This document shows, one piece after another, positions 1 to 64,000 of a DNA stretch of 64,000 nucleotides (within the stretch, counting starts at the first letter, position 1; the number at the start of each line of letters is the position of its first letter). Under the pieces are notes generated by a model, which saw only the letters and a program-made list of their open reading frames with translations, made no database searches and was not told the origin of the DNA. The translations under genes and the position numbers were made by a program. The stretch comes from Burkholderiales bacterium (lineage in GTDB: Bacteria; Pseudomonadota; Gammaproteobacteria; Burkholderiales; SG8-41), in NCBI GenBank assembly GCA_022841375.1, contig JALHRQ010000009.1, positions 1 through 64,000 on the forward strand, given 5' to 3'.

Positions 1-119
1 CCACGTTGATCACTCCTGCAACCCCTGCTCATGTTTTGAGCAGGGTAGTGTCTATGCGTGGCTCAAATTTCTGTGAAAACTAACCCCAAAAGTGGCTCAG
101 TTTTGGGTGGAAATCAACA
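1..119. mobile_element. End of an IS21-family-like insertion element (rest lies left of the window)
   Basis: The segment ends in ..TTTTGGGTGGAAATCAACA at 101-119. This has the CA-3' terminus and TGGAAATCAACA-type end I associate with IS21-family elements. Two copies of GTGGCTCA (57-64 and 92-99) sit in tandem, like the multiple terminal repeats of that family. A 9-bp hairpin (23-31 with 37-45) lies just inside. No transposase is visible, because only the tip of the element is in the window. The protease reading frame at 80-832 runs into this segment at about 119/120, so the element interrupts it. The family assignment is from memory of end sequences and is not proven. Confidence 0.5.
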
Positions 120-832
120 TTAACTACTGCTAGCGACTGAGACAACTGCTTTTTTGTCGCGCGTAGCGCTAGCACAATGTGTTCTGGAAATTCCAGTTTC
201 TCGGCCGAGATTTCAAGGTTGAAAACTTGAGCGGCCTGTCTTATGACCTCCTCGGGATCACCAGCGGTAGGCCCGTTACTTAACCATACTTCCCACCAAA
301 CTACTTCATCGCCCTTGGGAAGTAGCGCTAGATCGTCGGTCCAGAGAGCATCAAGAGCAGCAACCCGCACATTTTCTATGCCCGCTATTAGGGCACGATT
401 CTTTGGCTGCGGTTTTTCTCCGGAAGTTTTCTTGGTGAGATATTCTTCTACTCGCTTAATAAAATAAGCAAGCTGACCATCAGGGACATGGACAGTTGCA
501 AATGTCCTATTCCCAATTCGCCGTACATTCCGAAGTTCAATTCCAGCGTCGCGTGACTCCAAGCTTTCTATTTTTAGATCGGAGTCTTCCTGACTTTCGA
601 ACTCGATTTGAATCCCTGACTTAATGCCAATTCCAAGTTTCTGACGTGCTGCTTCCAGCTCGGTAGAAGTTTTCGTTACTTCTTCGAACTGTTGAAGCAG
701 GTGTTTGCCATGCCTGCCTACGTTGCGATCAGGGATTCTTAGCTTGGGAAACGCGGCGCGTGGCTTGTACTCCTCCGTAGTCGCGGGAGATGGCAGAACG
801 AGATGCGGAAGCTGTTGGCGCTTTTCAGCCAC
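80..832 (-). pseudogene. ietS-like S8 (subtilisin) protease, N-terminal fragment
   Basis: The 250-residue frame starts at a GTG 18 nt after the ATPase gene at 851-1834. It matches, as I recall the family, the N-terminal domain of S8 peptidases encoded beside AAA+ ATPases (ietAS pairs): a Pro/His-rich start, an RNRxxHGxxLLxQ-like stretch, then VHVPDGQLAYFIKRVEEYL and VVWWEVWL segments. The subtilisin catalytic domain (Asp/His/Ser) that should follow is absent. The last 12 or so residues (VDFHPKLSHFWG) are encoded by the insertion-element end and lead to a TAG stop. The full family length is roughly 700 residues, so about two thirds is lost. Without its protease domain it cannot cleave substrate; it may still be made and bind the ATPase. 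The family identification is good, and the loss of function is an inference. Confidence 0.7.
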
Positions 833-833
833 G

Positions 834-849
834 AATTAAAATTTTAATT
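834..849. repeat. 16-bp perfect AT palindrome between ietA- and ietS-like genes
   Basis: AATTAAAATTTTAATT reads identically on both strands and fills nearly all of the 18-nt gap between the ATPase stop and the GTG start of the protease fragment. It sits where the ribosome-binding site of the protease would be expected, and no purine-rich site is visible there. It could be an operator or simply AT-rich filler. Confidence 0.4.
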
Positions 850-850
850 G

Positions 851-1834
851 TCAGCTATCAGGATGTGCTGAGCGTCGCTCTTCAATGGCATTGAGGAGGT
901 CGGCGCTATCTAGTGTCTTTTTATCAGAAATGATTACAGTTTTTATGGCGTTCTCGCAGGCGCGGACGAGTTCGGCGTGGCTCATGCCACCTGTCTTATG
1001 TGCGATGTCGTTCCAGTTGATTTCGATATTTGGAAAACGCGAAAGTTTGGTCTTTAAAAGGCGGGCCGTTAGGTCGACATCCGGTAAGGTGAATTCCAGT
1101 ATGTCGTCGAAGCGGCGAAAAAGAGCGCGATCCAGAATTGCTGGATGGTTAGTGGCAGCAATAATCAGACTGTGTGATTCGTCACTTTCGATAAACTGCA
1201 GAAAGCTGTTAAGAACGCGACGAATTTCGCCAACGTCATTTTTTAAACCACGCTGTGATCCAATCGAATCAAATTCATCAAACAGATAAACGCCTCTTAT
1301 ATGGGCGATGCTATCGAAAACAAGACGAAGCTTAGAAGCCGTCTCTCCCATGAATCGGGTTATCAATCCCTCCAGCCGAACTACGAATAATGGGAGAGAA
1401 AGCTCTCCAGCTAGTACGCCTGCTGAAAGGGTTTTACCCGTTCCTGGCTCGCCAACGAATAACATCTTACGACTGGGCGACAGACCATATGACCGTATGT
1501 GAGATGCCTGGCGCTGTTCTTTGATTATGCGTTCCATCCTGCCCATCATCTCGGCCGGTAGAACCATGTCAGATAATCTGAGCTTTGGGTAAGAAACGGA
1601 TAGCAAGCCGCTTAACTCACCCTTGGGCTGGGCGATCGGGATTGGTTTACTCGGAGTGGTCGTCTCTGAGCGGGTCTTGGCTTGATTAATTAAGTCGAGC
1701 AGATCGGAGGCCAGTCGAGTGTGGCCGAACTTAGCCTCACGGGCTGCAACTTGATTCGCAACAGTGAGGAATTGTGGATCATCCCCGGCGACATATGCTC
1801 GAAGTAGCGCCTTGATTTGATCAGCACTTGCCAT
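851..1834 (-). CDS. IetA-like AAA+ ATPase
   Basis: This 327-residue ATPase belongs to the family paired with S8 proteases (ietAS), first described as a plasmid toxin-antitoxin/incompatibility module and later reported as an anti-phage system. Residues about 1-90 form a helical N-terminal part. The AAA core follows, with Walker A GEPGTGKT, Walker B VYLFDEFD, sensor-1 AATN and the arginine-finger region RRFDD; all key residues are present. The start ATG is preceded by GAGG at good spacing. It is probably the first gene of an operon with the downstream protease fragment, and it lies 100 nt after the XRE gene on the same strand. The gene itself looks intact, but with its protease partner truncated the module as a whole is probably not functional. 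Confidence 0.8.
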   Translation of the reverse strand: MASADQIKALLRAYVAGDDPQFLTVANQVAAREAKFGHTRLASDLLDLINQAKTRSETTTPSKPIPIAQPKGELSGLLSVSYPKLRLSDMVLPAEMMGRMERIIKEQRQASHIRSYGLSPSRKMLFVGEPGTGKTLSAGVLAGELSLPLFVVRLEGLITRFMGETASKLRLVFDSIAHIRGVYLFDEFDSIGSQRGLKNDVGEIRRVLNSFLQFIESDESHSLIIAATNHPAILDRALFRRFDDILEFTLPDVDLTARLLKTKLSRFPNIEINWNDIAHKTGGMSHAELVRACENAIKTVIISDKKTLDSADLLNAIEERRSAHPDS

Positions 1835-1934
1835 TAATTATTCCTCATGGCCTGTAAGGCCTCCCGATCGGGGAAGATTATAAGTTGTTAAGGAGTTGCC
1901 GTACACCCTCCCGAACCTCGCCTAAGACATGCTC

Positions 1935-2447
1935 TCAACGCTTGCCCCCACCAATAATTCGGTCCGTTATGAAGCGATTATGGGACCCAAGCCAGCGTTT
2001 CCTCATGGTGGACTGCAGTTCGGTTTCAGGGATTCCTAAAAACTGGGCAACCAGCCGTCGATGCGCTGTCACCATGATCGTGCCACCGTTTTCCCAGTCT
2101 GACCATGTGCAGGGGTCAACGCCCAAGTTCAGGGCCGCTTCTTTCTGAGTCCAGCCCAGCGTGCGCCGTTTGGCCACAAGCTGCTCCGGGAGCTTGGTGC
2201 ATAAAGGCGGTTCGGGGTCATAACCCAGGAACCGGACGACGGCCGGGATATACTGAATCCGTGGTTCCGTCTTTCCCAACTCCCAGTTCAGAAGCGTAGC
2301 GGCGGTGACATTGAGGCACCGAGCAGCGTCTCCCTGCGTCATTCCGAGCACGAGCCGGCGCTTCCGGATGTGCTCGCCCAGGGTCTGGGGTTCAAAGTCG
2401 GCTTCCTTTGGTTTCAAGCACTTAAGCGTGACTCTGACCCACGGCAA
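1935..2447 (-). CDS. Two-domain XRE-family DNA-binding regulator
   Basis: This 170-residue protein has two helix-turn-helix units of the XRE/Cro type. The first, about 23-70, holds LGEHIRKRRLVLGMTQ..AATLLNWE; the second, about 88-140, holds LVAKRRTLGWTQKEAA..PCTWSDWE. Such tandem-HTH proteins are common on mobile elements. The chosen TTG start keeps the N-terminal VRVTLKxLKPKE segment that I recall as conserved; a later TTG at 2415-2417 would lose it. An AGAGG lies about 11 nt upstream. The start codon is within 16 nt of the comM junction, so any native promoter has been replaced or lies in comM antisense sequence. It may control the ietAS-like genes downstream on the same strand, but that is inferred from position only. 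Confidence 0.7.
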   Translation of the reverse strand: MPWVRVTLKCLKPKEADFEPQTLGEHIRKRRLVLGMTQGDAARCLNVTAATLLNWELGKTEPRIQYIPAVVRFLGYDPEPPLCTKLPEQLVAKRRTLGWTQKEAALNLGVDPCTWSDWENGGTIMVTAHRRLVAQFLGIPETELQSTMRKRWLGSHNRFITDRIIGGGKR

Positions 2448-2463
2448 AAAGGCAACGCCTCTC

Positions 2464-2928
2464 TGTCCCTGCGGTTTTCTCGGTCATCAAAACAGCCGCT
2501 GCCGCTGCACGCCCGATCAGGTAGCGCGGTATCGCGGCCGTATTTCGGGGCCGCTGCTCGACCGCATTGATCTGCAGATCGAAGTGCCGGCGCTGCCCGA
2601 GACCGATTTGATCAAGCAGGCCGCAGGGGAATCTTCAGAGATTGTCCGCGGGCGGGTTACTGCGGCGCGTGAATGGGCGCAAAAGCGTCAGCACAAACCA
2701 AACGCGCAACTGGCGTCGCGCGAAATCGACAGTTATTGCGCGCCGGACGAAAAAGGCGCAACACTGCTCAAGCAGGCCATCGCCCGGCTTGGGCTTTCAG
2801 CGCGTGCCTACCATCGCATATTGCGGGTGGCGCGCACGATTGCTGATCTGGCGGGCGATGACCTCGTCGCGGGCAGTCATGTTGCCGAAGCCATTCAGTA
2901 TCGACGGCTGGACCGCAATTCTCCTTAG
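2464..2928 (+). pseudogene. comM: comM (Mg-chelatase-like ATPase), 3' fragment
   Basis: From the Cys codon at 2464 the frame reads as the C-terminal third of ComM/YifB. It starts with CPCGFLG and the CxCTPDQVxRYRxRISGPLLDRIDLxIEVP region, and continues through the C-terminal Mg-chelatase domain with RLGLSARAYHRILRVARTIADL and a normal stop. The N-terminal Lon-like domain and the Walker motifs are missing, because they would lie left of the island. ComM is a helicase-like protein promoting branch migration during natural transformation, so this strain probably lacks it unless another copy exists. No start codon or ribosome site belongs to this fragment. The upstream in-frame residues (to 2305) are antisense to the XRE gene and are not ComM. 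Confidence 0.85.
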
Positions 2929-3109
2929 CAACATGTGAGCGCTGCATTGCGAGGTGATATTGGCAATGGCAGTTGAGGCAACGACAACAGGCGGCGCCAG
3001 TTGAATCCCGATATCATGGAAGGAACCGTGTGCGGTGTTCGTCCCTGATCCATGCGGCTTACATAATTAAATACCGGGGACTGAGCCGCGTCTCGAACCC
3101 CGAAGCCGT

Positions 3110-4318
3110 ATGACCACACCCCCACGGCACAAAATGCCGATCGCGCTGCCGATACTGGCCACGATACTGGCCGCACTGGCGATGATCGGCCCGTTCACGA
3201 TCGATACCTACCTGCCGTCATTCCCCCATATCGGGGCCGAGTTCGCAGCGACTCCAGCCCAATTGCAGCAGACGCTCAGTCTGTACCTGTTCACGCTGGC
3301 GTTCATGACCCTGTTTCATGGAACTCTTTCCGATTCGTTCGGCCGTCGTCCGGTGATTCTGGTCAGTCTCACGCTTTACGCTGTTGCGTCCATCGGCTGC
3401 GCGATGGCAGCGAGCCTGCCGCAATTGCTGCTGTGGCGTGCGGTGCAGGGCCTTTCCGCGGGCGCCGGCATCATTGTCGGTCGGGCCATCATCCGTGACA
3501 GCCTGGAAGGTCCTGCCGCACAGCGACTGATGTCGCTGGTGACGATGATTTTCAGCATTGCACCGGCGATAGCGCCGGTGATTGGCGGCTGGCTGCAGGG
3601 GGCGATTGGCTGGCGTGCCATTTTCTGGTTCCTCACCCTTTACGCGCTGTTATTGATTGCCGGGACTGCGCGCTGGCTACCTGAAACACACCCGGTTGCG
3701 GACCGCCAGCCGTTTCATGCCGCTCCGCTACTGCGCAATTACCTGCGCCTCGGCGGTGATCCCCGGCTGGTACTGTTGTGTCTGATGATCGCCTTCAACT
3801 TCTCGGGATTTTTCCTGTACATCGTGTCAGCGCCCGCGGTCATTTACGATCTGCTGGGGATGACCGAAAAAGATTTTGCCTGGTTGTTTGTCCCGGGTAT
3901 TGGCGGGGTGATGATTGGCGCTTTTTTCTCCGGCCGTCTTGCCAGCCGCATCACACCGCGCCGTTCTGTAAGTATCGGTTACATGATCATGTGCGCTGCA
4001 GCGACATTCAACATTGCCTATTGCACAATGCTGCCGCCGGCGTTGCCGTGGACGGTGCTTCCGGTGATGATTTATACCATCGGCATGGCGCTGGCAATGC
4101 CCAGCGCGACACTGCTGACGCTGGAACTGTTCCCCAAACTGCGCGGCATGACGTCCTCACTCCAGGGTTTTGCGCACAGCCTGTTTGCCGGCCTCACTGC
4201 AGGTCTGGTCTCGCCGCTGGTTTCGGGACGTGCGCTGACGCTGGCAGTGGCAATGGGCTTGTTGCTGCTTTCGGGGTGGCTGGCATGGATCAGTTATCTT
4301 AAAGTGACCAAACAGTGA
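3110..4318 (+). CDS. Bcr/CflA-type MFS drug efflux transporter
   Basis: The 402-residue inner-membrane protein has about 12 hydrophobic segments. Its N-terminal motif, IGPFTIDTYLPSFPHIGAEF, is characteristic of the Bcr/CflA branch of the major facilitator superfamily (DHA1 drug:proton antiporters). The MFS signature between helices 2 and 3 is visible as GTLSDSFGRRPVIL, and PAIAPVIGGWL is the antiporter motif C of helix 5. It probably exports small toxic compounds; the substrate cannot be told from sequence. It is the first intact gene after the comM remnant, and the sensor kinase begins 13 nt after its stop, so the two may be co-transcribed. Confidence 0.85.
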   Translation: MTTPPRHKMPIALPILATILAALAMIGPFTIDTYLPSFPHIGAEFAATPAQLQQTLSLYLFTLAFMTLFHGTLSDSFGRRPVILVSLTLYAVASIGCAMAASLPQLLLWRAVQGLSAGAGIIVGRAIIRDSLEGPAAQRLMSLVTMIFSIAPAIAPVIGGWLQGAIGWRAIFWFLTLYALLLIAGTARWLPETHPVADRQPFHAAPLLRNYLRLGGDPRLVLLCLMIAFNFSGFFLYIVSAPAVIYDLLGMTEKDFAWLFVPGIGGVMIGAFFSGRLASRITPRRSVSIGYMIMCAAATFNIAYCTMLPPALPWTVLPVMIYTIGMALAMPSATLLTLELFPKLRGMTSSLQGFAHSLFAGLTAGLVSPLVSGRALTLAVAMGLLLLSGWLAWISYLKVTKQ

Positions 4319-4331
4319 ACGACGGGTTGCA

Positions 4332-7163
4332 ATGAGCGTTGAATATTCAAGTATTGCGGTAATGGTCGTTCTGGGCGTGATCGCCATTACCGGACTGCTT
4401 CTGCTTTATGCGCGGCAGCGGGCTTATGCTGCTGAGTTGCGGCAAAGCGAGGAGCGTCTGCGAACCATCGCCGCGCATATTGGCGAAGGCCTGGCCTTGT
4501 ACGACCGGGATGACCGGTTGATATTTTTCAATGAACCCTATCGCCGGATGCAGGAAACCGCCTCTTCAAACCTGCGACCCGGCATGCTGTTCGAGTCGAT
4601 CGCCATGGATCGGGCGCGCGTGCTCAAGGCGATGGGCGAAATTAACGACATCGATGCGTTTGTTGCGGATCGCCTGGCGCGTCATCGCAATCCCCAGGGT
4701 GGCGTGATCGTGCGGCACCGTCCCGACGGCGGTTATCACCTGATTCGCGAGGGTCGCACTGCAGACGGACAAATCGTCGTGACCTTCGTCGATATTACCG
4801 AGCTCAAGCGTCGTGAAGCGGCTTTGCAGGAAAGCGAGGGACGCTTCCGCGCCATATTCGAACAGGCCGGATTGGGCATCACGTTGCGCGATGCCCATGA
4901 CCGGCATTCGCCTTGGCTGACGGTAAATGACCGGTTTTGCGCGATGACCGGCTACTCCCGCGAAGAGCTGAGCACCATGAGCACAGCCGACATCACGCTG
5001 CCTGAAGAAAACGGCGATGCGGATATGAACAATGCGGCGCTGGTCGAAGGCCAGGTCGGCAGTTATTCACGGGAAAAGCGCATCCGCTGCAAGGATGGAA
5101 ACTGGCTGTGGGTGGATCTGACGGTGACGGTGGTGCCCGATCTGCAGGGCAACCCCGACCACATCATCGCGACCTATCAGGACATCAATGTGCGCAAGCT
5201 GACCGAGGAGCGGTTGCGCGAAAGCGAAGGACGGTTGCGCGCGATTATTGCAGCAGAACCCGAATGCGTGGCGATTGTCGGACCGGACGGCGAATTGCTG
5301 GATATGAATCCAGCGGGTTTGCGCATGCTGGAAGCGTCCAGCGTCGCGGAGATGCGGCGTTGGCCGTTCCTCAACCAGGTGGCGCCGCAGTACCGGCGTG
5401 CCTTTGTGCGTCTCCAGCATAGCATTCTGGAGGGGCAGACCGGCGTGCTTGAGTTCGAGGCCTTCGGCATTCACGGCAAGCGCTGCTGGCTGGAAATACA
5501 TGCTGCGCCGCTGCATGACGCATCAGGAAAGATTACGGCACTGTTAGGTATCGCCCGTGATGTGACGGAACGCCGTCTGGCGCGCGAAGCATTGGCGGCG
5601 GAGCGCAATCTGTTGCGCACGGTGATCGATAATCTGCCGGATCGCATACGCGCCAAGGACAGGAACCTGCGCTACATGCTGGTAAATGCCGCCTGGTTGC
5701 ACGACAGGGCCCCCGGGCGCCCGGATGTTACCGGGTTGAACAGCAGAGACCTGCTGCCGCCGGATCTTGCGGCAAGGAGTGAGGCTGAGGATCGCGCTGT
5801 GCTTGAAACCGGGAAACCCAGTCGGCTGCGCGAGGTGATGATCGGTTCCGATGATAATTCGCGCTGGTATGTCACCGCAAAAATGCCGCTGCGCGACAGC
5901 GCTGGTAATGTCACCGGACTGGTGGCGATCAGCAGGGACGTCACGGATTTCAAACGTCGCTCACTGGAAGTGGAGAGACTCAACACCGAACTTGAGGCTC
6001 GAGTTGCCGAACGCACAGCGCAGCTCACCATTGCCAACGAAGAACTGGAAGCCTTTGCATCTTCAGTATCGCACGACTTGCGAGCACCGCTGCGCCATAT
6101 CGACGGCATGGCAGCAGCATTGCTGGAGGATTTTGGCGATGGTTTTGATGACGCGGGTCGCGATTATGTCGCGCGCATCCGCGGCGCCTCGCAACGCATG
6201 GCGGCGCTGATCGAGGATCTGCTCCGGCTGTCGCGGGTCACCCGCCTCGAACTTAAAATCGTTGAGGTCGATCTCAGTGAAATGGCGGCCGGCATCGCAG
6301 ACGAACTGCGTCGCGAGTATTCTGGACGGGAAGTAATATTCGAAACAGAGCAGGGGTTGCGTGCGCGCGGGGATGCCGGGCTGATGCGCGCGGCGCTGAT
6401 AAATCTGCTGCAGAATGCCTGGAAATTCACCGGCAGGCAGCGCCAGGCCCGCGTCGTATTTGGCGCCGAGCGGCATGACGGCGGTACCGTGTATTTTGTC
6501 AGGGATAACGGTGCCGGGTTCGACATGGCCCATGCCGACCGATTGTTCGGCACTTTCCAGCGGCTGCATACCGAGCGCGAGTTTCCCGGTACCGGCATCG
6601 GGCTTGCTACGGTACGCCGGATCATGCGCCGACACGGCGGTGATGTCTGGGCCGAATCCGTGCCGGATGCAGGAGCGACCTTTTATTTCACATTGAGCAG
6701 CCGCCTGACGGCGCCGGTATTTGCCGCGTTGCCGCCCCCGGCCCATTTGCTGGCAGCGGAGCCTGCGGCGCCTGCCGTTGTCGGGCAGGTCAGAGTGTTG
6801 CTGGTGGACGATGATCCCGACGTGCTGACGCTGTCGGTTCGCGCGCTGCGTCCCGCCGGCTACGAAATACTCACGGCAGGTACCGGCGAAGAGGCGCTGG
6901 GGATACTGCGCGCGCGGGTCGTCGGCATCATCGTTTCGGATTTTTCCATGCCCGGGATGAACGGCGCGCAATTGCTGGCGCAGGCGGCAGCACTGCATCC
7001 GGATACGTTACGCATCATCGTCAGCGGACAGACCATGAACCGGGCCATGCAGTCAGGGCTGCGCAGGGGCGAAATTCATCACTATTTCGAGAAACAGCAC
7101 AGCTACGAACCAGTAAGCACCTGCATCCGCAACTGGGTGGCGGCGCAGCGCGGTAAAGATTGA
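4332..7163 (+). CDS. Multi-PAS hybrid sensor histidine kinase/response regulator
   Basis: 943 residues. One transmembrane helix (about 7-25) is followed directly by cytoplasmic domains, so the protein senses internal cues. Four PAS-like modules lie at about 34-155, 170-290, 297-415 and 425-545, each ending in an RDVT/DIxxxK type PAC motif. A short coiled coil links them to a HisKA domain with the phospho-acceptor His581 in SVSHDLRAPLR. The ATPase domain has N-box LINLLQNAW, DNGAGFD and GTGIGLA. A C-terminal receiver domain contains DDDPDV and the phospho-acceptor Asp870 (IVSDFSMPG). The IIVSGQT...YFEKQHSYE ending resembles receivers of c-di-GMP-type regulators. Partner and signal are unknown. 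Confidence 0.88.
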   Translation: MSVEYSSIAVMVVLGVIAITGLLLLYARQRAYAAELRQSEERLRTIAAHIGEGLALYDRDDRLIFFNEPYRRMQETASSNLRPGMLFESIAMDRARVLKAMGEINDIDAFVADRLARHRNPQGGVIVRHRPDGGYHLIREGRTADGQIVVTFVDITELKRREAALQESEGRFRAIFEQAGLGITLRDAHDRHSPWLTVNDRFCAMTGYSREELSTMSTADITLPEENGDADMNNAALVEGQVGSYSREKRIRCKDGNWLWVDLTVTVVPDLQGNPDHIIATYQDINVRKLTEERLRESEGRLRAIIAAEPECVAIVGPDGELLDMNPAGLRMLEASSVAEMRRWPFLNQVAPQYRRAFVRLQHSILEGQTGVLEFEAFGIHGKRCWLEIHAAPLHDASGKITALLGIARDVTERRLAREALAAERNLLRTVIDNLPDRIRAKDRNLRYMLVNAAWLHDRAPGRPDVTGLNSRDLLPPDLAARSEAEDRAVLETGKPSRLREVMIGSDDNSRWYVTAKMPLRDSAGNVTGLVAISRDVTDFKRRSLEVERLNTELEARVAERTAQLTIANEELEAFASSVSHDLRAPLRHIDGMAAALLEDFGDGFDDAGRDYVARIRGASQRMAALIEDLLRLSRVTRLELKIVEVDLSEMAAGIADELRREYSGREVIFETEQGLRARGDAGLMRAALINLLQNAWKFTGRQRQARVVFGAERHDGGTVYFVRDNGAGFDMAHADRLFGTFQRLHTEREFPGTGIGLATVRRIMRRHGGDVWAESVPDAGATFYFTLSSRLTAPVFAALPPPAHLLAAEPAAPAVVGQVRVLLVDDDPDVLTLSVRALRPAGYEILTAGTGEEALGILRARVVGIIVSDFSMPGMNGAQLLAQAAALHPDTLRIIVSGQTMNRAMQSGLRRGEIHHYFEKQHSYEPVSTCIRNWVAAQRGKD

Positions 7164-7170
7164 CCGGTTG

Positions 7171-7198
7171 AGCGGTTTTTACCTTTCCGGCAACCGCT
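7171..7198. terminator. Possible bidirectional terminator between convergent genes
   Basis: AGCGGTT at 7171-7177 pairs perfectly with AACCGCT at 7192-7198 around a 14-nt loop that contains a run of five T. It sits in the 38-nt gap between the stop codons of the kinase (+) and the rhodanese (-). Weak, but positioned for shared termination. Confidence 0.3.
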
Positions 7199-7201
7199 GG
7201 A

Positions 7202-7588
7202 TCAGCACTGCTCCCAGGGCAGACCATCGAAACGCCAGCCGGTGGTGGATCCCCGGTGGTGTTTGTCGTTGAGCTCACCCTCGAATCCGTGCAGTATGTT
7301 GAAGACTTGGGAAAAACCGGCTTCTTCCAGTGCGCGGCCGGCATCCAGCGATCGGTTGCCGCTGCGGCAGATGATCACCACCGGGCGGTCGACGCTGGTC
7401 GCTTTTTTGACGTGGGCGACAAAGTGCGGATTGATTTCCCAATTGGGGCCGTCATTCCACGCGACATGCATGGCGCCCACCGGATGGCCGACAAACAGGT
7501 ATTCCATCTCGCTGCGACAGTCTACAAAAATGGCGTTCGGATTCTGTTTGAGGAACTCGAAAGCCTGTTTGGGTTCTAGGTGTTTCAT
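7202..7588 (-). CDS. Rhodanese-like sulfurtransferase (single domain)
   Basis: 128 residues, one rhodanese domain. The CH2A-like segment FVDCRSEMEYLFVGHPVGAMHVAW and the active-site loop CRSGNRS, with the catalytic Cys, are intact, followed by NILHGFEGELN. Family members transfer sulfane sulfur to thiophilic acceptors or act as sulfur carriers. No signal peptide is visible, so it is probably cytoplasmic. It is a single gene, convergent with the kinase and divergent from metH. Its physiological acceptor cannot be deduced. There is no obvious link to the sox genes 15 kb away. Confidence 0.85.
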   Translation of the reverse strand: MKHLEPKQAFEFLKQNPNAIFVDCRSEMEYLFVGHPVGAMHVAWNDGPNWEINPHFVAHVKKATSVDRPVVIICRSGNRSLDAGRALEEAGFSQVFNILHGFEGELNDKHHRGSTTGWRFDGLPWEQC

Positions 7589-7713
7589 CGCGGTGCCTGT
7601 CAGCCGGTGAATGCAGAACGCGCATTATAGGCGGCTGCCGGCGATGACGTAAGTCCATGATAAAATTCGCACTTTCCACGCAGCCTCTGCCTTTCCGGCG
7701 CCTTTCATCAGCC

Positions 7714-11414
<3,701 letters not shown>

Positions 11415-11418
<4 letters not shown>

Positions 11419-13016
11419 GCACAACCGCCGCGCGTTTTCTCGCGGCAGCGGACACCGGCAGCAACGGCTGGTGGCGCTATTTGCTGGGCATTGCTTCGAT
11501 TGCCGCCTGCTGGTTGATCGGTGGAGCTTACGTCTACGCGCTGGTGCTGCAACTGCCCTTGGGTGCCGTGACCGAATTCGTGGCGATCAATGCCAGCATC
11601 CTGATGCTGCTTGCGGGGGTCATCGCAGCGGTCGTTGTGCTGCACCGCCGTCCGTGGCGCACGCTGGTGACGCCACTGCCGCGCATCGAGTGGCGACGCA
11701 TCGTTACCGGCGGCGCCGTATGGGGGCTGCTGTTGCTGCTCGGCGCCGCGGCCGAAAGTCTGCTTTTTCCCGGGCGCTATGCGTGGACGCCGGACTTGCA
11801 GCGCTGGCTGCCGTTTGTGGTAGTGGCGTTGCTGTTGACGCCTTTGCAGTGTCTGGCCGAGGAATTGGTATTTCGCGGTTATCTGATGCAGACGCTGGGT
11901 CGGCTGTGGCGGCAACCGGTATTCGTGGCGATGGCGAGCAGCGCGATATTCATGCTGCCGCATCTCTACAACCCGGAGGTGGCGGCGTACGGCCTGTGGA
12001 TCATGGCGGCCAATTATTTTGCGATGGCACTGTTTCTGGCGACGATCACGCTGCGCGACGGACGACTGGAGTTGGCGATCGGTGCGCACACGGCAAACAA
12101 TCTGTTGCTGGCACTGGGCGTCAATTATCGGGATTCGGTGTTCGATACCCCGTCGCTGTTCACCGCCGCTATTCTGGATCCCGTATATTCGCTGGTGACG
12201 CTGCTGCTGGGTGCGGCGATTTTTCATCTCTGGGTGTTCAGGCACCGTTCAACAATGAAGCACCAGTTTTCCGCCGCTGAGGTCGCTCAATTCGGGCGCG
12301 ACGGCTACCAAATCGTCCGCGGTCTGGTGCCGGCGCCGGAATGCATGCGCATGCTGTGCGTTGCGGAGCGTGATCTGGCCGCGCTCGCGCTGCCGGTGGA
12401 GTATGAAGTCGAGACCCAGTATCCGGGTGCACCGGCATCGCTGGAAGCGCCCGGCGGCAGGACGGTGCGCCGCTTGCTGCAGGCTTATGGGCGAGATGGC
12501 GTTTATCGCGAGTGGGCCACCGCAGCGCCTGTAGTTACGCGGTTACGTCAGCTGCTTGGTCCGCGGGTCGCGCTGGCGCAAGCTCACCACAACTGTGTGA
12601 TGACCAAGGATCCGCGCTACAGCAGTCTGACGAACTGGCATCGCGACATCCGTTACTGGTCGTTTGCACGACCTGAACTGATATCGGTGTGGTTTGCGCT
12701 GGGTCCGGAACGGCTGGACAACGGCTGCCTGCTGGTGATTCCGGGTTCACACCGCATGGAATTTGCAGCGGAGCGGCTGGATGCCGCGCAGTTTCTGCGC
12801 ACTGATATTGCGGACAATGCGGAACTGCTGCGCAGCCAGGTGCCGGTGGAGCTGGAGCCCGGCGACGTATTGTTTTTTCATTGCCGGCTGTTTCATGCGG
12901 CGGGCAACAATCGCAGCGCACTGACCAAGTTTTCCGCGGTGTTCACCTATCATGCAGCGGACAATGCTGCATTGCCGGGTTCGCGTTCCGCCAGCCAGCC
13001 CGATATTCTGCTCTGA
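11415..13016 (+). CDS. CPBP intramembrane protease fused to a PhyH-like dioxygenase
   Basis: One uninterrupted 533-codon frame encodes two unrelated domains. Residues 1-278 have about seven membrane segments and the CPBP/CAAX-protease motifs [16 protein letters not shown] and HTANN. Residues from about 281 ([21 protein letters not shown]) form a phytanoyl-CoA dioxygenase-like double-stranded helix. It has the iron ligands HRD (in NWHRDIRYW) and a distal His in [13 protein letters not shown], with the 2-oxoglutarate Arg region after it. The TTG start overlaps the metH stop, indicating translational coupling. The dioxygenase could also be made separately from ATG 12255, but no good ribosome site precedes it. 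Whether this is a true fusion or a lost stop codon between neighbours is open. Confidence 0.75.
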
Positions 13017-13020
13017 CGGA

Positions 13021-13575
13021 TTATTCGCGCGAGGCTTTGGCCATGGCAGCCAGCGCAAGCGCGATGGCTTCGGCAGTACTGATGACGTGCAGGTTTTTCC
13101 CGTCCAGTGTCGCGGCAGTGACGTCATCACCAGCGACGACATCGTCCGCAGCCCGCATCTGCTGCAGCCACAGGTCCCGCGCTGACTCATTGGCATTTTG
13201 CAAGGAGGCTGCGGCAATGCACTGGCTGCGGGCCAGGCGTAATGCCGGCGCCAACTGTTCCTGGCGCAGCGCCTGTGCCAGCGCTGCGGGTTCCGCCGAT
13301 GCGGCAGCAACAATCACCAAGCGCTGCGGTTGTGACTCGCGCAGCAGGCGTACGATGCCTGACTGCAGTGAGATCTGGCCGGTGCAGCAGGCGCAGCCGC
13401 TGACGGTTGCGATGGCGAGGTCTTGTGCCATACCGTTTTCCGCAGCGGGATGGCTATCGTTGTCGAGTATGGCCCAGTGTTCGCGTGGTGGTCGTATCGC
13501 CAGCAACGCGCGCAGATACACATTTTTGGCGGTGCGGTCGGCGCCGGTAATCAATAAGGTGGGGATGGCAAGCAC
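13021..13575 (-). CDS. CobW/COG0523-like protein with degenerate P-loop
   Basis: 184 residues, shorter than typical COG0523 GTPases (about 300-400) because the C-terminal CobW domain is missing. The N-terminus, LLITGADRTAKN, aligns with the Walker A position (GxxGxGKT) but keeps only the Lys. The metal-site motif is kept as VSGCACCTGQISLQSGI (CxCC), followed by LRESQPQRLVIVAAASAEP where the family has a Glu. COG0523 proteins are metallochaperones or regulators of metalloenzymes. With this P-loop, GTP hydrolysis is doubtful; metal binding could remain. It starts at GTG and is convergent with the CPBP-PhyH gene, whose stop is only 4 nt away. Confidence 0.6.
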   Translation of the reverse strand: MLAIPTLLITGADRTAKNVYLRALLAIRPPREHWAILDNDSHPAAENGMAQDLAIATVSGCACCTGQISLQSGIVRLLRESQPQRLVIVAAASAEPAALAQALRQEQLAPALRLARSQCIAAASLQNANESARDLWLQQMRAADDVVAGDDVTAATLDGKNLHVISTAEAIALALAAMAKASRE

Positions 13576-13581
13576 TGCACG

Positions 13582-13587
13582 ATTATA
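13582..13587 (-). promoter_or_regulatory. -10 box (TATAAT) just upstream of the CobW-like gene
   Basis: On the minus strand a perfect TATAAT lies 6 nt before the GTG start codon. Transcription from it would begin at or near the start codon, suggesting a leaderless message. The -35 position (TGTAGC, 17-nt spacing) is poor, so this is tentative. Confidence 0.3.
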
Positions 13588-13653
13588 ACGGCGCGGAAAT
13601 ATTCGCTACAATAAAGACTATTAAAATATTAAGTTAAAACAAGGTGTTAGAGA

Positions 13654-14004
13654 ATGATTACTTTGCCGCCACTGGTGACGACGGTGCTGCTGCTCAGCGC
13701 CTCGAACGTGTTCATGACCATCGCCTGGTACGGCCACCTGAAACATCTGAATACCGCGCCGTGGTGGATTGCCGCACTGGTGTCTTGGGGTATCGCGCTG
13801 TTCGAGTATCTGCTGCAGGTGCCGGCCAACCGCATCGGCTACACCGTACTGACGCTGCCGCAACTGAAAATCCTGCAGGAGGTCATTACGCTGGCGGTGT
13901 TTGTGCCGTTTGCGGTTTTTGTGATGGGGCAGCCGGTGAAGATGAACTTTGTCTATGCCGGACTTTGCCTGCTCGGCGCGGTCTATTTCATATTCAAGAG
14001 CTAG
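13654..14004 (+). CDS. DUF486 small membrane protein (DMT-like)
   Basis: 116 residues with four predicted membrane helices (about 5-23, 34-54, 72-92 and 97-115). The conserved features ASNVFMTIAWYGHLK, WGIALFEYLLQVPANRIGY and LKILQEVITLAVF identify the DUF486 family, a short relative of drug/metabolite transporters whose function is not established. The ATG is preceded by an AAGGTG-type site. A possible -10 (TACAAT) lies at 13607-13612 in the AT-rich stretch upstream. It stands alone, and the heptad-repeat region follows its stop. Confidence 0.85.
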   Translation: MITLPPLVTTVLLLSASNVFMTIAWYGHLKHLNTAPWWIAALVSWGIALFEYLLQVPANRIGYTVLTLPQLKILQEVITLAVFVPFAVFVMGQPVKMNFVYAGLCLLGAVYFIFKS

Positions 14005-14015
14005 AGCAAGAGGTT

Positions 14016-14116
14016 AGGCGTAAGGCGTAAAGAGTAAAGAGTGAGGCGCAAGGAGTGAGGAATGGAGGGGGGCAGGTTTCCGGTCTTCTCACGCCAACCG
14101 CCTTACGCCTCACCCC
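14016..14116. repeat. Heptad tandem repeat with inverted counterpart
   Basis: Seven adjacent 7-bp units (14016-14064) follow the pattern AGGCGTA / AAGAGTA / AGGAGTG. After about 33 bp the opposite orientation appears at 14098-14116. The 12-mer AGGCGTAAGGCG (14016-14027) is perfectly complementary to 14099-14110, giving a long hairpin. It fills most of the gap between DUF486 and mpl. A related purine-rich heptad stretch occurs at 27993-28015. Its role could be transcription termination or it could be a dispersed repeat. Confidence 0.65.
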
Positions 14117-14159
14117 TGACTTTTAACATCTCACTCATCTGCTATTCTCCGCCTCCATC

Positions 14160-15509
14160 ATGCATATCCACATTCTCGGCATTTGCGGTACTTTCATGGG
14201 CGGTCTCGCGGTGCTCGCGCGTGAAGCCGGCCACAAGGTCACCGGCTGCGACGCCAACGTCTATCCGCCGATGAGCACGCAACTTGAGGCGCAGGGTATT
14301 GCGTTGATCGAGGGCTACGGCGTTGACCAGATCAAACTCGAACCCGACGTCTTTGTCATCGGCAACGTGGTGACGCGCGGTAATCCGCTGATGGAAGAGA
14401 TTCTCAATCGCGGGCTGGCCTATGTGTCGGGGCCGCAATGGCTGCGCGAGCATGTGCTGCAAGGGCGCTGGGTTCTGGGTGTCGCCGGCACCCACGGCAA
14501 AACCACCACCAGCGCGATGCTGGCGTGGATCCTCGAACATGCCGGCATGAATCCCGGCTTCCTGATCGGCGGCGTGCCGCAGAATTTCGGGGTGTCGGCA
14601 CGGATCACCGACACCCCGTTTTTTGTGATCGAAGCCGACGAGTACGACACCGCATTTTTCGACAAGCGTTCAAAGTTCGTGCATTACGCGCCGCGGACCG
14701 TGGTGCTTAACAACCTCGAATATGACCATGCAGACATCTTCCCGGACCTGGCCGCCATCGAAACCCAGTTCCATCACCTGGTGCGTACGGTGCCCGGCAA
14801 CGGCCTGATCGTCGCCAACGGCCGCGAAGCGGCCCTTGATCGCGTGTTGGCGCGCGGCGCGTGGACGCCGGTCGAACGTTTTGGCGGCGATGGTGCGTGG
14901 CAGGCCGGACCGGCCGACGACAGTGGCGTTTTCGAAGTGCTGCACCAGAGGGCTTCGCGCGGTCGCGTGTTGTGGGACCTGCTCGGCGAGCACAACCGGA
15001 TGAATGCGCTCGCGGCGATTGCCGCTGCACGCCATGCCGGCGTACCGGTGATCGGCGGCGTCGATGCGCTGGCCGGATTCAAGAGCGTCAAGCGGCGCAT
15101 GGAACTGCGCGGTGTCTGCCGGGGCGTCACCGTATATGACGATTTTGCCCATCACCCCACCGCGATCGCCATGACCTTGGCGGGGCTGCGGCGCAAGGCG
15201 GGCAAGGCGCGCATTATTGCGGTGATTGAGCCGCGCTCGAACACGATGAAACTCGGCGTGATGAAACAGGCGCTGCCGGGCAGCCTGCAGGATGCTGACC
15301 GCGTTTACTGCTACAGCGGCGGCCTCAACTGGGATGCCGCCGCAGTGCTGGCGCCGCTGGGCGACCGGGCACAGGTCCATGCAGACCTCGATGCACTGGT
15401 GCAGGCGATCGCCGGCGCTGCGCAATCCGGTGACCAGGTGCTGGTGATGAGCAACGGCGGTTTCGGCGGCATTCATGAAAAATTGCTGAAGCAGTTGGAG
15501 GCACACTGA
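14160..15509 (+). CDS. mpl: UDP-MurNAc:L-Ala-gamma-D-Glu-meso-DAP ligase (murein recycling)
   Basis: 449 residues, a Mur-ligase family member. The Rossmann start is MHIHILGICGTFMGGLA, the ATP loop is GVAGTHGKTTTSAMLAW, and EADEYDTAFFDKRSKFVHY and NNLEYDHADIF lie in the central domain. The C-terminal domain has YDDFAHHPTAI. The combination with GVPQNFGVSAR is specific to Mpl, which reattaches the recycled murein tripeptide to UDP-MurNAc in the cytoplasm. Full length. Its stop overlaps the amidase start by one base. Confidence 0.95.
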   Translation: MHIHILGICGTFMGGLAVLAREAGHKVTGCDANVYPPMSTQLEAQGIALIEGYGVDQIKLEPDVFVIGNVVTRGNPLMEEILNRGLAYVSGPQWLREHVLQGRWVLGVAGTHGKTTTSAMLAWILEHAGMNPGFLIGGVPQNFGVSARITDTPFFVIEADEYDTAFFDKRSKFVHYAPRTVVLNNLEYDHADIFPDLAAIETQFHHLVRTVPGNGLIVANGREAALDRVLARGAWTPVERFGGDGAWQAGPADDSGVFEVLHQRASRGRVLWDLLGEHNRMNALAAIAAARHAGVPVIGGVDALAGFKSVKRRMELRGVCRGVTVYDDFAHHPTAIAMTLAGLRRKAGKARIIAVIEPRSNTMKLGVMKQALPGSLQDADRVYCYSGGLNWDAAAVLAPLGDRAQVHADLDALVQAIAGAAQSGDQVLVMSNGGFGGIHEKLLKQLEAH

Positions 15510-16687
15510 TGACGACGATCCCGGATGACCTACTCGGCGCGTTCTGTCGCCATACGCATGTAGCAGTAAAAGGTTCGGGCACGGGAGCGCTCGCCGGGCT
15601 GACCTTCGGCGTAAAGGACATCTACGATATTGCCGGTCACAAGACCGGCTTCGGCAGTCCCGACTGGCTGAAAACGCATGACGCCGCCGCCAGTTCCGCG
15701 CCGGTGGTCGAGGCCTTGCTCGCCGCCGGTGCGGACATGGTCGGCAAAACACAAACCGATGAATTGACCTACAGCCTCAATGGCGAAAACGCGCATTACG
15801 GCACGCCGGTCAACGTCAATGCACCGGGACGCATTCCCGGCGGCTCATCCAGCGGTTCGGCGGCCGCGACCGCCGGCAAACTGGTGGACTTTGCGCTGGG
15901 CAGCGATACCGGCGGTTCGGTGCGCGCACCCGCGAGTTTCTGCGGCATTTACGGCATCCGGCCGACCCATGGACGCGTGTCGCTGCAGGGGGCGTGTGCG
16001 CTGGCAAAAAGTTTTGATACCGCGGGTTGGTTTGCCCGTGATGCAGTCCTGCTGGAGCGTATCGGCCGGGTATTGCTGGGTGATGTGATTGCAGAAAAAC
16101 AGGGCGCTGCCCTGTTGGCCGAAGATGCTTTTGCGCTGCTCGACAGTGCCGCTGTGGCGGCTTTGCAGCCCGCCCTCGAAAAAATAAAAGCCGTGCTCGG
16201 ACCACTGCAGAATGTCACGATCAGTGCTGAAGGTTTGCCGCAATGGTTCCAGGCCTTCCGCGTGCTGCAGGGCGCTGAGATTCATCAACAGCTCGGGGTC
16301 TGGGTGGCGCAGGTGCAGCCCAAACTCGGCCCCGGCGTGCGTGAACGCATGCAGTGGACGGCGACGATTACCGAAGCTGATGTCGCCGGTGCGCAGTCCG
16401 TGCGTGATGCTGCGCGCCGGCGCATGGATGAACTGCTGAAACATCATGCGGTGCTGGTATTGCCGACGGTGCCCGACGTGGCGCCACTACGCGGATTGCC
16501 GGGAGCGGCGCTGGATGATTTCCGTGCACGGGCGATGAGCCTGTTGTGCATCGCCGGTCATGCCGGACTGCCGCAGGTGACGATGCCGCTGGCGACGTTG
16601 CAAGGTTGCCCACTCGGCATTTCGCTGGTTGCCGCGCGCGGCAATGACGCGTTGTTGCTTGAGCTGGCTCGCCGTATCGCCGGTTGA
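15509..16687 (+). CDS. Amidase (amidase-signature family)
   Basis: The 392-residue hydrolase has the Ser-cisSer-Lys triad of the amidase-signature family: Lys36 (FGVKD), the GGSSSGSA motif around residues 111-117, and the nucleophile Ser137 in SDTGGSVR. It is shorter than GatA (about 480) and lacks extra domains, so it is more likely a small-molecule amidase (AtzF/indole-acetamide-hydrolase-like) than part of GatCAB. The substrate is unknown. The start ATG overlaps the mpl stop, and the esterase gene follows almost directly, so the three are probably one operon. Confidence 0.85.
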   Translation: MTTIPDDLLGAFCRHTHVAVKGSGTGALAGLTFGVKDIYDIAGHKTGFGSPDWLKTHDAAASSAPVVEALLAAGADMVGKTQTDELTYSLNGENAHYGTPVNVNAPGRIPGGSSSGSAAATAGKLVDFALGSDTGGSVRAPASFCGIYGIRPTHGRVSLQGACALAKSFDTAGWFARDAVLLERIGRVLLGDVIAEKQGAALLAEDAFALLDSAAVAALQPALEKIKAVLGPLQNVTISAEGLPQWFQAFRVLQGAEIHQQLGVWVAQVQPKLGPGVRERMQWTATITEADVAGAQSVRDAARRRMDELLKHHAVLVLPTVPDVAPLRGLPGAALDDFRARAMSLLCIAGHAGLPQVTMPLATLQGCPLGISLVAARGNDALLLELARRIAG

Positions 16688-16694
16688 TTGCCGC

Positions 16695-17267
16695 TTGCTG
16701 ATTTACATCCACGGTTTCAACAGTTCGGCGTTGTCGTTCAAGGCGGGTTTGCTGCGCGAATTCATGACGGACCTTGGTTATGCACAGCATTACGTCTGTC
16801 CGGAGTTGCCCCACCGGCCGGCCGCGGCGATGCAGTTGCTGCGCGAACTGGTACAGCAGCACGATCCGCGCGCGGTGACGCTGGTGGGTTCCTCGCTCGG
16901 CGGTTATTACGCGACCTGGCTGTCTGAACACCTCGGCAGCCGCACGGTGCTGGTCAATCCTGCCGTGCGACCGTATGAACTGCTTGCACCCTGGATCGGA
17001 CCCCAAAAAAATCTGTACACCGGTGCGAACTATGATTTCACCGCTACGCATATCGACGAATTGCGTGCGCTGGAAGTGGATGCCGTCACGCCGTCGCGTT
17101 ATCTGCTGATAACGGCGACCGGTGATGAAGTACTGGACTACCGCGCCGGGGTCAAACGTTATGCCGGCTGCGAGCAGATCATCGTGCGGGGCAGCGACCA
17201 CGGACTGGGTGATTTTGCCGGCTACCTCGACCGCGTTGTCTCCTTCTGGCAGGCCGGGCGCGTATAA
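16695..17267 (+). CDS. YqiA-like alpha/beta-hydrolase esterase
   Basis: About 190 residues. LLIYIHGFNSSALSFKA at the start is the YqiA/UPF0227 hallmark, followed by the nucleophile elbow VGSSLGGYYAT, Asp in TGDEVLDY and His in GSDHGLGDF, so the catalytic triad is complete. The family has carboxylesterase activity on short acyl esters. I chose TTG 16695, which gives MLIYIHGF as in relatives. Longer frames reach back into the amidase gene. The start lies 7 nt after the amidase stop, and the RNB nuclease follows 60 nt downstream. Confidence 0.82.
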   Translation: MLIYIHGFNSSALSFKAGLLREFMTDLGYAQHYVCPELPHRPAAAMQLLRELVQQHDPRAVTLVGSSLGGYYATWLSEHLGSRTVLVNPAVRPYELLAPWIGPQKNLYTGANYDFTATHIDELRALEVDAVTPSRYLLITATGDEVLDYRAGVKRYAGCEQIIVRGSDHGLGDFAGYLDRVVSFWQAGRV

Positions 17268-17268
17268 T
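17263..17268 (+). promoter_or_regulatory. -10 box (TATAAT) before the RNB nuclease gene
   Basis: A perfect TATAAT overlaps the end of the esterase gene, 58 nt ahead of the nuclease ATG. A TTGTCT lies upstream at 17236-17241, but the spacing of 21 nt is longer than ideal. It suggests the nuclease gene has its own start besides read-through. Confidence 0.35.
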
Positions 17269-17326
17269 TCGCGACCGATCCGCGCTGCGCGGCAGTCCCG
17301 CGCCACCCCTGGTTTTTCCCTACCCG

Positions 17327-19186
17327 ATGAACGTATTTTACGAAGAAGACGGCGAACTCAAGGTCGGTGCGGTGCTTGCCGACAACGACACGTCGCTGCA
17401 GGTCGAGGCACCGCACGGCAAACGTTCCAAGGTCAAGGCTTCGGCGGTGCTGCTGCGGTTTGAGTCGCCCGCGCATACCGCGTTCATGGCCGGCGTGCAG
17501 CAGCAGGCCGACGCCATCGACATTGATTTCCTGTGGCAGTGCTGCGGCGCTGATGAATTTGGCTACGATACGCTGGCCCGCGAATATTACGGCCAGACCC
17601 CGGATGCGCTGCAGTCCGCCGCCGTGCTGACGCGGCTGCACTGTGCGCCGATGTATTTTTACAAAAAGGGCCGCGGCCGCTACAAGGCGGCGCCGGAAGA
17701 ATCGCTGAAAGCCGCGCTCGCCAGCGTCGAACGTAAACGGCTGCAGGCGCTGGCGAAAGCGGCTTACGTCGATGAACTGGCCGCCGGCTGCATGCCTGCA
17801 GTGTTTCAGCCCTTGCTTGACACGCTGTTGTACAAACCGGACAAAAACAGCATCGAATGGAAAGCTCTGGAAGAAGCCAGTGCGATGGCGAAACTGTCGC
17901 CGGCCCGACTGCTCGAGCGTTGCGGCGGATTGCCCGACCTGCACCTGTTCCATCTGCGGCGTTTCCTGTTCGAACATTTTCCCAAAGGGCCGGGTTTCCC
18001 CGAACTGCCGGCCGCCACGGTGCCCGTGGATCTGCCGCTGGCCGAGGTCGAGGCCTACAGCATTGATGATGCGGAAACCACCGAGATCGATGATGCGTTT
18101 TCGCTGCAGGAATTGCCGGGCGGCAACCGGCGGCTGGGGATTCATATTGCAGCGCCGGCGCTGGGCATCCTGCCCGACTCACCGCTCGATACGGTGGCGC
18201 GCGAGCGGCTGTCGACGGTGTATTTTCCCGGCGGCAAGATCACCATGCTGCCGGATGAGGTGGTCGCCGCATACACGCTGGCTGCGGGGCGGGAGTGTCC
18301 CGCGTTGTCGATCTATTTCGATATCGCGCCTGATTTTTCGCTGCTGTCGCATGACACCCGGGTCGAGCGCGTCCGCATTGCCGGCAATCTGCGCCATGAC
18401 ACACTGGAACCGGTGTTCAATGCCGCCGCGCTGTCGCGTGGCTCCATCGATCATCCTCAGGGCGCGGCACTGGCCTGGCTGTGGCAGTTCTCGGGTCATC
18501 TGCTGATTGCTCGCAAAGGCGACGGTCCCCGCGGTGAAGACCGTCCGGAATTCGTATTCCGTGTGGATGGCGGAAAGGTGTCGATTACCCGCCGCCAGCG
18601 CGGCACGCCGATCGATCAGGTGGTCGCCGAACTGATGATTCTCGCCAACAGCACCTGGGCGGGTGAATTGCACCGTGACGGCCACTGTGCATTGTTCCGT
18701 GTGCAAAGCGGCGGCAAGGTGCGCACCAGCACCGCCGCCGGCCCGCATGACGGCCTTGGTGTCGCGCAGTATATGTGGGCCAGTTCGCCGCTGCGGCGTT
18801 ACACGGATCTGGTCAATCAACGCCAGCTGATTGCCCGGGCGCGCAAGCAACCCCCCGTGTATCAATCCAAAGACACGGCACTGCTGGCGGCCATGCGCGA
18901 TTTCGAAGTGGCCTACGATGTCTACAATGAGTTTCAGCGCACGATGGAGCGTTACTGGAGCCTGCGCTGGTTGCTGCAGGAGCAGGCGCCGGCGGTCACC
19001 GGCGTCGTGTTGATGCGCGAAAATCAGGTCCGCCTGGATGCGGTGCCACTGCTGCAGAAGGTGTCATCGTTGCCGCCTATGGTTACGCCGGGGCAGCGGG
19101 TCGAACTCGCAGTGGGGGCGATCGATTTGCTCGACCTGAACTTCGAATTGGAGTTCAAAGCCGTGCTGGACGATGCCGTTAGTTAG
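17327..19186 (+). CDS. RNase II-family (RNB domain) exoribonuclease
   Basis: 619 residues. A small N-terminal domain and a winged-helix-like region come before the RNB catalytic domain (about 240-540). The active-site cluster AYSIDDAETTEIDDAFS carries the metal-binding aspartates. YMWASSPLRRYTDLVNQRQL is the conserved RNB end motif with the catalytic Arg. The C-terminal S1-like part is short. RNB enzymes degrade RNA 3' to 5' in the cytoplasm. It is smaller than RNase R (about 800) and differs from enterobacterial RNase II at the N-terminus; this compact type is found beside tonB-aroE in betaproteobacteria. Confidence 0.88.
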   Translation: MNVFYEEDGELKVGAVLADNDTSLQVEAPHGKRSKVKASAVLLRFESPAHTAFMAGVQQQADAIDIDFLWQCCGADEFGYDTLAREYYGQTPDALQSAAVLTRLHCAPMYFYKKGRGRYKAAPEESLKAALASVERKRLQALAKAAYVDELAAGCMPAVFQPLLDTLLYKPDKNSIEWKALEEASAMAKLSPARLLERCGGLPDLHLFHLRRFLFEHFPKGPGFPELPAATVPVDLPLAEVEAYSIDDAETTEIDDAFSLQELPGGNRRLGIHIAAPALGILPDSPLDTVARERLSTVYFPGGKITMLPDEVVAAYTLAAGRECPALSIYFDIAPDFSLLSHDTRVERVRIAGNLRHDTLEPVFNAAALSRGSIDHPQGAALAWLWQFSGHLLIARKGDGPRGEDRPEFVFRVDGGKVSITRRQRGTPIDQVVAELMILANSTWAGELHRDGHCALFRVQSGGKVRTSTAAGPHDGLGVAQYMWASSPLRRYTDLVNQRQLIARARKQPPVYQSKDTALLAAMRDFEVAYDVYNEFQRTMERYWSLRWLLQEQAPAVTGVVLMRENQVRLDAVPLLQKVSSLPPMVTPGQRVELAVGAIDLLDLNFELEFKAVLDDAVS

Positions 19187-19262
19187 CAGTTGCTAACGCG
19201 CTACTTTATCCCAGATTCAGCTTTAAGCAAAACCTATAATTTACTGATATTTAAAGTTTTTA

Positions 19263-19290
19263 TTGATATTTTTACTGGCCCGTCTAGAAT
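19263..19290 (+). promoter_or_regulatory. Sigma-70-type promoter of the tonB-like gene
   Basis: TTGATA (19263-19268) and TAGAAT (19285-19290) are separated by 16 nt in an AT-rich gap. Initiation about 7 nt downstream would fall on the ATG at 19297, so the message may be leaderless. A second TATAAT sits at 19235-19240 without a good -35. Confidence 0.4.
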
Positions 19291-19296
19291 AAGGTG

Positions 19297-20313
19297 ATGA
19301 GCGTCAAACCCTCAGCCAAAGTGGTCGTATTGCCGCGCCGGGCGCGGCATCCCCGTCGCGGAACGTGGGGCGGCGCGGTGGATCGTTTGGACGCACGGGT
19401 GGCTGAACTGGAACGCCGCATCGCCGACTTTGACCGGCGTTATGCCCGCCTGAATGTAGGTTCGCGTTTTGGTGCTGCCGGAGTGATTTCGCTGCTGGTG
19501 CATGCTGTTGTCATTTTCGGCCTGACCTTTACCGTACCCAAGCTGCAGGAACTGCAGGAACAGGCACCTCCCCTGGCGGTGGTGCTGGTCAACGCCAAGT
19601 CCAAGGCGAGACCGCAGGCTGCGGATGCGCTGGCGCAGCACAATCTCGACGGCGGCGGCAATACCGATGCCAAACAGCGTGCGCAAAGCCCGTTGCCGGC
19701 CATCACCAAGGATACCGAAACCACGGAACTCAAGGTCGCGCAGAAACGCGTGGCGCAAATGGAGCAGGAAGCGCGACAGGTGCTGACCCGCGCCGGTGTG
19801 AAAAGCCAGATCGACAGCGCCCCGGTCAAACCGGCGCCGCAGCAGGTGCCAGAGCAGGCGCCGGCGGTGGATGGCACGGATCTGGTGCAGCGCAGTCTGG
19901 CCATTGCCCGGCTGGAGGCGCAGATCAACAAGGATTGGAACGCTTATCAGGAGCGCCCACGGCGCAAGTTCATCGGCGCACGCACCCAGGAATACCGGTT
20001 TGCACGTTATGTCGAAGACTGGCGGCAGAAAATCGAGCGCATCGGCGAATTGAATTATCCGCAAGCTGCACGTGATCAGCGGGTTTACGGTGCGCTGATC
20101 GCCACGGTATCCATCCGTTCCAATGGCACTCTGGAGCGCGTGCAGATTGATCGTTCATCGGGGCACAAACTGCTCGATGAGGCGACGATACGTATCGTCA
20201 CCATGGCCGCGCCCTATGCGGTTTTCCCCGAAGATATAGCCAAGGACACCGACGTCCTCCACATCACGCGGACCTGGACGTTCACCCGGGCCGACCAGTT
20301 CGTCAGCCAGTGA
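19297..20313 (+). CDS. TonB-family energy transducer
   Basis: 338 residues. The cytoplasmic N-terminus is unusually long (about 60 residues, basic, with a heptad-like LDARVAELERRIADFDRRY coiled coil) before one membrane helix (about 62-80). A Gln/Ala/Pro-rich periplasmic stretch follows, then a TonB C-terminal domain (about 235-335) with YPQAARDQRVYGALIATVSI and an SSGHKLLDEATIRIV core. TonB proteins pass proton-motive energy to outer-membrane receptors; no exbB/exbD or receptor genes are here. The aroE start lies 10 nt after its stop. GTG 19294 is an alternative start directly before the chosen ATG. Confidence 0.85.
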   Translation: MSVKPSAKVVVLPRRARHPRRGTWGGAVDRLDARVAELERRIADFDRRYARLNVGSRFGAAGVISLLVHAVVIFGLTFTVPKLQELQEQAPPLAVVLVNAKSKARPQAADALAQHNLDGGGNTDAKQRAQSPLPAITKDTETTELKVAQKRVAQMEQEARQVLTRAGVKSQIDSAPVKPAPQQVPEQAPAVDGTDLVQRSLAIARLEAQINKDWNAYQERPRRKFIGARTQEYRFARYVEDWRQKIERIGELNYPQAARDQRVYGALIATVSIRSNGTLERVQIDRSSGHKLLDEATIRIVTMAAPYAVFPEDIAKDTDVLHITRTWTFTRADQFVSQ

Positions 20314-20323
20314 AAGCCACGCA

Positions 20324-21151
20324 GTGAGTGATCGATACGCAGTTGTCGGCAATCCGGTCGGCCACAGCAAATCGCCGCAGATCCACGCGGCATTTGCGCG
20401 GCAGACGGGCCAGGACATCAGCTACGACCGTTTGCTGGCGCCCCTGGATTCGTTCGAGGCTACGGTGCGACGGTTTTTCCACGAGGGCGGTCACGGACTG
20501 AACGTCACGGTACCGTTCAAACGCGAGGCCTGGGATCTGGTTGATCATTGCGAGGGCGGCGCTTTATCCGCCGAAGCGGTCAACACCATCAAACGCTCCG
20601 GTAACCAGCTGATCGGCTACAACACCGATGGCGTGGGACTGCTCGCCGATCTTGAACACAACCTCGGCGCGGCTATTGCCGGCAAACGGGTGTTGCTGAT
20701 GGGCGCCGGTGGCGCATCCTACGGCGTGCTGCAGCCGCTATTGGAGCGCAGGCCCGATCTGCTGGTGGTGGTCAACCGTACGCTGGACAAGGCCGAACGT
20801 CTGATCCGCCATTTTCACCAATACGAGTCACTGACGTTGCGGGGAATTGCGGCCCAGCCGTATGCCTTGCTTGCAGGCCAGTCCTTCGATCTGGTCATCA
20901 ATGCGACATCCGCCGGTCTCGAGGGTGAGATGCCGCAGTTGCCCGACGGTCTTTTTGCGCAGGGCGCCATCGCCTACGACATGGTTTACGGACGGGAAAC
21001 GCAGTTTCTCGGTTTTGCGCGCGCCCGCGGCGCGACCTGTGCCGATGGTCTGGGCATGCTGGTCGAGCAGGCGGCCGAATCGTTTTTCATCTGGCGCGGC
21101 GTGCGGCCGCGCACGGCCCCGGTCATCGCGCAATTACGCAGCGAACATTGA
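20324..21151 (+). CDS. aroE: Shikimate dehydrogenase
   Basis: The 275-residue enzyme reduces 3-dehydroshikimate with NADPH in chorismate biosynthesis. The substrate site is visible in VVGNPVGHSKSPQIH and GLNVTVPFK (catalytic Lys), with SAEAVNTI and GYNTDGVGL following. The cofactor loop is GAGGASYG and the NADPH-specific NRTLDKA motif is present. GTG start 10 nt after the tonB-like gene. Full length and intact. Confidence 0.95.
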   Translation: MSDRYAVVGNPVGHSKSPQIHAAFARQTGQDISYDRLLAPLDSFEATVRRFFHEGGHGLNVTVPFKREAWDLVDHCEGGALSAEAVNTIKRSGNQLIGYNTDGVGLLADLEHNLGAAIAGKRVLLMGAGGASYGVLQPLLERRPDLLVVVNRTLDKAERLIRHFHQYESLTLRGIAAQPYALLAGQSFDLVINATSAGLEGEMPQLPDGLFAQGAIAYDMVYGRETQFLGFARARGATCADGLGMLVEQAAESFFIWRGVRPRTAPVIAQLRSEH

Positions 21152-21192
21152 GCGGCACGGCACAACATTTTTCCACGGGTTAAAGTTTGACG

Positions 21193-21891
21193 ATGTTGAA
21201 ATTATTGTGGCGCTGGAGCTGGCGCGCGTTTTTGCTGGTGTTGATCGCGCTGACCGCAATCCAGTTCTGGTTCCTGGTCCATGTCTGGTACTGGGCCGGA
21301 AACAATCCCGAATCCACCGCGTTCATGCGCGCGCGGCTGGAGATCCTGCAGGAAGACCATCCGAAGGCCCGGCTGCGCCAGCAGTGGGTGCCTTATCAGC
21401 GCATCTCCGGCCATTTGAAGCGCGCAATTGTCGCCGCCGAGGATGCGAAGTTTGTGACCCACAACGGGTTTGACTGGGACGGCATCCAGAAGGCGTACGA
21501 AAAAAATTTGCGTGAAGGCGAAATCGTCGCCGGCGGGTCGACAATCACCCAGCAACTGGCGAAAAACCTGTTTTTTTCAGGCGAACGTGCCTGGTGGCGC
21601 AAGGGGCAGGAGGCGGTTGTTGCGGTGATGATCGAAACGATAATGAGCAAGCGCCGGATCCTTGAGATTTATCTCAACGTCATCGAGTGGGGGGACGGTG
21701 TATTCGGCGCCGAGGCGGCGGCCCGGCACCATTACGGGATGACTGCAGCAGGGCTGACGCAGGAACAGGCGGCAAGACTTGCCGCTGTCGTGCCCAGTCC
21801 CCGTCGTTACGGGCCGGCGAGCGACACGGCTTATTTGCAACGGCGCACGCAGACCATATTGGCCCGGATGAACAGTGCCCAAATCCCCTGA
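21193..21891 (+). CDS. mtgA: Monofunctional peptidoglycan glycosyltransferase
   Basis: 232 residues. One N-terminal membrane anchor (about 10-32) is followed by a GT51 domain: the catalytic Glu motif IVAAEDAKFVTHNGFDWDGI, GGSTITQQLAKNLF, KGQEAVVAVMIE and RILEIYLNVIEWG are all present. It polymerises lipid II into glycan strands on the periplasmic face and lacks a transpeptidase domain, as expected for MtgA. ATG 21193 is chosen over the TTG two codons earlier. Last gene of the RNB-tonB-aroE-mtgA run. Confidence 0.95.
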   Translation: MLKLLWRWSWRAFLLVLIALTAIQFWFLVHVWYWAGNNPESTAFMRARLEILQEDHPKARLRQQWVPYQRISGHLKRAIVAAEDAKFVTHNGFDWDGIQKAYEKNLREGEIVAGGSTITQQLAKNLFFSGERAWWRKGQEAVVAVMIETIMSKRRILEIYLNVIEWGDGVFGAEAAARHHYGMTAAGLTQEQAARLAAVVPSPRRYGPASDTAYLQRRTQTILARMNSAQIP

Positions 21892-22129
21892 ATTTGGCTT
21901 TGACGCGGTGCAGCGGCCATGGATTTTCAGTTGTATTCTGAACAGCCGGTGAATGCGCCAGTTTTCAGTTGACCGCAGCCGGATGCCAGCATAATCTGCC
22001 GTTCGGCGCGTGCAAACGTGATCCACCGCAGCCTCAAGACTTGCGGGGATGTTGCCGGCCACGAGGAGGTTTCCAGCAGCACCGCACGCCCAACGCATCA
22101 CCAATCCAGAATCCAGTTGAGGAGAAGTC

Positions 22130-22627
22130 ATGGCCCAGTTAAATATCAATGGTCGTACGCACAATGTCGAAGTCGAACCTGATACCCCGCTGCTGTGGGC
22201 GATTCGGGAGCAGGTCGGACTGACCGGTACAAAGTACGGCTGCGGTGTCGCGCAGTGCGGCGCCTGCTCGGTGCACCTGAACGGCGAAGTCGTGCGGTCG
22301 TGCTCGATCCCGGTCAGCAGTATCAAGGCCGGCGACAGGATCACCACCATTGAAGGCCTGTCGCGCGACAGTTCGCATCCGGTGCAGAAGGCCTGGGCGG
22401 CAATCGACGTGCCGCAGTGCGGCTACTGCCAGTCGGGCCAGATCATGGCGGCGGCAGCGTTGCTCGCGAAAAAGCCCAAGCCCACCGACAAGGATATCGA
22501 CGAAGCGATGACCAACATCTGCCGGTGCGGCACTTACCATCGCATTCGCGCCGCGGTGCATATGGCTGCCGGCAACACCAAGGTGGGCAGCGCCGATGCG
22601 GCCGCCACCGACAACACTACCGTCTAG
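22130..22627 (+). CDS. iorA: Molybdenum hydroxylase small 2Fe-2S subunit (isoquinoline 1-oxidoreductase alpha type)
   Basis: 165 residues with two [2Fe-2S] domains. A plant-ferredoxin-like fold has [15 protein letters not shown] plus a fourth Cys (VRSCSIPV). A helical domain has [10 protein letters not shown] and [14 protein letters not shown]. It hands electrons from the molybdopterin site of the large subunit to an external acceptor. No FAD subunit gene is nearby, as in IorAB-type enzymes, which use cytochromes rather than NAD. GGAGAAG precedes the ATG. The 237-nt gap upstream shows no gene. Confidence 0.88.
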
Positions 22628-22638
22628 GATCGGAGACC

Positions 22639-24852
22639 ATGAACATGAAAACCACGATCTCCAGCGAGCTGCCGAAAATTTCGCGCCGCAAATTCCTGGT
22701 GAGCACTGCCGCCGCCGGCGGTGGCCTTGCACTGGGTTTCAGCCTGCCGTTTGGCATCGGCGACGCTGCAGCACAGAGCGTCGCTGCCGCATCCGAAATC
22801 AATATCTGGGTGGTTGTCCAGCCGGACGAGACCTGCGTGATTCGTATTGCCCGTGCCGAGATGGGTCAGGGCACGCTCACCGGTCTGGCCCAACTGGTGG
22901 CCGAGGAACTGGAATGCGACTGGAAGAAAGTCAAAACCGAGCAGATTACCGCCGGGCAGAATCTCGCGCGGAAACGTGCCTGGGGCGACATGTCGACTTC
23001 GGGCAGCCGCGGTATCCGGCAGTCGCATGACTATGTGCGCCGGGGTGGCGCGGCAGCACGAATGATGCTGGTGCAGGCCGCTGCCAGTGAATGGAATGTG
23101 CCGGTGGGCGATCTGCAGGTGGCTAACGGCGTGATAACCCATGCCGGCTCCGGTCGTTCAACCACCTACGGCAAGGTGGCCAATGCCGCAGCCAAACTGA
23201 CACCGCCGGATCTGAAGAGCATCAAGCTCAAGGAGACCAAGAACTGGAAAATCGCCGGCAAACCGCTGCGCCGTCTCGACACCATCGACAAGCTCAATGG
23301 CCAGAAGATCTATGCCATCGACCTGAAGATGCCCGGAATGCTGCACGCCACGGTTAAAGATTGCCCGGTGTTCGGCGGCAAACTCGCCAGCTTCGACGAT
23401 TCGAAGGTGAAGGGCATGGCCGGCGTCAAGTCGGTGATGAAGGTCAATGACACCACGGTCGCGGTGGTCGCCGACACCTGGTGGCGGGCGAAAAAGGCTA
23501 TGGATGCGTTGCCCATCGTCTGGGATGAAGGCCCCAATGCCAAGGTCAACAGCGCATCAATTGCCGAACACTTGAAGTCCGGGCTGACCGGCAGCGATGC
23601 ATTTGCCCAGATCGACACCGGTGATGCGCCGAAAGCGATTGCCGCAGCGGCGAAAAAAATCGAGGCGGTATACAGCGTGCCGTTCACGTCGCATACGCCG
23701 ATGGAGCCGATGAACTGCACGGTGAAACTGTCGCCGGACAAGGCTGAGATCTGGATTCCGACGCAAAGCCTGGAAGCCTCGCTCGCTGCATTGTCCAGCG
23801 CATCGGGCCAGCCGCTGGATAAATGCGAAGCCTATGTGATGGATCTGGGTGGCGGCTTCGGCCGTCGCATCGGCAACCAGGACGTGGTGCGGCAGGGCGT
23901 GGCGATCGCCAAGGCCTTCCCCGGCACACCGGTGAAAATGGTGTGGACCCGCGAAGAAGACCAGGCGCATGACTTTTACCGGCCGATCGCACAGTGCCGT
24001 TTGTTCGCCGGCGTTGACGAAAAAGGCAATCTGGCCGGTCTGCATCTGCGGGTATCGGGCCAGTCGATCAACGCCTTTGCCAATCCGGCAGCGATCAAGG
24101 ACGGCAAGGACATTCGCCAGCTGCAGGGCTTGTGGCCCACGCTCGAAGGCGACGCGCAGATCGGTTACACCCATGCCAATTTGCGCACCGAGTACGCCAT
24201 GCGCAATACCCATCTGCCGGTGGGGCCGTGGCGTGGCGTCAACACCAACCAGAACGGCATTTTCATGGAATGCTTCATGGACGAGGTGGCGAAGCTCGCG
24301 AATCGCGATCCGCTGGAATTCCGCCGTTCGCTGATGAGCGAGCGTCCCAAGCATCTCGGCGTGCTCAATGCCGCGGCCGAGAAAGCAGGATGGGGCAAAC
24401 CGCTGCCGAAGGGTGTATACCGCGGCATCGCACAGTTCATGGGCTATGGCAGTTACTCGGCCGCAGTGGCCGAGGTGTCGGTCAGCCCGAAAGGCGAGGT
24501 CAAGGTGCACCGCTGCGTGTTCGCATTGGATTGCGGCAACGTCGTTAATCCCGACCAGACGGCGGCGCAGATCGAGGGCTCGGTGGCCTACGGCATGACC
24601 ACGCTGCACAGCGAGATCTCGGTTGAAAAGGGCCGGGTGGTGGAAACCAACTTCGACAATTTCCGCGTGATGAAAATCGCGGAGATGCCCAAGGTCGAAG
24701 TCGTGCTGCCGCTGACCCATGATTTCTGGGGCGGTGTCGGCGAACCGACGATCTGCGTGGTGGTGCCTGCCATTCTCAATGCGATACACGCGGCGACCGG
24801 CAAGCCGGTGCGCAGCCTGCCGTTGTCCAAGCAGGGTCTGACGCTGGTCTGA
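22639..24852 (+). CDS. iorB: Molybdopterin-binding hydroxylase large subunit (isoquinoline 1-oxidoreductase beta type)
   Basis: 737 residues. A Tat signal (ISRRKFLVSTAAAGGG, about 13-40) sends the folded enzyme to the periplasm. GQGTLTGLAQLVAEEL, GGGFGRR, RGVNTNQNGIFMECFMDE and the C-terminal GGVGEPTICVVVPAI with the active-site Glu are xanthine-dehydrogenase-superfamily motifs. I start at ATG 22639, preceded by GGAG; longer frames run back through iorA. Family members oxidise N-heterocycles or aldehydes, but the substrate here is not known. The soxX start lies only 10 nt after its stop, so the enzyme is in one operon with soxXYZA. Confidence 0.88.
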   Translation: MNMKTTISSELPKISRRKFLVSTAAAGGGLALGFSLPFGIGDAAAQSVAAASEINIWVVVQPDETCVIRIARAEMGQGTLTGLAQLVAEELECDWKKVKTEQITAGQNLARKRAWGDMSTSGSRGIRQSHDYVRRGGAAARMMLVQAAASEWNVPVGDLQVANGVITHAGSGRSTTYGKVANAAAKLTPPDLKSIKLKETKNWKIAGKPLRRLDTIDKLNGQKIYAIDLKMPGMLHATVKDCPVFGGKLASFDDSKVKGMAGVKSVMKVNDTTVAVVADTWWRAKKAMDALPIVWDEGPNAKVNSASIAEHLKSGLTGSDAFAQIDTGDAPKAIAAAAKKIEAVYSVPFTSHTPMEPMNCTVKLSPDKAEIWIPTQSLEASLAALSSASGQPLDKCEAYVMDLGGGFGRRIGNQDVVRQGVAIAKAFPGTPVKMVWTREEDQAHDFYRPIAQCRLFAGVDEKGNLAGLHLRVSGQSINAFANPAAIKDGKDIRQLQGLWPTLEGDAQIGYTHANLRTEYAMRNTHLPVGPWRGVNTNQNGIFMECFMDEVAKLANRDPLEFRRSLMSERPKHLGVLNAAAEKAGWGKPLPKGVYRGIAQFMGYGSYSAAVAEVSVSPKGEVKVHRCVFALDCGNVVNPDQTAAQIEGSVAYGMTTLHSEISVEKGRVVETNFDNFRVMKIAEMPKVEVVLPLTHDFWGGVGEPTICVVVPAILNAIHAATGKPVRSLPLSKQGLTLV

Positions 24853-24862
24853 GCAACGGGCG

Positions 24863-25303
24863 GTGCGCGGCACAGGCTGGGCCATGATGTTGGCCGCGAT
24901 GGCAGGTTACGCCGTCGCGGCTGCTCCGCCGCTGGAGCTCTATCGCATCGAAGGCGACGCGATTCATGCGCCGCTGGTTTCAACCGCGGGCGATCCGCTG
25001 CGCGGACGCGCAGTGTTGAGCGGTCGCGATGCCAATTGCCTGCTCTGTCATGCCGTGGCGGAGACCGGCGTCCGTTTCATGGGTGATATCGCGCCGCCGC
25101 TCTCGGGTGTCGGTGCGCGGCTGTCCGAAGGCCAGTTGCGGTTGCGCATCGTCGATCAATCGCGATTGAACCCGGACACCGTGATGCCGTCTTATTACAG
25201 GATCAATGGTCTGATACGTGTCGCGCCCGCGTACCGCGGCAAACCGGTTTTGAATGCGCAGCAGATCGAAGACGTCATCGCCTATCTGAAAACCCTGAAA
25301 TGA
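24863..25303 (+). CDS. soxX: SoxX-type monohaem cytochrome c
   Basis: 146 residues. A signal peptide (about 1-20, ending AVAA) is followed by one haem site CLLCH. SoxX-typical segments are PPLSGVGARLSEGQLRLRIVD, NPDTVMPSYYRINGL and VAPAYRGKPVLNAQQIEDVIAYLKTLK, the Met in the second being the likely sixth haem ligand. SoxX and SoxA form the c-type cytochrome complex that couples sulfur compounds to the SoxY cysteine. A GTG start is used; ATG 24884 is an alternative. It lies between iorB and soxY. Confidence 0.9.
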   Translation: MRGTGWAMMLAAMAGYAVAAAPPLELYRIEGDAIHAPLVSTAGDPLRGRAVLSGRDANCLLCHAVAETGVRFMGDIAPPLSGVGARLSEGQLRLRIVDQSRLNPDTVMPSYYRINGLIRVAPAYRGKPVLNAQQIEDVIAYLKTLK

Positions 25304-25310
25304 CCACAGC

Positions 25311-25760
25311 ATGTCTGCAGACCGCCGGCGTTTCCTGATTTCCTGCTCCGCGATGGCGGTTGCCCCGATATGGACGGTCGCCCATGCGCAGCACAATCCG
25401 CAGCGCGAAGCTTTGCTGCGCGAGATCACCGGCGGCGTAGAGGTGCGCATCGGTCGTGTAGTGGTCGATACACCGCCACTGGCCGACAACGGTCATTCGG
25501 TTCCGCTGCGGGTTGTTGTCGATAGTCCGATGACGGCAACCGATCATGTGCGACGCATCACCGTCCTCGCCGAGCGCAATCCGCGACCGGTGGTGGCGAG
25601 TTACAGGCTGGGGCCTCATTCCGGCCGCGCAGAAATCACGACACGTATCCGGCTTGCCGACATCCAGGACGTGGTGGCTGTTGCGGAATTGTCCGATGGC
25701 AACTGGTGGATGGGCAGCGCGCATGTCATTGTCACCGAACTGGCCTGTCTGGAGGGCTGA
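25311..25760 (+). CDS. soxY: SoxY-related sulfur carrier with non-standard C-terminal arm
   Basis: 149 residues. A Tat-like signal (DRRRFLISCSAMAVAP) is followed by the immunoglobulin-like SoxY fold (VPLRVVVDSPM..., TRIRLADIQDVVAVAELSDG). Classical SoxY ends in the swinging arm GGCGG, whose Cys carries the substrate. Here the C-terminus is ELACLEG, so the Cys is kept but the glycine arm is not. This resembles the SoxY paralogue group described as having an AACIE arm. The carrier may therefore handle a different cargo or partner from the thiosulfate pathway. Its stop overlaps the soxZ start. Confidence 0.85.
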   Translation: MSADRRRFLISCSAMAVAPIWTVAHAQHNPQREALLREITGGVEVRIGRVVVDTPPLADNGHSVPLRVVVDSPMTATDHVRRITVLAERNPRPVVASYRLGPHSGRAEITTRIRLADIQDVVAVAELSDGNWWMGSAHVIVTELACLEG

Positions 25761-26086
25761 TGAGCATGCTTGCCCGTATCCAGGTTCCGGCGCAGGCGCG
25801 CCGCGGCGACATCATTCCGATCCGGATCGCCATCCAGCATCCGATGGAAACCGGCTACCGTCCGGACAACTTCGGGCGGCGAATTACGAAAAACGTGATC
25901 AACACGCTGACCTGCCGTTATAACGGCGTCGAAGTGTTTCGGGCCGAGATGGGTTCGGGTGTGTCCGCCAACCCGCAGCTGCAGTTTTATGTCCGCGCCG
26001 ACAGCAGTGGTGAATTTGTTTTTGATTGGGTCGATGATTCCGGCGAACGCGGCAGCGAACGCGCTGCGTTGGCCGTCAGCGGTTGA
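25760..26086 (+). CDS. soxZ: SoxZ-type partner of the SoxY-like carrier
   Basis: 108 residues, no signal peptide; SoxZ is exported with SoxY as a dimer. PAQARRGDIIPIRIAIQHPMETG, the NTLTCRYNGVEVFRAEMGSGVSANP core and YVRADSSGEFVFDWVDDSG match the SoxZ fold. ATG 25760 overlaps the soxY TGA (ATGA), which indicates coupled translation and equal amounts of the two proteins. The longer frame from 25706 runs inside soxY and is not used. Confidence 0.9.
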   Translation: MSMLARIQVPAQARRGDIIPIRIAIQHPMETGYRPDNFGRRITKNVINTLTCRYNGVEVFRAEMGSGVSANPQLQFYVRADSSGEFVFDWVDDSGERGSERAALAVSG

Positions 26087-26093
26087 TTGCGGC

Positions 26094-26867
26094 GTGCGCA
26101 AACTGCTCGTCAGTTTTTGCGGACTGTTGCTGGCGGTTAATGCGGTTGCCGCTGAACCGCCGCGCCCGCAGCCAAAATCCGGCTTGTCCTATGCCGGCGC
26201 CGATGTCCGGGCGTTGCAGGCCGATGATTTCGGCAACCCCGGCATGTTGTGGGTCGCGCGCGGCGAAAAGCTGTGGAATATCCCGACGGGTCGCAGCGGG
26301 AAATCCTGCGCCAGTTGCCACCGTGAAGCGCCGGCCAGCATGAAAGGCGTTGCCGCACGCTATCCGCGCATTGATGCCGGCGACAAGACGCTGCTCAATA
26401 TCGAGGGTCGCATCAATCAATGCCGGGAGCGTCATCAGGAAGCGGGGGCACTGGCCTACGAATCCGAAGAGCTGCTGGCATTGACGGCCTATGCTGCGCA
26501 TCAATCGCGCCATTTGCCGGTCCAGGCTGAAATCAATGAGGCGAACCGCGCGCATTTCGAGCGCGGCCGCGAAACCTACTATCGCCGCCAGGGCCAGATG
26601 AATCTGGCCTGTACCCATTGTCATGAGCGCAATGCCGGTCGCAAATTGCTTGCCGACACCATCAGTGAAGGGCATGGCAACGCCTATCCGGTTTACCGTC
26701 TGGAATGGCAGTCAGCGGGTTCGCTGCACCGCCGTCTGCGTGCCTGTTATTTTGGTGTGCGCGCCGAGCAGCCTGCGGCCGGTTCGGCGGAGCTGGTGGA
26801 TCTGGAGTTGTATCTGGCGTCGCGGGCGCGGGGCCTGCCGGTGGAGACGCCGGGGGTCAGGCGCTAG
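26094..26867 (+). CDS. soxA: SoxA-type dihaem cytochrome c
   Basis: 257 residues. A GTG start gives a signal peptide ending NAVAA. Two haem sites are visible: CASCH (first domain) and CTHCH (second). The axial Cys of the first haem is in NQCRERH. The cysteine that carries a persulfide in SoxA is in RLRACYFGVRAEQP. So this is the dihaem form, with both haems kept. It is the last gene of iorAB-soxXYZA. soxB and soxCD, needed to complete the standard pathway, are not in this window. Confidence 0.9.
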   Translation: MRKLLVSFCGLLLAVNAVAAEPPRPQPKSGLSYAGADVRALQADDFGNPGMLWVARGEKLWNIPTGRSGKSCASCHREAPASMKGVAARYPRIDAGDKTLLNIEGRINQCRERHQEAGALAYESEELLALTAYAAHQSRHLPVQAEINEANRAHFERGRETYYRRQGQMNLACTHCHERNAGRKLLADTISEGHGNAYPVYRLEWQSAGSLHRRLRACYFGVRAEQPAAGSAELVDLELYLASRARGLPVETPGVRR

Positions 26868-26869
26868 AA

Positions 26870-26898
26870 TTAATCAATAAAAACAAATGCTTGATTAA
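26870..26898. terminator. AT-rich hairpin between convergent soxA and korB
   Basis: TTAATCAA (26870-26877) pairs perfectly with TTGATTAA (26891-26898) around a 13-nt loop. It lies just past the soxA stop and 25 nt from the korB stop on the other strand, so it could end both transcripts. The stem is AT-only apart from one G:C pair, so stability is modest. Confidence 0.35.
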
Positions 26899-26922
26899 AT
26901 TTCGCGCCTTATTCCCAGTACT

Positions 26923-27978
26923 TCAGCGCAGTGAAGCGTTGATTTTTTCCAGTGCCGGCGTGCCCGGGCACAGGTCCTTGGCGCCGAGCTGGTTCAGCGG
27001 CGTATCCACGGTGTTGATGTGCTCATGCAGGTCTTCCGAATCGGGATCGATGTAGAGCAGGCCGGTGATGACTTCGCCGCGCGCGCCGTGTTCCTGCAAG
27101 TAGTTCATCACCTTGACGCGGTCCGTCGCATCGTAGTCGGAAGCGATTTTCTTCAGCCGCAGCGCCGAGCCGTCGTGCTGGTGCACCGTCACCGTTTCAC
27201 CCGGTGCGTAGTCGGCGGTGATTTCCTCGTGATCCTCGATGAAGTCGAGGCGGTTCACCGCTTCGTTATGCTGGCGCACGTATTCGTAGGACTTGGTCGA
27301 GCCGGCATGATTGTTGAACGCGATGCAGGGTGATACGACGTCGATGAATGCCGCGCCCTTGTGCTCGATCGCACCCTTGATCAGGGGCACCAGCTGCTTC
27401 TTGTCACCGGAAAAACTGCGTGCGACATAGGTGGCACCAAGCAGCAGCGCCATGCCGATCATGTCCAGCGGTTCATCGGAATTGACGACGCCGCGCTTCG
27501 ATTTCGAACCTTTGTCGGCGGTGGCCGAGAACTGTCCCTTGGTCAGGCCGTAAACACCGTTGTTCTCGACGATGTAAACCATGTTGACGCCGCGGCGCAT
27601 GCAGTGTGCAAACTGGCCGAGGCCGATGGAGGCGGAGTCGCCGTCTCCGGAAACACCCAGATACAGCAGGTCGCGGTTGGCAAGATTGGCACCGGTAAGC
27701 ACCGACGGCATGCGGCCGTGCACGCTGTTGAAGCCGTGCGAATTGCCGAGGAAATAATCCGGGGTTTTTGACGAGCAGCCGATGCCTGACAGCTTGGCGA
27801 CGCGGTGCGGCTGGATGTCGAGTTCCCAGCAGGCCTGGATGATCGACGCCGAGATCGAATCATGGCCGCAACCGGCGCACAGGGTTGAAATTTTGCCCTC
27901 ATAGTCGCGGCGGGTATAACCGGCCTGGTTTTTCGACAGCGATGGATGGTGGAGTTTCGGTTTGGCGAGATAGGTCAT
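26923..27978 (-). CDS. korB: 2-Oxoacid (2-oxoglutarate):acceptor oxidoreductase, beta subunit
   Basis: 351 residues. The thiamine-diphosphate half-site is clear: LCAGCGHDSISASIIQA with cluster-ligating cysteines, then GDGDSASIGLGQFAHCMRRGVN and VENNGVYGLTKGQ. The C-terminal region carries further Cys and the subunit interface. With the alpha subunit it decarboxylates a 2-oxoacid to acyl-CoA and passes electrons through a [4Fe-4S] cluster. The oxidoreductase is oxygen-sensitive in most organisms. It is the third gene of the operon and is separated from korA by an 84-nt gap with repeats. Confidence 0.9.
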   Translation of the reverse strand: MTYLAKPKLHHPSLSKNQAGYTRRDYEGKISTLCAGCGHDSISASIIQACWELDIQPHRVAKLSGIGCSSKTPDYFLGNSHGFNSVHGRMPSVLTGANLANRDLLYLGVSGDGDSASIGLGQFAHCMRRGVNMVYIVENNGVYGLTKGQFSATADKGSKSKRGVVNSDEPLDMIGMALLLGATYVARSFSGDKKQLVPLIKGAIEHKGAAFIDVVSPCIAFNNHAGSTKSYEYVRQHNEAVNRLDFIEDHEEITADYAPGETVTVHQHDGSALRLKKIASDYDATDRVKVMNYLQEHGARGEVITGLLYIDPDSEDLHEHINTVDTPLNQLGAKDLCPGTPALEKINASLR

Positions 27979-27992
27979 TTATAACCTCGTTG

Positions 27993-28053
27993 AGGGGTGA
28001 GGAGTCAGGCGTGAGGAAAATCGGGGGTAACTCAATCCTCAATCCTCAATCCT
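27993..28053. repeat. Tandem heptads in the korA-korB gap
   Basis: Three perfect CAATCCT units (28033-28053) are preceded by purine-rich heptad-like units (GTGAGGAGTCAGGCGTGAGG, 27996-28015). The second block resembles the AGGCGTA-type heptads at 14016-14064. The repeats sit inside an operon, in the untranslated space before korB. Confidence 0.55.
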
Positions 28054-28062
28054 TGAGCCTGA

Positions 28063-29898
28063 TCAAGATGCTTTTTTCAATGGCACAACGCTGTGTGCGC
28101 TGATGTGTCTGGTGAGCTGGTCGACAATGAAACGTGCGGTGATCGGCGTGCCATCGAAGTGCAGCACCGAAATCAGCTGTGCGGGGTTGATCTTGGAATC
28201 GGTGACCAGCAGGGTTTTCAGCTGGGCGTCGCGGTTCTGCTCGATGACGAAGGTGCCCGAGTGCGCGGCGACAAAATCCTTGACCTGGTCGGCGAACGGG
28301 AAGCCGCGCACGCGCAACGCATTGATGTGAACGCCGTTTTCGGCGAGCACGTCCAGCGCTTCCTGCATCGCCGGGCTGGTTGAACCGTAATAGATCGCGC
28401 CGAAGCTCGCCGGTTTGGCGGCCTGGCGCAGCACCGGCTGGGGCAGCAGCGATTTCGCGGTTTCGAACTTGCGCATCAGCCGCTGCATATTATCGATGTA
28501 GTCAGGGCCGGCTTCGGAGTAGAGCGCGTAGCGGTTTTTTGTCGTGCCGCGGGTGAAATAGCCGCCCTTGGTCGGGTGGGTGCCGGGCAGCGTGCGGTAC
28601 GGAATACCGTCGCCGTCGACGTCAAGGTAACGGCCGAAATCAGCGCCGGCCTCGAGCTTCTCGTAGGTCATCAGCTTGCCGCGGTCATATTCCTTGCCGT
28701 CGTCCCATTTGAAGGGGCGGCACAGCCGCGTGTTCATGCCGATGTCGAGGTCGGTCATTACAAACACCGGCGTCTGCAGGCGTTCGGCGATGTCGAAGGA
28801 CTGCGCGGTCATTTCGAAACACTCAGTCGGATCTTCAGGGAACAGCAGCGGGTGTTTGGTGTCGCCGTGCGAAGCGTAGGCGCAGGCCAGCACATCGGAC
28901 TGCTGGGTGCGGGTCGGCATGCCGGTGGACGGGCCGCCGCGCTGCACGTCGACCAGCACCACGGGGATTTCCGCGAAATAAGCGAGGCCGATGAACTCGG
29001 TCATCAGCGAAATGCCGGGACCTGAAGTTGCGGTGAAGGAACGCGCGCCGTTCCAGCCGGCACCGATGGCGATGCCGATCGAAGCGAGTTCGTCTTCGCC
29101 CTGGATGATCGCGTATTTGTTTTTACCGGTCTCCGCATCGCCGCGCAATTTTTTGCAGAAGCCCATGAACGCTTCGGCCACCGATGACGACGGCGTGATC
29201 GGATACCAGGCGCAGACCGAAGCGCCACCGTAAACTGCACCCAGAGCCACGGCACTGTTGCCGTCGCTGAAAATCCGGTCGCCGACATTGTTTGCGGGCT
29301 TCAGGCGCAGGCCCAGCGGGCACGGCAGGTTTTTCAGTGCGTAATCGCGGCCAAGGTGCAGCGCCTTGACGTTGGACTGAAGCAGCGCTTCCTTGCCCTT
29401 GTATTGCTCCGAGAACAACTGTTCCAGGACCTTGGGGTCGATTTCGAGCAGGGCGGACAGCGCGCCGACGTAAATGATGTTCTTGAACAACTGGCGCTGG
29501 CGCGGATCGGTGTAGGTCGCGTTGCAGATTTCGGTCAGCGGCATGCCGATCAGCGTGATGTCATTGCGGAACTTGCTCTCGGGCAGCGGTTTGGAATTGT
29601 CATAGAACAGATAGCCGCCGGGACCGATTTCCTTGACGTCGTTGTCCCAGGTCTGCGGATTCATCGCCACCATCAGGTCGACACCACCGCGCCGGCCGAG
29701 ATAACCTTTTTCGGTGACGCGGACTTCATACCAGGTTGGCAGACCCTGGATGTTCGAGGGGAAGATGTTGCGCGGGCTCACCGGTACGCCCATGCGCAGG
29801 ATGGAACGCGCGAACAGTTCATTGGCCGAAGCGGAGCCCGAGCCGTTGACGTTGGCGAACTTGACGACAAAATCGTTGATGGCGCTGATTTGATTCAT
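28063..29898 (-). CDS. korA: 2-Oxoacid (2-oxoglutarate):acceptor oxidoreductase, fused gamma-alpha subunit
   Basis: 611 residues. The gamma domain (about 1-190, with GSGSASANELFARSILRMG and GYLGRRGGVDLMVAMNP) is fused to the alpha pyrimidine-binding domain (about 210-600, with GNSAVALGAVYGGASVCAWYPITPSS, EDELASIGIAIGAGWNGARSFTATSGPGISLM and VQRGGPSTGMPTRTQQSD). This gamma-alpha fusion is the KorA layout. The start is 13 nt after the upstream flavoprotein gene. The YPITPSS motif and GPSTGMPT loop mark 2-oxoacid oxidoreductases; 2-oxoglutarate is the likeliest substrate, not proven by sequence alone. Confidence 0.9.
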   Translation of the reverse strand: MNQISAINDFVVKFANVNGSGSASANELFARSILRMGVPVSPRNIFPSNIQGLPTWYEVRVTEKGYLGRRGGVDLMVAMNPQTWDNDVKEIGPGGYLFYDNSKPLPESKFRNDITLIGMPLTEICNATYTDPRQRQLFKNIIYVGALSALLEIDPKVLEQLFSEQYKGKEALLQSNVKALHLGRDYALKNLPCPLGLRLKPANNVGDRIFSDGNSAVALGAVYGGASVCAWYPITPSSSVAEAFMGFCKKLRGDAETGKNKYAIIQGEDELASIGIAIGAGWNGARSFTATSGPGISLMTEFIGLAYFAEIPVVLVDVQRGGPSTGMPTRTQQSDVLACAYASHGDTKHPLLFPEDPTECFEMTAQSFDIAERLQTPVFVMTDLDIGMNTRLCRPFKWDDGKEYDRGKLMTYEKLEAGADFGRYLDVDGDGIPYRTLPGTHPTKGGYFTRGTTKNRYALYSEAGPDYIDNMQRLMRKFETAKSLLPQPVLRQAAKPASFGAIYYGSTSPAMQEALDVLAENGVHINALRVRGFPFADQVKDFVAAHSGTFVIEQNRDAQLKTLLVTDSKINPAQLISVLHFDGTPITARFIVDQLTRHISAHSVVPLKKAS

Positions 29899-29911
29899 GA
29901 CGGGTCCGTGA

Positions 29912-31798
29912 TCAGGCAGCTTTGCGTTGGGGTTTGCGGCATCCGGGGCCGGCGTGGGTCATTTGAACGAGGTATTTCTGCATGTCCCAGGCGCCAGTCG
30001 GGCAGCGCTCGGCGCACAGGCCGCAGTGCAGGCAGACGTCTTCGTCCTTGGCCATGATGCGGCCGGTCATGCGCAGCGGTTCCGACGCGTAGATATCCTG
30101 GTCTGCATGCAGTGACGGCGCAGTCAGCCGCTTGCGGACGTCTGCCTCTTCGCCGTTTGGCGTGAAGGTGATGCAGTCCATCGGGCAGATGTCGACACAG
30201 GCGTCGCATTCAATGCATAGCCGCGGCGCGAACACCGTCTGCACGTCGCAATTCAGGCAGCGCTGGGCTTCGGCGAGGCCGGCCTTGGCATCAAAACCGA
30301 GTTCAACCTCGACCTTGATGTTTTTCAGTGTCAGCTTCTGGTCCTGCCAGGGCACCTTGTGGCGCAGCGAAGCAGACACGTCGTTGTCGTAGCTCCACTC
30401 GTGGATGCCCATTTTCTGCGACACCACGGCGACTGCCGGCAGCGGGCGGTCCTGCAGATCTTCGTTGTTCATCATCTTGTCGATCGACACCGCGACTTCG
30501 TGGCCGTGAGCAACCGCCCAGATGATGTTCTTCGGGCCGAAAGCCGCATCGCCGCCGAAAAACACTTTCGGATGGGTTGACTGGAATGTGATCTTGTCGA
30601 CCACCGGCATGTTCCATTTGTCGAATTCGAGACCGGCATCGCGCTCGATCCAGGGGAAGGCGTTTTCCTGGCCGATCGCCACCAGCACGTCGTCGCATTC
30701 AACAAACTGTTCCGGTTCGCCGGTGGGCACCAGGTTGCGGCGGCCCTTGGCGTCGTATTCGGCTTTGACCTTCTCGAAAGTCATGCCGGTGAGTTTGCCG
30801 TCCTTGACGGTGCACGACTTCGGCACCATGAAATTGAGAATGGGGATGCCTTCTTCGATGGCGTCCTCCTTTTCCCACGGGCTGGCTTTCATTTCCTCGT
30901 ATCCGGAGCGGACGATAACCTTGACGTCTTCGCCGCCGAGGCGTTTCGCCGAACGGCAGCAGTCCATTGCGGTGTTGCCGCCGCCGAGCACGATGACCTT
31001 CTTGCCGATCTTGTCGATGTGACCGAAGGAGACGCTGGCCAGCCAGTCGATACCGAGGTGAACGTTTTTTACTGCTTCCGCACGGCCGGGTACATCAAGG
31101 TCGCGGCCGCGCGGCGCACCGGTGCCGACAAATACCGCGTCGTAACCTTCGGCGATGATTTTTTTCAGGCTGTCCACGCGCTGACCGGTGCGCATGGTGA
31201 TGTTGCCGATGCCGGTGATGTAGCCGACTTCCTCATCGATGACCGCTTCCGGCAGACGGAAACGCGGCACCTGTGAGCGCATGAAGCCGCCGGCTTTCGG
31301 ATCGGATTCGTAAATCGTGATGTCGTAGCCCAGCGGTGCGAGGTCGCGCGCGACGGTCAGTGAAGCGGGGCCGCCGCCAATGCAGGCAATGCGTTTGCCG
31401 TTTTTCTGCTTCGGCGCTTTCGGCATGCGTGCCGCGACATCATCCTTGTTGTCGGCGGCGACGCGTTTGAGCCGGCAGATCGCCACCGGTTCGGCCTTCG
31501 GTCCGTCTTCATGCGCGGTCGGTTTGCGCATCTCGACGTTGCCTTCTTCGACACGACCGCGGCGGCACGCGGGTTCGCAGGGACGGTCGCAGGTGCGGCC
31601 GAGAATGCCGGGGAACACATTAGATTTCCAGTTGACCATGTAGGCATCGTCGTAACGGCCTGCGGCGATCAAACGGATGTATTCAGGGACGGGGGTGTGG
31701 GCCGGACAAGCCCACTGACAATCGACAACTTTGTGGAAGTAATCGGGGTTCGAGATATCAGTCGGCTTCAAAAAAGGCTCCTGCTGCAGTAGCGCCAC
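29912..31798 (-). CDS. GltD-like FAD/NAD(P) oxidoreductase with ferredoxin domains (third subunit of the kor enzyme)
   Basis: 628 residues. The N-terminal Fe-S region has CQWACPAHTPVPEYIRLIAAG and GRTCDRPCEPACRRG. The FAD domain has GGGPASLTVARDLAPLGYD, and the NAD(P) domain has VLGGGNTAMDCCRSAKRLGG. Two C-terminal [4Fe-4S] sets follow: CIECDACVDICPMDC and CLHCGLCAERCP. This is the layout of the electron-transfer subunit of 2-oxoglutarate:NADP+ oxidoreductases known from denitrifying Azoarcus/Thauera. It is the first gene of the operon, with a GTG start. It probably shuttles electrons between the cluster of KorAB and NAD(P). Confidence 0.85.
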   Translation of the reverse strand: MALLQQEPFLKPTDISNPDYFHKVVDCQWACPAHTPVPEYIRLIAAGRYDDAYMVNWKSNVFPGILGRTCDRPCEPACRRGRVEEGNVEMRKPTAHEDGPKAEPVAICRLKRVAADNKDDVAARMPKAPKQKNGKRIACIGGGPASLTVARDLAPLGYDITIYESDPKAGGFMRSQVPRFRLPEAVIDEEVGYITGIGNITMRTGQRVDSLKKIIAEGYDAVFVGTGAPRGRDLDVPGRAEAVKNVHLGIDWLASVSFGHIDKIGKKVIVLGGGNTAMDCCRSAKRLGGEDVKVIVRSGYEEMKASPWEKEDAIEEGIPILNFMVPKSCTVKDGKLTGMTFEKVKAEYDAKGRRNLVPTGEPEQFVECDDVLVAIGQENAFPWIERDAGLEFDKWNMPVVDKITFQSTHPKVFFGGDAAFGPKNIIWAVAHGHEVAVSIDKMMNNEDLQDRPLPAVAVVSQKMGIHEWSYDNDVSASLRHKVPWQDQKLTLKNIKVEVELGFDAKAGLAEAQRCLNCDVQTVFAPRLCIECDACVDICPMDCITFTPNGEEADVRKRLTAPSLHADQDIYASEPLRMTGRIMAKDEDVCLHCGLCAERCPTGAWDMQKYLVQMTHAGPGCRKPQRKAA

Positions 31799-31903
31799 AA
31801 TTCTTTGTTTTTATTCGCCTATTTGGACCTTTGGGGGGCGTACCCAAAAGTGCCGAAATACTACTCTGTTGGCGGAGGAAAAAAAAGCGAAAAACGCCTT
31901 GGT

Positions 31904-31917
31904 TTGTTGCAGATCAA
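31904..31917. promoter_or_regulatory. FNR/Anr-like box upstream of the kor operon
   Basis: TTGTTGCAGATCAA differs from the palindromic FNR/Anr consensus TTGATnnnnATCAA at one position. It is centred about 112 nt upstream of the first gene of the operon on the minus strand, within a gene-free stretch of about 200 nt. Oxygen control of an oxygen-sensitive enzyme would fit. The site is a prediction only. Confidence 0.4.
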
Positions 31918-31995
31918 TACCCCTGCGCTTGTCCCGGGAAGCCGGCCTGTTCCGGGGCTGGAAACGGCCACCCTGAACGGGCGGCCGTGAGAGGC

Positions 31996-33225
31996 TCAGG
32001 ATTCAGCCGTTTTGCCGTCAATCACGCGCAACGCAGGGCGTTGCGCCGGCGCCCGCAGCTCATGTTTGTCGGCGAACAGCAGGCACTGCGGCCCGATCTC
32101 TTCAATCGTATTGCAGCCCAGCAGTGCCATGTTGCGGTGAATTTCGTCGCGATAGATCTGCAGCGCCCGCGCCGCACCGGCTTCACCGCCAGCGGCCACG
32201 CCGTACAGTGTCGAGCGACCGACCATCACCGCGTTGGCGCCCAGCGCCAGCGCTTTGACCACATCGCTGCCGCGGCGAATGCCGCTATCCATGAAAATGG
32301 TCGCGCGTTTGCCCACGGCGTCGACGATTTCCGGCAGTACTTCGATCGGTGAGGCAATGCCGTCAAGGTTGCGGCCGCCGTGGTTGGAGACGTCGATGCC
32401 GTCTGCGCCGTGGTCGACTGCGGTGATCGCATCCTGCGGGTCGAGAATGCCTTTGACGATCAGTTTTCCCGGCCAGATCTTGCGCAAAGCATCGAGATCG
32501 GCCCAGCTGATCGAGTCGGTGCGCAGGCTCGAGCGGCCGACCGGACCCCTGGTCATCTTGGCCTTGGCTGCAGCGGGATAGTTGGCATACATCGGCATGC
32601 CGGTGGTGAGCAGGTAGCGTGCCATCACGCCCATCAGCCAGCGCGGGTGGGTGGCCATGTCCCACATGTTCTTCAGGCCGAAGCTGAACGGGATGGTGAA
32701 ACCGTTGCGCTGGTTGTATTCGCGATTGCCCGACGACACGCCGTCGACAGTGACGATGAGTGTTTTGTAACCTGCTGCTTTGGCTCGGTTGACCAGTTCG
32801 TGCGACATCGAGCGGTCCGGCCACAGGTAAAGCTGGAACCACAGGTCGCCACCGGCTTCGTCGGCAACGCGTTCCATTGCGGTGATCGATCCGGTGGCCA
32901 GGGTGAACGGGATACCGGCGGCGCGCGCCGCACGCGCCAGCGCGATCTCGCCTTCATGCCACAGCAGCCCGGCGACCCCGGTGGGGGCGATCACCAGCGG
33001 CATTTTGTATTTGACGCCGAACAGCGTGGTGTCCTGGGTACGTTTGGACACGTCGACAAAGGTGCGGGTGCGGAAGCGGATGCGGTCGAACACTTCGCGG
33101 TTGTTGCGCAGGGATACTTCATCCTCGGTGCCGCGATCGACGAATTCGAAAAACCCTTTGGGCACGCGCTTGAGCGCGATATCGCGCAAGTCGAATATGT
33201 TGTAGGCCTTCAGGTCGTCGCTCAT
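31996..33225 (-). CDS. FMN-dependent alpha-hydroxy-acid oxidase/dehydrogenase
   Basis: 409 residues, an LldD/glycolate-oxidase-type barrel. FMN-contacting APTGVAGLLWHEGEIALARAA and catalytic SNHGGRNLDGIASPIEVLPEI (His as base) are present, with LIVKGIL and IFMDSGIRRGSDVVKALALGANAVMVGR at the flavin-phosphate site. It oxidises an L-2-hydroxy acid to the 2-oxo acid; lactate, mandelate and glycolate are all possible. The start is 19 nt after the stop of the UGSC-partner gene, so it is the last gene of the TctC-UGSC operon. The oxo acid it makes could feed 2-oxoacid oxidoreductases, but this is speculative. Confidence 0.88.
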   Translation of the reverse strand: MSDDLKAYNIFDLRDIALKRVPKGFFEFVDRGTEDEVSLRNNREVFDRIRFRTRTFVDVSKRTQDTTLFGVKYKMPLVIAPTGVAGLLWHEGEIALARAARAAGIPFTLATGSITAMERVADEAGGDLWFQLYLWPDRSMSHELVNRAKAAGYKTLIVTVDGVSSGNREYNQRNGFTIPFSFGLKNMWDMATHPRWLMGVMARYLLTTGMPMYANYPAAAKAKMTRGPVGRSSLRTDSISWADLDALRKIWPGKLIVKGILDPQDAITAVDHGADGIDVSNHGGRNLDGIASPIEVLPEIVDAVGKRATIFMDSGIRRGSDVVKALALGANAVMVGRSTLYGVAAGGEAGAARALQIYRDEIHRNMALLGCNTIEEIGPQCLLFADKHELRAPAQRPALRVIDGKTAES

Positions 33226-33244
33226 GGGTATTGCTCCTGGATGA

Positions 33245-34360
33245 TCAGTTGCGTTTGAAGTCGTGGAGGGATTTTGCCAGAGTACCGTCCGCCCGTTTCA
33301 GCACGCGCGTCGCGGCCCGGGTATTGCCGAACGTCGGCACGTATTGCGAATGTTTGCCGGCGCCGCCAGTGACAATGATCAGCAGGTCTTCCGGTTTGGC
33401 GCACATGCGCACCGGCGTGTCCAGCGCTGCGTCGGCATACTGGGCGGCCAGTTTGCGGCGGAAGCGCCGTTCGATGGTCTCCCTGGAAAAACGCGACAGC
33501 GGCAGGGTGGCATGCTTGAACAGCCATTGGCGCACATCGGCCTTGCTCATGCCGTCGTTGGCCACCGTGGCGGCGTGTTCGGGACCGAAAGCGAGCAGCG
33601 GCTGGCCGGCGTAGTAGGGGTTGTTGGAACCGGTGATGGTCATGGTGCCGGCGACCATGGTCAGTATGCCTTCGGCGTTGAGGCTTTCATGATCGTTGAC
33701 GTTGTGCGGACTTTCCGCCGCAATCACCGTGACTGCGCTGGATTCACGCGGAAAACCCAGCTCGACGTGCAGCGGATCCCAGGGGCTCTGCTCTTCGTTT
33801 TCGGCGACGCAGAAGGTGAACTTCGCCGGGGTGCCGGTGGTGGCCATGTCGCCGGTGCCGGGAATCGCTGCGCCGATGTTGACCAGCGCCAGGCGCACCG
33901 CGCGGCCGATCACGGCGTTGGCGCGGAAGTAGTTGCCCATTGCGTTCTGCCCGGCATTGATGCCCGCTTCTTTGGCCGCAGGGCCATTGAAGATCAGCAT
34001 GGGCGTGCAGGGATGCGTCGTCGCCTGCGTGCCGTAAAGGTTGTACTGCTCGTCGGCCAGTGCTTCCAGCGCCAGCAACACCAGCGGGAAATATTCGGGT
34101 TTGCAGCCAGCCATCACCGCGTTGGCGGCAATACGGATCGGCGTCGCTGCGCCGAAACGCGGCGGGATGTTCAGCACCGGCTTGTCAAGGTCGCGGTCGC
34201 AGTACGCGAGCATGCGTTCGACGCGCTCGGCGGTGGGCGGGATCACCGGCAGGCCGTCGCTCCAGCCCTTGCTGCACATCAGTTCAAAGACGGCTTCGGG
34301 ATCGTCGTCGCAGGCGATCAGCGCACCGGGTGTCTGCAGCATTGTAGTGAGCTTGCTCAT
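33245..34360 (-). CDS. Conserved partner of the UGSC selenoprotein, function unknown
   Basis: 371 residues, no membrane segment or signal peptide. I recognise a conserved family but know no activity for it. Typical stretches are SKGWSDGLPVIPPTAERVERML, PRFGAATPIRIAANAVMAGCKPEYFPLVLLALEAL, ATTHPCTPMLIFNGPAA and ITGSNNPYYAGQPLLAFGPEHA. Conserved-looking cysteines lie in AGCKPEYF and THPCTPM. Its ATG overlaps the TGA of the upstream selenoprotein (ATGA), so translation is coupled and the two proteins probably work together, perhaps in thiol/selenol chemistry. A role as an enzyme subunit is an inference. Confidence 0.7.
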   Translation of the reverse strand: MSKLTTMLQTPGALIACDDDPEAVFELMCSKGWSDGLPVIPPTAERVERMLAYCDRDLDKPVLNIPPRFGAATPIRIAANAVMAGCKPEYFPLVLLALEALADEQYNLYGTQATTHPCTPMLIFNGPAAKEAGINAGQNAMGNYFRANAVIGRAVRLALVNIGAAIPGTGDMATTGTPAKFTFCVAENEEQSPWDPLHVELGFPRESSAVTVIAAESPHNVNDHESLNAEGILTMVAGTMTITGSNNPYYAGQPLLAFGPEHAATVANDGMSKADVRQWLFKHATLPLSRFSRETIERRFRRKLAAQYADAALDTPVRMCAKPEDLLIIVTGGAGKHSQYVPTFGNTRAATRVLKRADGTLAKSLHDFKRN

Positions 34361-34902
34361 GCCTGCTTTTCCTTGATCGCCTTGATTGCACGGATCAGTT
34401 GCGGCAGTGCCACGTCAGCGCGCTCGCGTACTTTGTCCATGCTTAACCCGCCCAGCGGGTGTTTGATTTCCAGCAGCGGCAGGTCGGGCACGCCAAACAC
34501 CTTGGCCTGTGCGTTGCCCAGTTTCATGAAGGTATCGGAACAGATCACGGCAGTGATCAGCCCGCGTTTTCTCAGTTGCGCCATGTCGTGGACACTCCAC
34601 GACGTGCATGACCCTCAATCGGCCATGGCACTGACAACGAGGTCGGCCTCCTTTGCCAGTTGATCGAGGATGGCGTCGGTTGCGGGGCGGCTGGAAGCGG
34701 CTTTGCGCGTCATCACCACCGAATCCACCTTGAACTCCTTTTTCACGCCTTCGATGATCATGTTCAGCAGGTGATCGGCATTGCCCTTGGTGTTATCGAG
34801 GATGCCGAGGCGGATGCCGGTCTCGCCAAGCTGGCGGTTGGCATCGAGTTGCGCGACGTTTTCGATCGGCGCATCGGGTACTACGAGAAATATCTGTCCC
34901 AT
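34357..34902 (-). CDS. UGSC-family selenoprotein with in-frame UGA (Sec)
   Basis: Read through one UGA at 34615-34617, this is a single 181-residue protein with selenocysteine at residue 96 in the motif D-U-G-S-C-T-S-W-S-V-H-D, the UGSC family signature. Upstream are LGILDNTKGNADHLL and LAKEADLVVSAMAD; downstream are RGLITAVICSDTFMKLGNAQAKVFGVPDLPLLEIKHPLGGLS. Both halves are in the same frame and match the family on either side. A strong AGGAG lies 6 nt before ATG 34902. A SECIS-like hairpin begins 11 nt after the UGA. Redox chemistry at the U-x-x-C motif is likely; the substrate is unknown. The selenocysteine machinery genes (selA-D) are not in this window. Confidence 0.9.
34585..34603 (-). 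promoter_or_regulatory. Bacterial SECIS-like hairpin for Sec insertion
   Basis: On the minus strand GTCGTGG-AGTGT-CCACGAC forms a perfect 7-bp stem with a 5-nt loop. The stem starts 11 nt after the UGA and the loop starts 18 nt after it, within the 16-37 nt window of bacterial SECIS models. A G occurs in the first two loop positions (AG), as those models require. E. coli fdhF has the same 11-nt spacing. The codons here also encode conserved SWSVHD, so the element overlaps coding constraint. Confidence 0.8.
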
Positions 34903-34953
34903 CTGTTTCTCCTGGTCATCCTTGTTGTCGCGGGAGACATCCCGCATTCGGAC

Positions 34954-35913
34954 TTAATTGACTTTGATGCCAGCAGCCTTGAACACCGGTGGCCATTTTT
35001 GCAGTTCTTTTTTGACGAATTCGGTGAATGGGTCAGGGCCCAGCGCAACCGGATCGAAGCCGCTGGCTTCCATCTGTGCGTTGACATCCGGCAGTTTGCT
35101 GATACGCGCCATTTCGGCGTGCAACCGATCAACGATGGGGCGCGGCGTTTTGCCGGGCGCCAGAACGCCGTAAAAACCTTCCACGGCATAACCGGGCAAT
35201 CCGGCTTCGGCCACCGTCGGTACATCAGGCAAAGCTTTGACGCGGGCTTCCGAACCCACGGCAATCGCCCGCAGCCGCCCGGATTTCAGGAACGGGATCG
35301 CCGCACCCGGCGCAGTCATCAGCATGTGCACCTGACCGCTGACCACCGCTGCGGTCGAATCGCCCGCGCCCTTGTATGGCACATGAACCATCTGGATGCC
35401 CGCCATGTGTTTGAGCAGTTCAATCGACAGATGGCCGCCGGTGCCGGCGCCCGATGAAGCGTAATTCAGATCACCGGGGCGCGACTTGGCCAGCGTGATC
35501 AGCTGCTTCACGGTTTTCACCGGCAGCGAAGGATGCACGACCAGCACGTTGGGCGAGTAGGCGAGCAGCGTGATGCGCGCAAAATCATTCAGCGTGTCGT
35601 ATGGCAGCGTTGCGTACAGGCTTGGATTAAGCGCGTAACCGGTGGCGACGATCAGCAGCGTGTATCCGTCGGGCGGCGCCTTGGCGACGATTTCCGAACC
35701 GACGATGCCGGCTGCGCCCGGACGCAGATCAACGATGACCTGCTGTCCCCAGTTCTGCGTCATCTTGGCGCCGAACAGGCGGGCGAGCTGATCATTGCCG
35801 CCGCCCGCGGAAGAGGGCACAACCCAGCGGATGGGTTTGGCCGGAAAGGTTTGCGCAAACGAGGTCGATGCGGCAAGAGCCAGCGCCACGGCGATGGTCA
35901 GAACTGACTTCAA
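34954..35913 (-). CDS. TctC/Bug-family periplasmic substrate-binding protein
   Basis: 319 residues. A signal peptide (MKSVLTIAVALALAASTSFA) is followed by the Bug fold: PAKPIRWVVPSSAGGGNDQLAR, LRPGAAGIVGSEIVAKAPPDGYTLL, SSGAGTGGHLSIELLKHMAG and the pocket motif YKGAGDSTAAVVSGQV. These receptors bind carboxylates for tripartite tricarboxylate transporters, but no tctA/tctB genes are present, so it is an orphan receptor as is usual in Burkholderiales. First gene of the operon, 51 nt ahead of the UGSC gene. The cargo could be the acid the downstream enzymes act on. Confidence 0.9.
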   Translation of the reverse strand: MKSVLTIAVALALAASTSFAQTFPAKPIRWVVPSSAGGGNDQLARLFGAKMTQNWGQQVIVDLRPGAAGIVGSEIVAKAPPDGYTLLIVATGYALNPSLYATLPYDTLNDFARITLLAYSPNVLVVHPSLPVKTVKQLITLAKSRPGDLNYASSGAGTGGHLSIELLKHMAGIQMVHVPYKGAGDSTAAVVSGQVHMLMTAPGAAIPFLKSGRLRAIAVGSEARVKALPDVPTVAEAGLPGYAVEGFYGVLAPGKTPRPIVDRLHAEMARISKLPDVNAQMEASGFDPVALGPDPFTEFVKKELQKWPPVFKAAGIKVN

Positions 35914-36071
35914 TGGATTTCCTTAATGTGGACGCACGACGCAGTGGAATACGCGATGCTAACGCCACAGCAGAGGGGCGGCAACAGCGAATCGACAGTG
36001 CTGCGCTTGCATCTGCCGCTGTCCACGATGTGTCAAATCTCAGGGGTTTAACCAGTCCGCAAACGCAGGGG

Positions 36072-36164
36072 CTAGCGAGGCATGAGGATATAGACCATCA
36101 GCCAGACGATGATGCCGGCGACCAGAAAAGGGAAGGTAACGATGTCGTCGGAATTGACGGCCAT
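36072..36164 (-). CDS. Putative 30-residue single-helix membrane protein
   Basis: A short frame from ATG 36164 begins MAVNSDDIVTFPFL and continues as one hydrophobic helix ending YILMPR. It lies 21 nt after the lpdA stop on the same strand. The ribosome site is weak (GGGA). Nothing overlaps it on the other strand. I know no family for it. The composition (one helix, charged ends) fits a small membrane protein, but so short a frame could be chance. Confidence 0.35.
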   Translation of the reverse strand: MAVNSDDIVTFPFLVAGIIVWLMVYILMPR

Positions 36165-36185
36165 GTCCCGGTGCTGACCGGGCGT

Positions 36186-37949
36186 TTATTTCTTTGGCAC
36201 GTAGAGATCGGTGATCGAACCTTCGGCCATTTCGGCGGCGAAGAACAGCGTCTCCGACAACGTCGGATGCGGGTGGATGGTGAGACTGATGTCGGTGGCG
36301 TCGGCGCCCATTTCCAGTGCGAGCACCGCTTCGGCAATCAGTTCACCGGCGTTGACGCCGACCATCGCGGCGCCGAGCAGACGGCGGGTGTTTTTGTCGA
36401 ACAGCGCTTTGGTCAGGCCTTCGTCGCGCCCGGTGGCGAGTGCGCGGCCGCTGGCGGCCCACGGGAACACGGCCTTGTCGTATTCGATGCCCTGGGCCTG
36501 CGCCTGGGTTTCGGTCAGACCCATCCAGGCGATTTCGGGATCGGTGTAAGCGACGGAGGGAATGGTCTTGGCGTCGTAGAACGCCTTGTGTCCGGCAATC
36601 ACTTCGGCGGCGATCTTGGCTTCGTGCGTCGCCTTGTGTGCAAGCATCGGTTCGCCGCAGACGTCACCGATGGCGTAGATGTGAGGCACGTTGGTACGCT
36701 GTTGCTTGTCGACCGGGATATATCCGCGTTCGTTGACGGTGACGCCTGCAGCCTCGGCCTTCAGTTCACGGCCGTTGGGCCGGCGGCCGACCGCCATCAG
36801 CGCAGCGTCAAAGGTGTCGGTGGTGGTTTTGCCGTCGGTGCTTTCGAAGGTAACCTTGAGGCCATCTTTCTGCGCTTCGATTTTGGCGACCTTGGTCTTT
36901 AGCAGGATTTTTTCGTAGCGCTTCTCGATGCGCTTGGCCAGCGGACGCACCACATCCTTGTCAGCGCCGGGGATCAGGCTGTCCATCAGTTCGACGACAG
37001 TGATTTTCGAACCCAGCGCGTCATACACCGTGGCCATTTCGAGGCCGATGATGCCGCCGCCGATGATCAGCATGCGTTTGGGTACGGTCGCCAGTTTCAG
37101 CGCGCCGGTAGAGTCGATGATGCGCGGATCTTCGTAGGGAAAACCCGGGATTTTTGCGACCGAGGAGCCGGCGGCGATGATACAGCTGTCGAAAGAAACG
37201 GTCTTCACACCGTCAGCGGTTTCAACGCGGATGGTGTTGGCCGAGGCAAATTCACCGCGGCCGGTGATGACCTGTACTTTGCGTTGTTTGGCGAGGCCGG
37301 ACAGGCCTTTGGTCAGCTTGCCCAGCACACCGTCTTTCCACGCACGCAGCTTGTCGATTTCGATTTTGGGCTTGCCGAAAGTGACGCCGGCGTGCGTCGC
37401 TTCGTCTGCTTCAGTAATGACCTTGGCCATGTGCAGCAGCGCTTTTGACGGAATGCAGCCGACGTTCAGGCAGACGCCGCCCAGCGACGGGTAACGTTCA
37501 ATCAGCACCACTTTTTTGCCGAGGTCGGCGGCGCGAAATGCGGCGGTGTAGCCACCGGGGCCGGCGCCGAGCACCACGACTTCAGCCTGAATATCGGCCT
37601 TGATGTCGTTTTTTGGCGCGGTTGCAGGCGCCTGCGCAGCAGGTGCGGGGGTTGCCGGGGTGGCGGCGGCAGGCGCGGGTGCGGCAGATGCGGCTGCTTT
37701 GACTGCACCGGATGCTTCCAGCGTCAGGATCAGCGTGCCCATCGACACCTTGTCACCGGGTTTAAGGCTGATGGTTTTGACGATGCCGGCCGACGGCGCG
37801 GGGATGTCCATCGTCGCCTTGTCTGATTCCAGCGTGACCAGCGCGTCCTCGGCGTTGACCGTATCGCCGGGTTTCACCAGCACTTCGATGACCGGGATGT
37901 TTTTGAAGTCGCCGATATCCGGGACTTTGACTTCGACCATTTGGCTCAT
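36186..37949 (-). CDS. lpdA: Dihydrolipoyl dehydrogenase with N-terminal lipoyl domain
   Basis: 587 residues. A lipoyl domain (about 1-80) has the modified lysine in LESDKATMDIPAP. An Ala/Pro linker (about 85-120) joins it to the flavoprotein: GAGPGGYTAAFRAADLGKKVVLIE, redox disulfide GGVCLNVGCIPSK, NAD motif IIGGGIIGLEMATVYDALG and C-terminal HPHPTLSE with the catalytic His. This is the E3 of the pyruvate dehydrogenase complex in betaproteobacteria. The aceE/aceF genes are not adjacent here; proA is upstream with 57 nt between, including an AT-rich stretch. Confidence 0.93.
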   Translation of the reverse strand: MSQMVEVKVPDIGDFKNIPVIEVLVKPGDTVNAEDALVTLESDKATMDIPAPSAGIVKTISLKPGDKVSMGTLILTLEASGAVKAAASAAPAPAAATPATPAPAAQAPATAPKNDIKADIQAEVVVLGAGPGGYTAAFRAADLGKKVVLIERYPSLGGVCLNVGCIPSKALLHMAKVITEADEATHAGVTFGKPKIEIDKLRAWKDGVLGKLTKGLSGLAKQRKVQVITGRGEFASANTIRVETADGVKTVSFDSCIIAAGSSVAKIPGFPYEDPRIIDSTGALKLATVPKRMLIIGGGIIGLEMATVYDALGSKITVVELMDSLIPGADKDVVRPLAKRIEKRYEKILLKTKVAKIEAQKDGLKVTFESTDGKTTTDTFDAALMAVGRRPNGRELKAEAAGVTVNERGYIPVDKQQRTNVPHIYAIGDVCGEPMLAHKATHEAKIAAEVIAGHKAFYDAKTIPSVAYTDPEIAWMGLTETQAQAQGIEYDKAVFPWAASGRALATGRDEGLTKALFDKNTRRLLGAAMVGVNAGELIAEAVLALEMGADATDISLTIHPHPTLSETLFFAAEMAEGSITDLYVPKK

Positions 37950-38006
37950 ATCTAAAACTCTTTTAAAAACAAATAGTTATGATTCGCCCTCAAGGGCAGT
38001 GTTGAA

Positions 38007-39263
38007 TCAACCGCGAATATGGCCGTCGCCGAACACGACGTATTTCAGCGAGGTCAGACCCTCAAGCCCCACCGGTCCGCGTGCATGCAGTTTGTCGGTG
38101 GAGATGCCGATCTCCGCACCGAGGCCGTATTCATAACCGTCGGCGAAACGCGTCGAGGCATTGACCATCACCGAACTCGAATCGACTTCGCGCAGAAAAC
38201 GCCGCGCACGGCTGATGTCCTCGGTGACGATGGCGTCAGTGTGCTGCGAACCGTAGCGCGCGATGTGATCAAGCGCCGCATCCAGTCCGTCGACGATGCG
38301 CACCGACAGGATGGCGTCGAGATATTCGGTATGCCAGTCTTCTTCGGTCGCCGCCTTCATGCCGGATACGATGGCGCGCGCGGCGTCATCACCCCGCAGC
38401 TCGATTTTTTTGTCAGCGTAGGTTTTGCACAGCGGCGGCAGGATTTTTGCCGCGATGTCGCGCGCCACCAGCAGCGTTTCCATGGTATTGCAGGTGCCAA
38501 GGCGCTGGGTCTTGGCGTTGTCGGCGATACGCAGCGCCTTGTCAAAATCGGCCTTGTCGTCGATATAGACATGGCAGACGCCGTGCAGGTGCTTGATCAT
38601 CGGGATGCGCGATTCACGCATCAGCCGTTCGATCAGTCCCTTGCCGCCGCGCGGCACGATGACATCGACGTAATCCTGCATGGTGATCAGTTCGCCGACG
38701 GCGGCACGGTCAGCTGTTTCTATCACCTGCACTGCGGTTTCCGGCAGCCCCGCGGCTTTCAGTCCGGTCTGCACGCAGGCGGCGATCGCCTGATTCGAGT
38801 GCAGCGCTTCCGAACCGCCGCGCAGGATCGCGGCATTTCCGGATTTCAGGCACAGCCCCGCCGCATCCGCAGTCACATTCGGACGCGATTCGTAAATGAT
38901 GCCGATGACGCCCAGCGGCACGCGCATCTGCCCGACCTGGATGCCGGAAGGACGGTATTTGAGTCCGCTGATTTCACCGATCGGATCCGGCAGTGCGGCG
39001 ATCTGGCGCAGGCCGTCGGCCATGGCTTCAATGATCGCCGGCGTCAGCTTCAGCCTGTCGATGGCTGCGGCATCGAGTTTTTTTGCTTGCGCAGCTTCGA
39101 CGTCGCGGGCGTTTTCGCGCAGCAATACCTTGGCGGCGTGTTCAATTGCCGTGGCCATGGCGGTCAGCGCCACGTTCTTGGCCTTGGTATCGGCGACCGC
39201 CATCGCGCGCGATGCAGCGCGGGCGGCTTTGCCGACGGAGATCATGTAGGTTTGTACATCCAT
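38007..39263 (-). CDS. proA: Gamma-glutamyl phosphate reductase
   Basis: 418 residues, the second step of proline synthesis (glutamyl-5-phosphate to glutamate semialdehyde with NADPH). The aldehyde-dehydrogenase fold is marked by [38 protein letters not shown] and the catalytic Cys in [12 protein letters not shown] start at ATG 39263 ([18 protein letters not shown]); the longer frame adds 22 unlikely residues. It continues the leuS-lptE-holA-proA gene order on the minus strand. Confidence 0.95.
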
Positions 39264-39378
39264 AGGGTGGATTCTAGCAGGTGGGTGTGGGCATTTTGGC
39301 TGGTCCGTTTGTGCAGAAAACCAGACCAATTAGCCGGGCTACCCTCGGCAGAAGTTGCTTTTGATCGATGAGATCAGA

Positions 39379-40461
39379 TCAGAAAAGAGCAGGATGCGCC
39401 GCAAACGCAGCATTGCTGATGCGCCGGGGCGCCTGCGCCTTCACCGTTCCCGGATTGTTGCGCGCAAACCGCAGCGCTAGCTGCAGCAATTCATCCCAAA
39501 TATCGCCCCGCACCAGACCCTTGACCATGCGGTCGATGACGGCCGCATGACGCAGGGCCTCAGTGGCCTGGCCGAGCGTGAAACGGCGCAGGTTGTTCTG
39601 CATCGCGCTTTGGTGTGACGGCCCCCAGATACGCGCTTCGCGCATCATCATCGACGCCGGTTTGCCGCCGTTGACACCGGTGATGATCTTGCCGATGGCG
39701 CGAATTTCTTCCGACAGCGACCACAGCACCAGCGGCGCTGCGGTGCCTTCACCCTGCAGACCGTCGAGTACGCGGGCAACGCGCAACGGATCGCCTTCGA
39801 GCATGATTTCGCCGAGGTTGAACACGTCGTAACGCGCGACATCGAGCACGGCTTCGCGGACCTGGTCGAAGTTGATCGCGCCCGGCGGAAACAGCAAAGC
39901 GAGTTTCTGCACTTCCTGGTAGGCGGCGAGCAGATTGCCCTCGACACGGTCAGCAATGAAATCGAGCGTTTCGGTATCGGCTTCCTGCTGCTGCAAAGCG
40001 AGCCGGCCGGCAATCCATTGCGGCAGCGCTCGGCGTAGCACGGGTTTGGCTTCGACGGCGACGCCGGCGCGTTCCAGGGTTTCGAACCAGGCGGCTTTCT
40101 GGCCGCGCCAGTCAAGATCGGGCACATAGATCAGCGTCACGGTGTCCGGCGGCAGCGACTGGCAGTAGTTCTGCAGCGCCTCGCCGCCTTCCTTGCCGGG
40201 CTTGCCAGTGGGGATGCGCAGTTCCAGCAGCTTGCGCGAAGCGAACAGCGATTGCGAACTGCCGGCCAGAGCGAGCTGGTTCCATTTGAAACCGGAATCG
40301 GCGGTCAGGACTTCTCGTTCGGTATAACCCTCGGTGCGCGCCTTGGCGCGAATGCGGTCGCTGGCTTCAAGGGCGAGCAGCGGTTCGGTGCCGAAAACCG
40401 TGTAGAGGGGTTTTAATTCCCTGGTCAGGTTCTGATGCAGCTGCTCAGTAGAAATTTTCAT
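39379..40461 (-). CDS. holA: DNA polymerase III delta subunit
   Basis: 360 residues, the clamp-loader subunit that opens the beta sliding clamp. Typical features are the N-terminal ELKPLYTVFGTEPLLALEASDRIR, RKLLELRIPTGKPGKEG, then LYQxxQKLALLFPPG-like (LAAYQEVQKLALLF) and the C-terminal RDIWDELLQLALRFA region. Family length is normal (about 340). The ribosome site is weak. The 184-nt gap before it (toward lptE) carries an inverted-repeat element. Confidence 0.93.
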   Translation of the reverse strand: MKISTEQLHQNLTRELKPLYTVFGTEPLLALEASDRIRAKARTEGYTEREVLTADSGFKWNQLALAGSSQSLFASRKLLELRIPTGKPGKEGGEALQNYCQSLPPDTVTLIYVPDLDWRGQKAAWFETLERAGVAVEAKPVLRRALPQWIAGRLALQQQEADTETLDFIADRVEGNLLAAYQEVQKLALLFPPGAINFDQVREAVLDVARYDVFNLGEIMLEGDPLRVARVLDGLQGEGTAAPLVLWSLSEEIRAIGKIITGVNGGKPASMMMREARIWGPSHQSAMQNNLRRFTLGQATEALRHAAVIDRMVKGLVRGDIWDELLQLALRFARNNPGTVKAQAPRRISNAAFAAHPALF

Positions 40462-40491
40462 TGCAGCGTTAGTCTACGATAAGGCCGCAAT

Positions 40492-40623
40492 CGGGGTCAC
40501 GCGAAATATCGCCAGCTGAGTGATGCGCCCGGGATGGCGGCCGGACGTTCTCCCATGGTTGCGGGGAGAGGCGGATCAGCAATGGTCTGATTACGGCCGC
40601 CAATCTCATTGAGTCTGACCCCG
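40492..40623. repeat. Nested inverted-repeat element between lptE and holA
   Basis: Outer arms CGGGGTCA (40492-40499) and TGACCCCG (40616-40623) are perfect complements. Inside them TGGCGGCCG (40535-40543) pairs with CGGCCGCCA (40594-40602), and CTCCC (40550-40554) with GGGAG (40564-40568). The whole 132-nt unit would fold as one stepped hairpin. It holds no plausible frame. It could be a small dispersed element (MITE or REP-like) or a structured untranslated region of the lptE-holA transcript. Confidence 0.5.
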
Positions 40624-40645
40624 GGACAGAGTGTTCACGGACCGG

Positions 40646-41143
40646 TCAGGTTTTTTGGGGCGTGAGTTTCGTCAGCTGCAAACGGCGCAGCAACTGTTGC
40701 ACAGCGTCGTTCTGCATATCGCGGAACAACAGCGCATCTTCAGCTTCCTTTGACAGGAGTTCGGCGTCGCTGTAGGAAAGATCGCGTCTTAGCGCGATTT
40801 CAGTCACCGGGATGATTTCCACGGCATTAACATCGATTACCCGGTATGACATGATGTAGCGTAACTGGTATTCGCTGACCCGACCGGTGCCTGACAACGA
40901 AAGAATGTTTTTTTCGCGTCTTTCGCTGACCAGTATCAGTGTGGCCTCGGCGCCTTTTGCATTGTCGATGATCCGGGTGCTGCTGCCTGAGGACACTACG
41001 CGCCGGAACTGGTTGGCGAACTGAGAGCCCGCCGGCGCCTGCACATACAGTGTATTGAACGGCAGGTTGGCTTCGCTGCGCAGCTGGAAACCGCAGGCAG
41101 CGAGCAGCATGATGAAGATCAGTAAGGGCAGCGTTTTTTTCAC
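40646..41143 (-). CDS. lptE: LPS-assembly lipoprotein LptE
   Basis: 165 residues. A lipoprotein signal with lipobox LLAAC (Cys16) is followed by GFQLR, the standard start of mature LptE. Then come LYVQAPAGSQFANQFRRVV, SGTGRVSEYQLRYIMSYRV and RRDLSYSDAELLSKEAEDALLFRDMQNDAVQQLLRRL. It plugs the LptD barrel in the outer membrane and helps insert LPS. It starts 3 nt after the leuS stop, the conserved arrangement. Confidence 0.93.
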   Translation of the reverse strand: MKKTLPLLIFIMLLAACGFQLRSEANLPFNTLYVQAPAGSQFANQFRRVVSSGSSTRIIDNAKGAEATLILVSERREKNILSLSGTGRVSEYQLRYIMSYRVIDVNAVEIIPVTEIALRRDLSYSDAELLSKEAEDALLFRDMQNDAVQQLLRRLQLTKLTPQKT

Positions 41144-41146
41144 GGT

Positions 41147-43744
41147 TCAGATCACAATGTTGACCAGACGCCCCGGCACGATAACAACTTTTTTCACTGC
41201 CTGCCCGGCGACAAACTTCTGCACTTCGGCATGGGCGAGCACAGCCGCTTCAATGGCAGCCTTGTCGGCGTCGCGCGGAACCCGGACGTCGCCGCGTTTT
41301 TTACCGTTGACCTGCACCACCAGTTCCAGTTCTGATTCGACCAGCGCCAGCGCGTCGGGTTCCGGCCAGGGCGCGTCGAGGATGTCCTCGCCATAACCCA
41401 GATCGCGCCATAACTGGTGGGTGATGTGCGGGGTTATCGGTGACAGCACGCGCAGCAGGATCGACAGGCCTTCGCGCAGCATGGCATTGGCCGCGGCGTC
41501 GTTGCCGCTTTTCAGTACGCCTTCCAGCGCGTTGAGCATTTTCATCGTCGCCGAGGCAACGGTATTGAACTGGTGGCGGCCGAGGTCGTAGTTGCCCTGC
41601 TTCAACACGGCGTGGATTTCACGCCGGGCAGCGGCCAGCGGCGCCGGCAGGTCGGCCGGCATTTCGGCGGCGGGACGCTGGGCGATTGCGTAACCCAGCG
41701 ACCACACGCGGCGCAGAAAACGCGAGGCGCCTTCGACGCTGGCGTCCGACCATTCCAGCGTCTGCTCGGGCGGTGCGGTAAACATCATGTAAAAGCGCGC
41801 GATGTCGGCGCCATAGCTTTCCATCAGCGCCTGCGGATCGACGCCGTTGTTTTTTGATTTCGACATGGTGCCGATGCCGCCGGATTCGACCGGCTGGCCG
41901 TCGGCGCGCAACGTGGCGCCGCTGCGGTTGCCCTTGTCGTCGACGATGAGGTCGACGTCGGCGGGGTTGTAATAGGTGATGCGGCCGGTGGCGGGCTTGC
42001 GGAAAAAAATCTCATTAAGCACCATGCCCTGGGTCAGCAGGTTCTTGAACGGCTCATCGAGCTTCACCAGGCCAAAGTCGCGCATCGCCTTGCTCCAGAA
42101 GCGCGAATACAGCAGATGCAGGATGGCGTGTTCGATGCCGCCGATGTACTGGTCAGCGGGCAGCCAGTAGTTGACGCGGTCATCAACCATGGTCTTGCCG
42201 TTGTCGGCGCAGGCATAACGCAGGTAATACCAGGACGAATCAACAAAGGTGTCCATGGTGTCGGTTTCGCGTTTCGCCGGCTGGCCGCATTTCGGGCATG
42301 GGCAATTGACGAAGTCAGCGCGTTTGTTCAGCGGGTTGCCGCTGCCGTCGGGCACGCAGTCTTCGGGCAATACTACCGGCAGGTCCTTGTCGGGCACCGG
42401 CACGTCGCCGCAGCCTGCGCAGTGAATGATCGGGATCGGACAACCCCAGTAACGCTGGCGCGAAACGCCCCAGTCGCGCAGGCGGTAAAGCACCTGCTTT
42501 TCGCCGAGGTTTTTGGTCTGCAGGTCGGCGGCAATGGTATCGACTGCAGCGGCGTAGTTCAGGCCGTCGTATTTGCCGGAATGCGTGCACACGCCGCGTT
42601 CCTTGTCGGCATACCACTCCTGCCATGCGTCAGTCGAAAAAGGCTGCCCCGCAACGTCGATGACCGGAGTGATGCGCAGGCCGTACTGCTTGGCGAAATG
42701 GAAATCGCGTTCGTCATGCGCCGGCACTGCCATCACCGCACCCTCGCCATAACCCATCAGCACATAGTTGCCGACCCAGACCTCGATTTTTTCGCCAGTC
42801 AGCGGATGCTCGACGAATATCCCCGTCGGCATGCCTTTCTTTTCCATGGTCGCGATGTCGGCTTCCATCACCGAGCCGTGTTTGCATTCATCGATGAAGG
42901 CGGCAAGTTTGGCGTTGCCCTGCGCGGCGCGGGCGGCCAGCGGATGCTCGGCGGCGACGGCGACAAAGGTGACGCCCATGATGGTGTCGGCGCGGGTGGT
43001 GAATACCCAGAGCTTTTCGGCTTTGCCGTCCAGCGTGTACGGGAACGCGAAACGCACGCCGTAGCTTTTGCCGATCCAGTTCGCCTGCATCGCCTTGACC
43101 CGCTCCGGCCATCCCGGCAGCGTATCGAGTGCTTCGAGCAGTTCATCGGCGTATTTGGTGATGGCGAGGTAATAGCCAGGGATTTCGCGCTTCTCGACGG
43201 TCGCGCCGGTGCGCCAGCCTTTGCCGTCGATGACCTGTTCGTTGGCGAGCACGGTCTGATCGATCGGATCCCAGTTCACCACCTGGGTTTTTTTGTAGGC
43301 GATGCCTTTTTCGAGCATGCGCAGGAACAGCCACTGGTTCCAGCGGTAGTAGTCTGGCTTGCAGGTGGCGAGTTCGCGACTCCAGTCGATAGCAAAGCCC
43401 AGCGACTTCAGCTGCTGCCGCATGTAGGCAATGTTGTCGTAAGTCCACTTCGCCGGCGGCACGCCGTTAGCCATCGCGGCGTTTTCCGCAGGCAGTCCGA
43501 AGGCGTCCCAGCCCATCGGCTGCAACACGTTGTAGCCCTTCATCCGGTGGTAACGCGTCAGCACGTCGCCGATGGTGTAGTTGCGCACATGGCCCATGTG
43601 CAGCTTGCCGGACGGGTACGGAAACATCGACAGGCAATAGTATTTGGGCTTGCCGTTGTTCTCGACGGCGCGGAAGGCCTGTCCGTCATCCCAGAATTTT
43701 TGCGCGTCGCGCTCGATGACCTGCGGGTTGTATTTTTGCTGCAT
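41147..43744 (-). CDS. leuS: Leucyl-tRNA synthetase
   Basis: 865 residues. The class-I HIGH motif is seen as [16 protein letters not shown] and the KMSKS loop as [12 protein letters not shown]. The editing domain (about 220-420) includes [21 protein letters not shown] and [15 protein letters not shown] zinc-type insertion has CPCPKCG. I start at ATG 43744 ([18 protein letters not shown]), because the longer frame's 38 extra residues lie in the promoter region shared with uvrD. Full length and intact. Confidence 0.97.
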
Positions 43745-43780
43745 GATGCGGGCGGGGAGGGGGTAATCAGGAAAGTTGCG

Positions 43781-43835
43781 ATTATATCCGCTCTGCCTGA
43801 TCCACAGCGGGTCACAAGGGCCGGTCACGTATAAT
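43781..43835. promoter_or_regulatory. Divergent leuS/uvrD promoter region
   Basis: Two perfect TATAAT boxes face away from each other: 43781-43786 on the minus strand (37 nt before the leuS start) and 43830-43835 on the plus strand (27 nt before the uvrD start). Neither has a clear -35 at 16-18 nt. Confidence 0.45.
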
Positions 43836-43861
43836 CCGGCGTGCCCAATCCGCATCAAACG

Positions 43862-46072
43862 ATGACCCCCGCTTTCCTCTCAGGCCTCAACGAGCACCAG
43901 CTCGAAGCCGTCACGCTGCCGCATCAGTCCGCACTGATTCTGGCCGGCGCGGGCAGCGGCAAGACGCGCGTGCTGACCACGCGCATGGCGTGGCTGATTC
44001 AGACCGGGCAGGTCAGTCCGATGAGTGTGCTCGCGGTGACCTTCACCAACAAGGCGGCGAAGGAAATGCTGACCCGCCTGACCGCGATGCTGCCGATCAA
44101 CACCCGCGGCATGTGGGTGGGCACCTTTCACGGCCTGTGCAACCGCATGCTGCGCGCGCATTACCGCGAGGCCGGCTTGCCGCAGCTGTTCCAGATCCTC
44201 GATACCCAGGATCAGTTGGCAGTGGTCAAGCGCCTGTTGAAGGGCATGAACCTTGACGAAGAGCGTTATCCCCCGCGCCAGGCGCAATGGTTCATTGCCG
44301 CGCAGAAGGAAGAGGGTAAACGCGCCGACAAGGTCGAGCCGTACGACGATTTTTCACGGCGCATGGTCGAGGTGTATGCCGAATACGACCGCCAGTGCCA
44401 GCGCGAGGGTGTTGTCGATTTTGCCGAGCTGCTGCTGCGCTCATACGAACTGCTGGCACGCAACCAATCGCTGCGCGATCACTATGCCGGGCGCTTCCGG
44501 CACATCCTGGTCGATGAATTCCAGGACACCAACCGCCTGCAGTACCGCTGGCTGCAATTGCTTGCGGGACAGAACAACGCCATATTTGCAGTCGGCGATG
44601 ATGACCAGTCGATTTACGGCTGGCGCGGGGCCACCACGGCCAATATGCAGGACCTGCAGCGCGATTTTCACATCGAGCGGGTGATCAAACTCGAGCAGAA
44701 TTACCGCTCCCACGGCAACATTCTCGATGCCGCCAACGCGCTGATCGGGCATAACCGCAAGCGCCTCGGCAAAAACCTGTGGACCGAAGATGCCAAGGGC
44801 GAGCCGCTGCGGGTGTTCGAGGCCGCCACCGATTACGAAGAGTCGGCCTATATCGTCGAGGAAGTGCGCAACCTGCGCGCGTCCGGCGAGCGGCTGGCTG
44901 ATATTGCCGTGCTTTACCGCTCGAACGCGCAGTCGCGCGTCATTGAACACGCCTTGTTCACGGCGAGCATGCCGTACCGTGTTTATGGCGGCCTGCGCTT
45001 TTTCGAGCGTCAGGAAATCAAACACGCGCTGGCTTATCTGCGGCTGGTGGCCAACCAGGACGACGACGGGGCGCTGCTGCGGGTAATCAATTTCCCGACG
45101 CGCGGCATCGGCGCGCGCAGCCTGGAGCAGTTGCAGGGCATGGCGCGTGAGAGTGGCACGACGTTGTGGGCGGCAGCCTGCGCCAACACCCTGTCGGGCA
45201 AGGCGGCGGCAAGTATCGCCGCATTCGTGAAACTGATCGAGGCCATGCGCGGCGCAACCGCCGGGCTGCCGCTGCCGGAGGCAATTGCCCATGTCGTCGA
45301 ACACGGCGGCCTCATCGCGCATTACCGCAACGAGAAGGAAGGTGCCGACCGGCTGGAGAATCTCGACGAACTGGTCAATGCCGCGGCGATGTTCGTCGAG
45401 GAGCGCGCGACGCAGATGCCCGCCGAAGGCGCGCCGCCTGAAGAGGAAATGGATGAACTGACAGCCTTCCTCGCCCATGCAGCGCTGGAGGCCGGCGAAC
45501 ACCAGGCCGAAGCTGGCGCCGACGCGTTGCAGTTGATGACCGTGCATTCAGCCAAGGGCCTTGAGTTTCATGCGGTGTTCATCACCGGGCTTGAAGAAGG
45601 GCTGTTCCCGCACGAAAACAGCATGGCCGAGGCGGAAGGCGTGGAGGAGGAGCGGCGGTTGATGTATGTCGCGCTGACCCGCGCGCGGCGGCGGCTTTAC
45701 CTGTTATTGGCGCAAAGTCGCATGCTGCACGGGCAGACACGCTACAACGTGCCGTCGCGGTTTTTCCGCGAACTGCCGGAAGCGCTGTTGCAGCGGGTCA
45801 ATCATACCCGGCCTGCATCGTCCTATGCGCGTCAGGGTTCCCCCTCATACGGTGCGCCTGCGCGCAGCCTGTCAGGTCAGTCCACGGCGCCGTCTTTGCA
45901 GTCGAGGGATTTCCCGTGGCGTATCGGCCAGGCGGTGACCCATGCCAAATTCGGCGCCGGTGTTATCGTCAATGCTGAAGGCGGCGGTGACGACGCGCGG
46001 GTGCAGGTGAATTTCAGGGATTCGGGACTGAAATGGCTGGCGCTGACATATGCCAAGCTCGAGGCCGCCTGA
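43862..46072 (+). CDS. uvrD: ATP-dependent DNA helicase UvrD (helicase II)
   Basis: 736 residues, superfamily 1[10 protein letters not shown] (Q motif), Walker [33 protein letters not shown] (Walker B), [37 protein letters not shown] and [13 protein letters not shown] form the full motif set. The C-terminal tail ends in a UvrD Tudor-like domain ([21 protein letters not shown]), so it is UvrD rather than Rep. It acts in mismatch and nucleotide-excision repair. ATG 43862 is chosen over the GTG at 43841. Confidence 0.94.
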
Positions 46073-46087
46073 GTGGGGCAGACGGCG

Positions 46088-46864
46088 TCAGCCGGTTGTT
46101 TCCGCAGGATTTTCCGGTGCGTCCGTGAATACATCGGTGTAAGCCGCATGAATGCTCGGGATGACCACCGGCGCGAGCAGCAACAGTCCCAGATCCAGCA
46201 GACGTAAGGACATGGCGACCGGCATGACCAGGATCAGGGCGCAAAAAATAACGCCGCCGTAGACCGCAAATGCCCCGAGATTTTTCCTGCATGCGGTAAA
46301 GCTGTACCACATCGCTTGATGCGGCTTCAGGTTGCGGTAATAAACCAGCAATGGCGCAAACCACAGCGCCATCATCACCACAATCGACAACAGCCATCCG
46401 ACCAGCAGCGCCGCAAAAATTCCCGATGCGGCATTGCTCAATTCGCGGGCGTTATCCGGTGTCAGTTTGGCTTGCGTCGACAGTTTGATGACTTCCTCGA
46501 AAGAGTTTCCGCCGATGGCTGACATGGCGATCATCACCAGCAGGTTGGATGCGATCGACAGCGAGCCGAGCACCAGCAGTGCGCCGGTATTCCGGGTAAA
46601 GCCGGCGAGCAGATAACCGAATGCCAGCGGTTTGCCGAACTCGATGGCACGGCAGCCTTCCATCAAGCCGACCAGCGCGATGGGGGCCGCCAGCAAGACG
46701 AGCGGGCCGACGTAGGGAATCAACAGCAGGAGTTTGAACAAGGCGAAAAGCGCCACGAGCATCATGATCCATTGCGCGGGATTTTTTCCGAGCAGCGTGG
46801 CGCCGGCCCGAATCCATTGCCAGCCCCGGTTGGCCTTGAACTGACGAATTTCAGGCTCGTTCAT
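46088..46864 (-). CDS. BPSS1780-family membrane protein
   Basis: 258 residues with about six hydrophobic segments. The start NRGWQWIRAGATLLGKNPAQWI and the pattern LLLLIPYVGPLVLLAAPIALVGLMEGCRAIE match the BPSS1780 family of betaproteobacterial inner-membrane proteins, whose function is not known. Its ATG overlaps the stop of the homoserine kinase gene upstream (ATGA), so the two are co-translated. It is convergent with uvrD (15 nt apart). Confidence 0.85.
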   Translation of the reverse strand: MNEPEIRQFKANRGWQWIRAGATLLGKNPAQWIMMLVALFALFKLLLLIPYVGPLVLLAAPIALVGLMEGCRAIEFGKPLAFGYLLAGFTRNTGALLVLGSLSIASNLLVMIAMSAIGGNSFEEVIKLSTQAKLTPDNARELSNAASGIFAALLVGWLLSIVVMMALWFAPLLVYYRNLKPHQAMWYSFTACRKNLGAFAVYGGVIFCALILVMPVAMSLRLLDLGLLLLAPVVIPSIHAAYTDVFTDAPENPAETTG

Positions 46865-47811
46865 GGTGACAGTCCCGGTATTGTGGATGGGTGGTGAATG
46901 CGTGACTCAAGGATGCGGCGGAAGTGGCCGGGATCCTTGGCATGCGTCAGTTCGCCGGCGCGCGGCAGATGGAAATCATACAGCCGCGAAACCCAGAATC
47001 GCAGCGCACCCGCGCGCAGCATCATTGGCCAGGCACCGTGTTCGGCCGGCGTATAGGGCCGCACTACGGCATAGGCGTCGAGAAAGGCGCGGGTCCTGAC
47101 AGCGTCGAGTTGGCCTCCGGCGTCAACGCACCAGTCGTTGACGGCAACCGCGATGTCGTAGAGCAGCGCGTCGGTGCAGGCGAAATAAAAATCGATGACG
47201 CCAGCGACGGTATCGCCGGTAAACAGCACGTTGTCGCGGAACAGGTCGGCGTGGATGGCCCCGCGCGGCAATTCGGGCGGCCGCGCACCGTTTTGCTGCG
47301 CTACTTCTTGCTGCAGCAGCGCGGCTTCAGGTGCCGGAAGGAAGGGCAGGATTTCCGGCAGCACGGCGGTCCACCATTGCGGTCCGCGCGGATTGGCCAT
47401 GGTTGCAGGGTAGGATTGCCCGGCAAGGTGCATCTGCGCCATCACCGCGCCGACGGCGGCGCATTGCGCAGTGGTCGGTTCAGTGACGTCGCGGCCTTCA
47501 AGCCGTGCGACCAGTGCCGCCGGTTTGCCGTTCAGCGTGCCGAGGTATTGATTGGCGTGATTGGCCACCGGACAGGCGCTGGGCACGCCGCGCCCGGCCA
47601 GATGGGCCATCAGATTCAGGTAAAAAGGCAGCTCCGATGGCGTCAGTTTTTCGAACAGCGTCAGCACATAGCGGCCGCCGGCGGTGGTGACGAAATAATT
47701 GGTGTTCTCGATGCCGGCGCTGATGCCCTGCAGGTCATGCAGCTCGCCGACGGCATAATCCCGCAGCCAGTGGCGCAGTTCGTCAGCGGTTACCGTGGTG
47801 AAGACGGACAT
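46861..47811 (-). CDS. thrB: Homoserine kinase (ThrB, APH-fold type)
   Basis: 316 residues, the aminoglycoside-phosphotransferase-like form of homoserine kinase typical of proteobacteria. GISAGIENTNYFV is the nucleotide loop, IHADLFRDNVLF the catalytic loop with the Asp, and GVIDFYFACTDALLYDIAVAVNDWC the metal-binding region. It phosphorylates homoserine in threonine synthesis in the cytoplasm. It stands in the conserved thrB-DUF2782-polA neighbourhood. Confidence 0.93.
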   Translation of the reverse strand: MSVFTTVTADELRHWLRDYAVGELHDLQGISAGIENTNYFVTTAGGRYVLTLFEKLTPSELPFYLNLMAHLAGRGVPSACPVANHANQYLGTLNGKPAALVARLEGRDVTEPTTAQCAAVGAVMAQMHLAGQSYPATMANPRGPQWWTAVLPEILPFLPAPEAALLQQEVAQQNGARPPELPRGAIHADLFRDNVLFTGDTVAGVIDFYFACTDALLYDIAVAVNDWCVDAGGQLDAVRTRAFLDAYAVVRPYTPAEHGAWPMMLRAGALRFWVSRLYDFHLPRAGELTHAKDPGHFRRILESRIHHPSTIPGLSP

Positions 47812-47887
47812 GGAAGGGGCGCGGATCGATCAACACTTCGGTTTGCAGGTGCCTCTGCCGCCGGCAAGCCAGCGGCGCATTTCATTG

Positions 47888-48244
47888 CTACCAGGAATGA
47901 ATCACCCACATCGGCGGCCTGAGGCCGGTGTCGTGGGATTCCTGGCGCGAGAACTTGCCGTCGCCGCGCTCGTCGATCAGGTAATAGGGCCGTCCGCCGG
48001 GCGGAGTCACTTTGACCATGTAGAGTTTGCCGCTGATGCGATATTCTTCGACGGTGTCTTCGCCGCGTTTGAGAATGGTGACCTGCGGTTCCAGAGCCGG
48101 ATCCAGCTCGAAGCCGGGCGGCGGCGGTGGCGGTTCCGGGATCGGCTGCGCTTTCAGGCGATCCTGCGCGAGAACGGGCGGCACGACAGGCAGCACAGCC
48201 GCGAAAGCGGCGAGAAGAATGGTCAGTTGCAGAATGCGTCGCAT
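47888..48244 (-). CDS. DUF2782 periplasmic protein
   Basis: 118 residues. A signal peptide (MRRILQLTILLAAFAAVLPVVPPVLAQ with cleavage after VLA) is followed by a proline-rich stretch (six consecutive Pro) and the compact DUF2782 domain: EPQVTILKRGEDTVEEYRISGKLYMVKVTPPGGRPYYLIDERGDG. Function is not established. It is regularly encoded next to polA and thrB in betaproteobacteria, divergent from polA here. Confidence 0.88.
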   Translation of the reverse strand: MRRILQLTILLAAFAAVLPVVPPVLAQDRLKAQPIPEPPPPPPGFELDPALEPQVTILKRGEDTVEEYRISGKLYMVKVTPPGGRPYYLIDERGDGKFSRQESHDTGLRPPMWVIHSW

Positions 48245-48379
48245 GGATAACTCCGGTATGGCGACATTATCCGGCTTTCGCAGGGCTTTTGAAAGGCGGC
48301 GTGCTTTACGAACTCTGCGATAATCGGCGCGTTGCCGGACGGCAGGCGCCGCCGCACATTCCAGTGGCTACGATTCCGC

Positions 48380-51091
48380 ATGAAAACCCTGCTCCTCGTC
48401 GACGGTTCTTCCTACCTCTACCGCGCATTTCACGCCATCCGTGACTTGAGCAACAGCCGTGGCGAGCCGACCAATGCCATTTACGGCGTGCTCAACATGC
48501 TGCGCCGCCTGCACAAGGATTACCCCGCGGAATACAGTGCCTGCGTGTTTGATGCCAAGGGCAAAACTTTTCGCGACGACCTGTATCCGCAATACAAGGC
48601 CAACCGCCCGTCGATGCCGGATGAACTGGCATCGCAGATTGTTCCTCTGAAGGAGGCGATCGTGGCAATGGGCTGGCCGCTGATTGAAGTGTCGGGGGTC
48701 GAGGCCGACGACGTCATCGGCACGCTGGCGCGCCACGCCGAGCAGGCGGGCATGCGCGTGGTGATTTCGACCGGCGACAAGGACATCACTCAGCTGGTGA
48801 CGGCGCAGATCACGCTGGTCAACACCATGTCCAACGAAAATCTGGATGTCGCCGGCGTCGAGCAGAAATTCGGCGTGCCGCCGGAACGCATGATCGATTA
48901 CCTGACGCTGATCGGCGATGCCGTCGACAACGTGCCCGGCGTGCCCAAGGTTGGTCCGAAAACCGCGGTGAAATGGCTGACCCAGTACGGCACGCTCGAC
49001 AACATCGTCAAAAATGCGCCGGACATCGGCGGCGCCGTCGGTGAAAATCTGCGCCAGTCGCTGGACTGGCTGCCCCAGGCGAAACAGCTGCTGACGATCA
49101 AATGCGATGTCGATCTGCCCTTGCGCATGGAAGAGCTCGCGCCGCAGCCACAGGATGTCGCGACTCTGGCGACGTTGTTCGACCGTTTTGAATTCAAGAC
49201 CTGGCGCCGCGAGCTGGATGGCGGCGGCAGCGGTGCCGCGGCTGAAACGGCGCCTGCAGCAGCCCTTCCTCCGGTTGTTGAAGTGCCGCGCCATTACCAA
49301 ACCGTGCTGACCGAAGCCGAACTCGACGTCTGGATCCAGCGCATCGAAGCGGCCGAACTGACCGCGGTGGATACCGAAACCACCAGCCTCGATCCGCTGA
49401 CCGCGCAACTGGTGGGCATTTCACTGGCGGTGGAGCCCGGTCACGCGGCGTACATTCCCGTCGGCCATGTTTATGCCGGCGCGCCGGATCAACTCCCGCG
49501 GCAGCACGTGCTCGAGAAACTGCGGCCGTGGCTTGAGAGCGCGAAACACGCCAAACTCGGCCAGCACATCAAGTACGACATGCATATCTTTGCCAATTGC
49601 GGCATCACGCTGCGCGGCATCGTCCACGACACCTTGCTCGAATCCTATGTGCTGGAGAGCCATCAGCGGCATGACATGGATACCATGGCGCAAAGAATTT
49701 TATCAATAAAAACAATAAGTTATGATGATGTAACGGGTAAAGGCGCAAAACGCATCGGTTTTGAGCAGGTGGCGGTCGAAGGCGCCAGTGAATACGCCGC
49801 GGAAGACGCCGACATCACGCTGCAACTGCATCAGGCCTTGTTTCCAAAGATCGCCGGCGACGAAAAACTGAAACATATCTACGCCGACATCGAAATGCCG
49901 GTGATGGCCGTGCTCTACACGATGGAACGCAACGGTGTGCTGCTTGATCAGAAACTGCTCGCCGAGTTGTCGGCCGAGTTCGGCGCGAAGATGATCGACA
50001 TCGAGGCGCGCGCACACGCCGAGGCCGGACAGCCGTTCAACCTCAGTTCACCGAAACAGATCCAGGAAGTGCTGTTCGACAAAAAGGGCCTGAAGCCGGT
50101 CAAAAAAACGCCGACCGGCGCACCGTCTACCGATGAGGAATCGCTGGCCGAACTGGCGCTGGATCATCCGCTGCCGCAACTGATCCTCGATTACCGCGGC
50201 CTGGCGAAACTGAAATCAACCTATACCGACAAGCTGCCGGGCATGGTCAACCGCGACACCGGCCGCGTGCACACCTGTTATGGCCAGACCACCGCGGTGA
50301 CCGGGCGGCTGGCGAGCAGCGATCCGAACCTGCAGAACATCCCCATCCGCACCGCAGAGGGCCGGCGCATTCGTGAAGCGTTCATCGCCCCGCCGGGTTC
50401 GCAAATCGTGTCGGCCGACTATTCGCAGATAGAGCTGCGCATCATGGCGCATATTTCGCGCGATGAAAGCCTGTTGCGCGCGTTTGCCGCAGGCGAGGAC
50501 ATTCATCGCGCGACCGCCGCAGAAATTTTCGGCGTGGATGTAAAGGCGGTGGACAACGAGCAGCGGCGTTACGCCAAGGTCATCAACTTCGGACTGATTT
50601 ACGGCATGTCGGCGTTCGGCCTGGCGCGCCAGCTCAACCTCGAGCGCGCCGCCGCGCAGCAGTATATGGACCGTTATTTCCAGCGTTATCCCGGCGTCGC
50701 CGAATACATGCGGGTGACGCGCGAGCAGGCGCATCAGCAGGGTTATGTCGAAACCGTATTCGGCCGCCGTCTGTGGCTGCCGGAAATTCGCAGCAGCAAC
50801 GGCAACCGCCGTCAGGGCGCCGAACGCGCGGCAATCAACGCGCCGATGCAGGGCACCGCCGCCGACCTGATCAAGATGGCGACCATCGCCGTGCAGCAGT
50901 GGCTGACGGCGCAGAACATGAAGTCGCTGCTGATCATGCAGGTGCATGACGAGCTGGTGCTTGAAGTGCCGGACGCCGAACTGGAGCGGGTCAGGACCGG
51001 GTTGACCCGGTTGATGACCGATGTGGCGCAGCTGGCAGTTCCGCTGCTGGTCGAGGTTGGCGTCGGACCGAATTGGGACAAAGCCCACTGA
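48380..51091 (+). CDS. polA: DNA polymerase I
   Basis: 903 residues. The 5'-3' exonuclease (about 1-290) has LLLVDGSSYLYRAFHA and EADDVIGTLA. The 3'-5' proofreading domain (about 325-520) keeps its acidic residues (DTETTSLD, YDMHIFAN, YAAEDADITLQL), so editing is intact. The polymerase domain has DYSQIELRIMAH, RRYAKVINFGLIYGMSAFGLA and MQVHDELVLEVP. Residues about 441-452 (ILSIKTISYDDV) are encoded by an AT-rich patch at 49696-49738 unlike the rest of the gene. ATG 48380 is chosen by family alignment. Confidence 0.97.
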   Translation: MKTLLLVDGSSYLYRAFHAIRDLSNSRGEPTNAIYGVLNMLRRLHKDYPAEYSACVFDAKGKTFRDDLYPQYKANRPSMPDELASQIVPLKEAIVAMGWPLIEVSGVEADDVIGTLARHAEQAGMRVVISTGDKDITQLVTAQITLVNTMSNENLDVAGVEQKFGVPPERMIDYLTLIGDAVDNVPGVPKVGPKTAVKWLTQYGTLDNIVKNAPDIGGAVGENLRQSLDWLPQAKQLLTIKCDVDLPLRMEELAPQPQDVATLATLFDRFEFKTWRRELDGGGSGAAAETAPAAALPPVVEVPRHYQTVLTEAELDVWIQRIEAAELTAVDTETTSLDPLTAQLVGISLAVEPGHAAYIPVGHVYAGAPDQLPRQHVLEKLRPWLESAKHAKLGQHIKYDMHIFANCGITLRGIVHDTLLESYVLESHQRHDMDTMAQRILSIKTISYDDVTGKGAKRIGFEQVAVEGASEYAAEDADITLQLHQALFPKIAGDEKLKHIYADIEMPVMAVLYTMERNGVLLDQKLLAELSAEFGAKMIDIEARAHAEAGQPFNLSSPKQIQEVLFDKKGLKPVKKTPTGAPSTDEESLAELALDHPLPQLILDYRGLAKLKSTYTDKLPGMVNRDTGRVHTCYGQTTAVTGRLASSDPNLQNIPIRTAEGRRIREAFIAPPGSQIVSADYSQIELRIMAHISRDESLLRAFAAGEDIHRATAAEIFGVDVKAVDNEQRRYAKVINFGLIYGMSAFGLARQLNLERAAAQQYMDRYFQRYPGVAEYMRVTREQAHQQGYVETVFGRRLWLPEIRSSNGNRRQGAERAAINAPMQGTAADLIKMATIAVQQWLTAQNMKSLLIMQVHDELVLEVPDAELERVRTGLTRLMTDVAQLAVPLLVEVGVGPNWDKAH

Positions 51092-51112
51092 GAGGGCTTA
51101 CCTGTTTCCTGT

Positions 51113-51802
51113 TCAGCGCAACGCGCCGAACACTTTTTTGACGATGGCGCTGGTGGCACCGACCGGGTTCTGACGGAACGATTTTTCCTGCTCGGCAATC
51201 ATCAGATACAGCCCGTCGAGCGCCTTGCGGGTAACGTAGGTTTCGATCGATGCATCATCTTTTTTAATCAAACCCAATGACGCGCCCTGACCCGCCAGAT
51301 TGTTGTATTGCTGGGCAAGGCCGACACGGTCGGTGGATTTTTTGACGATGGGCAGGAAACGCTGGGTCAGCTGGTCCTGGGTGGTGCGGCGGAAATAGTC
51401 GGTCGCCGCGGTGTCGCCGCCGGTGAGTATGGCTTTGGCGTCCTGCACCGACATTTTTTTCACCGCATCGACCAGCAGCTGTTTGGCTTCCGGCGCGGCG
51501 GCTTCGGCGGCACGGTTCATGGAAAGTACCAGTTCGTCGGCCTGTTTTTTCATGCCCATCATGCGCAATCCGCTTTCGATTTTCTGCAGGCTTGGCGGCA
51601 GCGGAATCTTCACCTTGGCATTGCCGAAATAACCGTTATCCTGCCCGAGCATTTTTACCGCAGCCGCGGAACCATCGGTCAATGCCTGTTTCAAACCACT
51701 GGCTGCGTCGGCGTTGGTGATGTCGGCAATTCCTGCATGGGCCGGGTTTGCAGCGATGATCATGACAAAAGACAGCAGAACTCCGAGAATACGCGGCATC
51801 AT
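51113..51802 (-). CDS. DUF4197 exported protein
   Basis: 229 residues. A signal peptide ends at AHAG. The mature part is helical with GLKQALTDGSAAAVKMLGQDNGYFGNAKVKIPLPPSLQKIESGLRMMGM and QEKSFRQNPVGATSAIVKKVFGALR, both typical of DUF4197, a periplasmic family of unknown function. Two ATG codons open the frame. It is convergent with polA (21 nt apart) and divergent from the TlpA-like gene (18 nt between starts). Confidence 0.85.
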   Translation of the reverse strand: MMPRILGVLLSFVMIIAANPAHAGIADITNADAASGLKQALTDGSAAAVKMLGQDNGYFGNAKVKIPLPPSLQKIESGLRMMGMKKQADELVLSMNRAAEAAAPEAKQLLVDAVKKMSVQDAKAILTGGDTAATDYFRRTTQDQLTQRFLPIVKKSTDRVGLAQQYNNLAGQGASLGLIKKDDASIETYVTRKALDGLYLMIAEQEKSFRQNPVGATSAIVKKVFGALR

Positions 51803-51820
51803 GGGCTCCCCCGCAGGGTG

Positions 51821-52339
51821 ATGGACAACAGTGACATGACAAGAACCGGAAATCTCATTTTAGCCGCGATTTTCGCCGCCGCAATAGTTTTCGCCGTATT
51901 TGCGCTGTGGAAGACGAACCCGCCGCCGCCGCAGGTGACCTTCGTCTCGCTGCAGGGCGAAAAAATCAGCACAGCCAGCCTGCGTGGCAAGGTGGTGCTG
52001 GTCAATTTCTGGGCAACGGATTGCGCCGTCTGTGTCAAGGAAATGCCGGAGATCACGGCCACTTACAATAAATACCGCGCGCAGGGTTTCGAAACTATTG
52101 CGGTGGCGATGCGCCATGACCCGCCGAACCATGTGCTGGCCTATGTCGAGAACAACAAGCTGCCGTTCACCGTGGCGCTGGATCCCATGGGCGAACTGGC
52201 GAGAGCCTTTGGCGACGTCAAACTCACGCCGACCTCCTTTGTCATCGACAGGCAGGGCCAGGTAGTGATGCGCATCCTCGGCGAACTGGAATTTGCGAAG
52301 TTACACGCCCTGCTGGAGGAAAAACTGCAAGAGCTTTAG
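51821..52339 (+). CDS. TlpA-like membrane-anchored thiol:disulfide oxidoreductase
   Basis: 172 residues. An N-terminal membrane anchor (about 11-31) is followed by a thioredoxin fold. The active site is FWATDCAVCVKEMPE (CxxC); the cis-proline is in LTPTSFVIDRQG. The periplasmic domain probably reduces disulfides in cytochrome c maturation or related proteins. The partner is not identified. ATG 51821 lies in the short gap shared with the divergent DUF4197 gene; ATG 51836 is a possible alternative. Confidence 0.85.
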   Translation: MDNSDMTRTGNLILAAIFAAAIVFAVFALWKTNPPPPQVTFVSLQGEKISTASLRGKVVLVNFWATDCAVCVKEMPEITATYNKYRAQGFETIAVAMRHDPPNHVLAYVENNKLPFTVALDPMGELARAFGDVKLTPTSFVIDRQGQVVMRILGELEFAKLHALLEEKLQEL

Positions 52340-52460
52340 CCACAGAGGGCACAGAGTTCACAGAGAAAACTTTTAAGCCAAATCATGAAAGTTTTCGGTA
52401 ATTGCCAGTCTGTTAATGAACAACTCCTCGACACCGGATTGGTTTGGTTCTCCTCTGTGT
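52339..52460. repeat. CACAGAG 9-mer repeat with an inverted copy
   Basis: Three 9-bp units end in CACAGAG (52339-52347, 52348-52356, 52357-52365). They start on the TlpA stop codon and are followed about 90 nt later by the opposite orientation (CTCTGTGT, 52453-52460). This repeat type is scattered in many bacterial genomes. It fills the gap between the convergent tlpA-like and lipA genes and could aid termination. Confidence 0.55.
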
Positions 52461-52503
52461 ACTCATCAAGGGGGTATCGAGATCCTCGTGGCTGATTTTG
52501 ACT

Positions 52504-53442
52504 TCAGACCACACCTGCATCATGCGCCTGCTGATCGGCGTGGTACGACGAGCGCACCAGCGGTCCGCTGGCGGCGTGGCTGAAACCCATGCGCTCTGCT
52601 TCCGCAGCGTACATTTCAAATATTGCGGGCTCGACATAACGCAGCACCGGCAGGTGGTGGGCGGACGGCTGCAGGTACTGGCCGATTGTGAGCATGTCGA
52701 CGTCGTGAGCACGCAGGTCGCGCATGGTGTTGAGGATTTCCTCGTCGGTCTCGCCCAGCCCGACCATCAGCCCCGACTTGGTCGGCACATGGGGAAAACG
52801 CGCCTTGAAATCCTTCAGCAGTTTCAGCGAGTGCGCGTAATCCGAACCCGGGCGCGCCTGTTTGTACAGCCGCGGCACGGTTTCGAGGTTGTGATTCATC
52901 ACGTCTGGCGGGCCCGCGGACAGGATGTCGAGTGCGATGTCGAGACGGCCACGGAAGTCCGGCACCAGGATCTCGATGCGGGTCTGCGGCGACAATTCCC
53001 GCACCGCGCGGATGCAGTCCTTGAAATGCCGGGCGCCGCCGTCGCGCAGGTCATCGCGGTCGACGCTGGTGATGACCACGTATTTGAGTTTCAGCGCGGC
53101 GATGGTTTCGGCGAGATGGCGTGGTTCGTCGGTGTCCGGCGGTTTCGGCCGGCCATGGCCGACGTCGCAGAACGGGCAGCGTCGCGTGCACAGGTCGCCG
53201 AGGACCATGAAGGTCGCGGTGCCCTTGCCGAAACATTCGCCGATGTTGGGGCAGGTGGCTTCCTCGCACACCGTGTGCAGCTTCTGCGCCCGCAGGATGT
53301 CCTTGATTTCCTGGAAGCGCGCGCTGTTGCCCAGACGTACACGGATCCAGTCGGGTTTTTTCAGCGGCGTCGACGGCACGATCTTGATCGGGATGCGCTC
53401 GGTTTTTGCCTGCCCCTTCTGTTTTTCGCCGGGAGTGGTCAT
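52504..53442 (-). CDS. lipA: Lipoyl synthase
   Basis: 312 residues, a radical-SAM enzyme inserting two sulfurs into octanoyl-protein. The auxiliary cluster is in [13 protein letters not shown], the radical-SAM cluster in CTRRCPFC. The C-terminal [10 protein letters not shown] contains the Ser ligand of the auxiliary cluster. Its ATG overlaps the lipB stop (ATGA). Together they supply lipoyl groups, for example to the LpdA at 36186-37949. Confidence 0.96.
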
Positions 53443-54086
53443 TGCAGTTTTTCCATTAGGCCGCGGATCAGCCGTTCGCCGATTTGTTTCTTGCTGTCGC
53501 AGATGCCGAGATCAAGGGTGCGCGTGACTTCAAGTCCGGGATACCCGCAGGGGTTGATGGCATGAAACGGCGCAAGGTCGACATCAACGTTCAGCGCGAG
53601 ACCGTGATAGCAGCAGCCGTTGCGCACCCGCAGCCCCAGCGCGGCGATCTTGGCGTCGCCGACGTACACGCCGGGCGCTTCGGGCTTGCCGTGCGCGGTG
53701 ATGCCGTAGTCCGCCAGAACATCGATAACCGTTCGTTCCATCAGTCGCACCAGCGGCCGCACCGAGAGGTTGCGCCGGCGCAGATCGAGCAGCAGGTAGG
53801 CGATGAGTTGACCCGGGCCGTGATAGCTGATCTGTCCGCCGCGGTCGATGCGCAGCACCGGAATGCCGTTATCGAATCGCGGCCAGTGTTCGGTTTTGGC
53901 GGCGATGCCCGCGGTGTAGACCGGCGGGTGTTCGAGCAGCCACAGTTCGTCGCGGGTGTTGCTGTCGCGCGTCATGGTGAATTCGCGCATGCGTTCCAGC
54001 GTCGGGGCGTACGGCACTTCGCCCAGCCGGTGGACGGCCGGCGGTTCTGCGACAACGGCGACCGGGATGGTGGAGAGATCGGACAT
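53439..54086 (-). CDS. lipB: Octanoyl-[ACP]:protein octanoyltransferase
   Basis: 215 residues. [23 protein letters not shown] is the substrate pocket, [25 protein letters not shown] contains the catalytic Lys, and [12 protein letters not shown] the catalytic Cys. It moves octanoyl groups from ACP to lipoyl domains. ATG 54086 is chosen because the residues before it (to 54239) are atypical. lipA follows with overlapping stop/start. Confidence 0.95.
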
Positions 54087-54159
54087 GGTGCGACCGGCAG
54101 AGCTGCACCGGTAATGATGGGATAATGACGCATCATTATAAGACGTTCGGGAGATCGCA

Positions 54160-54669
54160 GTGCGTGCCGATGTGATGGGTGTATCGATGCTGATCCTTGT
54201 CAGCGGAACCGTTTTGCCGGCAGTGGCGGCGGAAAGCAATGCCGTCGGCCAGGGTTCCCGCTACGGCGCCAGCTTGAGCCGGGTGTACCTGGCGCACCAG
54301 CGCCTGCTCGCCGTGCGTGATGCCTGTGCCCAGGCGTTTCCGGGGCAGGCCAAGGCCGGTGAAATGGCTTATGGCGCATGGCAGCGACGCCACAAAGCAT
54401 TGCTCAACGAACTCGATAACCGGGTGACCCTGATGATTCACGGTTCGTCGAAAGATGAAAAAGACTACATGCGCAATGTGGGCAAATACGAAGGATCTGT
54501 TCTGGAATACCGCAATGGCGAACGCGACGACTTGCTGGCCCAGCCGCGCGACGGCATGGAACAGGGTTGCGCTGATTTCCGCGCCTATCTGACCGGATCG
54601 GGTTCAGATTTCAACCGCGAATATGCGGAAGAACTGCGCGTTTTGCGTCAGCGCAAAATGCCGAAATAG
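54160..54669 (+). CDS. Exported protein of unknown function
   Basis: 169 residues from GTG 54160 (or about 164 from ATG 54175). A signal-like start (MGVSMLILVSGTVLPAVAAES) is followed by a mostly helical, charged mature part with two Cys (about 56 and 137) that could form one disulfide. No family is recognised. It lies on the plus strand inside the otherwise minus-strand lipA-lipB-ybeD-dat-dacC block, between lipB and ybeD, so it interrupts a conserved order. Confidence 0.55.
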   Translation: MRADVMGVSMLILVSGTVLPAVAAESNAVGQGSRYGASLSRVYLAHQRLLAVRDACAQAFPGQAKAGEMAYGAWQRRHKALLNELDNRVTLMIHGSSKDEKDYMRNVGKYEGSVLEYRNGERDDLLAQPRDGMEQGCADFRAYLTGSGSDFNREYAEELRVLRQRKMPK

Positions 54670-54687
54670 AGCGCGCGGGAATCGCAG

Positions 54688-54972
54688 TTACAACACCATG
54701 ACCACCATCGGGTGGTCGCACAGCTCCTGATACAACGCATCCAGTTGTTCGCGCGAGGTGGCGCGGATCACGCAGGTGATGCTGAGGTATTTGCCTTTTT
54801 TGCTGGTTCTCATCGCCAGCGTGGCCTCATCAAAGTCCGGCGCATGTTTTTTGACCACGCCGAGGACCGCCTGAGCAAAGCCGGGTTGGGTATTGCCGAG
54901 GATTTTCAGCGGAAAATCGCTGGGATATTCGATCAGTGACGGCTGTTCGTCGCCGGCAGTGCCGGTGTTCAT
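54688..54972 (-). CDS. ybeD: YbeD/DUF493 small protein
   Basis: 94 residues. LIEYPSDFPLKILGNTQPGFAQAVLGVVKKHAPDF and KYLSITCVIRATSREQLDALYQEL match DUF493 (YbeD), a small ferredoxin-like fold commonly beside lipB. Function is not settled; a regulatory role linked to lipoylation is often assumed. ATG overlaps the stop of the aminotransferase gene. Confidence 0.9.
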   Translation of the reverse strand: MNTGTAGDEQPSLIEYPSDFPLKILGNTQPGFAQAVLGVVKKHAPDFDEATLAMRTSKKGKYLSITCVIRATSREQLDALYQELCDHPMVVMVL

Positions 54973-55829
54973 GCGGTTTTTCTCATGTGCTCCTGCTTGA
55001 ACTGCTGATACAGCGCGTGCATGCGCCGGAACAGCGGGCCGGGGCGTCCGTCACCGACCGGTTTGCCATCCAGCGTGGTCACGGCGAGCACTTCCTTGGT
55101 CGAAGAGGTCAGCCAGATTTCCTCGGCGCTGCGCACGTCGGCTTCAGTGACGCCGCACACTTCCAATTCAAATTCCCGGGCGCGGGCGATTTCCAGCACC
55201 ACGTCATAGGTGATGCCCGGCAGCACCAGGTTGTCCTTCGGCGGCGTCAGGACCACGCCGTTCCTGACAATAAACACGTTGCTCGATGAGGCTTCGGTCA
55301 GCTGGCCGTCGCGGAACAGGATGGTTTCAGTGGCACCGACGTCGGCGGACAACTGGCGCAGCAGGCAGTTGCCGAGCAGCGACACCGACTTGATATCGCA
55401 GTTGAGCCAGCGGTAATCCTCGGCGCTGACGCAGGCGACGCCGGAATCAACCAGCGCAGGGGACGGGGTCACCAGCGGATTGCTCATCATGAACACCGTC
55501 GGTGTCACGTCTTTCGGAAAAGCGTGGTCGCGTTTGGCCACGCCGCGGGTGACCTGGAAATAAACGGACTGATCATCGCCGGTGTTGCGCTTGATGATTT
55601 CGGCGATCAGTTGCGTCCATTCGGCATCGCTGTGCGGATTGGTGATGCGTATCTTGTCCAGGCTGTATTGCAACCGGCGCAGGTGTTCGGCGAGCCGGAA
55701 CGGGTGCCTGGAATACACCGGAACCACTTCGTAGACGCCGTCGCCGAAAATGAAACCGCGGTCGAGCACCGGGACGTAGGCTTGCTCGATGGGCATGAAC
55801 TTTCCGTTCAGGTAAACGATGTCGGGCAT
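54969..55829 (-). CDS. dat: D-amino acid aminotransferase (class IV)
   Basis: 286 residues, PLP fold type IV. YVPVLDRGFIFGDGVYEVVPVYS, FRLAEHLRRLQYSLDKI, VTRGVAKRDHAFP, the PLP-binding Lys in NCDIKSVSLLGNCLLRQ and EASSSNVFIVRNGVV are present. These point to D-alanine (D-amino acid) aminotransferase rather than branched-chain IlvE, and the position beside the D-Ala carboxypeptidase fits. It interconverts D-alanine and D-glutamate for peptidoglycan. Stop overlaps the ybeD start. Confidence 0.88.
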   Translation of the reverse strand: MPDIVYLNGKFMPIEQAYVPVLDRGFIFGDGVYEVVPVYSRHPFRLAEHLRRLQYSLDKIRITNPHSDAEWTQLIAEIIKRNTGDDQSVYFQVTRGVAKRDHAFPKDVTPTVFMMSNPLVTPSPALVDSGVACVSAEDYRWLNCDIKSVSLLGNCLLRQLSADVGATETILFRDGQLTEASSSNVFIVRNGVVLTPPKDNLVLPGITYDVVLEIARAREFELEVCGVTEADVRSAEEIWLTSSTKEVLAVTTLDGKPVGDGRPGPLFRRMHALYQQFKQEHMRKTA

Positions 55830-55884
55830 GGAGAGGTCCGTTCAGGTTTTTGTGATGACGGGATTAAAGTGTAAGTCAAAGCGG

Positions 55885-57075
55885 CTACTTGAACAGCAGC
55901 CGCAGCGAGTCCCAGGTGCGGCCAAAAATGCCGGCAACCGGCACTGCTTCAAGCGCCACCACCGGCAGTTCGCGGTACGGTTTGCCGTCGATTTCCAGTT
56001 TCAATGTCGCCACGCGCTGGCCGGGCGTGACCGGCGCGAGCAGTGGCTGCAGGCTTTCGACGGTGGCTTTGACCTTGTCGCCCTGGCCTTTGGGCAGCGT
56101 GAGATAGAGGTCGCTGGTGAAACCGGCTTTGAGCATGTCCGATGCCCCTTTCCAGACGCGTAACTGCGTCACCGGCTGGTTGCGCGAGTAGAGTTTTACG
56201 CTGTCAAAAAACTGGAAGCCCCAGTTCAGCAGTTTCTGGCTTTCGGTGGCGCGTGCGCTTTCCGAGGCGGTGCCCAGAACCACCGACACCAACCGGCGCT
56301 CGCCGCGGCGCGCCGAAGTGATCAGGCAGTAGCCGGCGTTGTCGGTGAATCCGGTTTTGACGCCGTCGACCGTCGGGTCGAGCCACAGCAGGCGGTTGCG
56401 GTTGGCCTGGGTGATGTTGTTGTAGCGGAATTCCTTCTGTGAATACAGTGCATAGTGTTCGGGAAAATCGCGGATCAGCGCCACCACCAGCTGCGACAGG
56501 TCCTGCGCCGATGAATACAGCTGCGGGTTGGGCAGGCCGGTAGCGTTGGTGAAATTGGTGTTGGCGAGGCCGAGGCGCTTGGCTTCGCGATTCATCATCT
56601 GCGCGAACACTTCTTCGCTGCCGCCGATCGCTTCTGCGAGCGCGACACTGGCGTCATTGCCGGACTGGATGATCATGCCGCGCAGCAGATCTTCGACGAT
56701 CACCGGTTTGTTCGGTTCGATGAACATGCGCGAGCCTTCGGATTTCCACGCGCGTGTCGATACCGGGATCACCTGGTCGGGTTTCAGCGATTTCTGTTTC
56801 AGTGCACTGAATGTCAGGTACGCCGTCATCAGCTTGGTCAGCGATGCCGGTTCAAAGCGTTCGCCGGCGTTATTGCTGGCAAGGACCTGCCCGCTGTTGA
56901 AGTCGAGCAGCAGCCAGGCACGGGCTTCGACGCCGGGTGCCGTAGGCGGCTGCAGCTGGGCCGGTGCGGAGAAAGCGATGCAGACGCCGGTCAATGCAAC
57001 GAGCAGGCGGGGGAGCAAGCGTGAAAATAAGCGCGGGGATAAGCGGGAAAATAAGCGAGACACGGAGTGTTCCAT
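55885..57075 (-). CDS. dacC: D-alanyl-D-alanine carboxypeptidase (PBP5/6 type)
   Basis: 396 residues. Signal peptide, then a penicillin-binding domain with SLTK (SxxK), SGN and VKTGFTD (KTG) motifs. The C-terminal beta domain ends with an amphipathic membrane-tethering helix (VAGIFGRTWDSLRLLFK). It trims D-Ala from pentapeptides in the periplasm. The signal peptide's N-region is a four-fold 12-bp DNA repeat (RLFS/RLSP/RLFS/RLLP). ATG 57075 is chosen; GTG/ATG further upstream would add residues lacking family similarity. dacC could equally be dacA; the paralogue cannot be told apart here. Confidence 0.92.
   Translation of the reverse strand: MEHSVSRLFSRLSPRLFSRLLPRLLVALTGVCIAFSAPAQLQPPTAPGVEARAWLLLDFNSGQVLASNNAGERFEPASLTKLMTAYLTFSALKQKSLKPDQVIPVSTRAWKSEGSRMFIEPNKPVIVEDLLRGMIIQSGNDASVALAEAIGGSEEVFAQMMNREAKRLGLANTNFTNATGLPNPQLYSSAQDLSQLVVALIRDFPEHYALYSQKEFRYNNITQANRNRLLWLDPTVDGVKTGFTDNAGYCLITSARRGERRLVSVVLGTASESARATESQKLLNWGFQFFDSVKLYSRNQPVTQLRVWKGASDMLKAGFTSDLYLTLPKGQGDKVKATVESLQPLLAPVTPGQRVATLKLEIDGKPYRELPVVALEAVPVAGIFGRTWDSLRLLFK
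57010..57057. repeat. Four 12-bp tandem repeats in the dacC signal sequence
   Basis: Units GGGGAGCAAGCG, TGAAAATAAGCG, CGGGGATAAGCG and GGAAAATAAGCG (plus strand) are adjacent and share xxRRRAxAAGCG. The unit is a multiple of three, so copy-number change would lengthen or shorten the basic start of the signal peptide by four residues without a frameshift. Confidence 0.7.
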
Positions 57076-57165
57076 TCGCGGAAAAGGTCGGATTATAGCC
57101 AAGGGGCCGCACATTCCGGCTTCAGGAAAGACCCGTCGCCGCCCGCGGAGTTCCCGCGCACCCCT

Positions 57166-57345
57166 TCAACCACCGTCGCGATAGCGTTGTACTGCCGTGC
57201 GCAGAAAAGCAAAATGCGTGCTGACCCGCCGGCAGCGTTCGCAGATGACCAGATGCACACGCAAGCGCAGGCGGTCGGCGAAGCCGAGTGGCCGGTCCTG
57301 TGCCTGCGACAGCAGTAATGAAGTCTGTTTACACGATGAAATCAT
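57166..57345 (-). CDS. Small zinc-finger putative anti-sigma factor
   Basis: 59 residues from ATG 57345. The pattern HLVICERC (HxxxCxxC) is the zinc-binding anti-sigma (zf-HC2) signature; an N-terminal Cys in SSCKQ may complete the site. It overlaps the sigma-factor stop (ATGA) and so is translationally coupled to it, the usual order for ECF sigma/anti-sigma pairs. No membrane helix follows, so it would be a soluble cytoplasmic partner. It is easily missed because of its length. Confidence 0.8.
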   Translation of the reverse strand: MISSCKQTSLLLSQAQDRPLGFADRLRLRVHLVICERCRRVSTHFAFLRTAVQRYRDGG

Positions 57346-57926
57346 GAGGGTTGTCCGTCAAACCAGGTCAGTTGCAGGCATTCGCGCAACGTCAACCGCG
57401 CACGATGCAGCATCACCCAGCAATTGGTCGTGGTGATGTCGAGTTCCTGACAGATGTCGTCGGTGCTCATTTCCATCACCTCGCGCATTGTGAATACCCG
57501 TGCGGTGCGCTCCGGCAGGCGCTGCAGGCACAGTTCGAAGGCTTTCCAGAACCGGCTGTTTTCCAGCGCCGTTGCCGGGCTGCCCCAGTCGGCGGGGAAT
57601 TCGCGCCAATGGCCGTCATCGGCGAACAGCGCGTCGACAATATCGGCTTCGGCACGATCATCGTCGGCGCTGACCAGTGGCCGTTCGCGCCCGCTGCGCC
57701 GGTGATGGTCGATGATTTTGTGTTTGAGAATGCCGGTGAGCCAGGTGCGCAGCGACGAACGACCGGAAAAACGCTCGCGACCTTCAAGGGCGGCGAGCAG
57801 CGTTTCCTGCACTGCATCCTCGGCCTGCGCCGGATTGCGCAGTTGCAGCAGTGCGTAACGCAGCAGATAGCCGCGTTCGTCTTCGATGGCGCCAGGCGTT
57901 ATGCTCGATTCGATATCCGGTGGCAA
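57342..57926 (-). CDS. ECF-type RNA polymerase sigma factor
   Basis: 194 residues. Region 2 is visible as LLRYALLQLRNPAQAEDAVQETLLAAL and FSGRSSLRTWLTGILKHKIIDHHRR, with the AEDAVQETL motif typical of ECF factors. Region 4 has LPERTARVFTMREVMEMSTDDICQELDITTTNCWVMLHRAR. An acidic loop lies between. The TTG start has an AAAGG at fair spacing. It is followed by the overlapping zinc-finger gene and divergent from hsp20. Its signal and promoters are unknown. Confidence 0.88.
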   Translation of the reverse strand: MPPDIESSITPGAIEDERGYLLRYALLQLRNPAQAEDAVQETLLAALEGRERFSGRSSLRTWLTGILKHKIIDHHRRSGRERPLVSADDDRAEADIVDALFADDGHWREFPADWGSPATALENSRFWKAFELCLQRLPERTARVFTMREVMEMSTDDICQELDITTTNCWVMLHRARLTLRECLQLTWFDGQPS

Positions 57927-57994
57927 ATAATAACCTTTAAAAACAATTACTTACAATTAAAACGGGTGCGGGCGCCGGTTTCGTGCCGGCTGCT

Positions 57995-58023
57995 CTTGAA
58001 ATGCCGCTTGCGCCACCCATATT
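57995..58023 (+). promoter_or_regulatory. RpoH (sigma-32)-type promoter of hsp20
   Basis: CTTGAAA at 57995-58001 matches the heat-shock -35 consensus exactly. ACCCATAT beginning at 58015 matches CCCCATnT at all but the first base. The 13-nt spacer is within range for sigma-32. It lies about 45 nt before the hsp20 start. Confidence 0.65.
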
Positions 58024-58066
58024 CCTTGCACGGCGCCAGACGCCCGACTAATTCAAGGAGACCATC

Positions 58067-58495
58067 ATGGTGAATGTAACCCGCTTCAATCCGTTTGACG
58101 ATTCGATCGATGACCTGCTGCGCGGCTTTTTTGTGCGGCCGGTGGCTTTCGAAGGCTCGCCACAGGCTGCACAGCCGATCCGCATCGATGTGCGCGAAGA
58201 CGAAAATGCGTACACGATTCACGCCGAAATCCCCGGCGTCAAGAAAGACGAGATCCATGTCAACATCGACAACGAACAGGTCGCCATCAGTGCGGAAACC
58301 CGCAACGAACGCGAAGTCAAAGAAGGCGAAAGGGTGCTGCGTGCGGAACGCCACTACGGCAAGGTTTACCGGGCATTTGTGTTGGGCCAGGCGGTTGATC
58401 AGGAAAAAGCCGTTGCCCGATACGCGGACGGCGTGCTCGAACTGACGCTGCCGAAAAAAACGGCGGCGAGCAGCAAGCGTCTGACCATTAACTAA
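58067..58495 (+). CDS. Hsp20/alpha-crystallin small heat-shock protein
   Basis: 142 residues. A short N-terminal arm (FNPFDDSIDDLLRGFF) is followed by the alpha-crystallin domain (about 42-130) with RIDVREDENAYTIHAEIPGVKKDEIHVNIDNEQVAISAE, ending YADGVLELTLPKK. It holds unfolded proteins in the cytoplasm under stress. AAGGAGACC precedes the ATG; a heat-shock promoter lies upstream and a strong terminator downstream, so it is a single-gene unit. Confidence 0.94.
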   Translation: MVNVTRFNPFDDSIDDLLRGFFVRPVAFEGSPQAAQPIRIDVREDENAYTIHAEIPGVKKDEIHVNIDNEQVAISAETRNEREVKEGERVLRAERHYGKVYRAFVLGQAVDQEKAVARYADGVLELTLPKKTAASSKRLTIN

Positions 58496-58560
58496 ACGCA
58501 CTGACTGATCAAGAACTCAGGCAGCGGTAGCCGGCGCCACCCCGTGGCGCCCACCGCAGG

Positions 58561-58593
58561 ACGGCAGGTCGAAAGACCTGCCGTCCTTTTTTT
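58561..58593 (+). terminator. Rho-independent terminator of hsp20
   Basis: ACGGCAGGTC (58561-58570) and GACCTGCCGT (58575-58584) form a perfect 10-bp stem with a GAAA loop, followed by seven T. A second hairpin (GGCGCCAC/GTGGCGCC, 58533-58551) precedes it. Confidence 0.88.
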
Positions 58594-58609
58594 GGCTCAG
58601 GTAGAATGA

Positions 58610-59542
<933 letters not shown>

Positions 59543-59578
59543 CTTGATCAAGCGCCGCTGAAGCTTCGAAAACGTGTC

Positions 59579-60223
59579 ATGACCGGCAATGTTGCGTGGA
59601 TCTTTGACCTCGACAACACGCTGCATAACGCCACGCCGCACATATTTCCGCATATCAACCGCGCGATGACGGCCTACCTGCAGCAGCATCTGCATCTCGA
59701 CGAAGTGGCGGCCGGCGCGCTGCGCCGCCGCTACTGGCAGCGTTATGGCGCGACGCTGCTCGGTCTGATCAAGCACCATGACACCGATCCGGCGCACTTT
59801 CTGTGGCACACCCACCAGTTTCCGGACCTGACGAAGATGGTGGTACCTGAACCGCGGCTGCGCCATGTGCTGCAGCGTCTGCGCGGACGCAAATACGTGT
59901 TTTCCAACGCGCCGGTGCATTATGCCCGTGCGGTGCTGGGCATCCTCGGCATCAGCGACCTGTTCAAGTCGGTATTTTCGATTGAAACCGTGCGCTTCCG
60001 GCCCAAACCCGATGCTTACGGTTTCCTGCGTTTGTGCCGCGCGCATCATCTGTCGCCGCGGCGCTGTATCATGGTCGAAGACTCGCTGGAAAACCTGCGT
60101 ACCGCGAAACGGCTGGGGATGAAGACCGTGTGGGTGTCGCAGGCGGAGCGGGCACCCGGCTATGTCGACAGACGCATTGCCGGAATTACCGATCTTTCCA
60201 TCCACGCAGCATCACTGTATTGA
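59579..60223 (+). CDS. HAD-family pyrimidine 5'-nucleotidase
   Basis: 214 residues. HAD motif I is WIFDLDNTLHNA (nucleophile Asp and acid Asp), motif II FSNAP, motif III Lys in FRPKPDAYGF, and motif IV MVEDSLENLRTAKRLG. This SDT1-like layout is annotated as pyrimidine 5'-nucleotidase in relatives. It would dephosphorylate UMP/CMP-type nucleotides in the cytoplasm. It lies between argB (36 nt) and slmA (7 nt). Confidence 0.9.
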   Translation: MTGNVAWIFDLDNTLHNATPHIFPHINRAMTAYLQQHLHLDEVAAGALRRRYWQRYGATLLGLIKHHDTDPAHFLWHTHQFPDLTKMVVPEPRLRHVLQRLRGRKYVFSNAPVHYARAVLGILGISDLFKSVFSIETVRFRPKPDAYGFLRLCRAHHLSPRRCIMVEDSLENLRTAKRLGMKTVWVSQAERAPGYVDRRIAGITDLSIHAASLY

Positions 60224-60230
60224 GGACGGC

Positions 60231-60815
60231 ATGGCACGCAGCGGAGAACGCAAGACCCAGATCCTGCAAACCCTCGCCCAGATGCTTGAAGGCCCTTCGG
60301 CTGAACGCATCACCACCGCGGCCCTGGCTGCGCGCATCGGCGTATCGGAGGCCGCGTTGTACCGGCACTTCAAGGGCAAAGCCGACATGTTTGCCGGGCT
60401 GATCGACTTTGTTGAAGACACCCTGTTCACGCTGATCAACAAGATCACCACCGACGAGCAAAGCGGGCTGCGCCAGGCAGAGGCCATCATCGGCATGCTG
60501 CTCGGCTTCGCACAAAAGAACCGAGGCATGACACGGGTGCTGATCGGCGATGCGCTGGTCACCGAAGACGACGCGCTGCAGGCGCGCATCAACCAGATTC
60601 ATGACCGTCTTGAGGCCGCGCTGAAACAGGCACTGCGATTTGCGGCGACCCGCGGTGAAATCGCAGCCGATGTCGAGCCGGCGGCGGAAGCCAATGCATT
60701 GATGAGTTTTGTCGCCGGACGCTGGCTTCAGTACGCCAAAAGCGGATTCCGCCGCGACCCCGCGGAATACTGGCAGCAGCAGTGGAAGCAGCTGACCGCC
60801 GGCATTATTGCCTAG
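60231..60815 (+). CDS. slmA: Nucleoid occlusion factor SlmA (TetR family)
   Basis: 194 residues. N-terminal HTH: ERITTAALAARIGVSEAALYRHFKGKADMFAGLIDF. C-terminal SlmA domain with GMTRVLIGDALVTEDDALQARI and a RWLQYAKSGFRRDP end. It binds chromosomal SBS sites and prevents FtsZ ring assembly over DNA. ATG 60231 with GAGG upstream is preferred to the 60162 start. It is 7 nt after the nucleotidase gene. Confidence 0.92.
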   Translation: MARSGERKTQILQTLAQMLEGPSAERITTAALAARIGVSEAALYRHFKGKADMFAGLIDFVEDTLFTLINKITTDEQSGLRQAEAIIGMLLGFAQKNRGMTRVLIGDALVTEDDALQARINQIHDRLEAALKQALRFAATRGEIAADVEPAAEANALMSFVAGRWLQYAKSGFRRDPAEYWQQQWKQLTAGIIA

Positions 60816-60851
60816 ACTTTCATAGCCTTGATTGCCACTGGAGATGCAGCC

Positions 60852-61217
60852 ATGACACAGATTACGACACAACACCTGGCACAACTGATGATCGGCGTGG
60901 CCCGGTCACAGCTCGCCGTGGTCGATTCCGTCGAGAACATGAAGGCCGGATTCAAGTTCACCCATGTGCGGCCGACACTGGAAACCGCATCGCGCATTCG
61001 TTCCAATCACGCGGAGACGCTGGCCGACTTTCCGTCGCGGCTGCTGCTGCAGATGCTCGGCCGCAATCCGCCCGACATGGAGCGCGTCGCGCACGAACTC
61101 GATGCGCTGATCAGCGGTTTGAGCACGATTCCGCCGCGTGACACACCGCCGCCGCCGAGCAATACGCTGGTTGCCGATCCGGGGCCGGCTGCAACCGACT
61201 CGCTGGATATGACCTGA
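60852..61217 (+). CDS. Conserved-looking protein of unknown function
   Basis: 121 residues from ATG 60852, with GGAG 8 nt upstream. No signal peptide or membrane helix. A helical middle (LMIGVARSQLAVVDSVENMKAGFKFTHVRPTLETASRI) precedes a Pro-rich tail (PPRDTPPPPSN). No cysteine. I do not recognise the family. It follows slmA by 36 nt and is convergent with moeB (19 nt apart). Confidence 0.55.
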   Translation: MTQITTQHLAQLMIGVARSQLAVVDSVENMKAGFKFTHVRPTLETASRIRSNHAETLADFPSRLLLQMLGRNPPDMERVAHELDALISGLSTIPPRDTPPPPSNTLVADPGPAATDSLDMT

Positions 61218-61236
61218 TCGGCCGTGCGTCCGGCGC

Positions 61237-61986
61237 TCAGCGCCCGCCGCACACCGCGCAGCCCGGATCGCGCTGCAGCTTCACGGTGCGCACATCCATG
61301 TTCAGCGCATCGAGCAGCAGCAGCCGGCCGCTCATCGTTTCGCCGGTGCCGATCAGGATTTTCAGCGCTTCAGCGGCCTGCATCGCGCCAATAATGCCCA
61401 CCAGCGGCGCGAACACCCCCATCACTGCGCAGCGCATTTCCTCGGTTTCAGCGGATTCCGGAAACAGGCAGGCGTAGCAGGGCGACTGCGCGCTGCGCAG
61501 ATCGAACACCGCGAGCTGGCCGTCGAAACGGATGCCGGCGCCCGACACCAGCGGCTTGCGCGCGGCGACGCAGGCGCGGTTGACTGCATGCCGCGTCGCG
61601 AAGTTGTCGCTGCCGTCGAGCACGACATCGGCTGCAGCCACCAATTGCGCGAGTCTGTCACCGGCTACGCGTTCCTGGACAGCGTTGATGTTGACGAGAG
61701 GATTGATGGCGAGCAGCGTTTCGCGTGCGGATGCAGCCTTGGGCTGGCCTACGGCGGCTTCGCGATGAACGATCTGGCGCTGCAGATTGGTCAGGTCGAC
61801 GACGTCGCCGTCACAGATCGTCAGCGTACCGACGCCAGCCGAGGCAAGATACAACGCCGCCGGTGAACCGAGTCCGCCGGCGCCGATCATCAGCACGTGG
61901 GCGTCGAGCAGACGCTGCTGCCCTTCGATGCCGATCTCCGGCAGCAGGATGTGCCGGCTGTAACGCAACAGTTGTTTGTCATCCAT
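61237..61986 (-). CDS. moeB: MoeB/ThiF-type sulfur-carrier adenylyltransferase
   Basis: 249 residues. The ATP loop is MIGAGGLGSPAALYLASAGVG, with Arg in NLQRQIVH, then DGSDNFATRHAVNRAC. Zinc cysteines are CYACLF and CAVCGG. It activates the C-terminus of MoaD/ThiS-type sulfur carriers by adenylation, needed for molybdopterin (as used by IorB) or thiamine. ATG 61986 is chosen over the 62058 start. It lies downstream of ctpA on the same strand, with a hairpin between. Confidence 0.88.
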   Translation of the reverse strand: MDDKQLLRYSRHILLPEIGIEGQQRLLDAHVLMIGAGGLGSPAALYLASAGVGTLTICDGDVVDLTNLQRQIVHREAAVGQPKAASARETLLAINPLVNINAVQERVAGDRLAQLVAAADVVLDGSDNFATRHAVNRACVAARKPLVSGAGIRFDGQLAVFDLRSAQSPCYACLFPESAETEEMRCAVMGVFAPLVGIIGAMQAAEALKILIGTGETMSGRLLLLDALNMDVRTVKLQRDPGCAVCGGR

Positions 61987-62023
61987 GGCGCCCGTTCCGG
62001 TGATTTGCGCGGGGCGGAAACAA

Positions 62024-62048
62024 CAACGCCCGGCAGAGCCGGGCGTTG
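62024..62048 (-). terminator. Terminator after ctpA
   Basis: CAACGCCCGGC (62024-62034) and GCCGGGCGTTG (62038-62048) form a perfect 11-bp GC-rich stem with a 3-nt loop, 18 nt after the ctpA stop codon. On the minus strand it is followed by TTGTTT, a short imperfect T tract. Confidence 0.55.
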
Positions 62049-62065
62049 CGCCGCGCAAGCGTTAA

Positions 62066-63514
62066 TCAGTTGGGTTTTGCGATGCCGCGGCTTTTCAGGA
62101 AAGCAATCGCCTGATTGAGTTCATAATCATTCGGCGACACGATTTCACCGGCTTCGCGCAAAGCCCGTTCCTTTTCCCGCAGTTTCTCCATATCCTTTTC
62201 TTCCGGCTCTTTGGGACGCACGGCCGGCGTGAATTTGTATTTTTGCACGGCGCGCGCGGCAGCTTCGGCTTTGTCCTCGGGCTTTTCCGTGGTGGCGACT
62301 TCGCCAAGGTGTTTGGTCAGGTCAGCCTCGCGCAGCTTCAGCGTGGTGCGGTCGTTGGCGCCGTCGTCGAGGGGGATGTCCGGTGTGATGCCCTTGGCCT
62401 GGATCGAGCGGCCCTTTGGCGTGTAGTAACGCGCCGTGGTCAGCTTGATCGCGGTGTTGTTGCCCAGCGGCAGGATGGTCTGCACCGATCCTTTGCCAAA
62501 GGTCTGCTGGCCCATGACTACCGCACGGTCATGGTCCTGCAACGCGCCGGCGACGATTTCGGACGCCGACGCCGACCCGCCGTTAACCAGCACCACCATC
62601 GGCACGGTCTTGGCTTCAGCCGGCAGGCGCTTGAGATAATCTTCCTTGCTGCGGCCGCGCAGATAATGTTCGGGGGCCGCATTCAGTTTCATTTTTGCAT
62701 CTTCGGTGCGACCGTCGGTGTAGACCACCAGCGCGTCTTTCGGAAGAAAAGCCGCCGACACGGCGACGGCACCGTTGAGCAGGCCGCCCGGATCGTTGCG
62801 CAGGTCGAGGATCAGCCCTTTCATCGGACCCTGGTTTTCCTTGAACATGCGTTCGATCGCGCGTGCCATCGTCTCGCCGGTGTGTTCCTGGAATTGCGAC
62901 ACACGGACATAGGCGTAACCCGGCTCCATCAGTTTCGACTTGACGCTCTGGATCTTGATCACCGCGCGCGTTAGCGTGACCACGATGGGCTTGGTTTCAC
63001 CCTTGCGCACGATGGTCAGCACGATCGGCGTGTTGGGTTTGCCGCGCATGCGTTTGACAGCATCGTTGAGTGTCATGCCTTTGACCGAGGTGTCGTCGAG
63101 TTTGACGATCAGGTCACCGGCTTTGAGTCCGGCGCGGGAGGCCGGGGAATCGTCGATTGGCGAAACCACGCGCACGAAACCGTCTTCCATGCCGACTTCA
63201 ATGCCGAGTCCGCCGAACTCCCCCTGGGTGCCGACCTGCATTTCCTTGAACGCTTCCTGGTCGAGGTAGGCCGAATGCGGATCGAGGCCGGTGAGCATGC
63301 CGTTGATGGCCTCGGTGATCAGTTTTTTGTCCTCGACAGGCTCGACATAATCGCTTTTCACCCGGCCGAAGACCTCGGTAAACGCGCGCAGTTCTTCAAT
63401 GGGCAACGGCCCGGCAGCACTGCGCTGGGCGATGGCGGAATAATTGAGGCTGATCGCGACACCGATCACAACGCCACCGATGACCAAACCTAACTGCTTG
63501 ATTTTACTGCGCAT
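62066..63514 (-). CDS. ctpA: S41 family C-terminal processing protease
   Basis: 482 residues. N-terminal signal anchor, helical region, PDZ domain (about 90-170, GEFGGLGIEVGMEDGFVRVVSPIDDSPASRAGLKAGD) and the S41 catalytic core with Ser in NGGSASASEIVAGAL and Lys in FGKGSVQT. It acts in the periplasm on C-termini of exported proteins, as part of cell-wall hydrolase control. It lies just after the EnvC-like gene, consistent with septal peptidoglycan functions. ATG 63514 gives the natural anchor start. Confidence 0.93.
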   Translation of the reverse strand: MRSKIKQLGLVIGGVVIGVAISLNYSAIAQRSAAGPLPIEELRAFTEVFGRVKSDYVEPVEDKKLITEAINGMLTGLDPHSAYLDQEAFKEMQVGTQGEFGGLGIEVGMEDGFVRVVSPIDDSPASRAGLKAGDLIVKLDDTSVKGMTLNDAVKRMRGKPNTPIVLTIVRKGETKPIVVTLTRAVIKIQSVKSKLMEPGYAYVRVSQFQEHTGETMARAIERMFKENQGPMKGLILDLRNDPGGLLNGAVAVSAAFLPKDALVVYTDGRTEDAKMKLNAAPEHYLRGRSKEDYLKRLPAEAKTVPMVVLVNGGSASASEIVAGALQDHDRAVVMGQQTFGKGSVQTILPLGNNTAIKLTTARYYTPKGRSIQAKGITPDIPLDDGANDRTTLKLREADLTKHLGEVATTEKPEDKAEAAARAVQKYKFTPAVRPKEPEEKDMEKLREKERALREAGEIVSPNDYELNQAIAFLKSRGIAKPN

Positions 63515-63549
63515 TTCAACTCCTGCCGCAGGTGCGGCTGACGGTTCCA

Positions 63550-64000
63550 CTAACGTAATTTGACCCAGGTAAGGGGGTCGAAAGGTTTGCCTGCGTGACG
63601 CATCTCAAAGTATAGCCCTGATTCCGCATTGCCGCCGCTGTTACCCACGGTAGCGATGGTGTCGCCACCGCGAATGATTTCGCCAACTTGTTTCAGCAGT
63701 GCTTCCGCATTGGCATATAGCGTCATGTAACTGTCACCGTGGTCCACGATCAGCAGATTGCCGAAACCGCGCAGCCAATCGGCATAAACCACGCGACCGC
63801 TGGCCACCGCTTTGACGTCATCCCCGGACTTCGCGGCAATAAAAACGCCTTTCCAGGTAATGCCGCCGTCTGAACGTGGACTGCCAAACCGGCCTCCAAG
63901 TTCCCCGCGCACCGGCAAAGCCAGTGTTCCGCGCAAGGCGGCGAAGGCGCCGCCGCCGGTGTCGGCGGGCACGGTGTCGTTGCGAGGCCGGGGTTTGCCG
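63550..64000 (-). CDS. envC: EnvC-like murein hydrolase activator, C-terminal part
   Basis: The gene's 3' part lies here and its 5' part is beyond the window's right edge; the frame is open through 64000. The visible M23/LytM-type domain has LALPVRGELGGRFG, SGRVVYADWLRGFGNLLIVDHGDSYMTLYANAE and GLYFEMRHAGKPFDPLTWV. Position DG-ITWKGVFI replaces the active-site His of true M23 proteases, so this is a non-catalytic activator of amidases, as in EnvC. It is 35 nt ahead of ctpA. Confidence 0.85.
   Translation of the reverse strand, partial: GKPRPRNDTVPADTGGGAFAALRGTLALPVRGELGGRFGSPRSDGGITWKGVFIAAKSGDDVKAVASGRVVYADWLRGFGNLLIVDHGDSYMTLYANAEALLKQVGEIIRGGDTIATVGNSGGNAESGLYFEMRHAGKPFDPLTWVKLR

Follow-up and report, generated by a model that had tools for sequence, protein, structure and literature searches.

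On the minus strand of the window, the whole 64,000-nt stretch of Burkholderiales DNA analyzed here, a UGSC-family gene whose codon 96 is an in-frame UGA is a new member of a known but uncharacterized family, and this UGA, to judge from the gene and its genome, is almost certainly read as selenocysteine by means of the organism's own SelA, SelB, SelC and SelD and a hairpin behind the UGA. Pairing, natural fusion and co-diversification make it very probable that the UGSC protein and the product of the adjacent gene are the two halves of one two-subunit enzyme. UGSC itself, as judged by profile comparison, appears to be distantly related to the selenocysteine domain of GrdB and PrdB and stands outside the GrdB family. 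The explanation of the whole that we find best, and moderately favor, is that the selenocysteine protein and its partner would act as thiol-fed selenol reductases with differing organic-acid substrates. The original prediction made for this DNA dealt with the selenoprotein gene and not with its partner gene, its paralogues or its relationship to GrdB/PrdB.

Read on the minus strand, the gene extends from an ATG at 34902-34900 through the UGA at 34617-34615 to a final stop at 34359-34357 (Table 1); the original prediction left out the strand, and the plus strand of the window holds no such 181-residue protein. The sequence around Sec96 is MAD-U-GSCTSWSVHD, which includes D-U-G-S-C-T-S-W, and the family motif [U/C]-G-x-C is present as U96-G-S-C99. 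That two frames separated by a UGA form one 181-residue protein, as had been proposed, is borne out by profile matches that cover most of its length and span the UGA: the read-through protein scores 134.7 bits against NF041046 (UGSC_fam, NCBIfam; cut-off 125) and 157 bits against PF24696 (Pfam UGSC; cut-off 25), which passes both cut-offs and places it in the UGSC family. Without recoding the gene splits into a 110-aa frame that opens at an ATG further upstream (95 aa if counted from 34902) and a 75-aa frame starting at an internal Met, and mechanical ORF listing does break it in the way foreseen for a gene caller (95 + 75 residues). The ribosome site expected upstream corresponds to AGGAG at 34913-34909. 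At its other end the UGSC stop shares 4 nt (ATGA, 34360-34357) with the start of the partner gene, like the genes of coupled operons.

Table 1. Positions of the UGSC gene, its elements and its neighbors in the window.
Feature	Position	Strand	Remarks
UGSC-family selenoprotein gene	34357..34902	-	181 codons + stop; Sec96, Cys99 (UxxC)
In-frame UGA, almost certainly read as selenocysteine, codon 96	34615..34617	-	UGA opposite UGA in five homologues; TGA in 11/11 own-genome UGSC genes
Ribosome-binding site AGGAG	34909..34913	-	6 nt before ATG
Putative bacterial SECIS hairpin	34585..34603	-	Predicted; 8-bp stem, GUG loop centred 21 nt after UGA
Partner gene, 371 aa	33245..34360	-	Near-invariant Cys86 (MAGCxPEY); ATGA overlap with UGSC stop
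Tripartite tricarboxylate transporter receptor (TctC/Bug)	34954..35913	-	PF03401 230.7 bits; 51 bp upstream of UGSC
FMN-dependent dehydrogenase (lactate dehydrogenase-like)	31996..33225	-	PF01070 452 bits; 19 bp downstream of partner
GltD-like NAD(P)-binding protein with 4Fe-4S domain	29912..31798	-	Profile matches
2-oxoacid:acceptor oxidoreductase subunit alpha	28063..29898	-	TIGR03710 565.5 bits, cut-off 482.75

The genome encodes all four components of selenocysteine decoding whose presence the original prediction had asked for, namely selC (tRNA-Sec, 75.9 bits), selA (576.8 bits), selB (421.5 bits) and selD (419.3 bits), with selC, selB and selA clustered on contig 3 and selD carrying an in-frame TGA itself. 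Across 61 genomes (this one and relatives), a tRNA-Sec above 70 bits was found in 38 of the 40 with UGSC, the other two being G307 and G327, vs 5 of the 21 without (Fisher P = 1.2e-8), where our threshold was placed in the gap separating 70.7 from 49.7 bits and the Rfam cut-off of 47 bits passes 49/61. Residue 96, which had likewise been singled out for alignment, is Sec or Cys in all 101 aligned UGSC members, and Cys99 is invariant across the same alignment, in which U is written as C and from which matches below 150 aa are excluded. Outside this set, Met occupies the Sec position in two fused homologues (from Sporomusa and Vibrio), and Ser replaces Cys99 in an unaligned UGA-type match (L144). 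All 11 UGSC genes of the genome contain a single TGA, at the motif, and the 95 UGSC matches in the genome_contigs loci divide into 87 with TGA, 5 with Cys and 3 unresolved, the last comprising two matches to the halves of a TAG gene from Blastococcus and one to a gene already counted through its other half (L146). The TAG of the Blastococcus gene (L160) lies at the codon equivalent to the window UGA; for Geodermatophilaceae, the accessible part of an earlier report describes a tRNA-Sec(CUA) together with UGSC-motif selenoproteins that carry the matching codon (PMC5330540).

UGA also faces UGA in five close homologues (L095, L096, L126, L097 and L104). Against these, in that order, dN/dS is 0.20, 0.28, 0.43, 0.34 and 0.35 before the UGA and 0.08, 0.12, 0.26, 0.32 and 0.15 behind it, the five having been picked by hand and one or two post-stop codons being included for two of them; values of 0.08-0.32 behind the UGA indicate purifying selection and hence that selection acts on the protein encoded by the second half. 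The decay or frameshift pattern that had been named as grounds for giving up the prediction was sought, and the window gene shows no sign of decay. One distant UGSC match (G277) looks frameshifted. Among UGSC matches whose motif is recognizable and is followed by 60 nt of sequence (101 UGA-type, 15 Cys-type), the predicted apical loop lies exactly 21 nt after the UGA in 96 of the 101 UGA-type genes, the window gene included, vs 3 of the 15 Cys-type genes, and the mean folding z relative to synonymous shuffles is -1.49 for the UGA type and -0.33 for the Cys type. The window gene's own hairpin has z = -0.62 and is not unusually stable alone, and an Rfam scan of the window at gathering scores gave no match, hairpin included. 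The Sec machinery, the purifying selection behind the UGA, the common hairpin loop and the passed family cut-offs together make a genuine selenoprotein gene very probable.

The partner protein matches no Pfam or NCBIfam model, and the same libraries gave nothing convincing for 108 of its relatives. Each of the 11 UGSC genes of the genome has a partner no more than 400 bp away on the same strand, and two of these pairs are naturally fused (567 and 576 aa); the partner copies number 13, the two extra ones (contigs 3 and 21) having no UGSC gene of their own next to them. Plasmid records follow the same pattern, as all 13 with a UGSC match also hold the partner. Scanning genome_contigs with the partner alignment, not that of UGSC, we kept 80 loci of at least 588 pattern matches, which by record title come from Betaproteobacteria, Rokubacteria, Chloroflexota/SAR202, Binatia, Nitrospinae, Alphaproteobacteria, haloarchaea, Actinomycetota, Bacillus and others; 90 of the 110 partner matches in these loci are accompanied by a same-strand UGSC no more than 400 bp away. 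Three of the 80 loci contain no UGSC at all (L109, L147 and L116, which ends at a contig end), and the remaining UGSC-less partner matches are second tandem partners, fragments, or cases with UGSC further off or none.

Paralogue distances of UGSC and partner are correlated within the genome (r = 0.84, permutation P = 0.0002, 11 pairs), which is not a species-tree effect because all 11 pairs come from one genome, and 84 genome_contigs pairs give r = 0.87. The family alignments were filtered by dropping UGSC sequences of <150 aa or with >1 U and partner sequences of <300 aa or holding U, followed by near-duplicate removal (UGSC 111 to 101, partner 130 to 108); reduced versions without annotated-plasmid rows and certain other genomes retain 88 of 101 UGSC and 92 of 108 partner sequences. 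Fusion of UGSC with a second domain, 'Unknown_1', was already noted in 2008, according to the portion of that paper available to us (PMC2398784), and on our reading Unknown_1 is the partner protein of the window.

Kinship with GrdB and PrdB emerges when the family is searched as a whole. Specifically, at E <= 1 against NCBIfam, 53 of the 101 UGSC members match TIGR01917 (glycine reductase selenoprotein B; best E 2.2e-6) and further matches go to GrdF (21), TIGR01918 (17), PrdB (15, best 4.1e-5) and GrdH (14), with the next-ranked family after these Grd/Prd models reached by 6/101; the other 48 members have no TIGR01917 match even at this threshold. Ten members scanned singly gave at least one Grd/Prd match in six cases and none in four, and the TIGR01917 scores of 11 members shown singly are at most 21.2 bits vs a 602-bit cut-off. 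The window protein scores 13.3 bits, below the cut-off of 602.2, and has no match to PF07355 at E <= 10. Its residues 67-162 align to TIGR01917 positions 318-407, placing Sec96, by ungapped offset, near position 347, which we take to be GrdB's own Sec position. Profile-profile comparison (hhalign) with five PF07355-type proteins, which stand in for GrdB/PrdB and are weak matches with CPVC or CPIC motifs from 299 genomes of the phylum, puts CGSC over CPVC with P = 4.9e-4 at an HH probability of only 32%, and the partner profile, run as a control against the same five, gives P = 0.5.

The resemblance to GrdB, GrdF and GrdH, the selenoprotein B of glycine, sarcosine and betaine reductase, is thus remote and covers the segment that bears UxxC, whereas the systems differ in size (a 431-position GrdB model vs 181 aa, with UGSC far below the family cut-offs), in company and in setting: GrdB belongs to Stickland fermenters, whereas the nearest UGSC loci carry Betaproteobacteria titles, and GrdB works with the pyruvoyl subunit GrdE, whereas the UGSC partner is not recognizable as one. 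We considered the partner as a GrdE/PrdA pyruvoyl subunit and set this aside, as no such match was found in 108 partners (Pfam and NCBIfam, E <= 1), where distant homology is possible; given this lack of a match, substrate activation must differ from that of GrdB/PrdB systems. PrdB is the small selenocysteine subunit of D-proline reductase and works with a second subunit. Its model (TIGR04483, 238 positions) describes a protein that, like UGSC, is small and has Sec in a UxxC motif, yet it gives weak matches in 15/101 UGSC members only and the UGSC partner matches no PrdA model. FarB/FarE, the proposed fluoroacetate reductase of Synergistota, offers a parallel in that, in the part of the report accessible to us, GrdB-like paralogues are specialized for a new substrate and several selenoprotein B genes occur per genome; FarB and FarE, however, are true GrdB and GrdE homologues, and eight grdB genes are described there vs 53 UGA-type UGSC copies in the relative G319 (PMC10838667).

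The AlphaFold2 model of UGSC, built from 88 sequences, has a pLDDT of 95.1 and an alternating beta-alpha, flavodoxin/Rossmann-like topology in which Sec96 is placed just before helix 97-112. Foldseek returned flavodoxin-like and other alpha/beta proteins at query-normalised TM <=0.53, and no protein named thioredoxin, among the 50 listed of 1826 matches. A Trx-like fold was proposed as probable for UGSC by Zhang and Gladyshev in 2008 (PMC2398784); the predicted topology and these 50 matches argue against it, so that the model does not support the proposal. That account, in its accessible part, treats UGSC as a single protein with a probable Trx fold (PMC2398784), whereas we find a two-gene unit, a flavodoxin-like model, large sets of paralogues and apparent kinship with GrdB/PrdB. 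No solved structure comes close to the partner model (pLDDT 95.9). Sequence searches for relatives of solved structure gave none that was convincing. Fumarate hydratase (TM ~0.24) and Toblerone amidohydrolase were rejected as identities for the partner at query-normalised TM <=0.27 among the 50 listed Foldseek matches.

The commonest neighbor family of the units is TctC/Bug, with 70 genes in 30/108 loci, 23 of them within 300 bp on the same strand. Within the genome itself, 14 TctC genes lie within 5 kb of units (112.6 kb) vs 6 in 162 kb elsewhere, the latter being the stretches at hand and not a random sample. Other neighbors point to organic-acid catabolism: CoA-transferase, MmgE/PrpD, enolase superfamily, FAH, and 2-hydroxyacid and ketopantoate dehydrogenases, with a hydroxyisobutyrate dehydrogenase beside a partner-only copy. 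Thioredoxin-type genes were found in at least 9/108 loci, a raw count and a lower bound since at least three of the nine were not in the ORF list, and comprise trxA and trxB near a Cys-type unit in Arthrobacter sp., trxB near the unit in Roseovarius and Variovorax (Variovorax sp. SRS16), and TrxB-like or FAD oxidoreductases in six further loci; TrxB-like flavoproteins lie 13 bp from three units, and one thioredoxin-type neighbor is on the opposite strand, 2.7 kb off. The FMN dehydrogenase, GltD-like protein and oxoacid oxidoreductase that lie downstream in the window were absent from all 24 UGSC/partner loci searched for them (9 in the genome, 15 elsewhere); an operon logic linking the dehydrogenase and oxoacid oxidoreductase to the unit was dropped as the link is not conserved, and these genes serve as context only.

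The available text on GrdB and PrdB describes their chemistry (PMC10298544), which together with that proposed for FarB/FarE suggests by analogy that selenoproteins of this type can be retargeted to new substrates (PMC10298544, PMC10838667). For UGSC, we regard GrdB/PrdB-like reductive chemistry as evenly balanced between true and false. We speculate that UGSC would present a selenolate at a helix N-terminus (U96-G-S-C99) while the partner would bind and orient a small carboxylate; the selenolate would attack the substrate and reductively cleave a carbon-heteroatom bond, Cys99 would resolve the intermediate as a selenosulfide, and a thioredoxin/thioredoxin-reductase-like dithiol system, proposed because of the trxA/trxB and TrxB-like neighbors, would re-reduce it. 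Substrates would vary from paralogue to paralogue and would often arrive through TTT, TRAP or ABC uptake systems. Two observations count against a reductive mechanism, the lack of any match to a pyruvoyl partner and the Met that stands for Sec in the fused Sporomusa and Vibrio homologues.

The same Met-bearing homologues lie beside aconitase X genes and would fit with a covalent, non-redox catalyst (an isomerase, hydratase or lyase) in which the selenolate would add reversibly to an unsaturated or activated acid and Cys99 would be structural, a reading also favored by the MmgE/PrpD, enolase-superfamily and FAH neighbors and by the fumarate hydratases that are the partner's weak best fold matches. 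That fold match, however, has a query-normalised TM of only ~0.24, all 101 aligned members have Cys99 (the unaligned L144 has Ser), and both the thioredoxin-reductase-type neighbors and the relation to the reductases GrdB/PrdB speak for redox chemistry, which leaves non-redox catalysis unlikely. The UxxC motif and those thioredoxin-reductase neighbors would also suit a generic thiol-disulfide oxidoreductase of thioredoxin-like fold, as envisaged by Zhang and Gladyshev in 2008, that reduces protein or small-molecule disulfides and has the partner as client or oxidase; we think this improbable, as the model is flavodoxin/Rossmann-like with no thioredoxin among the 50 listed of 1826 Foldseek matches, and the numerous paralogues next to uptake receptors point to a variety of substrates and not to general maintenance of the redox state. 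Finally, a decayed gene in which the UGA is a true stop, for which the annotation of a UGA-split relative on Paracoccus pFER4 as two proteins might be cited, is scarcely credible and was rejected, since dN/dS behind the UGA is 0.08-0.32, TGA occupies the same codon in 11/11 paralogues and 87/95 genome_contigs domain matches, and the Sec machinery is complete.

The UGSC-partner unit is expanded in the bacterial family to which the window belongs. UGSC occurs in all 37 genomes of this family that were searched, vs 4/299 across the phylum (the window's own genome included). The extreme case is the relative G319, a 5.7-Mb draft genome (98% complete, 2% contaminated) with 62 partner matches and 58 UGSC matches, 57 of them above the cut-off; two matches on C7 were taken as one, giving 57 regions. 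UGA is present in U-G-[S/G/A/T]-C in 53 of the 57, including one copy with a further TAG (L211) and two below 120 aa, and the predicted loop lies at 21 nt in 46 of these 53; the four regions not counted as Sec are one with U-E-S-C and a TAG and three without UGA at the site. A TAA lies within the C45 match. Strain duplicates were ruled out as the source of the count, as pairwise identity among the 53 copies is at most 75% (median 27%), with no pair at or above 90%.

Some of this may have been seen before. A 2016 survey of >5200 genomes lists UGSC with 26 and 33, which from the accessible text we read as organisms and genes (PMC5029168). The available part of a 2026 review gives 57 and 63 genes per genome as the largest bacterial selenoprotein sets (PMC13188914), and the groundwater survey from which the 63-gene figure comes may already report a comparable expansion. 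Open-licence papers on UGSC selenoproteins, in the portions available, state no GrdB/PrdB relation, obligate partner or paralogue expansion, and no paper on SAR202 selenoproteins or selenoprotein-rich Burkholderiales was found in the open-licence literature. UGSC genes are truncated by gene callers that stop at UGA.

Naming the near-obligate partner and the likely relatives of UGSC turns the family into a directly testable two-protein enzyme. We tentatively suggest, as a possibility that goes well beyond the two-gene unit itself, that UGSC and its partner could constitute an unrecognized superfamily of selenol-dependent reductive lyases that would share an ancestor with the anaerobic glycine and proline reductases and use a different substrate-binding subunit, having radiated in uncultured Betaproteobacteria (several from lakes and groundwater by record title) and occurring also in Rokubacteria, SAR202 and others, with dozens of substrate-specific enzymes in some cells. 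This one family alone supplies 53 UGA-type copies in the G319 draft, vs 57 and 63 for the largest whole sets given in the accessible part of the review (PMC13188914), and, to judge from the paralogue counts, selenium may carry much of the organic-acid chemistry of some uncultured bacteria. If the superfamily reading is true, few known organisms would use selenocysteine more heavily than these bacteria, and the degradation of dissolved organic acids would depend on selenium to a large and so far unrecorded extent.

One Sec-type UGSC gene (TGA at the active-site codon), on Paracoccus ferrooxidans plasmid pFER4, is annotated as two hypothetical proteins, and selB lies about 4 kb from it on the same plasmid. 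A Cys-type UGSC gene of genome G277, which is divided between two frames and has a TGA elsewhere, looks from its sequence to be frameshifted or decayed.

In fused UGSC-partner homologues on Sporomusa and Vibrio plasmids, D-M-G-T-S replaces D-U-G-S-C, a substitution that marks them as a predicted non-selenol branch; aconitase X and DUF126 genes lie nearby. A UGA-type UGSC fragment (L144) reads U-G-S-S, with Ser instead of the resolving Cys. Two tandem partner-like genes follow UGSC in loci L145, L151, L155, L158 and L165, the second shorter or more divergent, possibly constituting a three-gene variant. Phosphosulfolactate synthase family genes occur near the UGSC unit on a haloarchaeal and an Arthrobacter plasmid (L082, L085).

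Coordinates of UGSC homologues and associated genes
Feature	Locus	Position
Split Sec-type UGSC, pFER4	L091	5435-6004
Split Cys-type UGSC	L042	G277:C6:12789-13246
Fused D-M-G-T-S homologues, Sporomusa and Vibrio	L086, L087	6350-8074, 6338-8023
U-G-S-S fragment	L144	20679-21002
Partner genes lacking an adjoining UGSC of their own, window's genome	L046, L038	G000:C3:156239-157270, 7076-8125
selD, window's genome	L013	G000:C15:11228-12157
UGSC TAG codon, Blastococcus sp. CT_GayMR19	L160	9732-9734

Because its selD contains a single in-frame TGA, the selenophosphate synthetase of the window's genome is probably itself a selenoprotein. The Blastococcus UGSC gene carries TAG exactly where TGA otherwise stands, consistent with the tRNA-Sec(CUA) reported in Geodermatophilaceae (PMC5330540).
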